Shown here piece after piece: positions 1 to 64,000 of a stretch of DNA of 64,000 nucleotides. Numbering within the stretch: the first letter of the stretch is position 1; each line of letters starts with the position of its first letter. The translations under genes were made by a program, and so were the position numbers. The notes beneath the pieces are model-generated. The model did not search any database and was not told the DNA's origin. It saw only the letters and a program-made list of their open reading frames with translations. This DNA is from Dolichospermum flos-aquae CCAP 1403/13F (GTDB lineage: Bacteria > Cyanobacteriota > Cyanobacteriia > Cyanobacteriales > Nostocaceae): the NCBI RefSeq assembly GCF_012516395.1, contig NZ_CP051206.1, positions 2,896,501 to 2,960,500 on the forward strand. Reading direction: 5' to 3'.

Positions 1-78
1 CTCAGTAAAACCGCTGCACCTATTCCTGATTTTAGCGGCAAAATCAGTATTGAATTGACTAGAAGTAAACTTCAGTAG
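1..78 (+). CDS. 3' end of an unidentified gene (partial)
   Basis: An open frame enters from the left edge and runs for 25 codons to a TAG at 76-78. The visible tail ends in ISIELTRSKLQ. No domain can be recognised from so short a piece. It lies about 150 bases upstream of the HEPN-like/NTPase pair in the same direction, so it may belong to the same accessory region, but nothing shows co-transcription. Confidence 0.45.
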   Translation, partial: LSKTAAPIPDFSGKISIELTRSKLQ

Positions 79-231
79 CAGGAGTCACGCAGAAATATTT
101 GGTTTATTAAAACTGTATCAATTATGGAGTGTTTGACATTAATGCAGGATGAGTTGAAGTATAGGTATGAGCGGTTAATAGGTGGCGCGATTTTGACGTA
201 AAATAACTGAGTAATATCTTGGTTAACGGGA

Positions 232-726
232 ATGAAGATAACTTTTACAGACAGGGAAATGCAAAGAGCATGGCGTGAAAATTCTTCTGCCTATCATAAT
301 CATAATGGAGTCCGAACTAATGCCCACCGCTTATTATTATTTTATGCTGTTGAATGTGGTTTAAAAGCAGTGTTGATGAAGAAAAAGAAAGTAAATCGTA
401 CTGATTTATATCCAGAAATATTAAAAAAGGGGCATGATATAAATGGGTTGTTAGAATGTTTATACCCTGGCAATAATTCATTGCAAATCTGGAAACTACC
501 AAAACAGTTATTTATTCAAGATATTCAGGATAATTCTTATGTTAAGATAAAACAAGAACGACAATTAACGCCTGATGACATTAACCAGATTTGGCGCTAT
601 GGAGGGAAGTTCATCTTAAAAAAAGATGAGAGTGAGAATAAACGGGAAAAAATAACAGACGAAGACATAGAAAAAAAATTGTTAAACATTGTTGAATTGA
701 TTAAAAAAGAACTTCAAGGACTATGA
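232..726 (+). CDS. small HEPN-like protein of a putative conflict system
   Basis: This 164-residue protein is not recognised with certainty. Its middle (about residues 30-52) is an amphipathic helix of the type RLLLFYAVECGLKAVLM, a pattern common in HEPN-fold proteins, followed by a GHDINGLL segment. An arginine and a histidine six residues apart (R15, H22) might be the RNase-type motif, but they lie further N-terminal than usual. The C-terminus is very Lys/Glu-rich. The stop overlaps the start of the next gene by 4 bases (ATGA), so the two are surely translated together. If it is a HEPN protein it would most simply be the toxic RNase effector of the pair. That role is inference; co-translation is seen directly. 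Confidence 0.6.
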   Translation: MKITFTDREMQRAWRENSSAYHNHNGVRTNAHRLLLFYAVECGLKAVLMKKKKVNRTDLYPEILKKGHDINGLLECLYPGNNSLQIWKLPKQLFIQDIQDNSYVKIKQERQLTPDDINQIWRYGGKFILKKDESENKREKITDEDIEKKLLNIVELIKKELQGL

Positions 727-3521
727 AAGATTTTAAATTACTGACTTGGCTTGATATTAGAAGAATTTTTCGCCGCAAAACTAACTATGGGACTAATTTA
801 CCAGAGAACATAGTAAGTATTAGGTGTTTTTCTGATGCTGTAGAAATAAATATTTCTGATGAAAATTGTATAAATAAAGTCAATGACGTATTAAAAGAAT
901 GGTTTGAGGATTCGTATCAGCAAGAAGAGTCTATGATTCAACTTGATGTTAGTAATGCTACATTACCCGTAGAATTTATCTCTGAAGAAGAACCTTATAT
1001 AACTGATATTGAAGTACGTCCTTTTTGGGAAGAAATTGCTTATCTAGAAAGTGATTCAGAAACAGAAACCGCCATCAAAAAAATAGTTAAGCTACCAGAA
1101 CCATATACGGAAAAACTTAGTTTAATAGCTTTTTATTCTTTTAAAGGTGGTGTAGGCAGAACATTAAATTTAGCAGCCCATCTTTTTGCTTTGCTAGATA
1201 GAGCTAAAGAGTTAAATAAGTCTATAAAAGTCTTAGTAATTGATGCGGATTTAGAAGCTCCTGGTCTTACATACTGGAATGAATCGTCAAAAAGAAAACA
1301 ACCAGAAGTTTCATTTATTAATTTTTTAGAAATTTATCATTATTCACCAATTGATAGAGAAGAAGCACTTGCTTTATTTGCTAACGAAGTAAAAAAATCA
1401 GTGAAACATGAAGGAAATTCACAAGTTTATTTTTTACCCGCATTTCTAAAAGATAATGAATTATTAGATATGCCTATTTTACCTGAACATTTAGTCAGAG
1501 GTATAGATGGAACATGGGAATACGGTAATGCTATTCATCATTTAGGTGAAATTTTAGGTGTAGATTATGTTTTTATAGATTTGAGAGCAGGTTTAAGTGA
1601 AATATCTAGTCCTATAATTTTTGATCCCAGAATCCAGCGTTTCCTTGTGACAACAATTAATGATCAATCTATTAGAGGTACAAGTTTAGTTTTAAAACAA
1701 ATTGGTAAAGTTGCTCCATCAAAAGAGGAAGTTAATAAAAAAATATACTATGATCCAGCCATCATTATTAGTATGCTAAAAACAGAATTTAAGGAATTAC
1801 CAAATTATATTAATGCTACAACTGACTTAGAGTCTAATTATGTACAATCTAAAGAGCCTACGTTAATAGATACTAGATTAAATACTCAAGAAACTGATTT
1901 TAATGAGAAATTACTGTATATCCATAACTGGGAAGATGCCCGCTCAAAATTAAAAGAGACTACGGTAATTGAAAAAGCTATAGATTGGGCAAGCCAACAA
2001 TTAATCAACGCTGAAAAGGAAGTACAAACTACAAAAGACAAAGGAGACATAAAATCACGACAAGAACAACAAGTTACAAGGCTGAGAGATTTATGTCAAA
2101 AGTATGAACTTGCTGAATCAGGAGAAGGTGAAGATTTACTAATAACAGAACCTTTACAAAATTTAGCAACTAATTTTCGAGATGAATTACCTCATGTAAT
2201 ATCAATTGGAGCGAAAGGTGCGGGAAAAACTTTTAATTATATCCAACTTTCACGCTTTAAATATTGGGGAAAATTTTTGAATTCTATTGATAAGAATGAA
2301 ACTAGCTCAATTCAAACAAAAACCTATATATTGCCTTTCCTGGAGTCGAGTAACCTTAAAAATAAAGCAAAAACTGTAATTAGTGAAGCCAGAAATGAGG
2401 TTAGAGCAGTTCTAGGTGTGAATGTTCCTGAGTTTGTACATTCAGAGTATACCGATAGGATTAAAACGGCACTTACAGAGCAAAATTGGGATGAACTACA
2501 ATGGACAAAATTTTGGGTGAATGAAATTGCCAGAGCTATAGCCATTAACCAAAATTTAGATACTCCTAATACTCTTAGCAGCATAAATCAAGATTTAAAA
2601 AATAAAGGATTAAAGATTATCTTTTTGTTTGATGGGTTAGAAGATATTTTCCCTAAGATTGCCTCTAATGATCAACAGCAGAAAGCCTTAAAAACCTTGA
2701 TTGATGATTTGCCAAAGAAATTGTCAGAAATTAGGCAATCTCATCTTGGTATAATAATTTTCTTGCGTCGTGATTTTCTAAGGTACACAATTACTCAAAA
2801 TTTGAGACAATTTGAAAATCTTTACCGTTCTTATGATTTATCTTGGAATGAAGATTCTTTTTTGAAGTTAGTTTATTGGATTTGTAGTGAATCTAATGTT
2901 ATAGGTGCAAAAAAAGATAGTAAAGATAGTATTTACAGTCTCAGTCAAGAGAATCTCGTAGCTGAATTAGAAAAGCTATGGGGTAAAAGACTAGGGGCAG
3001 AAAAGTCCAAAGAAGCCTACACAGCTTCTTGGGTATTTGCAGCTTTAACAGATTTTAAGGGCAGACTTCAGGCCAGAGATATTGTCCGCTTTTTGTACTA
3101 TGCGGCGAAGATCACAGTAGATAATGCTAAAGAAATACAGTTTGAAAAGTGGTCTACAAGTCGGCTATTACCCCCTCAAGCTATTCGCCGCGCTTTAAAA
3201 CCATGTAGTGAAGAAAAAGTAAAAGAAGCTAAGGAAGAATATCCAACTTTCAAAACATGGGTAGAAGAAACTCTACCTCCTCAGTCTGAACGCAAAATAC
3301 CCTTTGCTGTAGAAAAATTCAATATTGATCAGCAAACCATGGGAATGTTAGAAGAAATGGGTGTAATTTATGAAGATACAGCTAAAGAGGACATAGATAG
3401 GTTTTATATGCCTGAAATTTTCCGCGAAGGGTTAGGTTTTTCAGGTCAAGGTGCGCGACCTAGAATAGTAGCGTTGAAGCGTCGGGTACTAGGGAAAGGG
3501 ATTTTCGCAAATCTTCAGTGA
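723..3521 (+). CDS. large KGGVGR-type ATPase with a second P-loop domain
   Basis: A 932-residue cytosolic protein with two nucleotide-binding modules. The first is MinD/ParA-like: deviant Walker A FKGGVGRT (K141-T147), a DADLEAPG motif (D174, D176) and Walker B VFIDLRAG (D286). The second has a classical Walker A GAKGAGKT (496-503) and Walker B IIFLFDGLED (D637), resembling STAND/KAP-type P-loop domains. The first ~130 residues are a separate acidic N-terminal region and the C-terminus (~820-932) is a helical or winged region with basic residues. NTPases bearing KGGVGR are known from comparative genomics as parts of NTP-dependent prokaryotic conflict systems. The pairing with a small HEPN-like partner by 4-base overlap fits a sensor/switch with an effector. 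Base composition is noticeably AT-rich. Substrate and trigger are unknown. Confidence 0.85.
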   Translation: MKDFKLLTWLDIRRIFRRKTNYGTNLPENIVSIRCFSDAVEINISDENCINKVNDVLKEWFEDSYQQEESMIQLDVSNATLPVEFISEEEPYITDIEVRPFWEEIAYLESDSETETAIKKIVKLPEPYTEKLSLIAFYSFKGGVGRTLNLAAHLFALLDRAKELNKSIKVLVIDADLEAPGLTYWNESSKRKQPEVSFINFLEIYHYSPIDREEALALFANEVKKSVKHEGNSQVYFLPAFLKDNELLDMPILPEHLVRGIDGTWEYGNAIHHLGEILGVDYVFIDLRAGLSEISSPIIFDPRIQRFLVTTINDQSIRGTSLVLKQIGKVAPSKEEVNKKIYYDPAIIISMLKTEFKELPNYINATTDLESNYVQSKEPTLIDTRLNTQETDFNEKLLYIHNWEDARSKLKETTVIEKAIDWASQQLINAEKEVQTTKDKGDIKSRQEQQVTRLRDLCQKYELAESGEGEDLLITEPLQNLATNFRDELPHVISIGAKGAGKTFNYIQLSRFKYWGKFLNSIDKNETSSIQTKTYILPFLESSNLKNKAKTVISEARNEVRAVLGVNVPEFVHSEYTDRIKTALTEQNWDELQWTKFWVNEIARAIAINQNLDTPNTLSSINQDLKNKGLKIIFLFDGLEDIFPKIASNDQQQKALKTLIDDLPKKLSEIRQSHLGIIIFLRRDFLRYTITQNLRQFENLYRSYDLSWNEDSFLKLVYWICSESNVIGAKKDSKDSIYSLSQENLVAELEKLWGKRLGAEKSKEAYTASWVFAALTDFKGRLQARDIVRFLYYAAKITVDNAKEIQFEKWSTSRLLPPQAIRRALKPCSEEKVKEAKEEYPTFKTWVEETLPPQSERKIPFAVEKFNIDQQTMGMLEEMGVIYEDTAKEDIDRFYMPEIFREGLGFSGQGARPRIVALKRRVLGKGIFANLQ

Positions 3522-3559
3522 ATAGTCGAATAAATAACAACGGACAACTGACAACTAAA

Positions 3560-5713
3560 CTAATCACTAATTTGCATTTTGCTTAAAATTCGTCGTGAGA
3601 CATTAAAAAATACCAAACCTAAAATTGTAAAATTTGCCGATTTTAAAAGCTGCATTACTTGGGCAATTGCTACTTCTGGATTGTCAAGAACTATATGTAA
3701 ACTATTCGCAAAAATAGAAACTCTCCAAGCATCAAATTGTTGTTTTAATAGTTTAGAAGCAGCTTGATTTTGATTAACAATAATTTCTATGAGTTTTCCT
3801 GGTTGAGAATCTTTAATATAACTGGGTGAACCTTCAGCCGCGATTTCTCCAGCTACCATAAAACTCATCCGGTTACATTGTTCAGCTTCTTCTAAATAAT
3901 GGGTTGTGACTAAAATTGCTGTACCATTTCGCGCAAAATCATTGATTAGTTTCCAAAACTGACGACGTGCTAAAGGGTCTACTCCAGATGTTGGTTCGTC
4001 TAAAAATAAAATATCTGGTTCGTGCATAACAGAAGCACCAAAAGCAACCCGTTGTTTCCAACCTCCTGGTAATTGTCCCGTTAGCATATTTTCTTGTCCT
4101 TCTAACCCACAGGTAGATATGACCCAATCAATTTTTTCTTTTCTAAGTTTGCGGGTAACGCTGTAAACACCGCTATAAAATTCTAGATTTTGCAAAGTTG
4201 TTAAATCGTCATAAAGGGTAAATTTTTGACTCATATAACCAATGCGTTTTCTTAATTTGGCACTTCGCAAATTTCCGGTTTCTCCACCGAGAGAAATTTC
4301 TCCTCCACTAGCTGCTAATAATCCACATAACATTTTAATTGTGGTGGTTTTTCCTGCACAATTTGCCCCTAAAAGCCCAAATATTTCCCCATAACGCACT
4401 TCAATATTAACACTTTTAACAGCTTGAAATTTACCAAAGACCCGATTGAGATTATTCGCATAAATAGCAATTTGTGAAGATGGTAATTGGTAATTGGTAA
4501 TGGGTAATAGGGAAGAATTTTTTTCTCTATGAATATTCTCATTTATTTCTTGACTTTTATTTCCGCCACGAGAACGAGGAAATTGTAAAAATGGTGGTGC
4601 AGAACCTTGTTGTCGCAGACGAGTAACAAAGACATTTTCTAAAGTGGGTTCACCATGTTCAATATTGGGATCATATTGTTTTAGTAATTCATTTACTTGG
4701 GTTTCACCTATAGTTATATCTTCCACTAAAACATCCAAGCGATTCCTACGGAGCGCTTCGCTATCGCCAAAAGTTTGCACATCAACTACATTTGTATGTA
4801 AATTCTGCAAGAGAATTTTCTCGCTGATTTCCAAATTAGCGGTTTTTACTTCCAAACGATGTAAGCCTAAATGGTTGCGTAAAGCCGCTGGAGTGCCAAT
4901 TTCATGAATTAACTGGGCGTTGGGAATACCAGGATTGAAGCCTGTGGTCTTGGTTTGGGTTAATGCCCCTTGGATAGCACTTAATTGTTCTCGTGTGGCA
5001 TTTACCGATGCTTGACGGGCTTCTAGGGTGGCTATGGCTGTATCTAATGTAGTTTGTGATTGGTCAAATTGCTGTTGATTAATAGCACCTTCTTTGATAA
5101 GCTGTCCATAGCGATCGCGGTTAATTCTCGCTAATTTTACTTCTGCCTCTGTTTGCTTAACTTGGGCTTGTGTTTGTAATAATTGAGTCTTAGCCGCGGC
5201 TACGTTAGATTTTGCCTGTTGAATTCGTCCTTGGGTATCCCCTTCCGACTGCTGTAAATTGAGTTTTGCTTCCCTAATTTGACTATTAATTTGTTCAATT
5301 TCACTTTGCACCCTATCCACATCTGCAATTGCCTGTTGTTCATCAGATTGTGCAGATGTTATCCTAGCCTCAGTTCCTCTTAATTGTTCTTGTAATAATT
5401 GATCATTACTGTCATCTAATTTAATTAATTCTTGTCCCTTTTTAACATAAGCCCCTTCTCGGAAAGCAATTGACTCAATTCTTCCCGAACGCTTAATCCC
5501 AATTTCGGTTTCATAACCTTCAATTCTGCCACTTAGTTTCAGTGTATCTACTGCTTTTTGTGGTTGAGTTCGCCACACTGCATAACTAATACCACCTCCC
5601 ACAACTAACAACCCCAATAACAAAGGAATTGGTTTTTTACCCTTCTGCTGCTTAGATGGTGGGATAGGAACATTAGTAAAATTGTCTGGAGATATTGGCG
5701 CAGTTTGAGACAT
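3560..5713 (-). CDS. chimeric HlyD adaptor / ABC ATPase (probable deletion fusion)
   Basis: Read N- to C-terminal, residues 1-~262 are a periplasmic adaptor: one membrane helix (about 28-46), a biotinyl-lipoyl motif GRIESIAFREGAYVKKGQ and a long coiled coil. At about residue 263 (near 4920) the frame passes abruptly into the C-terminal tail of one ABC ATPase (IHEIGTPAALRNHLGL ... GEPTLENVFVTRL). After a linker follows a complete second ABC domain: Walker A GANCAGKT, signature LPGGWKQR, Walker B ILFLDEPTSGVDP, switch His in VTTHYLEEA. Relatives have separate adaptor, double-ABC ATPase and ABC-2 permease genes (YhiI/RbbA-like). Here the adaptor's C-terminus, the first NBD core and the permeases are all missing. 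The linker contains repeat-derived residues (SEALRRNR and PITNYQLP). The Walker A glycine replaced by Cys and the divergent last 25 residues also suggest decay. Translated or not, it probably cannot work as a normal exporter. Confidence 0.8.
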   Translation of the reverse strand: MSQTAPISPDNFTNVPIPPSKQQKGKKPIPLLLGLLVVGGGISYAVWRTQPQKAVDTLKLSGRIEGYETEIGIKRSGRIESIAFREGAYVKKGQELIKLDDSNDQLLQEQLRGTEARITSAQSDEQQAIADVDRVQSEIEQINSQIREAKLNLQQSEGDTQGRIQQAKSNVAAAKTQLLQTQAQVKQTEAEVKLARINRDRYGQLIKEGAINQQQFDQSQTTLDTAIATLEARQASVNATREQLSAIQGALTQTKTTGFNPGIPNAQLIHEIGTPAALRNHLGLHRLEVKTANLEISEKILLQNLHTNVVDVQTFGDSEALRRNRLDVLVEDITIGETQVNELLKQYDPNIEHGEPTLENVFVTRLRQQGSAPPFLQFPRSRGGNKSQEINENIHREKNSSLLPITNYQLPSSQIAIYANNLNRVFGKFQAVKSVNIEVRYGEIFGLLGANCAGKTTTIKMLCGLLAASGGEISLGGETGNLRSAKLRKRIGYMSQKFTLYDDLTTLQNLEFYSGVYSVTRKLRKEKIDWVISTCGLEGQENMLTGQLPGGWKQRVAFGASVMHEPDILFLDEPTSGVDPLARRQFWKLINDFARNGTAILVTTHYLEEAEQCNRMSFMVAGEIAAEGSPSYIKDSQPGKLIEIIVNQNQAASKLLKQQFDAWRVSIFANSLHIVLDNPEVAIAQVMQLLKSANFTILGLVFFNVSRRILSKMQISD
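4481..4508. repeat. heptameric short tandem repeat (TGGTAAT) inside the ABC linker
   Basis: Three exact TGGTAAT units and one variant lie in frame inside the chimeric ABC gene and encode the PITNYQLP-type linker. The same heptamer on the other strand forms the repeat at 25549-25582. It is a typical cyanobacterial STRR, here tolerated in coding sequence. Confidence 0.85.
4741..4770. repeat. small dispersed repeat inserted in frame in the ABC tail
   Basis: The 30 bases containing CGGAGCGCTTCGCTATCGC resemble the reverse complement of the GATAGCGAAGCGCTG repeats at 47162 and 47013. They encode the out-of-place residues SEALRRNR in a segment that in the family runs straight from VQTFG to RLDVLVED. 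Its length is a multiple of three and the frame is kept. Confidence 0.6.
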
Positions 5714-5918
5714 ATAGGGCTACTATTTGATTTTTGAACAAGCTGTAAACCGTAAACCCCATCGAATCAACGATTGAGTCTCAGTATAATGAACAACAAT
5801 CAAACCGGATTCCTATAGTAGTTTAGAACCTGTTAAATATCCGGGTGGTTTAGGTTTAAAATTTAATTGACCGTTGAGGAACAAAGAACGTAATTCTTTA
5901 AAAGATTTAAATTTATTT

Positions 5919-5942
5919 TATCCTATCCCCCCGGATAGGATA
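5919..5942. promoter_or_regulatory. 10-bp palindrome with a C-tract centre: candidate operator
   Basis: TATCCTATCC (5919-5928), four C residues, then GGATAGGATA (5933-5942) form a perfect inverted repeat between the divergent HlyD/ABC and chelatase-like genes. TATTAT at 5941-5946 could be the -10 for the rightward gene, so a bound protein would sit on that promoter. A run of six C inside an AT-flanked dyad recalls CsoR/RcnR/InrS-type metal-sensor operators. That assignment is inference from shape only; a TetR- or ArsR-type operator is also possible. Confidence 0.45.
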
Positions 5943-6021
5943 TTATGCTACAAATTGAGAGAGATCATCTAGTAATTGTCTAGGCTTGTCTCCCTGTTCT
6001 AGTTATCTTGAGGAACTCATT

Positions 6022-7143
6022 GTGGTTGCAACCCCGGAAAAACTGCACGCTACCCATAGCCACGAGCATATACCCAGTAAAGACCGTGTAGCCGTGTTAC
6101 TGATGGGCTATGGCGAAGTCGAAAGCTACGAAGATTTTGCTAACTATAACGAACAAGCTTTAAATTTACTAACTGCTAAATTCGCTCCTGTTCCTACTTG
6201 GATTTATCCCCCTTTAGCCAAACTTTTGGCATTATTTGATCGTCATGAATGGGGACACACACATCATGATTTTATCTCCCCTCATAATGCCATTTTTGAA
6301 AGACAAAGAGCGGGTATTGAACACGAGTTACAACATAAATGGGGTAATGGTGTTCAAGTTTTCAAAGCTTTTAACTTTTGCGCTCCTTTTTTACCAAATC
6401 AAGTTTTAGCCGAAATTAAAGATCAAGGCTTTAGCAAACTGCTGATTTATCCATTATTGGTTGTTGATTCCATTTTTACCAGTGGTATTGCTCTTGAACA
6501 AGTAAATAATGCTCTGGTAGAATTAGCTGATGGTGATGAACATTGGATCAAAGCCCAAAGATATATTCCTTCGTTCTACAATGAGCCAAAATATATTGAT
6601 TTAATGGCGCATTTGGTAGAAGAAAAAATTCATACTGATTTGGCTACGGGTTATTTACCTTCGCAAATTGGGATTATCTTGATGAATCATGGTTGTCCCC
6701 ACAAAGCGAAAGGTTTTACTTCGGGAATTGATGAAAGTCAAGCCATGTATGAGTTAGTTAGAAACAAGTTAATTAACAATTATCCGTTAATTTCTGTGGG
6801 TTGGTTGAACCATGACACACCGTTAATTGAATGGACTCAACCAAATGCTACAGTAGCTGCTCAAAATTTGATTCAATTGGGTGCAAAGGCGTTGCTATTT
6901 ATGCCCATTGGTTTTGCGACAGAAAATCATGAAACTTTGTTAGATGTGCATCACATTATTCATGATTTGGAAAAACAACATCCAGATGTAGATTATTTAC
7001 AGATGGCTTGTGTTAATGATGATCCCCAATTTTTAGCTATGGTTGCTGAATGGGCAAATGCACATATAGCAGAATTGATGGAAACTGAAGGTATGGCTGT
7101 TAATTCAGAATCAGCTATTACTCACCACCATCACCATCATTAG
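6022..7143 (+). CDS. ferrochelatase-like (HemH/CbiX superfamily) protein with native His6 tail
   Basis: The frame is open from 5986, but GTG at 6022 is the better start: GAGGA at 6010-6014 lies 7 bases upstream and the protein then begins MVATPEKL. The product (373 residues) has the two-lobed class II chelatase pattern: VAVLLMGYGEVESYEDFANY near the N-terminus, a second lobe IGIILMNHGCPHKAKGFTSG, and LLFMPIGFATENHETLLD. In this superfamily such enzymes insert Fe, Co or Ni into tetrapyrroles. Histidines are abundant (THSHEH, HEWGHTHHD) and the protein ends in six consecutive His residues, as in some metal-storing CbiX-type chelatases. It is not the standard cyanobacterial ferrochelatase, which carries a C-terminal CAB-like helix. 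Metal specificity cannot be read. Start choice is fairly sure, exact reaction unsure. Confidence 0.85.
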   Translation: MVATPEKLHATHSHEHIPSKDRVAVLLMGYGEVESYEDFANYNEQALNLLTAKFAPVPTWIYPPLAKLLALFDRHEWGHTHHDFISPHNAIFERQRAGIEHELQHKWGNGVQVFKAFNFCAPFLPNQVLAEIKDQGFSKLLIYPLLVVDSIFTSGIALEQVNNALVELADGDEHWIKAQRYIPSFYNEPKYIDLMAHLVEEKIHTDLATGYLPSQIGIILMNHGCPHKAKGFTSGIDESQAMYELVRNKLINNYPLISVGWLNHDTPLIEWTQPNATVAAQNLIQLGAKALLFMPIGFATENHETLLDVHHIIHDLEKQHPDVDYLQMACVNDDPQFLAMVAEWANAHIAELMETEGMAVNSESAITHHHHHH

Positions 7144-7172
7144 ACATCTCCAAAAAAGAATATAGGGACATA

Positions 7173-7198
7173 TAGGGACAATTAATGAATTGTCCCTA
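7173..7198. terminator. 11-bp perfect stem after the chelatase-like gene
   Basis: TAGGGACAATT (7173-7183), loop AATG, AATTGTCCCTA (7188-7198), starting 30 bases after the stop codon. There is no U-tract, so it is a weak terminator or a 3'-end stabiliser. Confidence 0.4.
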
Positions 7199-7227
7199 CA
7201 AGAGTTTTAGGCTACGCATATTGAGTA

Positions 7228-7370
7228 ATTGGGCGGTTAGAAACCGCGTCTAGACAGGCAAAACCCACACTATGGCTAACGCCACGCTACGCTATCGGCA
7301 AGCTCAGTGACCGCCTGGGCGGGTTAAAAATATTTAGTTTTTCTTAGTCCACTTAGGTGGGCTTTTTTGT
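7228..7370. repeat. dispersed multi-hairpin repeat with a nested insertion
   Basis: A stem GCGGTT/AACCGC (7233-7247) is followed by an interrupted AACCC...GGGTT stem and then AGTCCACTTAGGTGGGCT (7346-7362) running into TTTTTT. The layout is like the repeat at 35310-35427 with different stem sequences. The second stem is split by the 42-bp repeat at 7268-7309. The last hairpin with its T-run should end transcription from either flanking convergent gene. Confidence 0.6.
7268..7309 (+). repeat. 42-bp dispersed repeat (copy 1)
   Basis: CACTATGGCT ... CAAGCTCAGTG, 42 bases, with an equally long inverted copy at 46998-47039 that differs at about three positions. It interrupts the larger hairpin repeat around it. 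Confidence 0.75.
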
Positions 7371-7443
7371 CGCAGTTTATTGCTAAAGTTAAAATTTTTT
7401 CACCCGCAATATACCGTGAACGACAACATGAGGGAACTTCAGT

Positions 7444-9138
7444 TTAAAACGAGAAAGTAGTCCTCACCGTACCAACAACTACATCAGGATTATTATTGGT
7501 TTGATTAGGCGCAACCAACCAAATTACACCTGGTGTAATTGAGATATGATCATTTAGTTGATACTTGTAGAAAGCTTCTAAGTGCAACGGTGTGGTGCGA
7601 TTAGGGATAGTGCTGATTACATCACTTGCACCACCTAAAAATGGTCTATATAAGGGAACGACACCGGAACGAGTAGCATAAGGGGGAACACCGACGACAA
7701 TACCTCCCAGATTACCTTGTTTACCCAAATCAGGAAAGGCTAGGGTGATGGCATAACTATACACATCAGCACTTTCGTTATCTGTTCCTGCGGATTTACC
7801 TTGTTGATTAGTATACATAAACCAACTATTAACGGCAAACTTGGGAGAAACTCGCCACAACCCCGCTACACCGTAAGCGTTAATTTCTCGTCTAGCATTA
7901 TCGGAAATTAAACTTGGTGAATTGGCGGAAATTGTTCCCACATCATTGAGGAAGGTGGGTGTTCCTGCGGTATAACCGTTGACGTAAGTTAAGCCAAAAG
8001 CTAAATTTTTGGTGGGTTGGATACTTAATTGCGCTAAAGCTGAATACCGACCATCAAAAAAGCCTCCAGCCGTTGTCCCGTTGCTGCTATCGGGTGTTAA
8101 ACCTTCTGGACTATTAGCATTTGGGGCTAAGTATCCTAAACTCAAGTTAATAGCGGGATTCAATTGATAATTTAAGCCCAAACCCGCACCTTGGGAAACA
8201 AGGCGGTAAATGGGGCTATATTGAGCAAAGGTAGAAAGTGAACCAGAACCTCCATCTTCATCACCAACTGTACTGAATACATTCGGTAAATAGTCTACGT
8301 GTTCTCCTCGATTGGCAAACACAGCCGCGCGTATTTTTTTACCTATGGGAAACTTATAACTAACAGTTCCTAATTCTACACTACCGGCTGTATCAGGGAA
8401 CTCTTGGTTAAAGGTTTGTCCGCCTTCTGGTGTGGTTTGTCTACTTCCTAAGGAAGCTAAGAAGGGATCTGCACCATAGCGAAACCCGCCAGCCCTTTGG
8501 GGATGTGGAGTGCTACCAGCTTGGAGTCTAATTTTTAGCTCATCTTGACCTGTAAAACTACTGACTAAGTTGAGGCGGACTCTGTTAGCCAAAATAGTGC
8601 TATTGCGGGGGACACCAACGTTGAAAGGATCACTATCTCCAGTTAAGACATCAGTAATGGCAAAAATCGCTTCACCGGAAAGTTTGGTAGTTGTGGAAAA
8701 TTGCTGACTTTCTAAAGTTGCGGTGCGGCTTTCTACTGCATCTACCCGCCCTCGTAAAGTTGCTAATTCTGAGGTAAATTCCTCTTGTAGCCGTTGAATA
8801 GTCGCTAAATCTTCTTTTTGAACTGCATCAGCAGTAGCTGTGGCTATTAGCTCATTAACTCTATCTAGACAAGCATTTAAACCAGCGGAAAACTCATAAC
8901 GAGTCATGGCACGATTTCCCCGGAATGTTCCATTGGGATAACCTGCTACACAACCATATCGTTCTACTAAAGATTGTAAAGCACTAAAAGCCCAATCTGT
9001 AGGTTGGACATCAGACAACTGAGAGACGGAGGTTACTTGTGCTAAATCATCGTTTTCTGCTATTTCACTAGCCCATGCTACCGGCGAAATCAAAACTACT
9101 GGGGTTGCTAAGACTAAACCTAAGAAAATTTTTAACAT
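7444..9138 (-). CDS. SLH/OprB-type outer-membrane porin (iron uptake porin family)
   Basis: ATG at 9138 follows GAGGA and is preferred to the GTG one codon earlier. About 564 residues: a signal peptide (MLKIFLGLVLATPVVLISPVAWA), one SLH domain (DVQPTDWAFSALQSLVERYG ... TRYEFSAGLNACLDRV), a coiled coil (~100-150) and a long Gly/Asn-rich beta-barrel region ending in aromatic VRTTFSF, as required for outer-membrane assembly. This is the standard cyanobacterial porin architecture; the SLH domain ties the barrel to peptidoglycan-linked polymer. The family is often named iron uptake porin, and here a perfect Fur-type box lies 55-71 bases upstream of the ATG, which supports a role in iron-starved cells. 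Divergent from lanM across that operator. Confidence 0.92.
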   Translation of the reverse strand: MLKIFLGLVLATPVVLISPVAWASEIAENDDLAQVTSVSQLSDVQPTDWAFSALQSLVERYGCVAGYPNGTFRGNRAMTRYEFSAGLNACLDRVNELIATATADAVQKEDLATIQRLQEEFTSELATLRGRVDAVESRTATLESQQFSTTTKLSGEAIFAITDVLTGDSDPFNVGVPRNSTILANRVRLNLVSSFTGQDELKIRLQAGSTPHPQRAGGFRYGADPFLASLGSRQTTPEGGQTFNQEFPDTAGSVELGTVSYKFPIGKKIRAAVFANRGEHVDYLPNVFSTVGDEDGGSGSLSTFAQYSPIYRLVSQGAGLGLNYQLNPAINLSLGYLAPNANSPEGLTPDSSNGTTAGGFFDGRYSALAQLSIQPTKNLAFGLTYVNGYTAGTPTFLNDVGTISANSPSLISDNARREINAYGVAGLWRVSPKFAVNSWFMYTNQQGKSAGTDNESADVYSYAITLAFPDLGKQGNLGGIVVGVPPYATRSGVVPLYRPFLGGASDVISTIPNRTTPLHLEAFYKYQLNDHISITPGVIWLVAPNQTNNNPDVVVGTVRTTFSF

Positions 9139-9172
9139 CACATCCTCACTGATACACCCTCATCTGATCTAC

Positions 9173-9228
9173 TTTACACAAATACTCAGATAATGATAAT
9201 TATTATCATAGTTAAGTATTTGTGTAAA
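9173..9228. promoter_or_regulatory. symmetric divergent operator with perfect Fur-type box
   Basis: ATGATAATTATTATCAT at 9193-9209 is a perfect 17-bp palindrome containing the canonical 7-1-7 Fur motif TGATAAT-N-ATTATCA. It is framed by a 14-bp inverted repeat, TTTACACAAATACT (9173-9186) and AGTATTTGTGTAAA (9215-9228), centred within half a base of the box. Each arm offers a TTTACA-like -35 facing inward with a GATAAT/ATAATA -10 inside the Fur box, so both leftward (porin) and rightward (lanM) promoters would be blocked by one repressor. Motif and symmetry are seen directly; promoter use is inference. Confidence 0.85.
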
Positions 9229-9246
9229 CACTTATCGAGTCACGTG

Positions 9247-12200
9247 ATGAAAAAAGTCAACTGTCAAGATTCTGCTTGGTTTCGGGCTATGTCATTGAAG
9301 GAAAGGATTGTAGCCAATTCGGAAGAGTTAGGATATGATTCTGAGTTGGGATATAAACGATTTCAACGCTGGAAATCGGCATCAAGCTTTGCTAATTCGA
9401 GTTTATTTGCTCAGAAGTTGGTAACTGAGGGAATAACAGAAGAGGAGTTTTGTCGTATTTTGGGACAATCTGTAGCACCGATACCTTTATCATGGGTGGA
9501 AGAAATTCAGCAAATTTATGAATATTTAGGCGAAAAAGATATTACAACTGTGCTGTCTAATTCTAGTTTATGCACACATCCTAATTTTGGGTTTTTGAAG
9601 GCGATCGCACCTTTCCTTGTTCAAGGTATGATTAAATTAGAAATTGGATTAAATAATATACAAAATATTCCTGAAACTTTAAGTGATATTCATGATGTTT
9701 TATTAGAGGGATTACCAGAAAAGCTGCTATTAATGCTGAATGCAACCTTAGTATTAGAAGTGAATATAGCTAGATTACAAGGTTTATTAACAGGTGATAA
9801 TGCCCAAGAAAGATTTTATAGCTTTATACAACGGTTACGAAATCCCGAAGTACAATTAGCATTGTGGCAAGAATACCCAGTTTTAGCTAGACAAGTCCTA
9901 GAAGAAATTAATCGCTGGGTAGAAAATAGCATAGAATTGATTCAACATCTTTCTCATGATTGGGTAGATATTTGTTACCAATTTCAGTCACCAACCAAGC
10001 TAGGAAAATTAATCAAAGTCAATCGGGGAAAAGGTGATAGCCATAATAATGGTAAGTCAGTTACTATACTAACATTTGCAAGTGGTTGGCAGCTAGTTTA
10101 TAAACCGAGATCATTAGCCATAGATGGGCATTTTCAACAACTGCTATCATGGTTAAATGCAAAAGGCTTTAAACCAGCTTTTCAGACTTTACAAATTCTC
10201 AACCGAGATAATTATGGTTGGGTAGAATTTGTGAGCTTTCAAGAATGTGATTCAGCAGAGGAAGTAGAAAGATTTTATCAACGTCAAGGTGGCTATTTAG
10301 CATTATTATATGCTTTGGAAGCTACGGACTTTCACTTTGAAAACTTGATTGCAGCGGGAGAACATCCCATTTTAATTGATTTAGAATCTTTATTTCATCC
10401 CCGTAGTAATTATAAAGGTACAGCAGCAGATACTCTAGATCGAGAGATAGTTGCAGATTCAGTATTGCAAGTTGGTTTACTACCACAGCCAGTCTGGGGA
10501 AATACTGAAGCAGCGGGAATAGATATGAGTGGTTTGGGAGGTGCTGGGGGACAGTTAACACCAGAAAAAGTCCCAAAACTGGTGCAGGTCGGGACAGATA
10601 TCATGCGGGTTGAACGTCAACAGGCTGTTATCGCAGGTAGTCAAAATCGCCCTCAACTAAATCAACAGGAAATTAATGTACAAGAATATACAGCCGCTAT
10701 TACAGAAGGGTTTACTGCTGTTTACCGAATTTTATTACAACATCGCCAGGAATTACTCAATATTTTAGCCCGGTTTGCAGAAGATAAAGTGCGTGTGGTA
10801 ATGCGTGCTAGTAGAGTCTATGCTTTATTGCTGAGGGAAAGTTATCACCCAGATTTTTTACGAGATGCCTTAGAGCGCGATCGCTTATTTGATAAACTGT
10901 GGATAGATGTAGAAAACCGTCCGCAACTGAGTCAAATAATTTCCGCAGAAATTAACGCATTGTGGAAAAGCGACATTCCCTTATTTACCACATATCCTCA
11001 TTCCCGCGATTTATACCATCAAGAAACAGGCTTACACATTTCTAACTTTTTCAACCAATCAGGAATAGAATTAGTACATCATCGCCTGAATAATTTCAGC
11101 GAAAAAGACTTACAACGACAAACATGGTTTATTAAAGCAGCTTTAGCTACTTTAGAAATGAGTAAAACTGCGGATAACCATCAAATTAGATTAGGCAAAA
11201 AAGCCTGTAATATAAGCACTATAATCCCAACAACGAAAGACCAATTCTTAGAAATAGCCTGTAAAATTGGCGACCGTTTAGAACTCCTCGCACACAACAA
11301 CGGTAAATTTGTTAATTGGATGGGTTTAAGCGTTACTCCCAATCAGCAATGGACATTAGCACCCTTGGGAACAGACTTATATGCAGGTATACCCGGTGTA
11401 GCTTTATTTCTAGCATATTTGGGAGAAATTACCCAAAATCATCTTTATACAAACCTAGCCCAAGCAGCCATAAAAACCCTAAAACAGCAACTCAAAAGAG
11501 ACTCAATTAAATTCATAGGTGGCTTTAGTGGCTGGGGAGGAATAATTTACACATATACCCATTTAGGAATATTATGGCAAAGAAAAGACTTAATAGCAGA
11601 TGCAGTTGCCTTAGTAGCAAAAATTCCCCCCTTAATTTCCCAAGATAAACAACTAGATATAATTACTGGTGCGGCTGGTTGCATTGGTAGCTTACTCAGT
11701 TTATACCAAATCGTTCCAGAGCAGTTCATTCTTGATGTCGCCAGACAATGTGGTGAACACCTCCTTACCCAAGCCCAAATTACAGATACTGGTATTGGTT
11801 GGATATCTCCAGCAGGGGGAAATCAACCCCTAACCGGATTTGCACATGGTAGTGCTGGCTTTGCTTGGGCGCTGGGAAAACTAGCCGTAACGACTGGAAA
11901 CCAAGAATTTCAAACCGCAGCCACAGCAGCAATTAACTACGAACGCAGTCATTTTGACCCTACAACCAATAACTGGATAGATTTACGGATAAAAGAGGAA
12001 AAAAATAGTTTCATGACAGCATGGTGTAGTGGTGCGCCGGGAATTGGCTTAGGACGTTTAAGTATGACAGAGAATACACCCGACTTAATCATGTATAAAG
12101 AAATTACAACTGCCATCCAAACTACCATAAAACAAGGATTTGGTGACAACCATTGTCTCTGTCACGGAGACTTAGGAAATATTGACTTATTATTAATAGC

Positions 12201-12429
12201 CAATAGCATATTAAATGATCCAGAAATTTTCCAACAAACCGAAAAAATTGCCTCTCAAATATTAGACGATATCCAAGAAAATAACTTTCTTTGTGGTGTC
12301 CCATTAGGACTAGAAACCCCAGGATTAATGACAGGTTTAGCTGGTATTGGTTACGGACTTTTACGCCTTGCTTACCCCCAAATTATCCCTTCCATTCTCC
12401 TGCTTGAACCGCCCAAACAATCATCTTAA
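9247..12429 (+). CDS. lanM: class II lanthipeptide synthetase LanM
   Basis: An in-frame ATG at 9193 lies inside the Fur box and cannot be the start; ATG at 9247 (MKKVNCQDSAWF) gives 1060 residues, usual for LanM (ATG 9289 is an alternative). The N-terminal two thirds is the DUF4135 dehydratase, which phosphorylates and eliminates Ser/Thr; visible kinase-like segments are SGWQLVYKPRSL, ATDFHFENLIAAGEHPILID and the acidic LIDLESLFHP. The C-terminal third is a LanC-type cyclase with GFAHGSAG and zinc ligands C927 (WCSGAPGIG), C972 and H973 (CHGDLGN), which adds Cys thiols to the dehydro residues. First gene of the rightward lanM-lanT-lanA-hlyD cluster. With transcription from the Fur-box promoter it should be iron-repressed. 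Confidence 0.95.
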   Translation: MKKVNCQDSAWFRAMSLKERIVANSEELGYDSELGYKRFQRWKSASSFANSSLFAQKLVTEGITEEEFCRILGQSVAPIPLSWVEEIQQIYEYLGEKDITTVLSNSSLCTHPNFGFLKAIAPFLVQGMIKLEIGLNNIQNIPETLSDIHDVLLEGLPEKLLLMLNATLVLEVNIARLQGLLTGDNAQERFYSFIQRLRNPEVQLALWQEYPVLARQVLEEINRWVENSIELIQHLSHDWVDICYQFQSPTKLGKLIKVNRGKGDSHNNGKSVTILTFASGWQLVYKPRSLAIDGHFQQLLSWLNAKGFKPAFQTLQILNRDNYGWVEFVSFQECDSAEEVERFYQRQGGYLALLYALEATDFHFENLIAAGEHPILIDLESLFHPRSNYKGTAADTLDREIVADSVLQVGLLPQPVWGNTEAAGIDMSGLGGAGGQLTPEKVPKLVQVGTDIMRVERQQAVIAGSQNRPQLNQQEINVQEYTAAITEGFTAVYRILLQHRQELLNILARFAEDKVRVVMRASRVYALLLRESYHPDFLRDALERDRLFDKLWIDVENRPQLSQIISAEINALWKSDIPLFTTYPHSRDLYHQETGLHISNFFNQSGIELVHHRLNNFSEKDLQRQTWFIKAALATLEMSKTADNHQIRLGKKACNISTIIPTTKDQFLEIACKIGDRLELLAHNNGKFVNWMGLSVTPNQQWTLAPLGTDLYAGIPGVALFLAYLGEITQNHLYTNLAQAAIKTLKQQLKRDSIKFIGGFSGWGGIIYTYTHLGILWQRKDLIADAVALVAKIPPLISQDKQLDIITGAAGCIGSLLSLYQIVPEQFILDVARQCGEHLLTQAQITDTGIGWISPAGGNQPLTGFAHGSAGFAWALGKLAVTTGNQEFQTAATAAINYERSHFDPTTNNWIDLRIKEEKNSFMTAWCSGAPGIGLGRLSMTENTPDLIMYKEITTAIQTTIKQGFGDNHCLCHGDLGNIDLLLIANSILNDPEIFQQTEKIASQILDDIQENNFLCGVPLGLETPGLMTGLAGIGYGLLRLAYPQIIPSILLLEPPKQSS

Positions 12430-12461
12430 TCTTTACACCTTTTTGCCTTTGTGTGATCAAA

Positions 12462-14606
12462 ATGAAATATCCAATAATTTTACAACATAACGAAGAAGAT
12501 TGCGGACCAGCTTGTTTAGCAACAATCTCTAAATATTACGGACAACTATTTACAATTACCCGTGTTCGTGAAGCCTCTGGAACAGGACAATTAGGAACAA
12601 CATTACTCAATCTTAAACAAGGAGCGCAGGTATTAGGATTTAATGCACGTGGTGTGAAAGCTGCATTAGAATTAGTAGATAAAAAACAAATTCCTCTACC
12701 TGCAATTATTCATTGGAAAGGGAATCATTGGACTGTTTTATATGGGCGAAAAAATCAAAAATATATCATTGCTGATCCTTTAGTTGGTGTGCGAACTTTA
12801 ACAAAAGAAGCTCTGCTAAAGGGCTGGACGAATAGTGTAATGCTACTATTAGAACCCCGTGTAGATTTTCTAGAACAACCAGATGATCGGGGAAAAATAG
12901 GAGGTTTTAAAGCACTGATACAGCGGTTTTTAAACTATCGCTTGATCCTTGCAGAAGCTTTATTATTAAATTTTGTCGTCGGGTTACTTTCCCTGTTGTC
13001 ACCGTTTTTGATTCAAATTCTCACTGATGATGTTTTAGTACGTGGAGATACCCAATTACTCACAGGTATTGCACTGGGAATATTAACAATGAGTTTTATT
13101 AGTAGCTGTTTACAATGGGTTCAAGGTAATTTAGTATCCCATTTTGCTCATCGTTTGGAATTAGATTTAGTATGGGAATTTGCTAGAAATATTTTACGTT
13201 TACCATTGTCTTATTATGAATCTCGTCGCAGTGGTGAAGTGGTAAGTAGATTACGAGATATTCAAACTATTAATCAATTGGTTTCTCAAGTTGGGGTAAT
13301 TTTACCAAGTCAATTATTAATTGCAATTACCTCCTTAATTTTGATGTTATTCTACAGTTCTCAACTGACATTAGTTTCAATATTTGTAGCTATGATTATG
13401 ACTTTTTCTACTGTCCTTTCTTTCCCTAGCTTACAACAAAAAATCCGCACCGTTCTGGGTTTAGCTTCTGAAAATCAAGGTGTATTAGTAGAGACTTTTA
13501 AAGGTGCATTAGTTGTGAAAACTACCAATGCTGCACCAGAATTTTGGCAAGAATTTCAAACTCGCTACGGAAGACAGTCAAATTTAATGTTTCTCACTGT
13601 CCAAATCGTTTTAATAAATACCATCTTTTCTAATTGGATTTCTACTGCTGGTGGGATTATTCTCCTATGGTATGGGAGTATTTTAGTTATTAATCGAGAA
13701 CTTTCTATTGGTCAATTATTAGCTTTTAATAGTTTAAATACCAATATTCTTGGATTAGTAAATACCTGCGTTCGCTTCATTACTGATTTTGCTCGCGCTC
13801 AAGCTGCAACTGAAAGATTAAATGAGGTAATTAATTCGACTCCTGAATTTTCTGAAGTTAGTCAAAAGCCTTTTGTAAATATTCCCGACAACGCGGATCT
13901 TATTTGTAAAGATATCAATTTTCATCATGCGGGTAGAGTTGATTTATTAAAGGATTTTTCTCTAACTTTACCGGGTGGAAAAGTGATTGCAATTATCGGT
14001 AAATCTGGATGTGGTAAAAGCACCTTAGCTAAATTAATTGCTAGTTTATATAATTCCCAATCTGGTAATATTCGCATTCATCACTATAACCTTTCTGATA
14101 TTAATCCTAGTTGCTTACGTCAACAAATAGTATTAATTCCTCAAGATGCACATTTTTGGAGTCGTTCTATTTTAGATAACTTATCTCTTGGTTGTCCTCA
14201 AGTTAATTTTGAGCAAATAGTCACAGCTTGTCAAGTTGCAGATGCAGATAATTTTATTAGTAAATTACCTGAAAAATATCAAACTATTTTAGGTGAATTT
14301 GGAGCGAATCTTTCCGGTGGACAAAAACAAAGATTAGCCATAGCTAGAGGTATTGTCACTAATCCTCCTATCTTGATTTTAGATGAATCTACAGCAGGTT
14401 TAGATCCCATTAGTGAAAGTTTAGTTTTAGATCGATTACTCGCTTATCGTCAAGGGAAAACTACTATTTTAATTAGTCATCGTCCAAGAGTGATTAAACG
14501 CGCAGATTGGATTGTCCTGTTAGAAGCTGGACAATTAAAACTACAAGGTACTCCTACGGAACTACTTAGCATAGCAGGTGAGCATTTAGATTTTTTGATT
14601 CCTTGA
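12462..14606 (+). CDS. lanT: C39-peptidase ABC exporter (LanT type)
   Basis: ATG 12462 is used (GTG 12453 is also open). The 714 residues are ordered C39 peptidase, six-helix membrane domain and ABC domain. Peptidase residues are C14 (EEDCGPACLA), H89 (GNHWTVLYG) and D105 (IIADP); such domains cut leaders after Gly-Gly. The transmembrane region covers roughly 155-450. The ATPase has Walker A GKSGCGKS (about 513-520), signature LSGGQKQR, Walker B ILILDEST and the ISHRPR switch His. It should remove the leader of the precursor at 14782 and export the core with the HlyD adaptor at 15083. It follows lanM by 32 bases. Confidence 0.95.
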   Translation: MKYPIILQHNEEDCGPACLATISKYYGQLFTITRVREASGTGQLGTTLLNLKQGAQVLGFNARGVKAALELVDKKQIPLPAIIHWKGNHWTVLYGRKNQKYIIADPLVGVRTLTKEALLKGWTNSVMLLLEPRVDFLEQPDDRGKIGGFKALIQRFLNYRLILAEALLLNFVVGLLSLLSPFLIQILTDDVLVRGDTQLLTGIALGILTMSFISSCLQWVQGNLVSHFAHRLELDLVWEFARNILRLPLSYYESRRSGEVVSRLRDIQTINQLVSQVGVILPSQLLIAITSLILMLFYSSQLTLVSIFVAMIMTFSTVLSFPSLQQKIRTVLGLASENQGVLVETFKGALVVKTTNAAPEFWQEFQTRYGRQSNLMFLTVQIVLINTIFSNWISTAGGIILLWYGSILVINRELSIGQLLAFNSLNTNILGLVNTCVRFITDFARAQAATERLNEVINSTPEFSEVSQKPFVNIPDNADLICKDINFHHAGRVDLLKDFSLTLPGGKVIAIIGKSGCGKSTLAKLIASLYNSQSGNIRIHHYNLSDINPSCLRQQIVLIPQDAHFWSRSILDNLSLGCPQVNFEQIVTACQVADADNFISKLPEKYQTILGEFGANLSGGQKQRLAIARGIVTNPPILILDESTAGLDPISESLVLDRLLAYRQGKTTILISHRPRVIKRADWIVLLEAGQLKLQGTPTELLSIAGEHLDFLIP

Positions 14607-14645
14607 ATTGTAATTAAGCATATTTACTCTACACGGATAAATTAC

Positions 14646-14677
14646 TTGACATTTTTTATGAGAATGATTATTATTCT
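14646..14677 (+). promoter_or_regulatory. lanA promoter overlapped by a Fur-like box
   Basis: TTGACA (14646-14651), a 17-base spacer and TATTAT (14669-14674) make an excellent sigma-70-type promoter about 100 bases upstream of the precursor ATG. TGAGAATGATTATTA (14659-14673) matches the 7-1-7 Fur motif with two mismatches, and AGAAT ... ATTCT (14661-14677) is itself a dyad. The box covers the -10. The precursor therefore has its own promoter, probably iron-repressed. Confidence 0.75.
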
Positions 14678-14781
14678 AATATTGGTGAAAATGTCATCAA
14701 TAATACTTTTACAACTGCGACTTCTAGGGAATATTTCGTTATTTCCTAGTTGAAACGTAGAGTTTTTTAATGAGGTTAAAT

Positions 14782-15006
14782 ATGTCTAATCTAGATATCA
14801 TTCGCGCTTGGAAAGACGAAGAATACCGCAACAGCTTGAGCGCAGAACAACAGGAACAACTACCAGCAAACCCCGCTGGTTTAGTTGAACTGAATGATGA
14901 AGATATGTCTTCTGTTTCTGGTGGTTGTACAACCTGTGGTAATCCTTTACATACATTATTCTGGACTTGTAAAGCTGTATCTAGTCCTTTTGATACCATA
15001 GCTTAA
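14782..15006 (+). CDS. lanA: class II lanthipeptide precursor peptide
   Basis: ATG 14782 is chosen because GAGG (14772-14775) lies 6 bases before it; an in-frame ATG at 14770 overlaps that site. The 74-residue product starts MSNLDIIRAWKDEEYRNSLS, continues with LPANPAGLVELNDEDMSSVSGG, a typical mersacidin-like leader ending in Gly-Gly after 48 residues, and has a 26-residue core. The core starts CTTCGNPL, includes TLFWTCK and ends SSPFDTIA. It holds three Cys, five Thr and two Ser, enough for up to three (methyl)lanthionine rings and further dehydro residues. It is the only precursor I see in the cluster. Ring pattern and activity cannot be read. Confidence 0.92.
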   Translation: MSNLDIIRAWKDEEYRNSLSAEQQEQLPANPAGLVELNDEDMSSVSGGCTTCGNPLHTLFWTCKAVSSPFDTIA

Positions 15007-15032
15007 TTTCATTTAATAACATTTCAAAAATT

Positions 15033-15067
15033 CAGATTCCTGACTTCTTTAAGAAATCGGGAATCTG
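15033..15067. terminator. hairpin between lanA and the adaptor gene
   Basis: CAGATTCCTGA-(C)TTCTT pairs with AAGAA-(A)TCGGGAATCTG around a very short loop, one G-T pair. No T-run follows, so it is more likely a partial terminator or RNA-stabilising element that makes lanA mRNA more abundant than the downstream gene. Similar hairpins are dispersed in Nostocales genomes (general knowledge). Confidence 0.55.
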
Positions 15068-15082
15068 GATATTATCGTCATC

Positions 15083-16576
15083 ATGAATAACACAATTCCC
15101 AATTTTTTACCAACTGCAAAATCTGATGAATACTTACCTAGCATTGGTATTTGGACAAGATTAGGAGGATTATTTTTAGTTGGTGTTTTTGGTGCTTCTG
15201 TCACTATTTCCACGTTCACAAAATATCAGCAAACTGTTAAAGCATCTGCTATTGTTCGTCCAACTGGTGAAGTGCGAATAGTGCAAACTGCTATAGAAGG
15301 AACTGTTAAAAAAATCTCCGTTAAAGAAAATCAATTAGTAAAAAAAGGTGATGTTTTAATCATTCTTGATGATATCCAATTACAAAATCAGAAAAATCAA
15401 CTCACGGTAAATATTCAGCAATCTCAATTACAAATCAGGCAATTGAATGCTCAAATTGCAGCTTTAAATCGCCAAATTGCTACAGAGACAGAAAGGAATA
15501 AACGCATAGTTGCATCTGCTATTTCTGAAGTTCAGCGGACAAAACGGGACTATCAAGATAGAAAAGTAGCTGTTAGTAGTGAATGGCAAGAAGCGCAAGC
15601 TAATATAAAGATTGCAGAAAATGAATTATTACAAGTAAAATCAGAATTGCAGTCAATTCAGGCTAATTTAGAAAGTGCAGAAGCAGGATTGAAAGCCGCA
15701 ATAGTCAAGCGGTTGCGTTATGAAGATATAGCTAAATCTGGTTCAATTTCTCAAAATCAATTAGAGGAAGTTCAACTAGCCGCAACTCAACAAGCGCAAA
15801 TTGTTGAATCACAAAAAGCCACATTAGCAAGTCAAAAACAAGTTATTCAACAAAAACAACAAGTTTTGACATCTGCAATTGCTAGAAGTAAAAAAGCAGC
15901 TTCATCTCTAAATCCTAGTAATGCAGTAATCTTTATTAGTGAAGAAAAAGTTGCTACTGAACGCGCAAATGGCAAAACTAATTTAGCGAGATTACAACAA
16001 GAAAAAGAAAGTTTAATCCAAGGTAAAATTGAAATTCAAAACCAAATAAATAATACAGAAAAAGAACTCCAACAACTTTTAACTCAGATACAAAAAACTG
16101 TTATTCGAGCTTCTGCAACTGGAACTATTTTAAAATTAGAATTGCGAAATTCTGGACAAGTGGTAAATTTGGGAAGTGCTATTGCTCAAATTTCTCCCAG
16201 TTATACCCCTTTAGTAATTAAAGCTCGTGTTGCTGCTGCTGATATTAGTAAAGTCTTTGTTTGCAATTCTCCAGAAGTAGTAAGTTGTCGAAAAGGAAAG
16301 GTAAAAATGCGATTTTCATCCTATCCTTACCCGGATTATGGTATCTTAATAGGTGCGGTGAGGTCAATTACAGCAGATGCAATTTTACCCCAAGATAATA
16401 TCACAGCAGAGGGTTATTATGAAGTGACGATTGAACCAGAAAACTTGTATTTGCAAAGAGATTTACAACAATATCCTATTCAAGCTGGAATGGAAGTTGT
16501 CGCGGATATTATTTCTGAGGAAGAGAGTGTATTAACATTTATTTTGAGAAAAACTAGGCTGTTGACAAACTTATAA
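15083..16576 (+). CDS. HlyD-family membrane fusion protein of the lanthipeptide exporter
   Basis: 497 residues. One membrane helix follows a short cytoplasmic tail (about residues 24-45, WTRLGGLFLVGVFGASVTIS), then a first lipoyl half (GEVRIVQTAIEGTVKKISVKE), a long Gln-rich coiled coil (~95-330), a second lipoyl half (KTVIRASATGTILKLELRNS) and a beta-barrel region ending ADIISEEESVLTFILRK. This is the adaptor type that pairs with C39/ABC exporters and an outer-membrane TolC protein to carry cargo across both membranes. It is 76 bases after lanA, same strand. No TolC gene is present in the window, so a shared one must serve. Confidence 0.9.
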   Translation: MNNTIPNFLPTAKSDEYLPSIGIWTRLGGLFLVGVFGASVTISTFTKYQQTVKASAIVRPTGEVRIVQTAIEGTVKKISVKENQLVKKGDVLIILDDIQLQNQKNQLTVNIQQSQLQIRQLNAQIAALNRQIATETERNKRIVASAISEVQRTKRDYQDRKVAVSSEWQEAQANIKIAENELLQVKSELQSIQANLESAEAGLKAAIVKRLRYEDIAKSGSISQNQLEEVQLAATQQAQIVESQKATLASQKQVIQQKQQVLTSAIARSKKAASSLNPSNAVIFISEEKVATERANGKTNLARLQQEKESLIQGKIEIQNQINNTEKELQQLLTQIQKTVIRASATGTILKLELRNSGQVVNLGSAIAQISPSYTPLVIKARVAAADISKVFVCNSPEVVSCRKGKVKMRFSSYPYPDYGILIGAVRSITADAILPQDNITAEGYYEVTIEPENLYLQRDLQQYPIQAGMEVVADIISEEESVLTFILRKTRLLTNL

Positions 16577-16690
16577 ATATTTCATTATTTGTTTAAGGAA
16601 ATATACTAAACATGGTTAAGACATAGACTCTTGCAAGATTACGAAAAACCCAGATGTTTAGGGGTTTCAAAATAGTCTAAATATTAGGTG

Positions 16691-16723
16691 GCGATCGCAA
16701 AATGCTGCTGCAAGCAGATCGCT
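16691..16723. repeat. short dispersed palindromic repeat with GCTGCTGCAAGCAG
   Basis: HIP1 octamer GCGATCGC followed by GCTGCTGCAAGCAGATCGC. The core recurs at 47162-47192. It lies in the 200-base gap between the convergent adaptor and protease genes; I see nothing else there. Confidence 0.6.
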
Positions 16724-16778
16724 AATCTTGTAGTTGAGGAACGAAACCCAACATCAAAAATATCGAACTCAGGTGATA

Positions 16779-19628
16779 TCAATTCCCTACCAATGGTGCA
16801 TTCAAAGTCTTCTCAATGCGATCGCGTGTTTCTAATAAGAAAGCTTGAGTATATTCATCTTCAGAATTTACCCGTCTTAATTGATTATTTAATTGCTTGA
16901 GTTTATACCAAGCCAAAGTACGGGCATCTTCAGGAGTAGCTTCTTTTCGCAACACCATTCCCATCAGTACATTTAGGTATTCCCGTTGTAAACCTCTTCG
17001 CAGACTGGAAATTTGCAATTTACCTTTAGGTTGCAAAACCTCCGACCAAATCCCAGATTGTAAAGTATCAAATAACTCAGGCAATGTGAGAGATTTTCCT
17101 GATGCACTTTTTAATTCTAGATCCTTAATCCGAGTTAGGCGATCGCTTGCCAATAAATCCCGCAACACCGCCGTCTGCACCAACAACACTAAATCATGAA
17201 TCGGATAATCTAACCGTCCGACTTGAATATTAGTCCCCCAATGTAGCCACCGCGAAGGTACTAATTTATTCAGTAATTCCGGGGGAAATTTCAAAGCATC
17301 TTCCGCAAAAACATACTTTTGCATTGTCATCAATGCTTGTCGCTGTTGTTCTACCGGTACAGGGACAAATGGTAATTGTCCTTTAGTATCATTTGGTTTA
17401 ACTCGATAAAAAGACTGACCACCAATGTATTTACTGGTATAGTATAAATTCTGTAAATAATTTCTGAGGATGGTGTTAAAACGCTCTTCTACATCGCTAG
17501 AATTCTCTGCATCTATAGCATATCCCTGATTTAATCGTTCCCACATCCGCCGCGCATTAGCCAATTGTGAATGAGAATAAACCAATACATTACTGCTATG
17601 ATCCCAAGGATTCACCGTCGGATCACTATTAGATAAATCCTCATCAGGAGCATAACTCAACTCTCGTTGGTTAGATTTTCCAGCAATTGCTGCTAAAAAC
17701 GACTTTTCTCCCATGGTAGTTGACGCTTGACTGGGAGTGTAACCATACTCAATTACCCATTCATCATAGGGTCCCACCTGCTGTGGAAAATAATCTCCCT
17801 GCTTGACACCATTAGGGGCAATGTTTGGGGGAATATAATCCATAACCGATGCTGTCATCCCTTTAGTCTGCGTAATTTCTGGATTATTCATCTCCTCTGG
17901 AGATAGTAAGGTACTACCACGGAAATTATGACGCAAACCTAAAGTATGACCAACTTCATGGGTAATAATTAAACGTAAATATTGATGGATATAATCTTTT
18001 AACTGCTCTGGACTTGGTGTAGTGTTTCCTAACATTGACATTGCTAAAGAACCAAAAGCCAACTGATTAGATGCTTCCATGCCATAACATAAATCATAAT
18101 CTGTCGCTAGTTTAGACAAATTGCCTAATGATTTTGGAGATTTTTGATTACCTTTGCCACACAAACGCCCATTGTTGACCAATGTTGATAAAGAAGTGCT
18201 AGTTTGTGAATTTTGAGGTTGAATAATTTGCCGATAATCATTTTTTAATAATCGGACAAAACTACCATCAATCAGAATATCTGCATTCAAAATTTCTCCA
18301 GTTAAGGGATTAACACGGGATGGACCCATCGCAAAAAAACCATCTACAGTATTAATCCAACGGATAGTATTATAGCGAATATCGGCTGGGTCCCAGGTAG
18401 CATTATCAGGCATTTGTTGAACTTGAATAGCATCCTTGAATCCTGCTTTCAAAAAGGCTTGATTCCACATCAAAATTCCCTCTTTGATAGACTGACGATA
18501 TTCTAGAGGTACAGCATTATCAATCCAAAAAACAATCGGTTTTTTCGGTGGAGAAATTGCGGCTGTGGGATCTTGTTTTTCTAAATTCCAGCGATTAATA
18601 TAACGAACAAAAGTATCTCTCCGTTCATCTTTAGATAAATCTTGATAAGCTGTGAGGAAATAACCTACCCGTTCATCAGCTAACCGAGGTTGATATTTAG
18701 TTTTTGGTAATTCCGATAAACTATAATGTACCTTTAAGGTAAAACCGCGACTATCTGGTAAAACATCCGAATTCTTGCCACCATTAGCAAAATTGAAAAT
18801 AGACTCAATTTCTAAATTATTGGGAAATACTTTCGCATTACCAAGATAACCTTGATCGGGACTAACAGCTAATTCTAAATTAGTAGATAATCCTGCCAAA
18901 TCTGTGAGTAGTAAATCACCTAAATCAATAAGAATAGTTTTTCCTTGTGAATTAATACTCTTAATAGGAATAGTGTAAAGAACAGAATCACTAAATGATC
19001 TCGCTACTGATCTAGCTTGGGGATCTCCTTCACGAGTCCGAAAATTGACATTACGAACCACAAACTGAATTTGATTATCTACCTTTTGAAAGTAGAATAA
19101 GAAGTCTTGTAATGGCATTCCACTATAAATACCCTTTTCACCAATTCCCGATTCTAAAGTTGAGTTTGCTATAAAGTTTTTTTGGAGTTGTTCTGGTTTA
19201 ATTTCCAGATAGATTTTATTTTTATGTTTATGACGATAAATAGTAAAGATTCCCTCTGATTTTTGGGTATCCTTGGTAACTTCTGTAAAATCTTCTAATT
19301 CATCTTCTTTCGGTGATTTAGATTCAGGTTTAGCTTTCGGTTTCTCTATTTCTTTCTTAACCTGGAGAAATGGTTGTTTGCCAACTTGCTTTAGATCTTT
19401 AAATACCCAAACAAAATTTTGTATTTTTACCTGATTATTTTGATCAATAACTGCTATTTTGGAAGATGGTAGTTTTAATTGTTGAACAATCTTATCCACA
19501 TTAGTGGTTTGTCTCTCTATTTCTATATCTGAATTACGGGGATTATTTATTAATGATTGAGCATTAGCAGTTTCTATGGAAACAAATAGACTATTAAACA
19601 AAATGAGAGCGAAAGTAAACTTATTCAT
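16779..19628 (-). CDS. secreted zinc-dependent metalloprotease (metzincin, DUF5117/DUF4953 type)
   Basis: 949 residues beginning with a signal peptide (MNKFTFALILFNSLFVSIETANA). The middle contains the zinc site HEVGHTLGLRH, three His in the extended HExxHxxGxxH metzincin form with catalytic Glu, followed by a Met-turn in ASVMDYIP. The N-terminal region (to ~350) matches the DUF5117-type strand-rich domain with YTIPIKSI and FANGGKNSDVLPDSRGF, and an Asp/Pro/Lys-rich linker lies at about 90-115. Family members are large exported or outer-envelope peptidases of unknown substrate. It is monocistronic and convergent with the lanthipeptide adaptor, so it is not evidently the lanthipeptide's processing protease, though proximity leaves that open. 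Confidence 0.9.
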   Translation of the reverse strand: MNKFTFALILFNSLFVSIETANAQSLINNPRNSDIEIERQTTNVDKIVQQLKLPSSKIAVIDQNNQVKIQNFVWVFKDLKQVGKQPFLQVKKEIEKPKAKPESKSPKEDELEDFTEVTKDTQKSEGIFTIYRHKHKNKIYLEIKPEQLQKNFIANSTLESGIGEKGIYSGMPLQDFLFYFQKVDNQIQFVVRNVNFRTREGDPQARSVARSFSDSVLYTIPIKSINSQGKTILIDLGDLLLTDLAGLSTNLELAVSPDQGYLGNAKVFPNNLEIESIFNFANGGKNSDVLPDSRGFTLKVHYSLSELPKTKYQPRLADERVGYFLTAYQDLSKDERRDTFVRYINRWNLEKQDPTAAISPPKKPIVFWIDNAVPLEYRQSIKEGILMWNQAFLKAGFKDAIQVQQMPDNATWDPADIRYNTIRWINTVDGFFAMGPSRVNPLTGEILNADILIDGSFVRLLKNDYRQIIQPQNSQTSTSLSTLVNNGRLCGKGNQKSPKSLGNLSKLATDYDLCYGMEASNQLAFGSLAMSMLGNTTPSPEQLKDYIHQYLRLIITHEVGHTLGLRHNFRGSTLLSPEEMNNPEITQTKGMTASVMDYIPPNIAPNGVKQGDYFPQQVGPYDEWVIEYGYTPSQASTTMGEKSFLAAIAGKSNQRELSYAPDEDLSNSDPTVNPWDHSSNVLVYSHSQLANARRMWERLNQGYAIDAENSSDVEERFNTILRNYLQNLYYTSKYIGGQSFYRVKPNDTKGQLPFVPVPVEQQRQALMTMQKYVFAEDALKFPPELLNKLVPSRWLHWGTNIQVGRLDYPIHDLVLLVQTAVLRDLLASDRLTRIKDLELKSASGKSLTLPELFDTLQSGIWSEVLQPKGKLQISSLRRGLQREYLNVLMGMVLRKEATPEDARTLAWYKLKQLNNQLRRVNSEDEYTQAFLLETRDRIEKTLNAPLVGN

Positions 19629-19731
19629 TTCCTAACTTCCTGATAATTATTGTTTAATAGCCGTCTGAAATGGAAACTCTCCAACTTTGCGCCTTTGCTC
19701 CTTTGCAACTGGGCGCGAAACATAACCTATC

Positions 19732-21792
19732 CTAATTCGTAACTGATTGGGCTTCCTGATACATAATTTCCTGGAAGTGAATCATATCTTTTTGGGGATC
19801 AGCCAAACTAACTTTCACTAATAAATTTTCTCCCAAACTGACAGAACGCCTGAAGGACATAGGCAATTGTAAACCCAAATCTTCTAATAAAATTAGTCCT
19901 AAATTGCTATCTTCTCGTAACCACATTAATACCGTTACCTGCCAAACTTGTTCAGGATGACGACGTAAATATTCTAAAGCGTAATATCTATTAGTTTGTC
20001 GTTCCACCATTGTTGCTTCTTGAGTGATGCTGCTGACCGTCATCATCACTTCTTTGAGTTGTTCAGCAGAGAAGGGTAAACCTTCGCCGCGTAAATGCGC
20101 TTTTAATTGGAAGTGGGTGAGTAAGTCGCTATAACGACGAATGGGGGAAGTAGCTTGAGTGTAGGTATCTAAACCCAAACCAGCATGGCGCACTGGTGTA
20201 ATGCTCATTTCGCTTTTAGGCATACAGCGTCGCATCGCACAGGAACGAACAAAACCGGCTGGAAGCAGGAGCAGTTCTTCCTCTGGAGGTAATTCTGGTT
20301 GGGGTTGGCCGCGAAAGGGCAGCGGGATATTATGAGTTTGTCCGTAACGGGCGGCAACTTCTCCGGCAAGAATCATCATTTCTGCGACTAATTGGCGGGA
20401 GGAAGAATCATCTAAAACATCAATATTGATATCATCGTCTTTGACTTTGATCATCGCTTCGGGCATATTGATACTGATAGCACCTTGACTATAACGCCAA
20501 GTTTTGCGGATTTTTGCCCAATTAGCGATCGCCTCAATTTCTGGTTCTGCTTGAACTCCCAACTCCAGCATCTCATCCACATCTTGATAGGTGAGGCGGT
20601 AGGTAGGCTTAATTAAACCAGTGTGTATACAGTAATCTTCCACAGCCCCAACTGCATCTAAAATCACCCCAAAGCTGAGGGCGCAACAGACTTTCCCCTG
20701 AATTAAACTCATGGGACCTGTGGCCAACACCTCTGGGAACATGGGAATCATCCCCGTGGGTAAATATACCGTACTACCCCGTTTTCTGGCTTCTAAATCT
20801 AATTCATCATCTGGCATTAATAACCGCGTCGGGTCAGCAATATGCACCCATAACCGTTCCTTACCATCTGCTAATATCTCCCAACTCAAACCATCGTCTA
20901 TTTCTGTAGTGCTTTCATCATCAATGGTATATACCTTGAGATGTGTGAGATCGAGACGGTTTGTATCTAAATCTGTAGGAGGAAAATCCCAACATTCTTG
21001 CGCCACTTCTAATACCTGATGAGGAAATTGAACGGAAATTGATGAACGGCGCAGGAACAGGTTTTCGTGGGAAGTCCACAAACCCAAATCTATCAAGAGT
21101 TGAAAGGCCGCCTGGGGCGTAGCAGAACGTCCCAGCATATTCATAGTTTCTAATACTGAGGCTGGAGGCGGACAAGCACGAGCCAAAGAATCATAGTTCA
21201 CTTTCAGCATCACCACATCCGCCAGCAAAGTCGCATATTTTTCTAATGCGTCTAAACGCTGGCGATCCAGTCTTTGCCATTCTACCACTTGTCCCTGGAG
21301 CGCCTGTTCTATCCGGGCTAAAAATTCCTGCTGTCCCTTGGCTTTTTGTGATTCTACTTGAATCTGGTGCTTGCGTTCTGCTATTTGCGCTGCGCTGCGG
21401 GGTTCGTAAGCGTCTCCTTTTTGTTTGAAATAGAGTTTATCTTCTGATAACAAACAATGGGCTGCATAACACTGGGGAGATGTGGATTCCGAAAATAGCA
21501 GATTTGCCAATTGGCTAGGAGTGACAGTTTCTCCATCTTCAATCAGTAGTTCCCAAGCTATTTCCAGACTTGATGGATCTAGATAAGGCTGAACTTGACT
21601 TAAAAACTCAGCGATTTCCCCTGGTTTATAGGTTTGTCCGTTAACCGTGTAGGTAAATTGGTTATTTTTGATGTTATGGGATTGACCACGTTCATCTACT
21701 ACAAACCAACTAGTTTTACCGTCTGGACGATCTATCACTCCAAGACGGCGATCGCCTTTAACCCTAAATTCAACTAACGTCCCCTTATCCAC
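19732..21792 (-). CDS. RNase II/RNB-family 3'-5' exoribonuclease
   Basis: 686 residues from a GTG start. The RNB catalytic block is clear: YTIDDESTTEIDDGLSWE (metal-binding acidic residues), WVHIADPTRL, LARKRGSTVYLP-type segments, and the late TSPIRRYSDLLTHFQL motif. The C-terminus has an S1-like tail (ENLLVKVSLADPQKD). N-terminal residues 1-70 form a small beta domain (VEFRVKGDRRLGVIDRP). Length suits the cyanobacterial RNase II-like group rather than full-size RNase R. It degrades single-stranded RNA processively. It lies downstream of rpmG-rpsR on the same strand, but 298 bases away, so separate transcription is possible. Confidence 0.9.
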   Translation of the reverse strand: MDKGTLVEFRVKGDRRLGVIDRPDGKTSWFVVDERGQSHNIKNNQFTYTVNGQTYKPGEIAEFLSQVQPYLDPSSLEIAWELLIEDGETVTPSQLANLLFSESTSPQCYAAHCLLSEDKLYFKQKGDAYEPRSAAQIAERKHQIQVESQKAKGQQEFLARIEQALQGQVVEWQRLDRQRLDALEKYATLLADVVMLKVNYDSLARACPPPASVLETMNMLGRSATPQAAFQLLIDLGLWTSHENLFLRRSSISVQFPHQVLEVAQECWDFPPTDLDTNRLDLTHLKVYTIDDESTTEIDDGLSWEILADGKERLWVHIADPTRLLMPDDELDLEARKRGSTVYLPTGMIPMFPEVLATGPMSLIQGKVCCALSFGVILDAVGAVEDYCIHTGLIKPTYRLTYQDVDEMLELGVQAEPEIEAIANWAKIRKTWRYSQGAISINMPEAMIKVKDDDINIDVLDDSSSRQLVAEMMILAGEVAARYGQTHNIPLPFRGQPQPELPPEEELLLLPAGFVRSCAMRRCMPKSEMSITPVRHAGLGLDTYTQATSPIRRYSDLLTHFQLKAHLRGEGLPFSAEQLKEVMMTVSSITQEATMVERQTNRYYALEYLRRHPEQVWQVTVLMWLREDSNLGLILLEDLGLQLPMSFRRSVSLGENLLVKVSLADPQKDMIHFQEIMYQEAQSVTN

Positions 21793-22051
21793 AACTGTCG
21801 CACTTTAATTTTAATATTTTGAGATTTTTAGACTGGAAATTCTGGATTAAATAACGGGTATTTAATCCTTTATTTAATAATTTGCTGTGAGAAATGCTAT
21901 TCCAGTTTAGAATTCCATCCTCAAATTTAGCGATATCGTACCATTTTTGAGAATGAATTAATTAAATGTTTTTGGCAATTTCCTAACATTAAATATTAAA
22001 TTTTAGATTTTGGACTCAAAGTAACTGGGCATATCCATGCAACTGCTACTT

Positions 22052-22084
22052 TTTTGGATGATCATCCAAAATCCAAAATCCAAA
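22052..22084. repeat. 20-bp palindrome fused to an ATCCAAA heptamer repeat
   Basis: TTTTGGATGATCATCCAAAA (22052-22071) is a perfect palindrome and runs into three ATCCAAA units (22064-22084). It sits just after rpsR and could fold as a 3'-end hairpin. The rest of the gap to the RNase gene shows nothing. Confidence 0.6.
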
Positions 22085-22090
22085 ATATTC

Positions 22091-22306
22091 TTAACCTTCG
22101 GCGTTAATGAAGGGCAATAAAGCCACAATTCGAGAGCGTTTAATGGCTAGAGTCAGAGCGCGTTGTTGCTGACAGGTTAAACCGGTGATTCTCCGAGGTA
22201 ATATTTTACCACGTTCGGTGAGAAACTTCCGCAACAAATCTACATCTTTGTAATCAATGGGATCTCCGGGCTTAATTGGAGAAAGGCGACGACGATAGTA
22301 ACTCAT
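22091..22306 (-). CDS. rpsR: 30S ribosomal protein S18
   Basis: 71 residues: a basic start [15 protein letters not shown], then [20 protein letters not shown] and [20 protein letters not shown], the diagnostic S18 core that contacts S6 and 16S rRNA on the platform. Two bases after rpmG, so clearly one operon. Full length for the cyanobacterial/plastid type, with normal spacing and no oddities. Confidence 0.97.
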
Positions 22307-22308
22307 TC

Positions 22309-22503
22309 TTACTTAATCTCCTTGTGAACTGTGTGTTTGTTGCAGTGGGTACAGAACTTTTTCAGTTCTAAGCGGTTGGTTGTGTTCCGACGGTTCTTGG
22401 TACTGGTATAACGGGATACGCCAGGTGAACGTTTATCTGGATTTGTTCGACACTCGGTGCATTCTAGTGTCACTATTATGCGCGCACCTTTACTCTTAGC
22501 CAT
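22309..22503 (-). CDS. rpmG: 50S ribosomal protein L33
   Basis: 64 residues, [20 protein letters not shown] ... [20 protein letters not shown] ... CNKHTVHKE. Four cysteines in two CxxC-like pairs (CTEC, CTHC) form the zinc ribbon, so this is the zinc-binding L33 version. First gene of the rpmG-rpsR pair, the usual cyanobacterial and plastid order. Confidence 0.97.
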
Positions 22504-22549
22504 AATCTTAGAAACTGTAAAGCCTGGAGATAATTAACACAAATGGTTA

Positions 22550-23104
22550 TTATCTCATATTTCGTGGAAATTTTGCAACTAACCGTTTAATTTTTATATC
22601 TAATGAATAACCCCGACGGGAAGAAACTATGATAGTCCGAAAAAAGCGGTCATGGAATGCCTGTCGCATCTGAGTATCGGATAAAGCTGCACCGCCGTCA
22701 ATGATCAGGGGAAGTAATAGGACGACAGCAGCGGGATTGAGGATGATATTCCCCAAGAAAATGGATAATAATAAGCTAGAAAAGCAAATAATCCCTTCTC
22801 GCAGTAATAAGGTCTGAAATTGGGGGATTCTATTGACTATTTCGCCATTTGCAACTTCTAGGATCTTTAAATCAAATGCCCAACGGCCTAAACTTTGTCC
22901 CTGATTGTTGTAAACTACGATGACGCGGAAAATTAGCCAAGCAAAAATAAAAACAAAGATTTGGGTAAATTGAATCCCGATTTGATTACTTCTGAAAATA
23001 GAACTCAGGAACCATGCACAGAAGAAGTCAAGAGCTAAGGCCATACCTCGACGGGTAAGATCCCCTTTTGGGAAGTGTCTTTGATTGACTTTAACAAGAG
23101 TCAT
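22550..23104 (-). CDS. RDD-family integral membrane protein
   Basis: 184 residues. After a short N-terminus comes TRRGMALALDFFCAWFLSSIF, the Arg-Asp helix that names the family. A second helix follows (IFVFIFAWLIFRVIVVY), then NNQGQSLGRWAFDLKIL, a classic RDD segment, and two more hydrophobic stretches (LLLREGIICFSSLLLSIFLG and NPAAVVLLLPLIIDGG). Function of the family is poorly known; some members affect ion homeostasis. It is 46 bases upstream of rpmG on the same strand and may share its transcript. The C-terminal 35 residues are basic and probably cytoplasmic. Confidence 0.88.
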   Translation of the reverse strand: MTLVKVNQRHFPKGDLTRRGMALALDFFCAWFLSSIFRSNQIGIQFTQIFVFIFAWLIFRVIVVYNNQGQSLGRWAFDLKILEVANGEIVNRIPQFQTLLLREGIICFSSLLLSIFLGNIILNPAAVVLLLPLIIDGGAALSDTQMRQAFHDRFFRTIIVSSRRGYSLDIKIKRLVAKFPRNMR

Positions 23105-23180
23105 AGCCTTTACCTCGCTGGTGGTAAAATAGTGAGTTTATTTAGATTTGTATCAATTTACATCAGGATAAACTGATTAA

Positions 23181-23409
23181 ACTCCATCTATAGCGATAAG
23201 CGATATCACTGTTAAAGATCAAGAATTTGAAAATGATATTATGGCAGAAATCAAAGCTGTGCGTCAGCAAAACCGCCAAAAATGAAATTTCGGAGATGTC
23301 TATTGACACTAACATTTGGATTCGCATTTTATTGAGAGGGCGAGTCACATTACCAATTTTAGCAGCATTTAATGATCACAAATTCCAGTTATTTGTGTAT
23401 CTCTATTAA
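23181..23409 (+). pseudogene. decayed toxin-antitoxin module (antitoxin tail plus broken PIN toxin)
   Basis: An open frame without start from 23181 to the TGA at 23283-23285 reads SDITVKDQEFENDIMAEIK and VRQQNRQK, like the C-terminus of a type II antitoxin. Its stop overlaps ATG 23282 in the usual antitoxin/toxin ATGA manner. That ATG gives MKFR and is then out of frame. A shift at about 23292-23297 restores SIDTNIWIRILLRGRVTLPI, the N-terminus of a PIN-domain (VapC-like) toxin with its first catalytic Asp. The frame ends after FQLFVYLY at 23409, about a quarter of a normal PIN domain. Both halves are dead. It sits 20 bases before recJ. Confidence 0.7.
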
Positions 23410-23428
23410 ATAGACTTTTAACTCTTCT

Positions 23429-25474
23429 ATGACCAATGACAAATCTTCCAAACGCTTACCCAATCAACGTTGGCAAATTGCAGCAAAAAATCCAGAAGCT
23501 AGTTTAATATTAGCGAATTTAACAAATATCTCCCCAATTATCAGCCAATTATTAATTAATCGGGGCATGGAAACCCCAGAAGATGCCAAGATATTTTTAG
23601 ATCCCGAATCTCTGATTTTACCTTCTCCTCTCGAAGAATTCCCTGATTTAGCTGCGAGTGTGGAATTATTGGAATTAGCGATCGCCAATAAAGAGAAGAT
23701 AGCTATCTGTGGAGACTATGATGCTGATGGTATGACCAGTACTGCAGTACTGCTGAGAAGTCTTAGGGCTTTGGGCGCTGATGTTGATTATGCTATTCCT
23801 AGTCGAATGCACGATGGTTATGGGATTAATAACCGGATTGTCGAAGAGTTTCATGATGAAGGGGTGAAACTAATTCTGACGGTGGATAATGGAATTTCTG
23901 CGGTTGAACCAATTACTAGAGCCAGAGAACTGGGTTTAAAAGTTATTATCACAGATCATCATGATGTTCCCCAAATATTACCTCCAGCTAACGCGATTCT
24001 CAACCCGAAACTAATAGCTGAATCTTCTCCCTATCGGGGTGTAGCTGGTGTGGGTGTGGCTTACATTTTAGCCGTTTGTTTAGCCCAACAATTAGGAGAA
24101 ATCAAAGGTTTAGTGCAGCCACTGTTAGCTTTATTTACCTTGGGAACTATTGCCGATTTAGCCCCTTTAACCGGTGTGAATCGTCGCTGGGTAAAACGGG
24201 GTTTAAAGTTATTACCAAAATCTAATTTACCAGGGATACAAGCATTAATTCAAATTGCCGGAGTTCAAGCCAGCGAAGGAGAAAAAAATCAAACTTCTAA
24301 ATCTTTAAAACCCGAAGATATTGGTTTTCGATTGGGACCACGAATTAATGCTATCGGCAGAATTGGTGATCCCCAAATTGTCATTGATTTACTCACAACT
24401 GATGATTTTGGTATTGCACTAGCTAAAGCTATCCAATGTGAACAAACTAATACTCAACGTCAACAAATGTGCGAGGAAATTGAAAAAGAAGCCATTGCCA
24501 TTGTTGAAGATTTATATATAAACTCTTTACAAAAAGACCGCGTATTAGTTGTTATCAAAGATAATTGGCATCATGGTGTTATTGGGATTGTTGCTTCTCG
24601 CTTACTAGAACGTTATGGTGTTCCTGTATTTATTGGAACTTACGAAAATGAAACCATAATTCGGGGTTCAGCGCGAGGAATTCCTGAATTTCATGTATTT
24701 GCAGCTTTAGATGCTTGTCGAGATTTATTAGGTAAATTTGGGGGACACAAAGCTGCGGGAGGATTTTCTTTACCAGCGGAGAATTTACCAGAATTGCGGT
24801 TGCGTTTATCTGCATTTGCAAATCAGTGTTTGGAACTTCAACACCTGAAACCGCTGTTGAAAATAGATACTCAAGTTAATATTCACGAAATTAACCAGGA
24901 TATTTTTCAGCAGTTAAATATTCTTCACCCCTGCGGTATTGATAACTCAGATCCAATTTTTTGGACTGCTAATGTCCAAGTAATTGAACAGAAAATAGTT
25001 GGGAAAGGTCACATTAAATTAACTGTATCCCAAACTATAGACAATCAGCGTCAAGAAATTAAAGGCATAGCATGGCGTTGGGGTGATTATTTTCCCTTAC
25101 CATCAAGATTGGATATTGCTTACAAACTGCGTGAAAATAACTTTAATGGCAAAACTACCATTGAAATGGAGTTAGTTGGTGCAAAACTCCCAAATCACGT
25201 TGTTGAACTTTTCACTAATTCACCAAATCTATCACGGGCTAGTTTTGAATATAAACAGCGTCAATATACCTGCGGAATCTATGAAAATGGTATAAGTAGA
25301 GAATTAAGAGTTAAAAATTCTGAAGGTAAAGTTTTAGTCATGCGACCAGAAGATAAATTTGGTTTGTTGGGTTTCAAGCGCGAAAATGCTGAACAGGTAA
25401 ATTTATCTCAACCCATATATGAGGGGATTGTACAAACTGCAATTCAAGCTTTGTCCGCCTCTGTGCAGAATTAA
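23429..25474 (+). CDS. recJ: single-stranded-DNA-specific 5'-3' exonuclease RecJ
   Basis: 681 residues. The DHH phosphoesterase core is clear: ICGDYDADGMTSTAVL, LILTVDNGISA, VIITDHHDVP, then RLGPRINAIGRIGDP and, in the DHHA1 domain, GKFGGHKAAGGFSLP, which carries the metal- and DNA-binding residues. An OB-like region and a cyanobacterial C-terminal extension follow (~460-681). RecJ trims 5' ends in recombinational repair and in mismatch repair; mutS lies 6 kb away on the same strand. ATG 23429 is close behind the broken PIN gene, so recJ may use a promoter from the lost module. Confidence 0.95.
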   Translation: MTNDKSSKRLPNQRWQIAAKNPEASLILANLTNISPIISQLLINRGMETPEDAKIFLDPESLILPSPLEEFPDLAASVELLELAIANKEKIAICGDYDADGMTSTAVLLRSLRALGADVDYAIPSRMHDGYGINNRIVEEFHDEGVKLILTVDNGISAVEPITRARELGLKVIITDHHDVPQILPPANAILNPKLIAESSPYRGVAGVGVAYILAVCLAQQLGEIKGLVQPLLALFTLGTIADLAPLTGVNRRWVKRGLKLLPKSNLPGIQALIQIAGVQASEGEKNQTSKSLKPEDIGFRLGPRINAIGRIGDPQIVIDLLTTDDFGIALAKAIQCEQTNTQRQQMCEEIEKEAIAIVEDLYINSLQKDRVLVVIKDNWHHGVIGIVASRLLERYGVPVFIGTYENETIIRGSARGIPEFHVFAALDACRDLLGKFGGHKAAGGFSLPAENLPELRLRLSAFANQCLELQHLKPLLKIDTQVNIHEINQDIFQQLNILHPCGIDNSDPIFWTANVQVIEQKIVGKGHIKLTVSQTIDNQRQEIKGIAWRWGDYFPLPSRLDIAYKLRENNFNGKTTIEMELVGAKLPNHVVELFTNSPNLSRASFEYKQRQYTCGIYENGISRELRVKNSEGKVLVMRPEDKFGLLGFKRENAEQVNLSQPIYEGIVQTAIQALSASVQN

Positions 25475-25548
25475 AGATTAAAAACTCTCTTAAATGGGTA
25501 ATTTAAGATTCTATTATCTCCAACGGGTAATTGGTGATTAGACAAAGC

Positions 25549-25582
25549 ATTACCAATTACCAATTACCAATTACCAATTACC
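25549..25582. repeat. STRR: four ATTACCA heptamers
   Basis: Four exact ATTACCA units plus ATTACC, between the convergent recJ and psb30 genes, ending 4 bases before the psb30 stop. It is the complement of the heptamer found inside the ABC chimera at 4481. Confidence 0.9.
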
Positions 25583-25586
25583 CAAT

Positions 25587-25706
25587 TTACAGGTTGCCGT
25601 TGCGAAATGCTAGAACGAAGATGACTATGGGTCCTGAAATCACAATTAGTCCCACGCAAGTTAACTGCAAGACAACTTCCCAATTGATGTTAGCTAAAAT
25701 GTCCAT
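25587..25706 (-). CDS. psb30: photosystem II reaction centre protein Psb30 (Ycf12)
   Basis: A 39-residue gene read from ATG 25706 to TAA 25587: MDILANINWEVVLQLTCVGL, then IVISGPIVIFVLAFRNGNL. It is one membrane helix ending in the diagnostic SGPxVI(F)xLAFRxGNL of Psb30/Ycf12, a PSII subunit next to PsbJ/PsbK/PsbZ. A strong ribosome-binding site (GGGAGG, 7-8 bases upstream) supports the start. It ends against a heptamer repeat and is convergent with recJ. Confidence 0.93.
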   Translation of the reverse strand: MDILANINWEVVLQLTCVGLIVISGPIVIFVLAFRNGNL

Positions 25707-25872
25707 TTTTTCCTCCCAATGATTTTAATGGTTTAAAAAGATTTAATAATTCAATGACAAAACCCGCAACTTATCATATCTGTTTAGGGGATCTAAAATT
25801 TAATTTACTTCACAAAATTATAAGAAAAGTCATAAAAAAGTAGAATAGCAGGAATACTAGAAGGTTAAAAAT

Positions 25873-26223
25873 ATGGCTACTTGGCAATGTATAGCTCAGT
25901 GTGGGGCTTGTTGTAACCTGACACCAGCGGATCGTCCAGATATAGAAGAGTATCTTTCACCACCTGATTTAGAACTTTATCTCAGTATGGTCGGTGAGGG
26001 AGGATGGTGCGTAAATTATGATCATGGTACGCGAGAATGTAAAATCTATTCTACCCGTCCTTGGTTCTGTCGTGTGGAAGCAGAGACTTTTGAGGAGATG
26101 TATGGGATTGAAGCGGAGGATGTAAACGATTTTGCCATTGATTGCTGTCATCAGCAAATTGAGGGGGTTTATGGCGATCGCAGTTTGGAACAAATCCGCT
26201 TTGATCAAGCCGTCGGTTTTTGA
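25873..26223 (+). CDS. YkgJ-type cysteine-cluster (zinc/iron-chelating) protein
   Basis: 116 residues with the cysteine pattern of the family: CIAQCGACCNLTP at the N-terminus, EGGWCVNYDHGTRECKIYST, RPWFCRVE and DCCHQQIEG, nine cysteines in all, presumed to bind Zn or an Fe-S centre. Function is unknown. The last 16 codons, ending DQAVGF, are duplicated at 28412-28459, on the far side of the defence pair. Soluble, no signal peptide, single gene. Confidence 0.9.
   Translation: MATWQCIAQCGACCNLTPADRPDIEEYLSPPDLELYLSMVGEGGWCVNYDHGTRECKIYSTRPWFCRVEAETFEEMYGIEAEDVNDFAIDCCHQQIEGVYGDRSLEQIRFDQAVGF
26174..26221 (+). repeat. 48-bp direct repeat, left copy (3' end of YkgJ-type gene)
   Basis: Starts with GCGATCGCAGTTTGGAACAA and covers the last codons of the upstream gene. 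The right copy (28412-28459) differs by two C-to-T changes. Together they bracket 2.19 kb holding only the AAA/TOPRIM pair, like att or target-site duplications of an inserted cassette. Confidence 0.85.
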
Positions 26224-26312
26224 TTTAATTCATATAATTATTCTCTCATTGTGTTTTTGAGCGCAGTAATCAATGGGAGATTCACCTTCATGTACCTAAG
26301 TTTTGCTACTGC

Positions 26313-27044
26313 TTACAAAGTTTCCATACTATCCCATATATCTAACAATAATTTCAAGCTAGATAAATGATTCATTGATTCACATCGCTTTTTTAACGCA
26401 TCTAGATACTTTTTATCCTCTACAACCTTTGGATTTTTCTTACTATAAAACAAACCAAACTGTCCGAGATATTCTTGTAGATAGTGTTTATGAAATCGCG
26501 CTTTCGTGCTAAAAGTACGTCCAGTTGGACAGCAGGACATTTCTTCAGGATCATTGACTAAAACATCGTAATATGTTTTCAAATCTGATAAAATTGTGGA
26601 ACTTTTAATTAAAGGATATTCGTTAGGAATTTCTGCATTACCCAATGCCCATGTTTCAAAACAGCAATGCTGAATTATTATATGAATCTCTGTTTTTGAG
26701 CTATCTATATTGTAGCCAGATTTGAGTTCATCAAGTTTAGATTTAAGTTCATGAAAACGAGCAGTGTAAGAATGGTCTTCAGAGTCAATACATATAAAAA
26801 AATGGTTGACATTGCCGAATTTTTCTATATCAATTAGACAAGCTTCCAGTGAAGAAACTCCTGGCTCTTTCCTAGGTTTACTAACCATTTTTGGATAGCC
26901 ATGACCTGCAATAATTCGATAAGTATTGATTGTCATCTCTTCAGGAGTAAGCACAAAAGTCAAACTGGGAAATAAATGTTTTAACCATGCCCTATATACC
27001 CTTGGCTCGGTCTCTCCACCCTCTACTAAAAATAAAAGATTCAC
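26313..27044 (-). CDS. TOPRIM-like nuclease partner (RloB/DUF4435-type)
   Basis: 243 residues. The N-terminus MNLLFLVEGGETEPRVYRAW has the Glu of a TOPRIM fold, FICIDSEDHS provides the acidic DxD-like pair at about residue 85-95, and HCCFETWALGN resembles the FExW motif of RloB-like proteins. Small TOPRIM proteins of this kind partner AAA ATPases in RloAB- and PARIS-like anti-phage systems, where they act as the nuclease effector. The ATG overlaps the stop of the ATPase gene by 4 bases. Family placement is moderate: it could be DUF4276 or another TOPRIM group. Confidence 0.75.
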   Translation of the reverse strand: MNLLFLVEGGETEPRVYRAWLKHLFPSLTFVLTPEEMTINTYRIIAGHGYPKMVSKPRKEPGVSSLEACLIDIEKFGNVNHFFICIDSEDHSYTARFHELKSKLDELKSGYNIDSSKTEIHIIIQHCCFETWALGNAEIPNEYPLIKSSTILSDLKTYYDVLVNDPEEMSCCPTGRTFSTKARFHKHYLQEYLGQFGLFYSKKNPKVVEDKKYLDALKKRCESMNHLSSLKLLLDIWDSMETL

Positions 27045-28177
27045 TCGGAAAATTCCTCCCAGTCAAGTAAATTAATTAATTGAGTAAATTTATCTAAGCT
27101 AGAAGCTGTATCAAGTGCTGGAATATCAGAAGCTTTTCTAACTCTAACTTCATTTCCGTATTTACTAACTATTTGCCAAGTTTTCCAAGGAATATTATTG
27201 ATAATATATGGATGATGGCTAGTAAGTATAAACTGTACATTTGGGGATTTATCAAGGATAAAGTCTGTTAGTTCAGCCATACAGTTAATTCCTAAACTAT
27301 TCTCAAATTCATCAATTAACATTACTGATTCTTCGGGAGCATTAATTACTTCAATTAAAAAAATTAGAGTACGAAACATCCCGGATGAAATTTGCTCTTG
27401 AGGAATCCAGTCTTCTATACCGTTCTCCTGAATTTCAAAGAATAGCACAAAATCACCATCTTTATCTCTCTCACTACTCACTCTCACATTATTCACTTCT
27501 GAAAAAATATCAATATAATACTTTTTAATTTCACTAAAGATATCTGGAAAAGATTTCTGCAAATAAAAAACTTTTACGACTGGGTGAAAATTAGCAAAAT
27601 ATTCTTTAAGATTCTGAATTTCATCATTTTCAATTGGTATTTGAGAAGGATCAGAAGGATATGCAATACTAAAGTTTTGACGAGTTTCAAAGTTAAATAT
27701 TAATCGCTTAAATGCTTTACGAACTGGAATAATCAAATCTTCTTCTGAAAGAAGAGTAATTGCACTTTCAGTTCTTTTCAATTTAGGCAATTTTTCATTA
27801 TTAAATTTTGAATCTAAGTGAGTGCGGAGAAGTATCTCTAGTTCAGAATTATCATCATATCTAACTAGTTTTTCATACACAATTTCAGTCTGTTTTGACT
27901 CATTTACATTTAGAAGTATTTCTTCATTTTTGGTTGAGGAACTTTTTAACTCCCACCTATAATTTTGTCCTAAATGAGAGAAATTGATACTCCATTCTAA
28001 ATCATCTAAATTACGATTCCTGCCTATTGCAACATCACAAATCAATTCAAGTGCCTTTAAAATTCTTGTCTTTCCAACTCCAGAACCACCGACAAGTAAA
28101 TTTAGACTCTCAAAGTTAACTTCCTCAATGTGCCAATTTTGCTTATTGTTACTGAATTTAAAACTCTGTATTTTCAT
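27041..28177 (-). CDS. AAA15/21-type ATPase of a two-gene defence cassette
   Basis: Start taken at 28177 (MKIQSFKFSNNKQNWHIEEV), the usual N-terminal strand of SMC/OLD-like ATPases; the frame is open to 28246, but the extra residues look unrelated. 378 residues with Walker A GGSGVGKT (30-37), a long middle insertion, the signature-like EQISSGMFRTLIFLIEV, Walker B SVMLIDEFENSLG and the His switch FILTSHHPYI. ATPases of this class sense invaders and control an associated TOPRIM nuclease. It is translationally coupled to the gene at 26313. Low GC, and the whole pair lies between 48-bp repeats of a host gene end, so horizontal acquisition is likely. Confidence 0.88.
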   Translation of the reverse strand: MKIQSFKFSNNKQNWHIEEVNFESLNLLVGGSGVGKTRILKALELICDVAIGRNRNLDDLEWSINFSHLGQNYRWELKSSSTKNEEILLNVNESKQTEIVYEKLVRYDDNSELEILLRTHLDSKFNNEKLPKLKRTESAITLLSEEDLIIPVRKAFKRLIFNFETRQNFSIAYPSDPSQIPIENDEIQNLKEYFANFHPVVKVFYLQKSFPDIFSEIKKYYIDIFSEVNNVRVSSERDKDGDFVLFFEIQENGIEDWIPQEQISSGMFRTLIFLIEVINAPEESVMLIDEFENSLGINCMAELTDFILDKSPNVQFILTSHHPYIINNIPWKTWQIVSKYGNEVRVRKASDIPALDTASSLDKFTQLINLLDWEEFSE

Positions 28178-28411
28178 ATTTCTTACTTTTCTTAACCAGC
28201 AATTATATAGAGAATCTAAAAGAACTTCTGAGATGAATATCTTCAATTCGCTCTATATCGGGTATTTTAGCACTCAAAGTTATGATCAGAGATTTTGTTT
28301 TAGATTACTTTTTAATATCATTAATTAAGCGTGTATTCTCATCAATAATCTTTATGCGAAAAATAAATACTGTTATTTGCTCGATATTACCTCTTGACGA
28401 GTATAAGCAGA
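28178..28411. other. upstream region of the ATPase gene
   Basis: AT-rich leader of the minus-strand cassette up to the right direct repeat. It must contain the cassette's promoter, but I cannot point to a convincing -35/-10 pair. No gene is seen. Confidence 0.4.
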
Positions 28412-28459
28412 GCGATCGCAGTTTGGAACAAATCCGTTTTGATCAAGCTGTCGGTTTTT
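28412..28459 (+). repeat. 48-bp direct repeat, right copy
   Basis: GCGATCGCAGTTTGGAACAA and the following 28 bases repeat 26174-26221 with two mismatches, ending GTCGGTTTTT followed by its own TAA. It is a gene fragment without the rest of its gene, marking the right edge of the inserted segment. Confidence 0.85.
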
Positions 28460-28541
28460 AACAAATCCAGTTGCAATTTATGACAACAATATGAGAAAAT
28501 AAAGAGAATATGAAAACAACTTAGAGACAAGATTAGCGCCT

Positions 28542-28919
28542 GTGAAACTTGATACTCCACCTGTCAGCATTTCCCACGTATCAGAAACTGAAAGCCAATT
28601 ACATCAATCCATAGTTAAGGATCATCCCCAACCGAAAGAATCTGTATTTATGGTATTTGGGACAACCTTTATCACGATCTTTCTCGCGGAAATTGGTGAT
28701 AAAACCCAACTTTCTACCCTGTTAATGAGTGCAGAATCTCATGCCCCTTGGGTGGTTTTCCTGGGTTCAGCAGTAGCATTAATTACTACTAGCTTACTGG
28801 GAGTATTGTTAGGTGGTTGGATATCTACAAAACTCAGCCCTCAAACCGTCGAGAAATCAGCCGGGGTGATGTTACTACTGATTTCCGTCATGTTGGTATG
28901 GGATGTAATTCAGGGTTAA
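28542..28919 (+). CDS. half-size GDT1/UPF0016 cation exchanger, first half
   Basis: 125 residues from a GTG. After a 35-residue soluble N-terminus come three membrane segments, with the family motif AEIGDKTQLSTLLM in the first, then WVVFLGSAVALITTSLLGVL and SAGVMLLLISVMLVWDV. Full-size members carry two E-x-G-D-(K/R)-(S/T) repeats; here each repeat is a separate gene. In heterocystous cyanobacteria such pairs have been described as hemi-manganese exchangers that move Mn2+ across the plasma membrane. It is 30 bases before the second half, so the two should form a heterodimer. Confidence 0.88.
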   Translation: MKLDTPPVSISHVSETESQLHQSIVKDHPQPKESVFMVFGTTFITIFLAEIGDKTQLSTLLMSAESHAPWVVFLGSAVALITTSLLGVLLGGWISTKLSPQTVEKSAGVMLLLISVMLVWDVIQG

Positions 28920-28949
28920 TACTTGTAAATATTATGAACTGGGGAAATT

Positions 28950-29231
28950 ATGAACTGGCATCTTTTAGGACTGAGTTTTGTAACGGTGTTTTTATCAGAA
29001 TTGGGTGATAAAAGTCAGTTAGCAGCGATCGCACTTTCTGGACAGGGACAATCTCGAAAAGCTATATTTTTTGGTACAGCAGGTGCTTTAGTATTAACAA
29101 GTCTCCTGGGCGCATTAGCTGGTGGTGCGGTGTCCCAATTTTTACCTACACGGATTTTAAAAGCGATCGCTGCTGTGGGATTTGCCATTCTTGCTATCCG
29201 TCTCTTATTACCCAACAGTGAAGAGGAATAA
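28950..29231 (+). CDS. half-size GDT1/UPF0016 cation exchanger, second half
   Basis: 93 residues, MNWHLLGLSFVTVFLSELGD with the motif SELGDKSQLAAIAL, then AIFFGTAGALVLTSLLGALAGG and ILKAIAAVGFAILAIRLLL: three helices inverted in topology relative to its partner. It lacks the soluble N-terminal tail of the first half. Function as above: Mn2+ (possibly Ca2+) transport with the product of 28542. Ordinary codon use. Confidence 0.88.
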   Translation: MNWHLLGLSFVTVFLSELGDKSQLAAIALSGQGQSRKAIFFGTAGALVLTSLLGALAGGAVSQFLPTRILKAIAAVGFAILAIRLLLPNSEEE

Positions 29232-29273
29232 GAGACAGTTAGCAAATAAATGATCGGAAATTAAGCAGATCCG

Positions 29274-30380
29274 CTACTGTAACATAAAGTTACTACCGTA
29301 AGCGGTTGATTGATGAAATGAAGCGATAGATACAAGACGATCCTCCGATGCGTCCCACAAAATAAATTGGAAGCAATCAGGAATATCCGCTATTTTTAGC
29401 TTTTTTACATGGGTCAGTAAATGAATATTTTGATTATGGCAAGCTTCCAGATTGTAATTAGGTATTCTTTCAGAAAGATGGTGGATATTGTGATAGCCTA
29501 TGTCTGCCCCAAACCATTTAAGAACTCTGGGTAATTCTAAGTAACTACTGCCTTGTAATGCTCCTAGAGTATAATCCCAACCTTCAGTTTTATGGGCGTA
29601 AGAGCCATCAAAGTTGTGCTGTACAAAGAAGATACAAATGAAAATTGCTGCTGAAAAGGTGAGAGTGATTGAGTAAACCCCAAAGAAGAATCCAAATCCT
29701 AGTAAATAACCCAAATAAATCCAACTACTAACTACGCAAATATTGTTGAAAAGGATATCAAAAAACTCTCCTGTTGTGTACCAATTTCTGGATTTATAAG
29801 AGTAAATGATTTCCTTGATATCCATAGTCGGTTCTTTCTGTATGCAAGTCAGCAAATGACCTATAAAACCATACAAACCAGCGATTAGTGCCAGTCTGGG
29901 CTTAATTGCTAGATAGAAAAAACCGCCCGGCAAAAGCATTAATGGATGCCTAAGTAATTCATACCGCTTTTGGGCAAAAGGACTAAGTTTACTAAACTGC
30001 TCTGTGGAGATTAATGAAGCTGGTCCTCGATATTTTTCCCAATCACCATTTGTTTTATGATGATAAGCATGACCTCTTGACCAAGGATATTGAGGGATGG
30101 CATTCATCACTCCCAAAATAAATCCTACCACTCTATTTACCCGTTTTGATCTAAAGAGTGAATAATGTCCACAATCGTGCATTAAAGAAAAACAACGCAG
30201 TGAAAATAGTATGATCAAAATCATGATTGGTGGCAGCAACCAAAAGGAAAATTCTGCTGCTTTTGCTGCTAAAATCCATAACAAAATATAGGGAACAACT
30301 GTATTAAGGACTTGATAAGTTGCGCGTAAGTCGTTGCTCTTCATGTAGGGAGCTAAGACAAAATCTGATTTTTTAATCAT
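29274..30380 (-). CDS. membrane fatty-acid desaturase
   Basis: Start placed at 30380 (MIKKSDFVLAPYMKSNDLR); an upstream ATG at 30398 is possible. About 368 residues with four hydrophobic segments and the three histidine boxes of the acyl-lipid/FADS superfamily: LMHDCGHYSLF, WSRGHAYHHKTNGD and HNIHHLSERIP, which hold the di-iron centre. A further VQHNFDGSYAH segment precedes the third box. The pattern is nearest to the omega-type (Delta12/omega-3-like) cyanobacterial desaturases, but regiospecificity cannot be told. It acts on membrane lipids with ferredoxin as electron donor. Convergent with the exchanger pair. Confidence 0.88.
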   Translation of the reverse strand: MIKKSDFVLAPYMKSNDLRATYQVLNTVVPYILLWILAAKAAEFSFWLLPPIMILIILFSLRCFSLMHDCGHYSLFRSKRVNRVVGFILGVMNAIPQYPWSRGHAYHHKTNGDWEKYRGPASLISTEQFSKLSPFAQKRYELLRHPLMLLPGGFFYLAIKPRLALIAGLYGFIGHLLTCIQKEPTMDIKEIIYSYKSRNWYTTGEFFDILFNNICVVSSWIYLGYLLGFGFFFGVYSITLTFSAAIFICIFFVQHNFDGSYAHKTEGWDYTLGALQGSSYLELPRVLKWFGADIGYHNIHHLSERIPNYNLEACHNQNIHLLTHVKKLKIADIPDCFQFILWDASEDRLVSIASFHQSTAYGSNFMLQ

Positions 30381-30623
30381 TATGATTAGTTTGACCACTA
30401 TCTTTACTAACAGTCCGGTGATGTTGGCTGGGAATTACTTTGTCATAAGCTCACCAAAAATTGAGGTTTTTGGCGATTCATTAACCCAGATTCTGCACGC
30501 TATTTTATACTATATCTAGTATGACAAATATTGGGTTAATGTTTAGCTAGATAGCAATCTTCAAAATCCCGGACAATGCCAGTGTTTATGCTTGATAGTG
30601 TGATATTTTTTACTTTTTAAACA

Positions 30624-31109
30624 TTAAGCTTCGCGCCAGTACAAATTTAACAGAATACCACCTGCTACTAGCTTCAATGCTTCTAATAGAAAATAACCGC
30701 TGTGTAATAAGTTCATTGTTGGTGGAACTAGATTACTAGTAAGTAAGCTGAAATTAGCACCTAGAGCGCACATTTGGGGAGTTAAGAAATAAGTATCTAG
30801 TAATGCTACTGTTAACAGAATTCCAGATAAAGCAATACTACCTAAAGGCCAATTAGATTTAGTCTTGCTAATAGCCAGTACAGCAGTTAAAACCACAGTA
30901 GCAGACAATAATTCTAGGCGATTAAAATTCCAAAAAACCAGATAACCTGCTGTAGAAAAATTAGCCTCATTCATCATGCCAGCAAAGTAAAGACTAGGCA
31001 TAATTACCCAATCTAAAACCAGACTAGCACTGAGCCAGAAGCCCAGAGTTAACATAATCGCTGTTTGCCAAGTTGACCGTTTAAATTCCAGACTAGAAAG
31101 AGTGTTCAT
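30624..31109 (-). CDS. conserved four-helix membrane protein (DUF4149-like)
   Basis: 161 residues with four predicted membrane helices: WQTAIMLTLGFWLSASLVLD, LELLSATVVLTAVLAI, LGSIALSGILLTVALLDTYF and SGYFLLEALKLVAGGILLNL. The conserved-looking loop VIMPSLYFAGMMNEANFSTA after helix 1 and LTPQMCAL after helix 3 resemble DUF4149-type proteins. I do not recognise a function. Single gene, flanked by repeat-bearing spacers. Confidence 0.75.
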   Translation of the reverse strand: MNTLSSLEFKRSTWQTAIMLTLGFWLSASLVLDWVIMPSLYFAGMMNEANFSTAGYLVFWNFNRLELLSATVVLTAVLAISKTKSNWPLGSIALSGILLTVALLDTYFLTPQMCALGANFSLLTSNLVPPTMNLLHSGYFLLEALKLVAGGILLNLYWREA

Positions 31110-31904
31110 AAAAATAATTGCTTTGTTGTCTTCTTAGAGTCTAACTAAAACAGTGATTTTGGCAACAAATATCAATTAATTGTTACAAACAAGAAACTCT
31201 AACCCAGATTTCCTCCCAAAGGAAAAAATCATTCCCAGACCAAGGGTAGTTTAATAAAAATAAATAAACCTGAAGCGATCGCTCCCAATCCCCCACATCA
31301 CGTTATGATCAGAAGGAATCACAATAATCTGTGCCAATAAATTCTCAGCATCTACCGTCAGTAACCCAGCCCTAAAGGGACTGGGCTTGCAAGAGTAATC
31401 AAGCAAGCCGTGCTGACCAGACCACCCTGAGTGACCTGCCCTGAGCGGTGTCGAAGGGAGTCGAAGGGTAGCCGTTATTTGAGCCACGACACCCCGGAAT
31501 GCGTAGCCCCTTCGGGGTTCAGCAGTCGCTCATGGGGGAAACCCCCAAGACCGCGCTGCTTCACTAGTTCCCTCCTCTGTCATTTGCAATTAAACAGTTT
31601 TAAGGTCACTGAAACAGTGTTGCAAGTCTAAAAAGCTTTTATAACTGGTCGTTCGCGCAGCGTGCCGGAGGCATCTAGCTAACATTACCCCAGAAATGGG
31701 AGGCTCTTTGGAGCAAAACATTATGCGTACAGAGTTGGAAAATTTGAATCGGTAATTGTCCCGTTGAAAGTACATCACAAAAGTACCCCGAATTTTTCAA
31801 CTCCAAGGCGGTAATGAAAAAATATTCAAAGCGGTTAAAACCGCCCGTGTCGCTTCCCTCTCAGGTCTAAAAACTCGCTCGTTTCCCACTTACCGCAAGG
31901 TCTT
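31110..31904. other. repeat-rich spacer before mutS
   Basis: No gene is credible in these 795 bases. They hold a stem CAGCCC/GGGCTG-like hairpin at about 31365-31390, a block of CTGAGCGGTGTCGAAGGG-type palindromic sequence (31430-31470), a GC-rich stretch with GAATGCGTAGCCCCTTCGGG (about 31498-31517), and a GTTCGCGCAGCGTGCCGG motif near 31650. These look like remains of small mobile elements. The mutS promoter must lie in the last ~100 bases, but no clear one is seen. Confidence 0.5.
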
Positions 31905-34505
31905 ATGACGACTTCCACACCAGAACCCAATCAACCCAACAAATCACTTACTGATACAAATCTGGTAGAAGACCGCAGCAAGCTGAGTAAGATGTATCAG
32001 CATTATGTAGAAGTCAAGGATAAATATCCTCATGCGTTGCTGCTGTACAGAGTAGGCGATTTTTTTGAAACTTTTTTCCAAGACGCTGTAACCGTTTCTA
32101 GAGAATTAGAATTAGTCTTAACCAGTAAACACGGTGGGGAAGTCGGTCGCGTTGCCATGACAGGTGTACCTCATCACGCTTGGGAACGCTACACAACCCA
32201 ACTGGTAGAAAAAGGTTATGCTGTGGTAATTTGCGACCAAGTAGAAGATTCGGCGGATGCCATTGGTTTGGTAAAGCGAGAAGTAACACGCATTCTTACA
32301 CCAGGGACTTTGCTAGAAGAGGGAATGCTCAAAGCCAGTCGGAATAATTACATAGCGGCTGTGGTAATTGCTGTCAATCATTGGGGGTTAGCCTACGCAG
32401 ATATCTCAACAGGGGAATTTCTCACATCTCAAGGTAGTGATTTAGAACACTTAACTCAAGAGTTAATGCGTTTACAACCTTCCGAAGTCCTGTTTCCCAC
32501 TAACGCCCCCGATTTAGGTAGTTTACTGCGTCCAGGGGAAACTTCACCCTCTTTGCCCCAATGTCTACCACCTACATTTTGTTATAGTTTGCGATCGCAA
32601 GTCCCCTTTTCCCAAGCTGAGGCTAGAAGTAAATTATTGCAGAAATTCAAAGTGCGATCGCTCGAAGGTTTGGGTTGCGAACATCTCCCCCTGGCAGTTC
32701 GCGCCGCTGGTGGTCTTTTAGAATACATCGAAGACACACAAAAAGCCAATCCCGTCTCCCTGCAATTATTACGCACATATACATTAAATGATTATTTAAT
32801 AGTAGATCATCAAACCCGCCGTAACCTAGAAATTACCCAAACCGTCCGCGACGGCACATTTCACGGTTCTCTATTATGGGCTTTAGATCGAACTAGCACC
32901 GCCATGGGCAGCCGGGCTTTAAGAAGATGGTTGTTACAACCGCTACTGGAGATTAAAGGGATTAAATCCCGCCAAGATACCATTCAAGAATTAGTAGAAA
33001 ATACACCTTTACGCCAAGATCTACGCCATTTACTCAAGCAAATTTATGATTTAGAACGTTTAACAGTCAGAGCCGCTTCTGGTAGAGCAAATGCACGGGA
33101 TTTAGTCGCCTTAGCTGATTCTTTCTCCCGTTTACCAGAATTATCTCGCTTGGTAGAAGATGCGAGATCACCTTTCTTAAAAGCTTTGCAAAAAGTCCCG
33201 CCCAGCCTCGAAGAACTAGCAGAAAAATTACACGCTCACATCGTAGAATCACCACCGACTCATCTAAAAGAAGGCGGTTTAATTCGGGCGGGAATCAATC
33301 CGCTTTTAGATGAAAGAAAGGCTACAGTCGAAAGTGATCAACAATGGATTGCCAACTTAGAAGTTGACGAAAGAACAAGAACGGGAATCCCCACTTTGAA
33401 GGTAGGATTTAATAAAACTTTTGGTTATTATATCAGTATTTCCCGCAGTAAATCTGACCAAGTTCCCGATAATTACATTCGTAAGCAAACTCTGACAAAT
33501 GAGGAACGTTACATTACTCCTGATTTGAAGGAACGAGAAGCCCGAATTCTCACAGCGCGAGATGATTTAAATCAGTTGGAATATCAGATTTTTGACGCAT
33601 TACGGGATGAAGTGGGTTCTCATGCCGAAATCATCCGTAGTATTGCCCGTGCCGTAGCTGCGTCAGATGTATTATGTGGTTTGGCGGAATTAGCCGTACA
33701 TCAAGGTTATTGTCGTCCAGAAATGCTTACAGGACGCGAGATTAACGTGATTGATGGTCGTCACCCGGTGGTGGAACAGTCTTTACCTGCTGGATTTTTT
33801 GTCCCTAATTCGACTTGCTTAGGGGGGAAGGAAATGAACCACGAAGGAGCGAAGGAAGCGAAGGAAGAGGAAAAGAAGAATTTATCTTCCCCTGATTTAG
33901 TGATTTTAACCGGTCCAAATGCGAGTGGTAAGAGTTGTTATTTGCGTCAAGTTGGTTTAATTCAGTTAATGGCGCAGGTGGGTAGTTTTGTGCCGGCGCG
34001 GTCTGCTAAATTGGGAGTGTGCGATCGCATTTTTACCCGTGTTGGGGCTGTAGATGATTTAGCCACAGGTCAATCTACGTTTATGGTGGAAATGAATGAA
34101 ACCGCCAATATTCTCAATCACGCAACTGCGAAATCTTTAGTTTTATTAGATGAAATTGGTCGCGGGACAGCAACTTTTGATGGTCTTTCAATTGCTTGGG
34201 CTGTAGCAGAATATTTAGCAGTTGAGATTAAATCTCGCACGATTTTTGCTACTCATTATCATGAGTTAAATGAATTGGCTACTATTATTTCTAATGTAGC
34301 AAATTATCAAGTTACAGTTAAAGAATTACCAGACCAAATCATCTTTTTACATCAAGTTCAACCCGGTGGTGCTGATAAATCCTATGGAATAGAAGCAGGA
34401 AGGTTAGCAGGTTTACCCACAGTGGTAATTCAAAGAGCAAAACAGGTAATGGGACAAATCGAAAAACACAGTAAAATAGCCATGGGATTGCGTGAGAATT
34501 TATAA
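31905..34505 (+). CDS. mutS: DNA mismatch repair protein MutS
   Basis: 866 residues. The N-terminal mismatch-reading motif is in [17 protein letters not shown] (Phe-x-Glu form DFFETF). Connector, lever and clamp domains follow, then the ATPase: Walker [14 protein letters not shown] (~672), [14 protein letters not shown], Walker [17 protein letters not shown] and [11 protein letters not shown]. It recognises mispairs and starts repair. Cyanobacterial MutS is nearly the canonical length. Odd: between domain IV and the ATPase core, about 20 charged residues ([15 protein letters not shown] ...) coded by 33823-33884 look like an in-frame repeat insertion. Confidence 0.96.
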
Positions 34506-34545
34506 ATCTGCATCAAAAATCGAAAATTAGAGCTTTGTCAAGATT

Positions 34546-34567
34546 CCCCCCTTAAAAAAGGGGGTTT
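34546..34567. terminator. bidirectional terminator between mutS and the PFE-CTERM gene
   Basis: CCCCCTT, AAAA, AAGGGGG with TTTAAA after it on the plus strand and an A-rich side that reads as T-rich on the minus strand. It sits 40 bases after mutS and just after the end of the convergent gene. Confidence 0.6.
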
Positions 34568-34577
34568 AAAGATATCT

Positions 34578-35150
34578 TTAGTTCACTTCTGGTTCTGCTT
34601 GTGAGATTGTTTTTGCTTTAACTTGCAGTCGGTTAAATATTTTACGGATAGCAAAGGGAACAACCAAGAAGCCTAAAGTAAAAGGTGAAGATTCAAAAGG
34701 TACAGCAGTAACAGTCCCGCCGAAATCAGTAATACTATTGTCACTGTTACTAAAAGTGATTCCACCAGGTGAGCTACTGAAATAATATCCAGTAGTAGTA
34801 TCACCAATAGAAAATCCATCACTTGCATTAGGATCTCCAGACTGGAATACCGAGTTACTGGCAATATTGTAGTTAAAGTTAAAGGCTGGAGTAGTTGTTT
34901 GAAGATAATCCAAGTTGTAGGATGCCAGGGTGGCGCTGGAACTATCCTTAAAAGTGATATTCAAAGTTGTGAATTCACCAGGGCGAGCAAAGCCATCATT
35001 ATTGGCATCATTGAAAGTAAAATCACCCGTAGCTGAGTAACTACTATCTTCACCAAGCCAATTAAAGGTTATCGCCTGGGCTGACAATGTTCCTTGCAGA
35101 CAACCTAGAAAGGTGATTGTGCTGATGGCAAACTTAACAAATTGACGCAT
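34578..35150 (-). CDS. exported PFE-CTERM protein (paralogue 1)
   Basis: Start at 35150 (MRQFVKFAISTITFLGCLQG), preceded by AAGGAAT, rather than the upstream ATG at 35201. About 190 residues: signal peptide ending near LSAQA, a beta-rich domain (ITFNWLGEDSSYSATGDFTF ... DGFSIGDTTTGYYF) and a C-terminal VPFESSPFTLGFLVVPFAIR helix followed by basic residues. This is the cyanobacterial PFE-CTERM arrangement, a sorting/anchoring tail like PEP-CTERM. It is a paralogue of 40375-40989 with the same middle motifs. Function of the domain is unknown; position among exoenzyme genes suggests a surface role. Confidence 0.85.
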   Translation of the reverse strand: MRQFVKFAISTITFLGCLQGTLSAQAITFNWLGEDSSYSATGDFTFNDANNDGFARPGEFTTLNITFKDSSSATLASYNLDYLQTTTPAFNFNYNIASNSVFQSGDPNASDGFSIGDTTTGYYFSSSPGGITFSNSDNSITDFGGTVTAVPFESSPFTLGFLVVPFAIRKIFNRLQVKAKTISQAEPEVN

Positions 35151-35309
35151 AGTATGGATTCCTTCAGAGTAATTACAGAGTATTGGCGGTAAATTTCCCA
35201 AAAAATGGTGAAAAAGCTATGTAGGTAAAGGGTTTAGCGTACTGTTGATTGGTGTTAAACCTGCCGAATGGTTAGGTTACAGACGGCTTATTTGTGGGCT
35301 TCCACACCT

Positions 35310-35427
35310 GCCTGGAACTTAAGTTCCAGGCTAATAGCCAAAGTTTACTAAAGTAAACTGGGAATTTTTAGTCATCTTTAGATGACTTTGACGATGAGAC
35401 TGGGAATTAATTCCCAGTCTGGCTATA
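35310..35427. repeat. array of four perfect palindromes (22, 18, 18, 22 bp)
   Basis: GCCTGGAACTT and its complement (35310-35331), AGTTTACT-AA-AGTAAACT (35342-35359), AGTCATCT-TT-AGATGACT (35370-35387) and GACTGGGAATT with its complement (35398-35419). ATAGCCA after the first palindrome and TGGCTAT after the last are complementary. It is the same architecture as 7228-7370 with different stems. It lies between two minus-strand genes and could end transcription or be a MITE-like element. Confidence 0.8.
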
Positions 35428-35480
35428 GGTTTTACCAGCTACTAAACCCTAACGGTGATTGGTCAGTAGTCAGCTTTTAT

Positions 35481-38400
35481 CTAGAAGACAGTGGTGAAAT
35501 CCGAACTGTTAAGAACACTGATATTGACGTTATTCAAAGTTGCTAGAAGTGAGCCATCACTGGTGAGTTTAATTTGAGCATTAGCAGCACTTTGAACAAA
35601 AGACACAGCACCAAAGCTGAAGCCCAACTTGTCAATCCCATCCTCGTAGTCGCGGATGGTATCAGCCCCGTTACCTGGTTCAAGGACAAAGATATCAGCA
35701 CCTGCGTTACCCCAAAGGTTGTCATTACCAGCACCACCATAGAGCGTGTCATTTCCATTACCGCCATAAAGTAAGTCGTTGCCAGCACCACCATAAAGGA
35801 AGTCATTATTGTCTTCTCCATAGAGTCGGTCACTGCCTAAGCCACCGGAGAGCGTGTCATTACCAGCACCACCATAAAGGAAGTCATTACCAGTACCACC
35901 CCAAATGTTGTCATTACCAGCGTTGGCGTAAACTGTGACGACTCCTGTTCTCGCACTGGCATTAATAGTATCGTCACCAGAGCCTGTTGTATAGGTAGCT
36001 ACTTCTGAACCTGCGGAGGCTGTAATTGTTTGCCCAGCATTACTGCTGCTCAAATCTTGGCTAACGGTGGCAGCAGCAACGTTAATTGAGAAATTGGTGG
36101 ACACATTTCCCACACCGTCAGATGCTTGGACAGCGATCGCAAAAGTACCAGTACTGCTAGGAGTTCCGGTCAGGGTGCGAGTATTGGCATTAAAGGACAG
36201 CCACGCGGGAAGTCCAGATGTGCTGAAAGTGAGTGGTTTCCCTTCAGGATCACTAAAGATATTGGTTGGTAAGGTGTAGGTGAAGGCTTGACCGTTTTCC
36301 CCACGTTGGGAGGGAATTAAATTGCTGACGATGGGTGCTTCATTGACATCATTAATATTGATAGTCAAAGCCTTGTCGAAGGTCAGACCAATATTGTCGG
36401 TGGTTCTCACCCGGATGCTGTAACTGGATTTGGTCTCAAAATCTGGGGAGGCGTTAATTTGCAGTTGATTCCCACTAATGGTGAAGGAACTGTCATCGGT
36501 TGCACCTGTACCACTAACTAAGCTGTAGGTAAAGGTGTTACCTGTATCTGGGTCTGTGCTGGAGAACGTGCCAATCACTGAGTTGGCTGCAATATTCTCG
36601 TTGACGTTGGTAGCACTTAATGCCAGATTTGTGGGAGCTTCGTTGAGGTCATTAACGTTGATAGTCAAAGCCTTATCGAAGGTCAAACCACCATTGTCGC
36701 TAGTTCTCACCCGGATGCTGTAACTAGACTTAGCTTCAAAATTTGGGGAAGCATTAATCAGTAATTGATTCCCGTTAATAGTGAAAGCTGCATTGTCATT
36801 TGTGCCAGGAACAAAGCTATAGGTAAAAGTATCGCCGATAGTCGGGTCAGTCGTGCTAAAAGTCCCGACTACGCTATTGGCAGTGACATTTTCATTCGTG
36901 CTGGTCGCACTTAAAGTCACGTTGCTAGGAGGGTCATAACTTTGAATCGTTAGCACCGCATTGGGCTGCTTAGTTCCCACTAAACTGCCAGTGCTGGGAT
37001 TTGCTAGGCTCAGGTTGACAGTTTCGTTGGGTTCTACATTCGTATCCCCAGCAACGGGAATCTGCACATCCTTGTAAGTTTCACCAGGAGCGAAGGTAAC
37101 AGTAATTGGTGTATTGATGTAGTCCGCTTGATAAGCTTTGTAGGTGTCAGGATTGAAAAGTGCTTGCAATTGTCCACCGGCTGCCAGTTCCCCAGAAATG
37201 CCGTAATGGGCTTGGGTATCAAGTAAAAACCAACCAGGACCAAGGATATCTTGAGCATCAATAATCCCAGATGATTCCTCATTGTTGTTGAATGGTGCAG
37301 TTGCAGCAACCCCAATATCACCGAATCGATCCGGATCATGTTTAGCCAGCAGTTTTAATGTGTCAGTAGCGATGTCGTACTGCCAAATTTTGCCATTGTG
37401 AGCAGCACCCCCCACATCTTCTTGAAGGAGAATATGACCATATTTATCAACGGTCATGTTGTCGAACATATTGACTTTTACTCCATTGACTATATCTCCA
37501 TCAATAAGTAGGTCAATTGTACCACCTGCATCAGGGTTGGTAATATCGGTGAAATTCAAGCGCCAGAGACGGGTACGCCCAACCTGAGTACCAGTGCCAT
37601 CGCTTACTTCATCAATCCGGTCTGCGGTCACGAAAAAGTATTGACTAGGATTGAGGGGATTCCATGCGCCATCTTCAGGACGAAGGAAGGAGGTGGCAGT
37701 CGTGCTGCTAAGGGTGAAAGCAGTTCCGTTCGCGGGAGTGGCTGGTGCAACCGTAGCCCCACGAGACGTTGAGCCTTCAGTCATCATGCCAGCTACGTTC
37801 ACAAATTTAAGCGTGCCATTGGTCAAACCAGCTTTATCAATCTCAGTCCCAGTATTTTGCTTAGTACCCACATAAACCGCAACAGATTGACGCATGAGTC
37901 CCGTACCACCATCGTTGTTGCCGATTACGATGGTTTTATCTTGGGCGAAGGGATTGGCCAGGGCATTTTCCCAACCACCAACACCGGTTAACCCTGAGCC
38001 ATTGGTGGAGAGATTGAACTTGCCGAGGATGTATGTATTTCCCTTATTAGCACCAGTAGCGACTGTAGCTAGTGCATAACCAGTAGAACCGGCTTCTTCG
38101 CCATTCAGGAAAATCCGCGCTTGAGAACCAAGTCCAGTAGCGGCGTTATAGTAAGCCGTAGGCGCAGCGAGATCCGCAGAACAAAGTGCTGTAAAGGCAA
38201 TTCCATTTAGGTTAGCTGCATTGTTAGGGGTGGTATTAGAACTTTGGGTAACAGCATTCCAGTTGTAAACATTTTGAATCAGATCGCTACCACTCACAAC
38301 CGACAAATTGGACTTATTAATCACCCAACTAGAAACGAATGCACCTTTACCACCATGAGCGCGGGTAATGCCGCTAGTGCTGCCAATTTCTTGGTTCATC

Positions 38401-38789
38401 AATAAGGTGAATGTACCATCACCGTTGTCAAATGCTCCCAAACCATCGGGAACACCCACCATCTTATAGGGTGTACCGTCGGGTTTGTTGTTGACTGAAT
38501 CTCCAACAGTGAGGATGGATTTCACACTAACACCCGATCCTGGTGTTGTGGGGATCATATAAGGGGTAGCAGAACTGCTGAGTCCTTTGCTTGTATCTAC
38601 AGTGGGAGCAGCAGCACTACCTTTGGCTGTACCATCACTTAATAGCAGTTGTACCGTACTGATATTGCTAAGATCGCCTTGACGAGTAATTCTGACCGTT
38701 GCGCTGTTAGAGAAACCCGCCGTATTGCCTTCAGTGACGCTATAGCTGCCTGTACTAAAATCCACAGTTGTAACAGGATTAACTGGCAT
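35481..38789 (-). CDS. extracellular PhoX-like phosphatase with Calx-beta, cadherin-like and RTX repeats
   Basis: 1102 residues without signal peptide. Order: Calx-beta-like start (SVTEGNTAGFSNSATVRITR), a DUF839/PhoX-type catalytic domain (~75-535; GAFDNGDGTFTLLMNQEIG, FLRPEDGAWNPLNPSQYFFV, GRTRLWRLNF), a Calx-beta (VTFAPGETYKDVQIPVAGD), two cadherin-like repeats (NVTLSATSTNENVTANSVVG), a He_PIG Ig-like domain (FSDPEGKPLTFSTSGLPAWL) and RTX nonapeptides (GGAGNDLLYGGNGNDTLYGG) that bind Ca2+ and serve type I export. PhoX enzymes are Ca/Fe-dependent phosphatases freeing phosphate from organic esters. The cadherin-like DNA is almost the same as in the nuclease gene at 41115. A Pho box was sought upstream but not convincingly found. 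Confidence 0.88.
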   Translation of the reverse strand: MPVNPVTTVDFSTGSYSVTEGNTAGFSNSATVRITRQGDLSNISTVQLLLSDGTAKGSAAAPTVDTSKGLSSSATPYMIPTTPGSGVSVKSILTVGDSVNNKPDGTPYKMVGVPDGLGAFDNGDGTFTLLMNQEIGSTSGITRAHGGKGAFVSSWVINKSNLSVVSGSDLIQNVYNWNAVTQSSNTTPNNAANLNGIAFTALCSADLAAPTAYYNAATGLGSQARIFLNGEEAGSTGYALATVATGANKGNTYILGKFNLSTNGSGLTGVGGWENALANPFAQDKTIVIGNNDGGTGLMRQSVAVYVGTKQNTGTEIDKAGLTNGTLKFVNVAGMMTEGSTSRGATVAPATPANGTAFTLSSTTATSFLRPEDGAWNPLNPSQYFFVTADRIDEVSDGTGTQVGRTRLWRLNFTDITNPDAGGTIDLLIDGDIVNGVKVNMFDNMTVDKYGHILLQEDVGGAAHNGKIWQYDIATDTLKLLAKHDPDRFGDIGVAATAPFNNNEESSGIIDAQDILGPGWFLLDTQAHYGISGELAAGGQLQALFNPDTYKAYQADYINTPITVTFAPGETYKDVQIPVAGDTNVEPNETVNLSLANPSTGSLVGTKQPNAVLTIQSYDPPSNVTLSATSTNENVTANSVVGTFSTTDPTIGDTFTYSFVPGTNDNAAFTINGNQLLINASPNFEAKSSYSIRVRTSDNGGLTFDKALTINVNDLNEAPTNLALSATNVNENIAANSVIGTFSSTDPDTGNTFTYSLVSGTGATDDSSFTISGNQLQINASPDFETKSSYSIRVRTTDNIGLTFDKALTININDVNEAPIVSNLIPSQRGENGQAFTYTLPTNIFSDPEGKPLTFSTSGLPAWLSFNANTRTLTGTPSSTGTFAIAVQASDGVGNVSTNFSINVAAATVSQDLSSSNAGQTITASAGSEVATYTTGSGDDTINASARTGVVTVYANAGNDNIWGGTGNDFLYGGAGNDTLSGGLGSDRLYGEDNNDFLYGGAGNDLLYGGNGNDTLYGGAGNDNLWGNAGADIFVLEPGNGADTIRDYEDGIDKLGFSFGAVSFVQSAANAQIKLTSDGSLLATLNNVNISVLNSSDFTTVF

Positions 38790-39111
38790 AAATAAAATTC
38801 CCTAAAATGTAAGTAGGTAAACAGAAAAGTTTAAAGGTATGTGACGAAATGTAAATTAAATGAATGCCTTGCAAATAGGTTGTTTTACGGTTTTCACAAA
38901 ACTAAACATATATCGTTTTTATTATGTTTACAAGAAAGACTGGGAAGTTTGAAAGCCCCTGAGTAAGCATTGCGTAGCAATGCCTTAGGTGCTTTTAGAC
39001 AGGGGATGAAAAGCGACTCAGGTGGTTTTAACCACCGTCAAGATTTTGCCAAGCGCAATACATTTAGCCATCTTCAACCAACTATAGTAGTATAAGACAG
39101 GAGGTGAAAGG

Positions 39112-40227
39112 ATGCTAGTTTTTGAGTTTAAAGCTTACGGAAAGTCAGCGCAAATAACAGCAATAGATGACGCGATTCGGACTGCACAGTTCATTCGTAA
39201 TAGCTGCATTCGGCTATGGATGGATGTTCAAGGTACAGGTAAAAACGACTTGCAGAAATATTGTGCTGTACTTGCGGCTAATTTCCCTTTTGCTAATGAA
39301 CTCAATTCAATGGCTAGACAATCTTCTGCTGAACGAGCATGGGCTGCTATCACTCGGTTTTATAATAATTGCAAGAAAGGCATTCCTGGTTTAAAGGGAT
39401 ATCCTCAATTCCAAAAAGATTGTCGTTCTGTCGAATACAAAACATCAGGATGGAAGCTTGCTTTGAATCGTAAATCCATCACTTTCACTGATAAAAAAGG
39501 CATTGGGCGGTTAAAACTTAAAGGGACTCGTGACCTCCATTTCTACCAAATTAACCAAATAAAACGGGTAAGATTGGTAAAACGGGCTGATGGTTATTAT
39601 TGTCAATTTTGTATTGATGTCAACCGTCAAGAAAATATAGAACCATCGGGAAATACAATTGGTTTAGATGTAGGTTTGAAAGAATACTACACTGATTCTC
39701 ATGGGGTGATGGTGGAGAATCCGAAATTTCTCCGTGCAGGGGAAAAGGTTCTTAAACGTTCACAACGCCGTGTTTCCAGAAAGGTCAAAGGCTCAAAAAA
39801 TCGGGGCAAAGCTAGACAGATTTTAGGAAAACGCCACCTCAAAATAAGTAGGCAACGTAAAGACCATGCTGTAAAATTAGCACGGTGCGTAGTTCAGTCT
39901 AACGACTTGATAGCCTATGAAGATTTGAGAATTAAAAATCTGGTGAAAAATCATTGTTTAGCTAAGTCTATCAACGACGCATCTTGGTATCAGTTTCGTG
40001 TCTGGCTTGAATATTTTGGCAAAGTATTTAAGAGAGTCACGGTGGCAGTAAATCCACAATATACAAGCCTTGAATGCTCTAGCTGTGGTGAAGTTGTGAA
40101 GAAAACTCTATCTACTAGGACACACGTTTGTCAGTGTGGGTGTGTGATGGATAGAGATGAGAATGCAGCTAGAAATATCCTTAGTCGAGGATTGAGTATG
40201 GTTACTGAGCCTGTCGAAGTACCGTAG
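39112..40227 (+). CDS. tnpB: RNA-guided endonuclease TnpB family protein
   Basis: 371 residues. RuvC-like catalytic residues are visible: D in NTIGLDVGLKEYYTD, E in IAYEDLRIKNLV and D in CVMDRDENAARNIL. The zinc ribbon is CSSCGEVV ... HVCQCG with four Cys. The N-terminal helical domain begins MLVFEFKAYGKSAQ with Arg-rich RTAQFIRNSC. TnpB proteins cut DNA guided by omega-RNA made from the element's right end, helping the transposon persist. It seems intact. A GGAGGTGAAAGG ribosome-binding site precedes the ATG. The last residues (VTEPVEVP) come from a dispersed TGAGCCTGTCGAAGTACC repeat. Confidence 0.92.
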   Translation: MLVFEFKAYGKSAQITAIDDAIRTAQFIRNSCIRLWMDVQGTGKNDLQKYCAVLAANFPFANELNSMARQSSAERAWAAITRFYNNCKKGIPGLKGYPQFQKDCRSVEYKTSGWKLALNRKSITFTDKKGIGRLKLKGTRDLHFYQINQIKRVRLVKRADGYYCQFCIDVNRQENIEPSGNTIGLDVGLKEYYTDSHGVMVENPKFLRAGEKVLKRSQRRVSRKVKGSKNRGKARQILGKRHLKISRQRKDHAVKLARCVVQSNDLIAYEDLRIKNLVKNHCLAKSINDASWYQFRVWLEYFGKVFKRVTVAVNPQYTSLECSSCGEVVKKTLSTRTHVCQCGCVMDRDENAARNILSRGLSMVTEPVEVP

Positions 40228-40412
40228 GGCATACGGGAACTTTCATGCTAGACACTTCGACTAAGTGTTACAGTGAGCCTGTCGAACTGCTCAGTGCAAG
40301 CATGAGCAACGCTTTAGGAGATGAGTCCTCTACTCAGGCTGGAGAGATCCTGTCTGAGCAAGTCATGTCTTTGATTAAAGAATCCCCGCGTCTTTAGACC
40401 GGGGAGTGTCAA
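40228..40412 (+). ncRNA. candidate omega-RNA (reRNA) scaffold of TnpB
   Basis: From the tnpB stop to the right end the sequence is rich in stems: CAGTGAGCCTGTCGAACTGC and, at the end, CCCCGCGTCTTTAGACCGGGG followed by AGTGTCAA. In known TnpB systems the RNA ends at this boundary and the next ~16-20 bases serve as guide; here these would be 40413-40432, inside the PFE-CTERM gene. Folding is by eye; expression unknown. Confidence 0.5.
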
Positions 40413-40989
40413 GCCTTTGCCGTTGCCGATAAAAACCCATTAAGCCTAAAATTGGTAATACTGTTAATGGGGCTACAGGCGAAGATTCAAAGGGTACGGG
40501 AGTTGCATTTAAACTACCAGTAACGCCGCTATCATTATTGAACTGACCAGTGAAATCTGTAAAAGTAATACCATTGGTTGATGTGGATTCTAGAAGATAC
40601 CCAGAGTCAAGACCAATAGAAAAACCTGTACTAGTGAGCGGATCGCCAAATTGTAGTACCTTTCCGCTATTGGTGTCGTAAATGAAATTAAAATTCGGAG
40701 AAGAGGTAGGGCTATTGAGATCCGACAAATTGTAGGTTACTGGTGGGTTATTTCCATAATCAGTAAAGGTAACATTAAAAGCTGTGATACTATTAATACC
40801 ATTCACCGTTCCAATCAGTCCATCATTATTTGCAGTTCCCTCAAATGTTCCCGTTAATTTGGTTCCAGAATTACCAGTCCAACTAAGGTTAAAACTTATG
40901 GCATAAGCCGATGGTACAAGACCAAAAGTCATGACCATGGTAAATAATGAAAATTGAACCAAATGACGAACTGTATTTTGTAATTTCAT
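40375..40989 (-). CDS. exported PFE-CTERM protein (paralogue 2), C-terminus replaced by IS end
   Basis: 204 residues: signal peptide (FSLFTMVMTFGLVPSAYA), beta-rich domain (ISFNLSWTGNSGTKLTGTF ... NFNFIYDTNSGKVLQFGDP ... TGFSIGLDSGYLL), then VPFESSPVAPLTVLPILGLM and FYRQRQRLDTPRSKDAGIL. The motifs FNF, GDP and GFSIG are shared with the paralogue at 34578. The final ~13 residues (LDTPRSKDAGIL) are translated from the right end of the TnpB element, so the native tail after the anchor helix was lost. The anchor itself is kept and the protein may still work. ATG is preceded by GAGGAGATCGC on the coding strand. Confidence 0.82.
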   Translation of the reverse strand: MKLQNTVRHLVQFSLFTMVMTFGLVPSAYAISFNLSWTGNSGTKLTGTFEGTANNDGLIGTVNGINSITAFNVTFTDYGNNPPVTYNLSDLNSPTSSPNFNFIYDTNSGKVLQFGDPLTSTGFSIGLDSGYLLESTSTNGITFTDFTGQFNNDSGVTGSLNATPVPFESSPVAPLTVLPILGLMGFYRQRQRLDTPRSKDAGIL

Positions 40990-41114
40990 GATTGCGATCT
41001 CCTCAGATAACTAACTAATATTGAATTGCCTAATGAATTTGATTAAAACGCCTTCAATTCATCTAATACAATGATTTCAGGCGTTTTTAATCTTCAATTT
41101 GTTATTCTTGTCTG

Positions 41115-44100
41115 TTAAAAGCCACTATGAAAATTGGCAGCAGTAAGCTGACCGGGGGTTACATTCAGCAATCGCATCAACTCCACCCCATCAGGACCAA
41201 ATACCTTCGTATTAGTTGTTCCTAAGGCAGAAACTGTAACATCAGTGGTTGAGTTACCCGTACCGAAAGTGAGCGTTCCAGACAGTCCCAAGTAATCATT
41301 TACAGGCGTAAAGTCATTGGCAATGTCAAATCCCTTACCTTGTTCTAGGACAAAGGTATCTCTACCCAGTCCTCCGTAAAGATTGTCGTTGCCAAGTCCA
41401 CCATAGAGAATGTCATCACCCGCACCACCATAGATGCGATCGTTACCCGCACCACCATAGATAGTGTCGTTGCCATCGCCTCCTTGTATATAGTCAGCAG
41501 CAGAACCACCATAAATTGTGTCAGCACCTGCGCTACCGACAATATTAGTTGGAGTCGTGCTAGTGCTGAAGTCTATTACACCAGTTAAGCCCGTGCTGAT
41601 CTTTGTTCCCGTTCTGACGACAACATCAAAGTTGGTACTGGTTGTATGTCCGTAACCATCATTGACAGAAACGCCTATCGTATTTGTACCCAATGTATTT
41701 GCTGTTCCTGTAAATGTTTTGGTAGTGGGGCTAAAAGTCAACCAACTGGGCAGTCCAGACGCGCTGTAAGTGAGAGCATCTCCTTCTGGATCTGAGAAGA
41801 CATTATTGGGAATGGTGTAGTTAAAGACACTGGTGTTATCTACTGTCTGTAAGGGAATCGGTGTATTGATAACTGGCGCTTCGTTGAGGTCATTAACGTT
41901 GATAGTCAAAGCCTTATCGAAGGTCAGTCCACCATTGTCGGTGGTTCTCACCCGGATGTTGTAAATGGATTTGGTCTCAAAATTTGGGGAAGCCTTGATT
42001 TGCAGTTGATTCTGGCTAATAGTGAAAGCTGCATTGTCATTAGTGCCAGGAACAAAGCTATAGGTGAAAGTATCGCCGATAGTCGGGTCAGTAGTGCTAA
42101 AAGTCCCGACTAGGCTATTGGCAGTGACATTTTCATTCGTGCTGGTCGCACTTAAAGTCACGTTGCTAGGGGCGCTATTAAGATTTAGTCCTACCAATAC
42201 TGGATCATGATCAGAAGCACGGAATTGGTCAGCATTGTATAAACTGATGATTTGCCCTGCTGACTTAAACTCAGTATTGTAATCTAAAACCGTAGGTTCA
42301 TCGGCATTAATGTGCCATTTTTCTGCTCCTGTAACTTGGGTGGCTAAACTGTTGTTACCTAAAGCATGATCAAGCGCACCTACTTGTCCATCAAAAACGT
42401 AGGAATAAGAGGTATTGGATAACAGGTTGCCATATCCAGCGCTGGCTAAGGTTGTAATGGGGTCTTCTTGGGCATAGGCGTTGAAGTCTCCCAACAGTAA
42501 ATAATCAGCGTCATTGGTGCCTGTGGGTTTTGTGGCTAACCATTGTGCTAAATCCTGTGCTTGACGGGTGCGAGTGCCATTAGATAAACCTTGACCATCT
42601 CCAGCGTCAGCATCACCAACACCACCAGAACTAGAACCTTTAGATTTGAAGTGATTGACAACGGCGGTAAATAGTTCACCAGTGGAGATTTGTTGGAATG
42701 TTTGCGCTAGGGGTTTACGTCCAACTACGTCAAATGCACCAGTACCGTAATTATCGGGCATAGTTGCCGCAGCACCAACTGGGGTAACTTTGCTAGACTT
42801 GTAAATTAATCCTACAGCGATCGCATCACTTCCCAAACTAGCGTCAGGATTAATAAAGGCATAAGTACCAGCGCCAGCAATCGCATTTAATCCATTAATT
42901 AAATCCTGAATTGCACTGGTAGAACCATAACCATCATTTTCTATCTCCATTAATCCCATCACATCAGCGCCGGAATTAATAATGGCTTGGATAATTTTGT
43001 CGCGCTGACGATTAAACTCAGTTACATTGTTAGCACCTCTAGGAGTCGGGAAACCTCCACCAGTCCCATTACCATTGAAATAGTTGAGAACGTTAAAACT
43101 AGCTACTTTGAGCGTACCACCCACTGCGGGAGGAGTATTTGGGCGGGCATTGCTGGGAGTAAAGTTAACACCTGTAGAGGTTTGGATACGATACCCTTCA
43201 AAACGCTCATCTAAAATTCCCGTAATATTAGCAACAGTATCACCACTGCGGAGGGTATTAGCAGCACTGAGAGGATTACCACCACGACCGAAAATGGTGG
43301 GGTCTAAGTTTTGAGTCCCGCTACCGTCATCTAAGTAGATTTTGCGTTTGGCAATATCAGCTTGATATGCTGCGTACCCACTCACACTAGCCGCATTAAA
43401 TTGAGTATATTGGTCAAGTCGGGCATCTGTTCCCGCTTGGTTACTAGACCCATCAGCCGCCAAAACTACTTGACCAAAACGTCCTAATTGGTAATTTTCG
43501 GTAACGGTGAGGTTGCCACTGCCAGCACTAATATTAACTAACATCCCTTCATAGCGTTCTAAATCACTAACGCTAGTAACGGGTAACTGAATATTAACTG
43601 CTGTGGGTAATATGCTTGCTCCCAAATTCGCAACAGTTCCCGAAGTGATATCCAGTTGAGTTAAACTGCTGATATTGCCATTGCTGGTGCTAGTAAATTC
43701 CTTAACAGTTCCAGTGATGCGAACTTTATCGCCGACGTTACCTGTAAATTTCCCTGATGGGTCATAAACAAAGATTGCTTCTGATGTAGCAGAGTTACCA
43801 TCACCATCAGCATCTTCTTCTTGAACGTAGAAGCCGTTGAGTTTGGTAGCACCTAGAAAAGCACGAGTAACAATACCTTCAATGGTTTGTGTTCCACCAA
43901 AAGCAGAGTTAAAAGTTGAGCCGGTTCCTTGAATATCACTGACATAAGTCGGTGGCTTGATTTCAAATACTGCAACGGTCTTACTAACTTCGTTAGCGGT
44001 AACTAACAGAGGTTTACCTGTGGGACTATCTGCGGCAGAAATAAAGGTTAATCCTTCAATGGCAACATCTTCGGGTGTGTTGATATACTGGATAAATTTG

Positions 44101-46775
44101 GGCTGGTTAGGATTGCTGACATCATAAACAATGACATCTCCTGTCCGTTCTAAACCAATAAAGGCATAAGTCCGACCGTTGATAACTCCAACTACAACAC
44201 CTTCTGGTTCGGGTCCTTTGTTGTCGCTGCGGCTGTCGAAGCTGGCGGTTGTACCATCGGAGTTAAATAGGGTTGGGACTTTTGTAGCTGTGATTTGTTC
44301 CAGTTGCTCGCCACTATCAAATACTTGAGTCCCGTTACTATTCCAAATAGAGAAGGAACGCGCCCCAAAGGATTCAATCCGATCCATATCTCCGTCTCCG
44401 TTGGTGTCTCCTGTGGCGTTGGTTAGTTGTAAACGTCCCAAGTTAGCGTTTAGTTTCAGGGTTGCTGCATTGGGGAAAACTGTTGGATCTAAAACATATC
44501 CGGCTGCACCAACGCGAATTTCTTCATTAAATCCTGTATAGGCACGGGAATCACCTTCGTTGGCAGTGATGTAGTAGGCTTGACCATTAATGCTAAAACT
44601 AGCGATCGCATCTGGTTGATATAATCCAAATACAGGCCAGTTTTGAATATTAATCCCACCATCTTGATCACTAGCATCTATGCCATTACCGGGAAGACTA
44701 TAATCTTTTACACCCAAGGGGATAATTTGGGTAATTGTAGCAGTGGCAATATCCAGAATAGCGATCGCATTGTTTTCTTGCAATGTAATCCGCGCTGTTA
44801 AACCATCGGGTGCTACAGCAATGTATTCTGGTTCTAAATCCTGGGCAACTGTCGAACCGGGTCCGGTAATTCTCACACCAGATGCTTTTAAGGATGCAAT
44901 CTGACTATTAAAACTGGTAAAAGTGGCAGTTTGTACTGTAGCACTGGCAACACCACCAGCAATATTGATAATACTAACAGAACCTTCTGGATCAACTGAA
45001 TTAGCTTGTCCGTAGCTGTTGGGTTCTCCCTCATTGGCCACTAATACCTTTGTGCCATCAGGGGTAAAGGTGAGCATATCTGGCAATGCACCCACATCTA
45101 CTGCATTGATAAAGCTACCATTGCCGGCATTAAAAAAGGCGACTTTCCCTGTTTGTTGGGCAAGGGTTGTAGTGTTCTGCACTGCATAAGCTACAGCAAC
45201 CACACCATTTTTCACCGCCACACTGTTGGGAATTAATGCCGTACCCGCAGGAGGTGTGATTGTGGGTGTCAAACTACCAGCTAAAGCCAGAGTGCCAGTA
45301 TTGCTGACGGTATAAAATTCAATGATATTACCAGCAACGACGAATAGGCGATCGCTAACTGGGTCAAAAGCCGATATTTCCGCCCCATTAACACTGGTAG
45401 CGCCACCGACTTTGGTTAAAACGCTGGTGTCATTGTTGGTAATAGTAATATTTTGGGAAGTTGTCACCCCCAAAGAGATGCCCGCAGATGGTGTACTAAT
45501 TGTTAAAGTTGCGGTTTCTGTTCCTTCAACTACGGCATCATCAGCCACAATAAAGGAGACAGAACCGGAAGTTTGTCCACTGGCAATAGTAATTGTAGGT
45601 TTGCTGAGGTAATAATCGCTGGCTGTAATCCCAGTTCCTGATACACCTAAGTTAACAGTTTGATTACCGGAAACCGCACTAGAAGCGGTAGCGGTAACAG
45701 TGATAATTATTGTTCCTGCTTCTGTACTAGCATTGGAACTGACAGATAAGTTAACTGTAGGTGTTGCCGGGACATCATTATCAGTGATGGTGATGTTTTG
45801 TGAAGTGGTGCTGCCTAATATCAAACCACTTGAAGGGCTACTGATGGTTAATGTTGCAGTTTCTGTCCCTTCTACTAAAACATCATCAACAACAGTAAAA
45901 GTGACAGAACCTGTGGTTTGTCCATTGAGGATAGTAATAATGTTATTGGTGAGGGTATAATCACCGGACGTGATACCTGTTCCGGTTACACCTAAGTTAA
46001 CTGTTTGATTACCAGAAACGGCACTAGAGGCTGTAGCGGTGACTGTAATTACAGTTGTACCTGTTTCTGAACCAGTGTTGGAACTTATAGACAAGTTAAC
46101 TGTAGGTGTTGTAGGAACAGACGTAGACGCAGAAAAACTAACATTATCAATTGCTAGTCCATCATCATTCCCCGCATCGTTAGAATCTGACCAACGCAGC
46201 CACAGAGTCTGTCCAGGTTGCCAAGAAATGCCTGTAATAGTAGAACTGAGGGAGGTTTGATTAGCTGCTGAGTTACCATCTAGGGATACATCAGGAGTAA
46301 TAGTTTGATTTCCTCCAGGACCAACTAAGTTTAAAGCAGTGACAGAAGTAAATGTTCCATTATTAATAGCAGTGTTACCAATGCCATAGGAAAAGGCTGT
46401 AATATTTTGAACCGCACTACTATTTCTACCGTCTCTCCACCACTCACCTATATAGCTGAGGGTAAATCGAGTTAATATATTGCCTGTATTATTGACTAGC
46501 TCCAATCCAAAGATAGATGTTAAAGAACCAGAAGCAAATGAGCCTAACGCTCTTTCATTAGATCCTGTAGCTCCAAATAGAATCGTGTCACCTGTGGTAA
46601 CTGCTCCTGTATGTACTCGAAGGAAAGTATTAGCATTTGTATCTGATTCAATAAATGTCCAACCAGTGGGCAATGTAGTAGCAGCAACAGTAGCTATATT
46701 ATTCGCAGGCACAGTCGTAAAGAGATTATCAAAATTCTGAGAGTAAGTACCACCCTGATATGAAGCTGCTGGCAT
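41115..46775 (-). CDS. giant extracellular nuclease (ExeM/NucH type) with Calx-beta, choice-of-anchor I and RTX domains
   Basis: 1886 residues, no signal peptide, good AAGGAG site. Order: an N-terminal lectin-like domain (YSQNFDNLFTTVP ... ~1-215), two Calx-beta domains (TVNLSISSNTGSETGTTVI and its repeat, ~225-445), a beta-propeller choice-of-anchor I domain (~450-940; VAPDGLTARITLQENNAIAI), an OB-like NucH domain (YVSDIQGTGSTFNSAFGG), an endonuclease/exonuclease/phosphatase domain (LKVASFNVLNYFNG, LMEIENDGYG, LLLGDFNAYAQEDP, ASDHDPVLVGL, ~1225-1560), a cadherin-like repeat, He_PIG and RTX repeats (GGAGNDRIYGGAGDDILYGG). It should degrade extracellular DNA after type I export, supplying nucleotides to the nearby PhoX-like phosphatase. 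Confidence 0.9.
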   Translation of the reverse strand: MPAASYQGGTYSQNFDNLFTTVPANNIATVAATTLPTGWTFIESDTNANTFLRVHTGAVTTGDTILFGATGSNERALGSFASGSLTSIFGLELVNNTGNILTRFTLSYIGEWWRDGRNSSAVQNITAFSYGIGNTAINNGTFTSVTALNLVGPGGNQTITPDVSLDGNSAANQTSLSSTITGISWQPGQTLWLRWSDSNDAGNDDGLAIDNVSFSASTSVPTTPTVNLSISSNTGSETGTTVITVTATASSAVSGNQTVNLGVTGTGITSGDYTLTNNIITILNGQTTGSVTFTVVDDVLVEGTETATLTISSPSSGLILGSTTSQNITITDNDVPATPTVNLSVSSNASTEAGTIIITVTATASSAVSGNQTVNLGVSGTGITASDYYLSKPTITIASGQTSGSVSFIVADDAVVEGTETATLTISTPSAGISLGVTTSQNITITNNDTSVLTKVGGATSVNGAEISAFDPVSDRLFVVAGNIIEFYTVSNTGTLALAGSLTPTITPPAGTALIPNSVAVKNGVVAVAYAVQNTTTLAQQTGKVAFFNAGNGSFINAVDVGALPDMLTFTPDGTKVLVANEGEPNSYGQANSVDPEGSVSIINIAGGVASATVQTATFTSFNSQIASLKASGVRITGPGSTVAQDLEPEYIAVAPDGLTARITLQENNAIAILDIATATITQIIPLGVKDYSLPGNGIDASDQDGGINIQNWPVFGLYQPDAIASFSINGQAYYITANEGDSRAYTGFNEEIRVGAAGYVLDPTVFPNAATLKLNANLGRLQLTNATGDTNGDGDMDRIESFGARSFSIWNSNGTQVFDSGEQLEQITATKVPTLFNSDGTTASFDSRSDNKGPEPEGVVVGVINGRTYAFIGLERTGDVIVYDVSNPNQPKFIQYINTPEDVAIEGLTFISAADSPTGKPLLVTANEVSKTVAVFEIKPPTYVSDIQGTGSTFNSAFGGTQTIEGIVTRAFLGATKLNGFYVQEEDADGDGNSATSEAIFVYDPSGKFTGNVGDKVRITGTVKEFTSTSNGNISSLTQLDITSGTVANLGASILPTAVNIQLPVTSVSDLERYEGMLVNISAGSGNLTVTENYQLGRFGQVVLAADGSSNQAGTDARLDQYTQFNAASVSGYAAYQADIAKRKIYLDDGSGTQNLDPTIFGRGGNPLSAANTLRSGDTVANITGILDERFEGYRIQTSTGVNFTPSNARPNTPPAVGGTLKVASFNVLNYFNGNGTGGGFPTPRGANNVTEFNRQRDKIIQAIINSGADVMGLMEIENDGYGSTSAIQDLINGLNAIAGAGTYAFINPDASLGSDAIAVGLIYKSSKVTPVGAAATMPDNYGTGAFDVVGRKPLAQTFQQISTGELFTAVVNHFKSKGSSSGGVGDADAGDGQGLSNGTRTRQAQDLAQWLATKPTGTNDADYLLLGDFNAYAQEDPITTLASAGYGNLLSNTSYSYVFDGQVGALDHALGNNSLATQVTGAEKWHINADEPTVLDYNTEFKSAGQIISLYNADQFRASDHDPVLVGLNLNSAPSNVTLSATSTNENVTANSLVGTFSTTDPTIGDTFTYSFVPGTNDNAAFTISQNQLQIKASPNFETKSIYNIRVRTTDNGGLTFDKALTINVNDLNEAPVINTPIPLQTVDNTSVFNYTIPNNVFSDPEGDALTYSASGLPSWLTFSPTTKTFTGTANTLGTNTIGVSVNDGYGHTTSTNFDVVVRTGTKISTGLTGVIDFSTSTTPTNIVGSAGADTIYGGSAADYIQGGDGNDTIYGGAGNDRIYGGAGDDILYGGLGNDNLYGGLGRDTFVLEQGKGFDIANDFTPVNDYLGLSGTLTFGTGNSTTDVTVSALGTTNTKVFGPDGVELMRLLNVTPGQLTAANFHSGF

Positions 46776-46997
46776 TTTTAGTTTCTCCTTAAAAAATTAG
46801 TTAGCTGGTAAATGAAAGCTATTTCAGAGGGAACAGGGAACAGGCAACTTTCTAACAGGAAAAACTCATGTTTAAAAACATGAGATTGAAATAATGACAC
46901 TGTTTTTTTCGGGCTACGCATCTTTTAAAAACATCTTTTTTTTGACAGAGGCTCTAAACTGGTGCAAATGAGTGTTTCTTATCTGTTCCCTGCGATG

Positions 46998-47039
46998 CAC
47001 TGAGCTTGTCGATAGCGAAGCGTGGCGTAAGCCATAGTG
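46998..47039 (-). repeat. 42-bp dispersed repeat (copy 2)
   Basis: Inverted copy of 7268-7309 with about three differences; 40 kb away. Confidence 0.75.
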
Positions 47040-47161
47040 TTCCCTTTTCCCTTCTTTTCTAAATGTTTTTGATTAGCGATCGCTATATTCAGCAGAAGAT
47101 GGTATTATGTTGTTGTAGACAGCAAAAGATAAACTACAAAAATGAGATTTGTAGTTAGGGT

Positions 47162-47192
47162 GATAGCGAAGCGCTGCTGCAAGCAGTTCGCT
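47162..47192. repeat. short dispersed palindromic repeat
   Basis: GATAGCGAAGCGCTGCTGCA followed by AGCAGTTCGCT. It shares GCTGCTGCAAGCAG with 16691-16723 and GATAGCGAAGCG with 47012-47023. Confidence 0.6.
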
Positions 47193-47484
47193 TGGGATTT
47201 ATCGAGATTAATTTTCAGCAATTGCTAAAAAACAACCGTATTACTACTTGTTTGTCGTAAATTTTTCTGTCAATAATTAGATTATCCCAGTAAGATTAAG
47301 AAGTAATTAGGAGAAAATTAAATAACAGTTAATATTAATGCCGTATTTATACTAATAAAATCTGAATTTGTCATTATTCAATAAATATCAAATATTCCCC
47401 TATCATCGGCTGATCTGTGTAAGTAGGTGAACACAATAAAACCAAACTGTGTAAAGAAACGTAAAATCGCTGAAAACTTCTTTA

Positions 47485-47547
47485 CTCTTGCCTCTTGCCT
47501 CTTGCCTCTTGCCTCTTGCCTCTTGCCTCTTGCCTCTTGCCTCTTGC
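47485..47547. repeat. STRR: nine exact CTCTTGC heptamers
   Basis: Nine perfect tandem copies of CTCTTGC (63 bases), downstream of the CHASE2-GGDEF gene. It is a classic heterocystous-cyanobacterial short tandem repeat. Perfect copies imply recent slippage; length should vary between strains. Confidence 0.95.
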
Positions 47548-47625
47548 CTTGCCATAACGACAATTTTCAACGCCAACCTAGTTAATTGATTGATTGATAA
47601 TTCACCAGCAATATCAAAATTACTA

Positions 47626-49236
47626 TTAATTTATACCCAATTCTTTAGAAGTAATCATACAAAAGCGATCGCGTCCTTCTTTTTTAGCACGATAAAGTGC
47701 GTCGTCTGCTGTTTTAATGAAGAATGCAGCCGGAATATCAGCAGTAGGAATTAAAGTAGCAATTCCTAAACTGACCGTAACATATTCACTTACCTCAGAA
47801 GCTGAATGCAAAATTGCCAATATTTTCACTTGATCACGGATTTTTTCGGCTACAACTATTGCACCTTCTGCATTTGTATTTGGTAAAATTACTACAAATT
47901 CTTCTCCTCCATATCGCGCTACTAAATCACTAGGTCTTTTAATAGCTTGACTCATGGCAAAAGCCACTTTTTGTAAACAACTATCTCCCGCTTGATGTCC
48001 GTAAGTATCGTTATATCGTTTAAAAAAATCTACATCACACAAAATCAGGGAGAGTGCAGATTTGTCCCTGGCCATGCGTCCCCACTCTTGCTGCAAATAT
48101 TCATCAAATCGGTGACGATTAGGAATTTGCGTGAGGCTGTCGTAATTAGCCAGACGGTAGAGAGTTTGATTTTCGGCTTTAAGGTTCAGATCATCTTGCC
48201 AAATTACAATTCCAGTTGTCATTCCTAATAAAGTTATTGGTGCAGCCACAGGTAGCCAATAATTGATTTTTAGCATGAGCAAACTGAAAATTTCCCAGAG
48301 TACACATAGCCCTATACAGAATCCTAATTTTTTCCTAGAATGCCAACGAACAATTACTAAACCCCAGACTGGACCTGCTAATAGTAATAATATTATCCAT
48401 GCCCCAGAAGGAAAAAGATCGAGAAAATTATTTTGAAATACATTATTAATAAAAGTTGCTTGTAAGTAAACTCCGCCCGTGGGTGGATCATAATTAAAGG
48501 GCGTGACTAAAACATCAATACCAGGAGCAGTAACTCCTACTAAAACAATTTTATTTTTAAATAAATCGGCTGATACTTTCCCCTGCACTACATCACTAAA
48601 GGAATAGTGAGGCATTTGCTGAACCTGACTAGGCCAGTTAATCCATAATGGCTGCTCTAAATTAGGCAAAGGGGGTATTTCCATAAAAGTTCCATAAGCC
48701 CGGATAGCCGCAATTCCTAATAAAGAAATACCATTTTTTAGTGGCTGTACATTACGGATTATACCATCTCCATCTTTCTGACTGAATATATGTCCTGTAG
48801 TTATTGCGGCCTGTTCTAGTTCAGGGACAGGAAACCAAGGTTTTCCTTGAGTATCCCAAGCCTCTGCCAATACCACTTTACCATGTTGTTTCATAGCCTT
48901 TGCCAGAGCCGTATCATCGGGGCTAGACTCAGAAAAAATAATATCGAAGACAACTACATTTGGCTGGGCTGTATCGAGTACATTTAATAGCTCTATATAT
49001 CTTCTCCGTGTCCAGGGAAATTGTTTAAACACTGCCAAACTTTTGTCATCTATTGTCACTACTACTATCTGCTGATTCCAGTCAATATTTCCCCGTAGTC
49101 GGAATAGGGTGTTATATGTTATCCATTCTAAAGGTTGGAAAATTCCCAGTAACAGGAAACAAATAACTATCAACATGGCTATAAAACCAGGAAACAATTT
49201 CCCAAATAACCGCTGGATTTCTGTGAACATGATCAT
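47626..49236 (-). CDS. CHASE2-domain diguanylate cyclase
   Basis: 536 residues. An N-terminal membrane helix (LFPGFIAMLIVICFLLLGIF) is followed by an extracytoplasmic CHASE2 sensor (~40-270: VVVTIDDKSLAVFKQFPWTR, VFDIIFSESSPDD, KIVLVGVTAPGIDVLVTPFN), then three helices (~275-345) and a C-terminal GGDEF domain with the active-site form RYGGEEFVVILP (A-site GGEEF) and DVDFFKRYNDTYGH. It makes c-di-GMP in response to a periplasmic signal. No RxxD inhibitory site is obvious right before GGEEF. It follows the FecR-like gene by 22 bases and is very likely co-transcribed with it. Confidence 0.93.
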   Translation of the reverse strand: MIMFTEIQRLFGKLFPGFIAMLIVICFLLLGIFQPLEWITYNTLFRLRGNIDWNQQIVVVTIDDKSLAVFKQFPWTRRRYIELLNVLDTAQPNVVVFDIIFSESSPDDTALAKAMKQHGKVVLAEAWDTQGKPWFPVPELEQAAITTGHIFSQKDGDGIIRNVQPLKNGISLLGIAAIRAYGTFMEIPPLPNLEQPLWINWPSQVQQMPHYSFSDVVQGKVSADLFKNKIVLVGVTAPGIDVLVTPFNYDPPTGGVYLQATFINNVFQNNFLDLFPSGAWIILLLLAGPVWGLVIVRWHSRKKLGFCIGLCVLWEIFSLLMLKINYWLPVAAPITLLGMTTGIVIWQDDLNLKAENQTLYRLANYDSLTQIPNRHRFDEYLQQEWGRMARDKSALSLILCDVDFFKRYNDTYGHQAGDSCLQKVAFAMSQAIKRPSDLVARYGGEEFVVILPNTNAEGAIVVAEKIRDQVKILAILHSASEVSEYVTVSLGIATLIPTADIPAAFFIKTADDALYRAKKEGRDRFCMITSKELGIN

Positions 49237-49258
49237 ACATTTTCAGTTCTTCCTGTTA

Positions 49259-50092
49259 TTAAGGAACAGCTAATTCATACTTTTGCTTTTTTCCTAAAGG
49301 TGTTGTGATACTAACTGCAATTTTTCGATTATTAGGAAGGGCTGTTATCACCTCAAACTCTCCATTCTGATTGGTTATTAATGGCTCATTCGCTAAAATA
49401 ACTAAATTCACAGGATCTACTTTACCTGCAATTTTTGCCTGTTGATTGCCCATATCTGCCAGGATTTTTATTTGCAAAATAGTATCATCTCGTAAACGCA
49501 CTGGAGGTGAAGGTGGTTTTCCTGGAATTATCAAGCTTTGAAAACCTTTATTTACAGATACAGTTTTACCTTGAGCAGATGTTACCACCTGGCCTTTTAA
49601 AGTTGCTACCCCTGTTTTCCCACTAGGTTGGACAATAACACCAAATTCTGTACCTCTGACTCCTGTAATCCCTGCTGGAGTTTTAATTTCTAGTCTAGAT
49701 TCTCGATTGTTTAAAGGACGTACTTTTAAACGCACCTGTCCACCAGTTACTAGCAACTCTGTGACTTTTCCATTATTACTAGTGCTGTGCAGTTTTTGAA
49801 TTTGCAGTTTTGTATTTTCTGCCACTTCCACAAAAGCAATTTCTGTATCTAATGCTAACATCGTCCGAGAATTCTTTCCTGTACTAATGCTATCACCAAC
49901 CTTTTGCAACTTTGTGCCGACATTGGCAGGTTGGGAAGTTTGTTGATTTCCATAAATAACATTACCAAAAATGCTACGTACTTCTAAATAGCGGTTAACT
50001 CTTAAATGTAAATTATTTTTGGCTAATGCTTGCTGAAAGGTTAATAGGAAGATGAAAAATAAACTTAATAATAGCCAAGGTTTTTTAATCAC
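49259..50092 (-). CDS. secreted FecR-domain protein
   Basis: 277 residues with a signal peptide (MIKKPWLLLSLFFIFLLTFQ). A FecR domain follows: VGDSISTGKNSRTMLALDTE, a middle beta region TELLVTGGQVRLKVRPLN and IKTPAGITGVRGTEFGVIVQ, then GVATLKGQVVTSAQGKTVSV. A C-terminal beta-sandwich covers ~205-277. Cyanobacteria often place such FecR proteins beside CHASE2 cyclases, where they may be the periplasmic partner of the sensor. It is the first gene of the pair. Not an iron-citrate regulator in any visible sense: no sigma factor or TonB receptor is near. Confidence 0.88.
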   Translation of the reverse strand: MIKKPWLLLSLFFIFLLTFQQALAKNNLHLRVNRYLEVRSIFGNVIYGNQQTSQPANVGTKLQKVGDSISTGKNSRTMLALDTEIAFVEVAENTKLQIQKLHSTSNNGKVTELLVTGGQVRLKVRPLNNRESRLEIKTPAGITGVRGTEFGVIVQPSGKTGVATLKGQVVTSAQGKTVSVNKGFQSLIIPGKPPSPPVRLRDDTILQIKILADMGNQQAKIAGKVDPVNLVILANEPLITNQNGEFEVITALPNNRKIAVSITTPLGKKQKYELAVP

Positions 50093-50255
50093 TGAATTTT
50101 TTGGAAATTAGATTACCCCTGGATCTAATTTTAGGCGATCGCTTCTCTTGTGGCAAGTAAGCTGTCACGCATCTAGTTTTTGAACATGATCTAGGCTATA
50201 GGCGGGTTTCTGCCTCCAAATTATACAATTTAAGTGCGCGACAGCTTTTAAAAAT

Positions 50256-50579
50256 CTAGACATCCTCTGGTTCAAATTGTGCCACAGTTACAGCATTAAA
50301 TGCAAAAGATAAAACTAAGGGAATCGGACATTTAAACCAAAAAGTGTAAATCACTGCTAGGATAGTGGTAGAGATGGCAGCACAAGCCCAATACATTTCC
50401 TGATTAGTTAAACCATTTTTCTCTTTAATTACTCTTAACACATTCATTGGGATTGGTTCTGGCATGACTCCACCAGGAGGAAACGCCCAATAGTTACCAC
50501 GTCTCTCAACAAATAAATCTGTCCAGCCATTTTCTAAGCACCATGCTTCAATCCATTGAATAGAGTAATGATTTATCAT
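50256..50579 (-). CDS. conserved cyanobacterial small protein with C-terminal membrane hairpin
   Basis: 107 residues, not recognised. Residues 1-60 are soluble and Trp-rich (WIEAWCLENGWTDLFVERRG, YWAFPPGGVMPEPIP), followed by two hydrophobic segments (EMYWACAAISTTILAVIYTF and CPIPLVLSFAFNAVTVAQF). The mixture of aromatic, proline and acidic residues and a plausible start make it a real gene. No partner: gaps of >150 bases on both sides. Confidence 0.7.
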   Translation of the reverse strand: MINHYSIQWIEAWCLENGWTDLFVERRGNYWAFPPGGVMPEPIPMNVLRVIKEKNGLTNQEMYWACAAISTTILAVIYTFWFKCPIPLVLSFAFNAVTVAQFEPEDV

Positions 50580-51061
50580 ATAAATACCAATTTCCTTTGT
50601 TAATGTGTGCAGTTTGTCAATTTTAATAACTTAAAGATCTTAGTCAGATATAGCAGCAGTCAGCAGTAAAAATCTTTTGTTATCTAGCTTTTTTAGGAAA
50701 TTTTTTCCCTTATTCAAGTACATATCGCTATAACTTTTAGTTCATTGTTTTAAAGGTTTATCAAATTATTTTATACATATTAACAATCCTGTTTCCACAG
50801 CCATCACCATAACTAACAGATTATCAGTTGTCCTGACTACTAGACTTTAAAAGATAACAAACTTTACTTGTAATCAAACTTAATGAATTATTGTAATAAT
50901 GCCATCTTTTACTATAAAATATGTAAGCATTCAGCTAAAAGTGGATATTCAGAATGCTAATCAATTCAATTCTTGCTGATAGCTGACGGCTGAATGCTTA
51001 CCAAAATATTAACGTTTATGCAAACCCTAACTTGTCAAGTATCAATTTTGACTCATCAACT
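50580..51061. other. AT-rich spacer before the pentapeptide gene
   Basis: No gene, no strong hairpin. GTAAGCATTCAGC (near 50924) and GCTGAATGCTTACC (50989-51002) are inverted copies about 75 bases apart, forming a possible stem. Confidence 0.4.
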
Positions 51062-51550
51062 ATGTTTTGGCAAAAGAGCTTAGGATGGATTTTAGGAATT
51101 ATGGTTTGGTGCGTTGCACAGCCAGCATCAGCAGATTGGACTCATCCTTTATCATATAGCAATGCCGAATTGTCGAGACAAGATTTTTCGGGACAAAGTT
51201 TACAAGCTGCGGAATTTTCTAACGCTAACTTAGAAATGGCTAACTTTACAGGTGCGGACTTACGAGGAACAGTTTTCAGTGCTTCAGTCATGACAAAAGC
51301 AAATTTACATGGAGCAGATTTAACAAATGCGATGGTGAATGAGGTAAAATTAATAGGCGCTGATTTAAGTAATGCCGTTTTAATCGAAGCTCTTTTACTC
51401 CGCACCGTCTTTACAGATGTTAATATCACAGGTGCAGATTTTACGGACGCAATTTTAGATAAAGCGCAAATTAAAGAGCTATGTCAAAAAGCCAGTGGTG
51501 TAAATTCTCAAACTGGTGTAGAAACTCGTGAGTCCTTAGGATGTCAATGA
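51062..51550 (+). CDS. exported pentapeptide-repeat protein
   Basis: ATG 51062 (MFWQKSLGWILGIMVWCVAQ) is chosen over the TTG at 51032 because it gives a proper signal peptide ending PASA. The 162 residues contain about 15 A(D/N)LxX pentapeptides (ANLEMANFTGADLRG, ANLHGADLTNAMVN, ADLSNAVL, ADFTDAILDKAQ), building a right-handed quadrilateral beta-helix, and end with two Cys (ELCQK, SLGCQ) that may form a disulphide. Similar proteins are in the thylakoid lumen or periplasm. The stop overlaps purK by 4 bases, so the two genes are co-translated, though no functional link is evident. Confidence 0.88.
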   Translation: MFWQKSLGWILGIMVWCVAQPASADWTHPLSYSNAELSRQDFSGQSLQAAEFSNANLEMANFTGADLRGTVFSASVMTKANLHGADLTNAMVNEVKLIGADLSNAVLIEALLLRTVFTDVNITGADFTDAILDKAQIKELCQKASGVNSQTGVETRESLGCQ

Positions 51551-52677
51551 AACTTGGTATAATTGGTGGTGGACAACTGGCTTGGATGATGAAAGATGCA
51601 GCAGATAAGCTGGGAGTAGAATTAATAGTCCAAACTCCTAGTCCCAATGATCCAGCCGTATCTATTGCCCAACATAGCATTTTTGCCGCAGTTGATGATG
51701 CCGCTGCCACAGAAATTTTAGCGACAAAGTGTGATATCGTCACCTTTGAAAATGAATTTGTTAACCTTGCGGCTTTATCACTGCTAGAAAAACAGGGTGT
51801 TTGTTTTCATCCTCAACTAGCAGCTTTAGCACCTCTGTTAGATAAATATGAGCAACGGTGCTATTTACGGGATTTAGGTTTACCAGTTCCCCAGTTTTTG
51901 GCATTATCAGGGGAAAAAAAGCTAGAATCTCAAATTGAAAATTTGGGTTTTCCTGTGGTTCTCAAAGCCAGAAGACATGGATATGATGGTCAAGGAACTT
52001 TTATCATTCCCGATTTTGCAACTTTATCAAAAATAGTTAATCAAACTCATAGCCAGTTTTTAGTCGAAGAATTTGTGCCTTTTACCAAAGAACTGGCTAT
52101 AATTGCCGCCCGTTCTGTAAATGGGGAAATTGTCATCTATCCAGCGGTAGAAACTCTCCAGAAAGAACAGGTTTGTCGGTGGGTAATTGCCCCCGCTCAA
52201 ATCACCCAAGAGCAAAGTTTGCAAATTGAAGCGATCGCCCATAAACTATTAACTAGCCTCCAATATATAGGAGTCTGTGGCATTGAATTATTTCTCACCG
52301 CCGAAGGTAAAATCTTAATTAATGAAATAGCACCACGTACCCATAACTCTGGGCATTTTTCCCTGGATGCTTGTGAAACTTCCCAATTTGAACAACACCT
52401 GAGAGCAGTGTGTAGTTTACCATTAGGCAATACTAGATTACATTGTGCTAGTGCCGTGATGGTTAATTTGCTAGGATATGAAAACAGCCATTGTGACTAC
52501 CAAAAACAACGTCAACAATTAGCAAATATTCCCCAGGCTACTGTTCATTGGTACGGAAAAACAGAAGCTCGTCCAGGGCGTAAGCTAGGACATATCACCG
52601 TTTTATTAGATCAAGATCACACTAATGGAGTAGAGGAGATTATACACAAAATTGAATCTATCTGGTATCCCCAGTAG
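51547..52677 (+). CDS. purK: N5-carboxyaminoimidazole ribonucleotide synthase
   Basis: Start at 51547 (MKLGIIGGGQLAWMMKDAAD), a 4-base ATGA overlap with the previous gene; ATG 51541 is also open. 376 residues, ATP-grasp fold: N-terminal Rossmann GIIGGGQLAWMM, CDIVTFENEFV, LKARRHGYDGQGTFII (ATP loop), FTKELAIIAARSVNGEI, and LINEIAPRTHNSGHFSLDAC with catalytic and metal residues. It carboxylates AIR with bicarbonate and ATP in purine synthesis. The transcript probably reads on into 6S RNA, as in other cyanobacteria. Confidence 0.95.
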   Translation: MKLGIIGGGQLAWMMKDAADKLGVELIVQTPSPNDPAVSIAQHSIFAAVDDAAATEILATKCDIVTFENEFVNLAALSLLEKQGVCFHPQLAALAPLLDKYEQRCYLRDLGLPVPQFLALSGEKKLESQIENLGFPVVLKARRHGYDGQGTFIIPDFATLSKIVNQTHSQFLVEEFVPFTKELAIIAARSVNGEIVIYPAVETLQKEQVCRWVIAPAQITQEQSLQIEAIAHKLLTSLQYIGVCGIELFLTAEGKILINEIAPRTHNSGHFSLDACETSQFEQHLRAVCSLPLGNTRLHCASAVMVNLLGYENSHCDYQKQRQQLANIPQATVHWYGKTEARPGRKLGHITVLLDQDHTNGVEEIIHKIESIWYPQ

Positions 52678-52784
52678 AAATTTGCCAAAATTTTCCCAAA
52701 ATAAACACACAAACTATTTTTCAAAGCTATAATGAGTTAGTTGCACTACGACGATTGGTGACTGCCGTCAAGTTTTTTGATCTA

Positions 52785-52945
52785 TGTCTTTAACAACAAG
52801 GGAGCTAAACAATTCTCGTGGCAGTATACTGGGCTTGTACCCAGAAACTTTAAATGAGAACCCTCAGTTCCCACCTGGTTTAACCAGGTCATAAACTTAG
52901 GTAAAACGGCGTTGTGGTGAACTAAAAAATTTTAGCTCCCCGGTT
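52785..52945 (+). ncRNA. ssaA: 6S RNA
   Basis: Directly downstream of purK, where cyanobacterial 6S RNA genes lie. The closing stem is GGGAGCTAAA (52800-52809) paired with TTTAGCTCCC (52931-52940). Inside are the arm CTGGGCTTGTACCCAG (52829-52844), the hairpin CACCTGGTTTAACCAGGT (52872-52889) and the GCGTTGTGGTGAACT 3' strand. 6S RNA mimics an open promoter and binds RNA polymerase holoenzyme in poor growth. Exact ends are estimated; the 5' end may lie up to 25 bases further left. Confidence 0.85.
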
Positions 52946-52966
52946 GATAAAACTGGGGAGCTTTAC
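52934..52966 (+). terminator. hairpin at the 3' end of 6S RNA
   Basis: AGCTCCCC ... GGGGAGCT (52934-52962) followed by TTTA. Its left arm is also the 3' strand of the 6S closing stem, so the two folds exclude each other: a terminator before processing, a 6S stem after. Confidence 0.65.
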
Positions 52967-53055
52967 GATATATACCTTAAATTTAGAGGTAAAAAGCAAA
53001 ATACGGAAAGAAAAAGATTTTCCCAATCACCAATGACAACTGACAAATGACAACT

Positions 53056-53236
53056 GACCGAAAAGACGGGACACAAGCCCCGTCCTTCCAGGACGGCTTT
53101 ATGTTAAAATTTGGTCGTAGTCGCCATAGGGCATTGGGAGACTTTAAACGGACATGGAGGGACGATAAGACCACTTGTGGCGTGTTCTGGCGAAGTGTCA
53201 AGAATCACTGCACCTTCAGGTCGGTGAGTATGTCAA
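53056..53236 (+). repeat. ~180-bp dispersed element, copy A (IS200/IS605-like right end)
   Basis: Begins GACCGAAAAGACGGGACACA with a stem ACACAAGCC.../...GGCTTTATGT and ends CACCTTCAGGTCGGTGAGTA then TGTCAA. It is almost identical to 60738-60920. The end resembles the right end of the TnpB element (hairpin, then GTGTCAA). It carries no ORF. It may be a tnpB-less derivative (PATE/MITE) or an orphan omega-RNA-like gene. A TGACAA(A/C) heptamer run (53034-53058) leads into it. Confidence 0.8.
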
Positions 53237-53322
53237 TAACTGAAGAAATAAGCTACACTCATTTTAGGGGCGAACTCATACAGTTCGTCAGAATACTTCT
53301 TGGAAGATATCCCTATCGCAGG

Positions 53323-53347
53323 AAGTGGGTTGAAGCCCACTTTTTTT
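53323..53347 (+). terminator. intrinsic terminator in the rimP leader
   Basis: AAGTGGG, loop TTGAAG, CCCACTT and a run of seven T end only 14 bases before the rimP ATG. It either ends the upstream RNA or attenuates the rimP-nusA-infB operon. Confidence 0.8.
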
Positions 53348-53360
53348 ATTGAATTCTCCC

Positions 53361-53822
53361 ATGACTCATCCTTTAATACCACAAATTATTGATTTGGCGA
53401 CACCAGTAGCCGCAGAACTAGGATTGGAAGTTGTTAGTATAGTTTTTCATACGAACCAAAGCCCCCCAGTCTTGCGAGTAGATATCTTTAATCCTCTACA
53501 GGACATTGGCCTGGATGATTGTGAAAGGATGAGCCGTGCCGTTGAAGCCTCATTAGATGCGGCCGATATCATTCCAGACGGTTACATATTGGAAGTATCT
53601 AGTCCTGGTATTTCGCGGCAACTGGTAACAGACAGGGAGTTTATTTCCTTCAAAGGATTTCCTGTAGTTATTTCTACTTCCCCACCCTCCGAACAACAGC
53701 AAGAGTGGATAGGTCTATTGATTAGCCGGGATGAAACTACAGTTTACCTTAATCAAAAGGGTCGTGTAGTAAAAATTCCCCGTAACCTCATTACCAAAGT
53801 CCAAATAGATGAGCGTAGCTAA
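53361..53822 (+). CDS. rimP: ribosome maturation factor RimP
   Basis: ATG 53361 ([20 protein letters not shown]) rather than the TTG at 53349. 153 residues with the two RimP domains: [48 protein letters not shown] (the family signature), and a C-terminal SH3-like half ([20 protein letters not shown]). It aids 30S maturation. First gene of the conserved rimP-nusA-ylxR-infB group; here the spacing to nusA is an unusual 511 bases filled with element remnants. Confidence 0.95.
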
Positions 53823-53937
53823 TCAATTTTAGATTTTAGACGTTGGATTAGGGACTGGTAAGTGGTAATTGAGAAGAAGTAATTGGGGAAAAGAAAACAA
53901 TTATTTCTTAACAGTTATCTAATTTTGCTGACTGCTG

Positions 53938-54275
53938 ACTTGACACTCTCCGCTCTAAAGAGATTGTCAATGTATAGTGTTGAGCCGTTAGGCAACATCG
54001 GGTGTTTGTACAGGTTAATTACCCTTACCTGTTAAAGACATTGTAACACCATAAGTCACTGAGAGATTTATCCCCTCTCTCGCTTAAAAAACACCCAAAC
54101 ATAAAAACCCAAAAAGGTTTTAGATTTTAAGTCTAGGGTCAGAAACGGTAAGTTCTACCGAGATTGCCTGTGGAGCGGAAAAACCTCTTAGAAGCCATTC
54201 TAAGACCGTGATGAAGCAGGAAGTAAACACTAAGGTTATCGCTGTCCAGATGTGTCTAGACTTTGGTAATTTTGG
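53938..54275. other. degraded IS200/IS605-type remnants between rimP and nusA
   Basis: TTGACACTCTCCGCTCTAAAG (53940-53960) resembles the TnpB element's right end in reverse orientation (TTGACACTCCCCGGTCTAAAG). At about 54160-54230, TCGGGGTCAG-like stems and GTGATGAAGCAGGAAGT look like a second decayed right end. No ORF. It must still hold any internal nusA promoter; I see none clearly. Confidence 0.4.
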
Positions 54276-54333
54276 GTAAGTTTTATAGAACGGTTTTAAG
54301 CCTACTTTCTTATAAAATTTTAGGAGACTGCGT

Positions 54334-55611
54334 ATGTCAATGGTGACTTTATCGGGATTAAAAGAGCTAATTGAAAGTATTAGCCAAGAACGAAACTTAC
54401 CGCGTTTGGCTGTACAAGCAGCTATTAGAGAAGCCTTAATTAAGGGTTACGAACGTTATCGTCGCGCCCAAAATTTAGAACGCAGACAATTTGATGAAGA
54501 GTATTTTAATAATTTTGAAGTAGAACTGGATATTGAGGGTGAAGGATTTCGGGTTCTTTCCACCAAAACCATTGTTGAAGCAGTTGCTAACACTGATCAT
54601 CAAATTTCCTTAGATGAAGTCCAGCAAGTAGCCCCAGAAGCCCAACTGGGAGATTCTGTAGTATTGGATGTCACCCCAGATCAAGGAGAATTTGGGCGCA
54701 TGGCAGCCATGCAAACGAAGCAAGTATTGGCGCAAAAACTGCGAGATCAACAACGCCAAATGGTGCAAGAAGAGTTTCAAGAATTGGAAGGCACGGTTTT
54801 ACAAGCTAGAGTATTGCGATTTGAACGTCAATCTGTAGTTTTGGCAGTTAGTAGCGGATTTGGACAATCAGAAGTAGAAGCCGAATTACCCAAGCGAGAA
54901 CAGCTACCCAACGATAATTATCGGGCTAATGCTACCTTTAAGGTATATCTAAAAAAAGTTTCCCAAGGGCAGCAACGAGGTCCACAATTGATGGTATCTC
55001 GTGCTGATGCAGGTTTGGTAGTTTATTTATTCGCCAACGAAGTCCCAGAAATTGAAGATGAGGTAGTGCGAATTGTGGCTGTAGCGCGAGAAGCTAACCC
55101 TCCCTCTCGTTATGTGGGACCCCGCACAAAAATTGCTGTTGATACCCTAGACCGCGATGTAGACCCCGTTGGTGCTTGTATTGGTGCGCGGGGATCACGA
55201 ATTCAGGTGGTAGTTAATGAATTACGCGGTGAAAAAATTGATGTGATTCGCTGGTCTCCAGATCCAGCTACCTATATTGCCAATGCGTTGAGTCCAGCAA
55301 AGGTAGATGAAGTCAGACTCATGGACCCCGAAAGTCGCCAAACTCACGTTTTAGTGGCTGAAGATCAACTGAGTTTAGCTATTGGTAAAGAAGGGCAAAA
55401 TGTGCGGTTAGCTGCCCGTCTCACTGGTTGGAAAATTGATATTAAAGATCAGGCTAAATATGATGAGGAAGCCGAAAATACTAAATTTGCAGCGGTGAGA
55501 GCGCAATATCAATCCCAAAATGATAGGGATGACAGGTCTGACCGAGAAGATGCAATGGCAGAAGAATTAGAATTGGATGAGGATAGATTTGACAATAGCG
55601 AGGAAGATTAA
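54334..55611 (+). CDS. nusA: transcription termination/antitermination factor NusA
   Basis: 425 residues, ATG preceded by AGGAG. The N-terminal polymerase-binding domain starts LSGLKELIESISQERNLPRL, then S1 (LEGTVLQARVLRFERQSVVL) and two KH domains (VGPRTKIAVDTLDRDVDPVG, GACIGARGSRIQVVVNELRG and LAIGKEGQNVRLAARLTGWK). The acidic tail (EDAMAEELELDEDRFDNSEE) replaces the C-terminal repeats of enterobacterial NusA, normal for cyanobacteria. It controls pausing and termination. Confidence 0.97.
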   Translation: MSMVTLSGLKELIESISQERNLPRLAVQAAIREALIKGYERYRRAQNLERRQFDEEYFNNFEVELDIEGEGFRVLSTKTIVEAVANTDHQISLDEVQQVAPEAQLGDSVVLDVTPDQGEFGRMAAMQTKQVLAQKLRDQQRQMVQEEFQELEGTVLQARVLRFERQSVVLAVSSGFGQSEVEAELPKREQLPNDNYRANATFKVYLKKVSQGQQRGPQLMVSRADAGLVVYLFANEVPEIEDEVVRIVAVAREANPPSRYVGPRTKIAVDTLDRDVDPVGACIGARGSRIQVVVNELRGEKIDVIRWSPDPATYIANALSPAKVDEVRLMDPESRQTHVLVAEDQLSLAIGKEGQNVRLAARLTGWKIDIKDQAKYDEEAENTKFAAVRAQYQSQNDRDDRSDREDAMAEELELDEDRFDNSEED

Positions 55612-55687
55612 TTCCCCAAATTTATCTGCAATAATTTGAAAAAGGAAGGGGAGCAGGGAGCAGGGAGCAGGGGGAATATTTCTTCCC

Positions 55688-55757
55688 AATGACAAATGAC
55701 AAATGACAACTGACAACTAATAACTAACAAATGACAAATGACAACTGACAACTGACA
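55688..55757. repeat. STRR block: TGACAA(A/C) heptamers, preceded by GGAGCAG units
   Basis: About nine TGACAAA/TGACAAC units with a short degenerate middle, and GGGAGCAG repeats at 55647-55672, between nusA and ylxR. The same TGACAA heptamer leads into copy A at 53034. Confidence 0.85.
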
Positions 55758-55823
55758 ACAGGCATTAAAAAATACATTGTTTAGTATCCCCAAGATATCT
55801 AACTTAAATCTGGCAGAAGACTG

Positions 55824-56093
55824 ATGAAACCGAACTATCGGCGTTGTATTAGTTGTCGTCAAGTCAACTTGAAACAAGAGTTTTGGCGGATTGTCCGCGT
55901 CTTTCCATCTGGAAAGGTACAATTAGATCAGGGCATGGGGCGTTCTGCCTATATCTGTCCGCAAGAGAGTTGCCTACAAGCAGCTCAGAAGAAAAATAGA
56001 CTAGGGAGATCGCTGCATGGAGCAGTGCCAGATACAGTGTATCAAACATTGTGGCAACGTCTAAATCACGGCGATCGCCAAGATCGCATTTAA
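55824..56093 (+). CDS. ylxR: YlxR-family RNA-binding protein (DUF448)
   Basis: 89 residues, MKPNYRRCISCRQVNLKQEF then WRIVRVFPSGKVQLDQGMGR, SAYICPQESCLQAAQKKN and RLGRSLHGAVP. The CxxC and Arg-rich faces and the GRGAY-like loop (here GRSAY) identify YlxR, a small factor coded between nusA and infB in most bacteria. It is 213 bases after nusA. Role likely linked to RNA or nucleoid; not more can be said. Confidence 0.93.
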   Translation: MKPNYRRCISCRQVNLKQEFWRIVRVFPSGKVQLDQGMGRSAYICPQESCLQAAQKKNRLGRSLHGAVPDTVYQTLWQRLNHGDRQDRI

Positions 56094-56278
56094 TGGTAAC
56101 AACTAAAATTGCGATAGTCTCTCAAGATATTATGACAAAAGCCGAACTATTCGGTCTCTGATCATAACCTTTAGTATCGTTCAAGTTAATGCCAAAATAG
56201 TAAATGGATGTAACCAGCTTTCTCGATCTCCTTTTTTGGACAAGACGCAAGGCATTACTCCCAACAAGTTTTTTTTGA

Positions 56279-56518
56279 TTGTATTGTGGAAGACTCACAA
56301 ATCAGCAAAACAAAAAAACCAAAAATGGCGACCTGGTAGCGTCAAATCGCAGTTCTGCATCAACCATCATTCCTGGTGGAGATGTCAGTATTAACCCGAA
56401 ACATCTCTCTTTCCTAACTGGAGTCACCGGCAATATCACCAAAGGCAACCGAAAAAACAGTGATCAAAGGGTGGAGATGTCACAAACCAGGCAACCATCC
56501 GCTAAAACTGTAAATTAA
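56279..56518 (+). CDS. hypothetical small frame upstream of infB
   Basis: 79 residues from a TTG; Ser/Asn/Lys-rich, low complexity ([40 protein letters not shown]). I do not recognise it. It ends 14 bases before infB. No good ribosome-binding site is seen for the TTG. It could be a real linker gene, or just open infB leader. Confidence 0.3.
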
Positions 56519-56532
56519 AGGGGAAAGAGTGG

Positions 56533-59500
56533 ATGAACAACGGAAAAGTGAGAATCTATGACTTATCAAAAGAATTGAATTTGGATAATAAAGAGCTACT
56601 AGCAATTTGCGACCAGCTCGATATTGCGGTTAAAAGCCATAGCAGTACGATTTCCGAAGCGGAAGCTGAACAAATTCGTAGCGCAGCCGAAAAAGTCGCT
56701 GCTACGAATTTAGCCTCAAAAAAGGAACAAAGTACAAATGGCCATAAACCAAATTCATCTCAAAACCGTACCAGCGCCCATCACAAACAGCAAATTCTAG
56801 AAATTCGCAAACCGAAAATATTGATAAACACTACCACCAACTCAACCGATATCTCAGTTGCTACTGACGCTACTGATGCTAATCCGCCGGCACCTCCAAG
56901 GCCTTTTGCTACACCAGTCTCATCTATGAATATAAAGCCGGCGGCACCAACTCGACCAGTACCCCGGAATCAATCTGAGACTCCACTTAAACCTAATCCT
57001 ACCCAACCAGAACAGGTATCTAATCCTGAATCGGTTACAGAAAAGGTGAGAGCGGAAAAATCAGAGAAAATATCTACTCCCAGAGCCAAACCAGAGAAAC
57101 CGCAAAAACCCCAGTTGGTTTCTCCTCCTGCTAGAGTAGATGGCGCAAAAGCGGCAGAAACACCAGTTTTAGGAACATCAGAAAAACCTCTTCTCAAACG
57201 CGATCGCTCACAGCCTGCTGAAGAAGATCCTCAGCCAGTGAGAAGTAAGGTTAATAGACCTTCATCTGATCAAAGTTCACCATCTGCACCACCTAGACCT
57301 AGTCGGGCTAATTCAGGAGCGCCGACAAGACCAGAACAACGCAGTGGTAGACCATCCGTTGGCGGTGATATCCAACGCCCTAGACCTGCCCGTCCCAGTG
57401 AACCAGCAGCCATTCCCACGGCAACTCCACCCAGACATCATGCAGGTGGCGCGAAAAAAGAAGGATTGGATGAAATACCAGTAGCACCCGATCTTTTGGA
57501 TTTAAAACGCCCTACACCCCCTCGTTTGAACAAGGGTGGGAAAAAATGGCAAGAAGAAGAAATCATTGACGAAATCAAAGAAAAAGCGAAGGTTGGACCC
57601 AAAGGCAAACGGGTCAAACAAATCGTAGAAGATGATTTAGATGAAGATGATTTAGATGAAGACGGTCTAGAAAGTTCCGCAGCCACTCAAGTTAGTCTCT
57701 CCATTGCCCGTCCTCCCAAACCCAAAGGGACTCGCTCCGGTATGCCAACTGTAGCGGTTGTGGCTGCTCCTACCACTAGAGGTAAAAAATCTAGTTCTTC
57801 CCGTGACCACAACAATCGTCGGCAAGAAAATGTAGAGCAAAAACCAGATCGTCCAGCCACACTAGATGTTACTGGTCCATTAACAGTCCAGGAGTTGGCT
57901 GAGTCCCTCGTAATTGCCGATACAGAGATTGTCAAAATCCTGTTTATGAAGGGGATGGCTGTCAGCATCACCCAAAATCTGGATATTCCGACGATTACCC
58001 TAGTCGCCAAAGAACTAGAAGTAGAAGTCCAAATTGTCGAACGAGAAGCTGAAGCCCGGAAAGTCACGGAAATGATTGACGTGGCTGATTTGGCTCACCT
58101 CATTCGTCGTCCCCCAGTTGTCACCATCATGGGTCACGTAGACCACGGTAAAACCACTCTCCTTGACTCTATTCGCAAAACCAAAGTTGCGTCTGGGGAA
58201 GCGGGCGGTATTACCCAGCATATCGGCGCATATCATGTTGATATCGTCCATGAAGGTAAACCACAGCAGATTGTTTTCCTCGATACTCCTGGTCACGAAG
58301 CTTTCACAGCGATGCGTGCTAGAGGAGCTAGGGTGACAGATATTGCCGTTTTAGTCGTAGCTGCTGATGACGGTGTTCGTCCCCAAACAATTGAAGCTAT
58401 TAGCCACGCTAAAGCTGCAAACGTTCCCATTGTCGTTGCTATCAACAAGATTGATAAAGAAGGCGCACAGCCAGAACGGGTTAAACAGGAACTTACCAAT
58501 TATGGTCTCACCGCTGAAGATTGGGGTGGTGAAACAATCATGGTTCCCGTTAGTGCCATTAAGGGCGAAAACCTCGACACCCTCCTAGAAATGATTATGT
58601 TGGTGTCGGAAGTAGCCGAACTATCCGCTAATCCAGATCGGGTCGCAAAAGGAACAGTCATTGAGGCTCATTTGGATAAGGCGAAAGGTGCAGTTGCTAC
58701 CTTGCTGATTCAAAACGGTACTCTCCACGTTGGAGATATGCTGGTCGCTGGTTCAGCCTTCGGTAAAGTCCGGGCTATGGTAAGTGACCGAGGCAAGCGT
58801 GTAGATGTTGCTAGTCCATCCTTTGCTGTGGAAGTATTGGGTTTAAGTGATGTCCCTGCTGCTGGTGATGATTTCGAGGTCTATGAAAACGAGAAAGAAG
58901 CTCGTTCTGTAGCCAGCGATCGCGCCGACAAACAACGTCAATCCCGCTTGTTGCAAGGTCGTGTCACTCTCACTACCCTGTCAGCACAAGCACAAGAAGG
59001 CGAGTTAAAAGAACTCAACTTGATCCTCAAGGGCGACGTGCAAGGTTCTGTGGAAGCTATTATCGGCTCTCTCCGCCAAATTCCGCAAAACGAGGTCCAA
59101 ATTCGGATGCTTTTGGCTACGGCTGGAGAAATCACGGAAACAGACATAGACCTGGCTGCGGCTAGTAACGCCGTCATTATTGGTTTTAACACCACTTATG
59201 CCAGTGGCGCTAGACAAGCTGCGGATGAAGCAGGTGTAGATGTTCGAGAATATAACATCATCTACAAACTCTTGGAAGATATCCAAGGTGCTTTGGAAGG
59301 TTTACTCGAACCAGAGTTGGTGGAAGAACCCTTGGGACAAACAGAAGTCCGTGCTGTCTTCCCAGTTGGTCGTGGCGCTGTTGCCGGTTGTTATGTTCAA
59401 TCTGGTAAGCTCGTTCGCAACTGTAAGGTGCGCGTCCGTCGCTATAACAAGGTAGTTTACGAAGGTGTTCTCGATTCCCTCAAACGGATGAAAGAAGATG

Positions 59501-59628
59501 CCCGTGAAGTCAACGCAGGTTATGAATGTGGTATCGGCATTGATAAGTTCCATGACTGGGTGGAAAATGATATCATTGAATCCTACCAATTGGTAACTAA
59601 ACGTCGGACTCTGACTATGACTAAGTAG
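56533..59628 (+). CDS. infB: translation initiation factor IF-2
   Basis: 1031 residues, ATG after AAAGGGG. The N-terminal IF2_N domain ([20 protein letters not shown]) is followed by a ~350-residue Pro/Ser/Arg/Lys-rich unstructured region, typical of cyanobacteria, a second IF2_N-like segment ([20 protein letters not shown]) and the GTPase: G1 GHVDHGKT (~533), G3 DTPGHEAF, G4 NKID, G5 SAIKGENLD. Domains II-IV end with [20 protein letters not shown]. It places initiator tRNA on the 30S subunit. Last gene of the nusA-infB group. Confidence 0.97.
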
Positions 59629-59646
59629 TGACGTGCATCCAGCGTT

Positions 59647-59719
59647 GAGTGCTGAGTTAATGAGTGTTGAATTGAGACTGTTCCGAGTTCAACACTCAAA
59701 TAATGTAAACTCAGCACTC
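59647..59719. terminator. nested double stem after infB
   Basis: GAGTGCTGAGTT (59647-59658) pairs perfectly with AACTCAGCACTC (59708-59719), and within it GAGTGTTGAA (59662-59671) with TTCAACACTC (59688-59697). No T-run follows. It probably marks or protects the 3' end of the infB transcript. An AGGAGTC heptamer run follows at about 59734-59757. Confidence 0.55.
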
Positions 59720-60143
59720 CGTCCAATAGGAGTTCAGGAGTCAGGAGTCAGGAGTCAGAAGAAGAATGAAGAAGAAGGAAGAAATGAAAAAGAAGAAGGA
59801 AAAAGAAGAAGGAAGAAGTAAAAACCTGTTCTAGTCCGAGTTTTATTATCAATTCATGTCTTACCCCCTTGGGTTGCTATAAATTTTAAAAAAATTCTCT
59901 GTTTAATTGAAAACAAGTTGTTTTAGAAATTTCTCGCATAAAATTCCGCATTTAGTGATGAATGAGACAGAATTTTCAGGTGTAAAACCATTATCCTGAA
60001 AGAAGATTAAACAAAAATTTTCAATTTTAGGTTTGGGTGACTAGATTTACGTGTTCCCCTTGTGTGTGAAATCAATTATCAATCTGAAATCTAAAATCCC
60101 AAATTGTCTAATTCTGGAAGTGAAAAATAAGGAATGAGGAATT
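59720..60143. other. low-complexity spacer after infB
   Basis: AGGAGTC heptamers (59734-59757), then a purine-only stretch rich in GAAGAA (59757-59822), then AT-rich sequence. An open frame through the first part is repeat-coded and not a gene. The promoter of the small gene at 60144 is not clear. Confidence 0.5.
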
Positions 60144-60389
60144 ATGGCTCAATTTCCAACTTCTAGCGATTACGCGCATACTACTGACAGTACAGTCTCT
60201 GTCAACGGTGAGCGTAAAGATCACCAATTATCTGCTAATACTCAATTTTGGCATAACCTGAAATACGTGATTTCTGCTAGTTCCGGTTTTCAAAGATGGC
60301 AATTAGAATGTAACGCCAAATTACAAAGTTTACGTCTAGATCAACAAGTACAAATGTATTTACGAGAGACTTTAGAAACTTTAGCTTAA
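60144..60389 (+). CDS. conserved small cyanobacterial protein
   Basis: 81 residues: Ser/Thr-rich first half (MAQFPTSSDYAHTTDSTVSV), then NTQFWHNLKYVISASSGFQR, WQLECNAKLQSLRLDQQVQM and YLRETLETLA, a probably helical C-terminal half. ATG follows AGGAATTATGG with a GAGG site. I recognise no function. Soluble. Single gene, cut off from neighbours by repeats. Confidence 0.7.
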   Translation: MAQFPTSSDYAHTTDSTVSVNGERKDHQLSANTQFWHNLKYVISASSGFQRWQLECNAKLQSLRLDQQVQMYLRETLETLA

Positions 60390-60397
60390 CCGACAGA

Positions 60398-60727
60398 AGC
60401 CCCACGTCTGACCCGATAGGGCAGCGGGGGATGAATGGCGCGTGAATTGACGACGGTTTTCCGACCAACGCGACAGCAAGGAAGGAAAACATGGAGACAA
60501 TTCACAAAATTTGTGTTATGAATTGAATATCTCGGCAAGGCGAGAGAATAGCGATAACCAAGCTAGATACATGATCATTTTTGTTGATTAACCTTGATTT
60601 TGCCTTTGGAACGAGGGGTCAGCCTATCGCCTTAACATCAGTCTTGTTGTTCTCGAAGAGCAAAAAGCTGTTAACTGGGTAGGAAGCCTATACTTACCCG
60701 CAAGGGAAGTGTAGGTAGTTCACCTTA
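60398..60727 (+). mobile_element. tnpB-less IS200/IS605-like derivative
   Basis: The left part, AAGCCCCACG ... GCGGGGGATGAATGGCGCG, matches in form the left end of the TnpB element (AAGCCCC ... AGGGGATGAAAAGCGA). The right part, GGAAGCCTATACTTACCCGC followed by AAGGGAAGTGTAGGTAGTTC, has the stem-plus-TAGTTCACC look of right ends from a related subgroup. No ORF lies between. It lies directly before copy B of the 180-bp repeat. Confidence 0.45.
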
Positions 60728-60737
60728 TTAACCCTTT

Positions 60738-60920
60738 GACCGAAAAGACGGGACACAAGCCCCGTCCTTCCGGGACGGCTTTGTGTTAAAATTTGGTCAT
60801 AGTCGCCATAGGGCATTGGGAGACTTTAAACGGACATGGAGGGACGATAAGACCACTTGTGGCTTGTTCTGGCGATGTGTCAAGTGTTTCCCCGCACCTT
60901 CAGGTCGGTGAGTATGTCAA
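60738..60920 (+). repeat. ~180-bp dispersed element, copy B (IS200/IS605-like right end)
   Basis: Near-identical to 53056-53236. Compensated stem: ACACAAGCCCCGTCC against GGGACGGCTTTGTGT around TTCC. The end CCCCGCACCTTCAGGTCGGT then GAGTATGTCAA parallels the TnpB element's CCCCGCGTCTTTAGACCGGGG then AGTGTCAA. As with copy A an intrinsic terminator follows, so an RNA of ~245 bases could be made. Confidence 0.8.
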
Positions 60921-60951
60921 AAATATTTACTCCTTGCTTTCAGCAGGGAAG

Positions 60952-60982
60952 TTGAGGATAAGAAATCTTATCCTCAATTTTT
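60952..60982 (+). terminator. strong intrinsic terminator after copy B
   Basis: TTGAGGATAAGA, AA, TCTTATCCTCAA: 12-bp perfect stem followed by TTTTT. Confidence 0.9.
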
Positions 60983-61225
60983 ATGTAGGAGCAATACCTT
61001 GTCTATTTCTTGGGTTTCCTTGCGTCAACCCAACCTTGTATCTTAGAGGTATGTTAGAGGATAAAAGTTACTGAACTGTTAAGTTACTTTGTTTTTTTTA
61101 ATCACAATTTTAGCGGAATAAGTGATAATGATCCGGTATAGTTTGTCATGGGTTTTACAGATGTACATCTGTTACCTTACATTCTTGTGAAAGTACCATC
61201 ATTAAACACATTATTCACTAAAAAA

Positions 61226-62872
61226 ATGAAAAATCAGGGTTTTCATATTTCTCGTTTATCTTTACAAACCAGCCTGACAGCTTTGTTATTAGTTGCTGGT
61301 AGTTCTACCCTCATACTCAGTCAACTTAAAGCTGGCGCTGCTCCAACTTTAACAGCCCAAGTGCCAGCCAATGGCACTGTCATTTACGTTAACTCTGCCA
61401 CTGGAAAAGATACTGCCGCTAATGGAACTACAGCAGCCCCCTATAAAACCATCACCTTTGCCCTTTCTAAAGCTACAGCCGGGACAGTTGTTCAGGTTGC
61501 CCCTGGGAACTATAGTAAAGAGAGTGGTGAAACATTCCCTCTTGTCCTCAATTCTGGAGTGACGCTTCAAGGTAATGAGTCTAACAAGGGTGAGGGAATC
61601 TTAATTAGCGGTGGTGGTTATTACACTAGTCGCACTTTTGCCAGACAGGATATTACACTGTTAGCGAATAATAGCACTATTATTACAGGTTTAACTTTTA
61701 CCAACCCGAATTCACGGGGAACGGCTGTATGGGTAGAATCCAGTAACCCGGTGATCAAAAATAGCACATTTATTAACAGTGTCAGAGAAGGAATTTTTGT
61801 GACAGGTACGGGAAATCCCCAAATCGAAAATAACATCTTTTTGAAAAATAAGGGCAATGGAATTTCTGTAACTAAATCTGCCCAAGGTGTGATTCGTGGC
61901 AATTTATTTCAGGATACTGGTTTTGGTGTAGCAATTGGTGGTAGTTCTACACCTTTATTAGAAAGTAACAACATTACCCAAAACACAGACGGTCTTTTTA
62001 TCTCGGAAACTGCCAAACCTATCCTCCGTAAAAATTCCATTCGCGGTAATAAACGGGATGGTATTGTCGCTACTATTAGTGCAGTTCCTGACCTGGGTAC
62101 AAGTGAAAATCCTGGTGGCAATCTCATCCGTGATAATGCTCGCTATGATTTGAACAATGCTACTAAAGCTGGCAAAATTGTCGCTATTGGTAACGATATC
62201 AACGAGAAGCGGATTTTTGGTGCTGTTGATTTTGTCGCGGCTAAAGTGACTACACCTCCCGATAACAATACTGGGAATACTGGAAATACTGCTTTTAAAG
62301 ATGTGCAAACAGGTTACTGGGCAAAAGCTTACATTGAAGCTTTAGCTGCCAAAAATATTATCGCTGGTTTTCCAGATGGTAGTTTTAAACCCAATGAACC
62401 TGTAACTCGCGCTCAATTTGCTGCTATCATAAATAAGGCTTTTAAACCTTCAGCAACACGCCAAGGAATTGCTTTTAAAGATGTTAAAAGCAATTATTGG
62501 GCTTATAGCGCCATTCAAACTGCTTCTAGTAGTCCGTTTCTATCTGGTTATCCCGATTTAACTTTTAAGCCAGAACAACAAATTCCTAGAGTGCAAGCCT
62601 TGGTAGCTTTAGCTAATGGTTTGGGTTTAACTGCGAATGGTCAGACTGTGATTAACTTCTATACTGATGCTAGTCAAATTCCCAGTTATGCAGTTGGTCC
62701 AGTAGCAGCAGCAACTTCACGGCAATTAGTTATTAATTATCCCACTGTTAAAGAGCTTGCACCTAAGCGTCAAGCAACTAGAGCGGAAATTGCGGCTTTT
62801 GTATATCAAGCCTTGGTTAATGCTGGTCGTGTTCAAGCAATTAATTCTCCATATCTGGTAACTGGCAAGTAG
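61226..62872 (+). CDS. secreted beta-helix (DUF1565) protein with SLH domains
   Basis: Start at 61226 (MKNQGFHISRLSLQTSLTAL), which opens a signal peptide; the frame extends up to 61148. About 548 residues: DUF1565/parallel beta-helix region (~35-330: VNSATGKDTAANGTTAAPYK, NSTIITGLTFTNPNSRG, RNSIRGNKRDGIVA), linker, then two to three SLH repeats (FKDVQTGYWAKAYIEALAAK, GFPDGSFKPNEPVTRAQFAA, FKDVKSNYWAYSAIQTASSS, FLSGYPDLTFKPEQQIPRVQ). It is bound to the cell wall through the SLH repeats; the helix may bind or cut polysaccharide, but no catalytic residues are evident. Confidence 0.9.
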   Translation: MKNQGFHISRLSLQTSLTALLLVAGSSTLILSQLKAGAAPTLTAQVPANGTVIYVNSATGKDTAANGTTAAPYKTITFALSKATAGTVVQVAPGNYSKESGETFPLVLNSGVTLQGNESNKGEGILISGGGYYTSRTFARQDITLLANNSTIITGLTFTNPNSRGTAVWVESSNPVIKNSTFINSVREGIFVTGTGNPQIENNIFLKNKGNGISVTKSAQGVIRGNLFQDTGFGVAIGGSSTPLLESNNITQNTDGLFISETAKPILRKNSIRGNKRDGIVATISAVPDLGTSENPGGNLIRDNARYDLNNATKAGKIVAIGNDINEKRIFGAVDFVAAKVTTPPDNNTGNTGNTAFKDVQTGYWAKAYIEALAAKNIIAGFPDGSFKPNEPVTRAQFAAIINKAFKPSATRQGIAFKDVKSNYWAYSAIQTASSSPFLSGYPDLTFKPEQQIPRVQALVALANGLGLTANGQTVINFYTDASQIPSYAVGPVAAATSRQLVINYPTVKELAPKRQATRAEIAAFVYQALVNAGRVQAINSPYLVTGK

Positions 62873-62917
62873 GCAGGGGGCAGGGGAATATTTATCTTCC
62901 CAGTTGCCTCTTGTCTG

Positions 62918-63184
62918 TCATTTATTCCTGCTGTTTTCCCATTTCCAGAGAAACATCATTAACCCAATTACTCCTAGTTGGATGGCGAAATTAGGCGCTG
63001 CTTGTTCTATATCGCGTCCTGCTAGGAGTTGAAAAAAGAAAACGAATGCACCAATAAAGCCGGAAGCACCGACACCAATATAAATAAATTGCCTTAACCC
63101 CCGATAGGGTGCGGCTGCTTCGGCTTTGAGACGTTCATATTGTTGGGGGTTGAGATTTTTTGGAGAATTTTGTTCCATCATCAA
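62918..63184 (-). CDS. DUF3493 membrane protein
   Basis: 88 residues: NPQQYERLKAEAAAPYRGLR, the DUF3493 signature, then two hydrophobic helices (QFIYIGVGASGFIGAFVFFF and APNFAIQLGVIGLMMFLW) and a basic end. Related to the domain of plant/algal LPA1/REP27, proteins needed for PSII assembly; thylakoid location is plausible. The exact Met among three at the start (MMMEQ) is not determined. Convergent with the SLH gene. Confidence 0.87.
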   Translation of the reverse strand: MMMEQNSPKNLNPQQYERLKAEAAAPYRGLRQFIYIGVGASGFIGAFVFFFQLLAGRDIEQAAPNFAIQLGVIGLMMFLWKWENSRNK

Positions 63185-63214
63185 TAAATTATGTTACGAT
63201 GTTTGACTATGTAC

Positions 63215-63286
<72 letters not shown>

Positions 63287-63332
63287 TTAAGTAATATAAC
63301 AAGACAAGCAACGGACTGAAAGGTTGTGTCGT

Positions 63333-63771
63333 GCTAACTCTGACTTTTTTGAACAATATCAGGAGAAAGCAAGGGTTTGGGGGTGTTCAGGAATTGAGGG
63401 ACGCTGTGAATCAATTGCAAAATTTAGAAGAACAAATAAAATTAAAATGATTTTCTCTGTCTTCATTAAAATTAATTTTAGATTTTTCTCTACCTAAAGT
63501 AGTTACGAAAGTTAAACAGCAGATTCAAAAAATTAAGGATGAGTCAAAACAGTTTCCAACTGAAGAACAAATTCACCGCAAAATTGGTAAGGATGAAAAA
63601 GCGAAAGGTGATGCTATTTACTGGGCAATTTATAATCTTGACCTGAAAAACCCCAATAATCAGAGGGATTTTGAACATTTACCCCCAGAGCAACTGGTAA
63701 CTGATATATTAGAGAAAGATCGGCGAGTTGCTGAAATTATGTCTGAGATTAAAGCAATTTTGGAGCAGTAA
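63333..63771 (+). pseudogene. wreckage of a type I restriction-modification locus
   Basis: From 63333 one frame reads NSDFFEQYQEKARV, like the HsdR C-terminal DFFxxYGEKAR motif. After a shift, GFGGVQELRDAVNQLQN resembles the very end of HsdR, stopping at 63450. A new frame open from 63451 to TAA 63771, with no start codon at its beginning, reads DFSLPKVVTKVKQQIQKIKD ... AIYNLDLKNPNNQRDFEHL then PPEQLVTDILEKDRRVAEIM, the C-terminus of long HsdM methylases. The fragments are joined by deletions, 46 bases after the tRNA. None can be functional. Confidence 0.65.
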
Positions 63772-63773
63772 CA

Positions 63774-64000
63774 ATGTTAGGTTTACTAGAAAAGTTGAGT
63801 TGCTGGGAAGAATTAACAAGTCAATCAGCATTAGATAATGTTGATTCTGACCAAATTTTACTGATGAATGGGATTAACTGGAATATATATGAGACAATGT
63901 TACAGAGATTTGAAAATACTTCTCATTATCGGTTTAAATATTTAGAAGGTACTTTAGAAATAATGTCTCCTAGTCGTCGCCATGAGTTTGATAAAAAGCT
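63774..64000 (+). CDS. Uma2-family (DUF820, PD-(D/E)XK fold) protein, partial
   Basis: ATG three bases after the HsdM-fragment stop. The 75 residues before the window edge include NGINWNIYETMLQRFENTSH, YRFKYLEGTLEIMSPSRRHE and FDKKL. The sequence LEGTLEIMSPSRRHE is the N-terminal signature of the Uma2/DUF820 family, which is greatly expanded in cyanobacteria and has a restriction-endonuclease-like fold of unknown role. The catalytic centre lies beyond the edge. It could have used the methylase gene's promoter. Confidence 0.8.
   Translation, partial: MLGLLEKLSCWEELTSQSALDNVDSDQILLMNGINWNIYETMLQRFENTSHYRFKYLEGTLEIMSPSRRHEFDKK

Follow-up and report, generated by a model that had tools for sequence, protein, structure and literature searches.

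A class II lanthipeptide locus of Dolichospermum flos-aquae with Zur-like operators as a candidate zinc-scavenging system

Non-ribosomal peptide synthetases, opine-type enzymes or enzymes of other kinds produce coelibactin, ethylenediamine-disuccinate and pseudopaline. The corresponding clusters, in Streptomyces, Amycolatopsis and Pseudomonas, respectively, are presented as Zur-controlled metallophore clusters in the accessible part of PMC6103462. Among heterocystous cyanobacteria, Anabaena sp. PCC 7120 possesses ZepA, a secreted zinc-acquisition factor controlled by Zur, and two Zur-controlled TonB receptors, Alr3242 and Alr4028-4029, according to the available sections of PMC10957091. The locus described here is comparable with these systems: the biosynthesis of a small, secreted zinc binder would stand under Zur, and the likeness to Pseudomonas may extend to a TonB receptor. 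Its product is, on the contrary, a ribosomal class II lanthipeptide for which zinc binding is predicted, hence a modified peptide and not a whole exoprotein like ZepA.

With mersacidin and lichenicidin (TIGR03898, TIGR03897; LicM2, 6st5), the locus shares a leader, a LanM and a C39-type LanT. It is set apart by Zur-like operators, a Cys/His core, an HlyD protein and a divergent porin, and one clade of related clusters lacks the zinc ligands of the cyclase. To our knowledge, most lanthipeptides of cyanobacteria have no known natural role. No link of a lanthipeptide or lantibiotic to Zur or to iron starvation was found among the literature matches listed; a lanthipeptide serving as a zinc scavenger is a candidate of a kind that we did not find described. 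With its zinc-type operator, zinc-gene neighbors in relatives and ligand-like core, the group has a role that lends itself to direct testing, and, if true, ribosomal peptides would join the chemistries of Zur-controlled metallophores.

In the window, a stretch of 64,000 nucleotides of the D. flos-aquae CCAP 1403/13F genome, profile searches and open reading frames reveal lanM-lanT-lanA-hlyD running divergently from an SLH/OprB porin gene, and the Pfam and NCBIfam matches agree with the gene set given in an earlier note on this DNA. The porin (7444-9138, minus strand; the four lan genes are on the plus strand) carries SLH (Pfam, 2.5e-8) and OprB (8.9e-51) domains and scores 527 bits against NF033921. 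LanM (9247-12429), a class II lanthionine synthetase, reaches 1070 bits against TIGR03897 (cut-off 304) and matches LicM2 (6st5) at 3.4e-142; it has the DUF4135 dehydratase domain, with the dehydratase motifs, and the LanC cyclase domain by which this class is recognized. Its start is most likely the ATG at 9247, because the longer reading frame starts at 9193, within the operator. LanT (12453-14606) is an ABC exporter with a C39 leader peptidase domain (Pfam, 3.9e-35) besides the ABC membrane and ATPase domains. The LanA precursor (14782-15006, with an alternative in-frame ATG upstream at 14770) scores 75.7 bits against TIGR03898 (cut-off 23.5) and combines a mersacidin-family double-Gly leader with a core of Cys and Ser/Thr, again as in class II. 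The last gene (15083-16576) encodes an HlyD-type periplasmic export adaptor (Pfam HlyD_3 and Biotin_lipoyl_2; 150 bits against TIGR01843, under the cut-off of 208.65). LanT and HlyD form a predicted dedicated exporter, as a metallophore system would have; a dedicated TonB uptake receptor, its usual counterpart, was not found in the cluster. No relative of the locus was found in the viral contigs searched.

A first Zur-like operator (9188-9208, 14/16 to the published Zur box) lies between the porin and lanM promoters. The claim that both arms are covered by one Fur-superfamily operator responding to metal starvation holds. It overlaps a perfect inverted repeat of 17 bases, ATGATAATTATTATCAT, at 9193-9209. 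The palindrome put forward in the earlier note is real, but the name of its regulator, Fur, is not confirmed. The putative lanM promoter (9173-9200, plus strand; TTTACA-16-GATAAT, 10/12) and porin promoter (9199-9228, minus strand; TTTACA-18-AATAAT, 10/12) both have their second hexamer within this operator. A second Zur-like operator (14659-14679, 15/16) covers the -10 hexamer of a putative lanA promoter (14646-14674, plus strand; TTGACA-17-TATTAT, 11/12), in line with the proposal that lanA has its own promoter and a second Fur-like box. These promoters come from a pattern scan in which promoter-like pairs are not in excess over chance in this stretch (30 vs. 22.6 +/- 5.1 in shuffles).

Both operators recur in nine related genomes. 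In the alignments of related loci, the window counted in, operator 1 is kept across 10 loci and operator 2 in nine. GTGTAAA of the porin promoter is invariant in the alignment, as is TTGAC of the lanA promoter across nine loci. Of the 14-base outer arms seen in the window (9173-9186 and 9215-9228), relatives mainly keep the -35 boxes, TTTA/TGTAAA, at the ends. When up to two mismatches are allowed, a Zur-like pattern of 17 bases occurs 11 times in the window, compared with a mean of 2.0 and a maximum of 7 in shuffles; six of the 11 matches are overlapping registers at the two operators, the only places with zero-mismatch matches. In the 350 bases upstream of lanA, the best Zur score is 15/16, whereas, among 2000 Markov-resampled sequences, only two attain 14 and not one attains 15.

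The earlier note had proposed iron control by FurA, and some observations speak for it: GATAATGATAATTATTATC at 9189-9207, overlapping the palindrome, agrees at 18 of 19 positions with the Fur consensus (that of E. coli, not of the host), Fur and Zur boxes are alike, and the site is the sole zero-mismatch copy in the 5.2-Mb genome. Only close matches are informative here, as the reversed control pattern is almost as common (18 vs. 21 matches summed to at most three mismatches), and the whole-genome counts at that level were dropped as evidence. In Anabaena, Zur regulates furA, according to the available sections of PMC10957091; hence, the two regulons may cross-talk.

The consensus sequences themselves point to zinc. 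A putative Zur box of cyanobacteria, NTNANAATGATNATCATTNTNAN, and the Anabaena FurA consensus, AAATAAATTCTCAATAAAT, which differs from the window boxes, are given in the accessible parts of PMC9337993 and PMC4005646, respectively. Against the 14/16 and 15/16 to Zur, at promoters and overlapping their second hexamers as expected of a cyanobacterial Zur regulon, the two window sites reach 13/19 each to FurA. This is not above background: the upstream stretches of flavodoxin and ZnuA-like genes score 11-15 of 19, although these were 600 bases long and the window stretches 160 and 181 bases. With a Zur matrix built from znuA, cobW, hemB2 and thrS2 boxes, themselves chosen by likeness to the Zur consensus, operators 2 and 1 rank first and second in the window (23.5 and 23.2 bits), and the third match has 15.1 bits. 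The promoters of 16 flavodoxin genes (one from the genus of the window and none from its genome, which has no flavodoxin model match) stay at or below 12.2 bits and are without the box.

Iron control was rejected on this box comparison, the flavodoxin controls and the zinc genes that bear the box and adjoin the cluster in relatives; on sequence grounds it is disfavored, and we consider it highly improbable. Zur control of the locus, by the same kind of evidence, is well supported. Here lies an interpretive trap: in these cyanobacteria, a "Fur box" resembling that of E. coli may point to zinc. Of the three FUR proteins of this genome, one is tentatively taken to be Zur by resemblance; PerR and Fur are the best matches to this protein in the library and the PDB, and every library match is below the cut-off.

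The znuA genes served as controls for the box. A first set of 30 loci, the best ZnuA hit per genome, contained only two with a site at 13/16 and none higher; these loci are taken as mainly another ZnuA-like paralogue. Among 20 further ZnuA loci, 16 are znuA orthologue loci, and all 16 have both a divergent porin and an upstream Zur-like site of at least 13/16; the other four are other paralogues without an adjoining porin. If another two ZnuA loci, from the genome of the window, are included, 13/16 is reached in 17 of 22 loci. The best Zur-like site of L273 and of L276 differs from the one common to the other ZnuA loci. A porin divergent from znuA is thus a standing arrangement.

In some relatives, zinc genes also adjoin the cluster itself or part of it. 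For example, znuCB-box-znuA lies next to porin-box-lanM in L270, and znuA-box-znuCB follows hlyD in L206, from a genome of the window's genus. In L204 and L205, znuABC, cobW, hemB2 and thrS2 surround lanA, hlyD and a piece of lanT; no lanM was found there. The cluster or parts of it are adjoined by znuA/znuC in L082, by thrS2 and cobW in L044, and by cobW in L223. At equal flanks, this enrichment is not significant alone (2/13 clusters with a Zur-like box, hereafter boxed, vs. 1/34 unboxed; p = 0.18). Four of nine orthologous loci have one damaged gene each, which makes the trait dispensable. For instance, a stop codon interrupts lanM in Fischerella thermalis PCC 7521 (L036); Anabaena sp. UHCC 0204 (L032) and cyanobacterium PCC 7702 (L037) have all of the genes open. 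Class-wide searches added just two new boxed loci (G195 and G519), as only 10 of 388 genomes had any match.

We propose, with a probability of roughly 0.6, that the locus makes a Zur-repressed lanthipeptide, induced by zinc starvation, that binds zinc outside the cell, together with a porin for zinc entry; the metallophore role named in the earlier note was a sensible guess. With sufficient zinc, Zn-Zur (FurB) would sit on both operators and block all three promoters. As zinc falls, the porin, LanM, LanT, HlyD and LanA would be made. LanM would dehydrate and, where its cyclase is intact, cyclize the Cys/His/Thr-rich core, LanT would remove the leader, and LanT and HlyD, with a TolC partner encoded elsewhere, would export the peptide. 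Zinc, bound through Cys and His outside the cell or in the periplasm, would then return to ZnuABC by one of two routes: the co-induced porin, for the free ion, or a boxed TonB receptor operon elsewhere in the genome, for the complex. Such an operon (TonB receptor-DUF7676-Peripla_BP_2-FecCD) does exist outside the cluster, headed by a Zur-like box of 23.2 bits that was not among the matrix training boxes. Its marker gene is found in 12 of 15 genomes with a boxed lan cluster vs. 64 of 177 others (p = 0.0015, uncorrected), and in G071 and G148, TonB operons with a Zur-like box also lie beside lan genes. Passage through a porin is hardly to be expected of a peptide of some 26 residues.

The porin is of the cyanobacterial OprB type (NF033921), with SLH and OprB domains and several paralogues in the same genome, and a related porin is the one divergent from znuA. 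Its particularity is the Zur-type operator in common with a lanthipeptide synthetase. The family name, "iron uptake porin", was rejected as evidence for iron, being a label for a family with these several paralogues. Of 192 family genomes, 14 have an orthologue at E <= 1e-150. A lan locus is present in 11 of these (decayed in one), while one has lanM only, one has lan remnants and one is undecidable at a contig end. Conversely, the porin is present in 7/13 boxed named loci vs. 0/34 unboxed. This tight linkage would also suit a peptide that buffers or chaperones zinc in the periplasm or at the surface, or regulates the porin, instead of being re-imported like a metallophore; the type A cluster is without a dedicated receptor, and HlyD-type export is compatible with retention. 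Five type B loci (L044, L045, L046, L048 and L049), however, have no porin of this kind in the stretches fetched, and two of these adjoin a TonB receptor operon in its place, so that we hold such a role to be quite unlikely.

The LanA core of the window is CTTCGNPLHTLFWTCKAVSSPFDTIA, and the pattern [C/H]xxCG[ND]PxHTx4-5C is found in it and in L032-L040. In a survey of 70 cyanobacterial precursors, 22 boxed and 48 unboxed by a threshold fixed after the scores were seen, His is present in the core of 22/22 boxed but 9/48 unboxed LanA. Exactly three Cys occur in 20 of the 22 boxed cores. A single change of state is enough to explain the boxed clusters on the LanM tree; hence, box and His may go back to a common origin, and the Fisher p is inflated. 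The core probably binds zinc through these Cys and His residues. Should every Cys be converted by LanM into a thioether, only His, carboxylates and the backbone would be left as zinc ligands.

Class II lanthipeptides are often antibacterial, and TIGR03898 is named for the mersacidin and lichenicidin antibiotics. The peptide could accordingly be a Zur-controlled lantibiotic, a weapon against competitors for zinc, with the porin as an independent zinc-entry gene on the common operator; cores differ between clades, as weapons would. Yet the different core types all retain His and about three Cys, relatives show the zinc-uptake company described above, and no immunity gene was recognized among the neighboring reading frames scanned, a part of the total. 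The ABC protein at 3560-5713 scores 133.7 against the lantibiotic-protection model TIGR03740, far under its cut-off of 309.75, and matches many other ABC models too. We regard the weapon as an unlikely explanation. The zincophore reading may be broadened, tentatively and at somewhat less than even odds, to a family of ribosomal zincophores widespread in cyanobacteria. Its members would be class II lanthipeptides repressed by Zur, with Cys/His zinc-binding cores and one clade with a zinc-less cyclase.

In this clade, the LanC zinc ligands C-C-H have become S-C-N, a loss found in 7/21 boxed vs. 0/41 unboxed LanM proteins (41 readable of 43). Either the cyclase would work without the missing metal or the core thiols would be left free as zinc ligands. 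This raises the question of whether a lanthipeptide synthetase is able to cyclize without zinc or is meant not to. The window LanM keeps the three ligands (WC..., CHG) and thus a zinc site, so that the enzyme itself would require the metal just when it is scarce, which is awkward. In the Nodularia core, a manual reading, from which the automatic alignment differs, places a His at the position of the first Cys of the others, three residues ahead of the second Cys.

A role in zinc scavenging is the best single explanation for the lanthipeptide system of the window, at a probability of roughly 0.6 for this statement as a whole. No record of a comparable system was found in literature searches, judged at the level of listed titles. 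The class II locus is complete: the synthetase gene lanM (9247-12429, +) is followed by lanT (12453-14606, +), the precursor gene lanA (14782-15006, +) and hlyD (15083-16576, +), and a porin gene (7444-9138, -) diverges from lanM. Positions 9193-9209, between porin and lanM, form a perfect 17-base palindrome. The ORF finder placed the lanM start at 9193, inside this palindrome; the ATG at 9247 agrees better with most of the alignment of the relatives. The palindrome holds the second hexamer of a lanM-directed (TTTACA-16-GATAAT) and of a porin-directed (TTTACA-18-AATAAT) promoter-like pair, and a second box covers the second hexamer of a pair upstream of lanA (TTGACA-17-TATTAT), the number of such pairs in this stretch not being above chance. 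The genes, the divergent porin, the palindrome and the second box had all been described in the earlier note, and are confirmed. Beyond the porin, a single 717-aa ORF (3560-5713, -) combines an HlyD-like coiled-coil part with an ABC ATPase.

LanA homologues are present in 45 of 192 family genomes, and 20 regions around them were fetched; the relatives' loci come from heterocystous cyanobacteria. The order porin-box-lanM-lanT-box-lanA-hlyD is the same in nine of the 20 (L032-L040). Both boxes are conspicuous when these loci are aligned, as are the -35 ends and the porin start, and the boxes match the E. coli 19-mer at 16-18 (porin/lanM) and 14-17 positions (lanA). Four of the nine carry one damaged gene each: an internal lanM deletion (L034), an interrupted porin (L035), a stop inside lanM (L036) and hlyD in two pieces (L040). 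A tenth locus, L041 of Trichormus sp. NMC-1, is decayed. With L270 and L271 added to these five, the cluster is decaying in several genomes, also through gene fragments and remnants beside the porin.

Since the box belongs to the Fur-superfamily type, what matters is which member binds it. The earlier note proposed iron control. The two window sites match the Anabaena FurA consensus AAATAAATTCTCAATAAAT (PMC4005646) at 13/19 positions, versus 14/16 and 15/16 for the putative cyanobacterial Zur box NTNANAATGATNATCATTNTNAN (PMC9337993). A matrix was built from 17 boxes before znuA, cobW, hemB2 and thrS2, chosen by likeness to the Zur consensus and containing no lan site. Over the window, its two highest scores, 23.5 and 23.2 bits, fall on the lan sites. 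The third-best match (15.1 bits) is at 63911-63931, with a stretch that weakly resembles the porin SLH region (62279-62440) upstream of it. Flavodoxin is an iron-starvation gene, and 16 flavodoxin promoters reach at most 12.2, which argues against the iron proposal. The box before znuA in the window genome (5.2 Mb) scores 22.6, being itself in the training set. Members of the Anabaena Zur regulon named in PMC6103462 include znuABC, TonB receptors, cobW-type genes, hemB2 and thrS2, and genes of the same kinds carry the box here. By sequence, zinc control of the cluster is well supported, and iron control is not supported.

A motif script extracted 70 non-redundant cyanobacterial LanA precursors from the collected loci. 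Precursors with a box of at least 14/16 within 350 bases, a threshold fixed after the scores had been seen, were called boxed; the score distribution is bimodal, with 22 precursors at 14-16, 47 at 12 or lower and a single one between them at 13. All 22 boxed cores contain His, versus 9 of 48 unboxed ones, the 48 including a spurious ORF (L046), an empty core (L128) and a wrongly cut core (L216). One of the nine is L048, with a 13/16 box, beside znuABC. Fisher's test gives p = 2e-11, the relatedness of the sequences being ignored. The boxed cores are of roughly four kinds: [C/H]xxCG[ND]PxHTx4-5C, as in the window; HTxTxCxHCC together with less strict versions of it; CTTCTG...HT...C; and CxCG...C...HH. 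Exactly three Cys are found in 20 of them, two in one and four in another. In the Nodularia copy (L038), His occupies the first Cys position, which would be the kind of exchange known from zinc sites.

After removal of 12 short sequences and nine duplicates, 64 LanMs were placed in a quick maximum-likelihood tree, whose stars are less sure because of long rows in the set. The 21 LanMs with a box at lanA or lanM, counting L048 and the lanA-less L270, fall into three starred clades of six, seven and eight. One change, with a support of only 30, suffices to explain the boxed state, and they may have a single origin. The three columns of the LanC zinc ligands were read against LicM2 (6st5). C-C-H is kept in 14 of the 21, including the window LanM, and in 41 of 43 unboxed LanMs (gaps in two). 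The remaining seven (L040, L075, L076, L087, L098, L222 and L223) read S-C-N (five), S-G-N (one) or N-C-S (one), and are exactly one starred clade. The dehydratase motifs inspected are present in all seven. One lineage under Zur-like boxes has thus lost its cyclase zinc. Zur-controlled zinc-free paralogues spare zinc; this lineage would either do the same or leave core thiols free as zinc ligands.

Zinc genes adjoin several clusters. In G148, lanA, hlyD and a lanT piece lie among znuA, znuC, znuB, cobW, hemB2, thrS2 and TonB receptors, many of them boxed; lanM was not found in this 39.7 kb contig. G073, of the same genus as the window, has znuA, a 15/16 box and znuCB behind hlyD; its lanA box reaches only 13/16. 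G002 carries znuCB-[15/16]-znuA next to porin-[14/16]-lanM, the remaining cluster genes being absent. Moreover, znuA/znuC lie near the Gomphosphaeria cluster (L082), thrS2 and cobW by L044, and cobW by L223. In a set of named loci with equal flanks (63 loci before L074, which is decayed, and 15 loci from outside the cyanobacteria were dropped), zinc genes occur at 2/13 boxed versus 1/34 unboxed loci (p = 0.18), and the porin at 7/13 versus 0/34. The porin association is the firmer one.

Porin orthologues (E<=1e-150) occur in 14 of the 192 genomes. Of these, 11 also have a lan locus, decayed in one case; among the other three, one has lanM alone, one has remnants and one is undecidable. Of 20 znuA loci fetched, four were other paralogues; a related porin diverges from znuA in all 16 orthologous ones. 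In the window genome (L200), a second OprB porin (C1:888009-889580, -) diverges from znuA (from about C1:889828, +), with a Zur-like box between them.

Another box (23.2) of the window genome, at C1:4712361 (L202 3862), precedes a TonB receptor-DUF7676-Peripla_BP_2-FecCD operon. The DUF7676 marker is found in 12 of 15 boxed-lan genomes (absent in G032, G073 and G117, the last with the lanM deletion) versus 64 of 177 others. Since so many genomes without lan also have it, this receptor is not dedicated to lan. In Anabaena, among 22 TonB receptors, only Alr3242 and Alr4028-4029 are reported to be under Zur (PMC10957091). Finally, RNA matches in the window are a HEARO RNA (31357-31688, +, 92.2 bits) and a 6S RNA (52740-52924, +, 97.6 bits).
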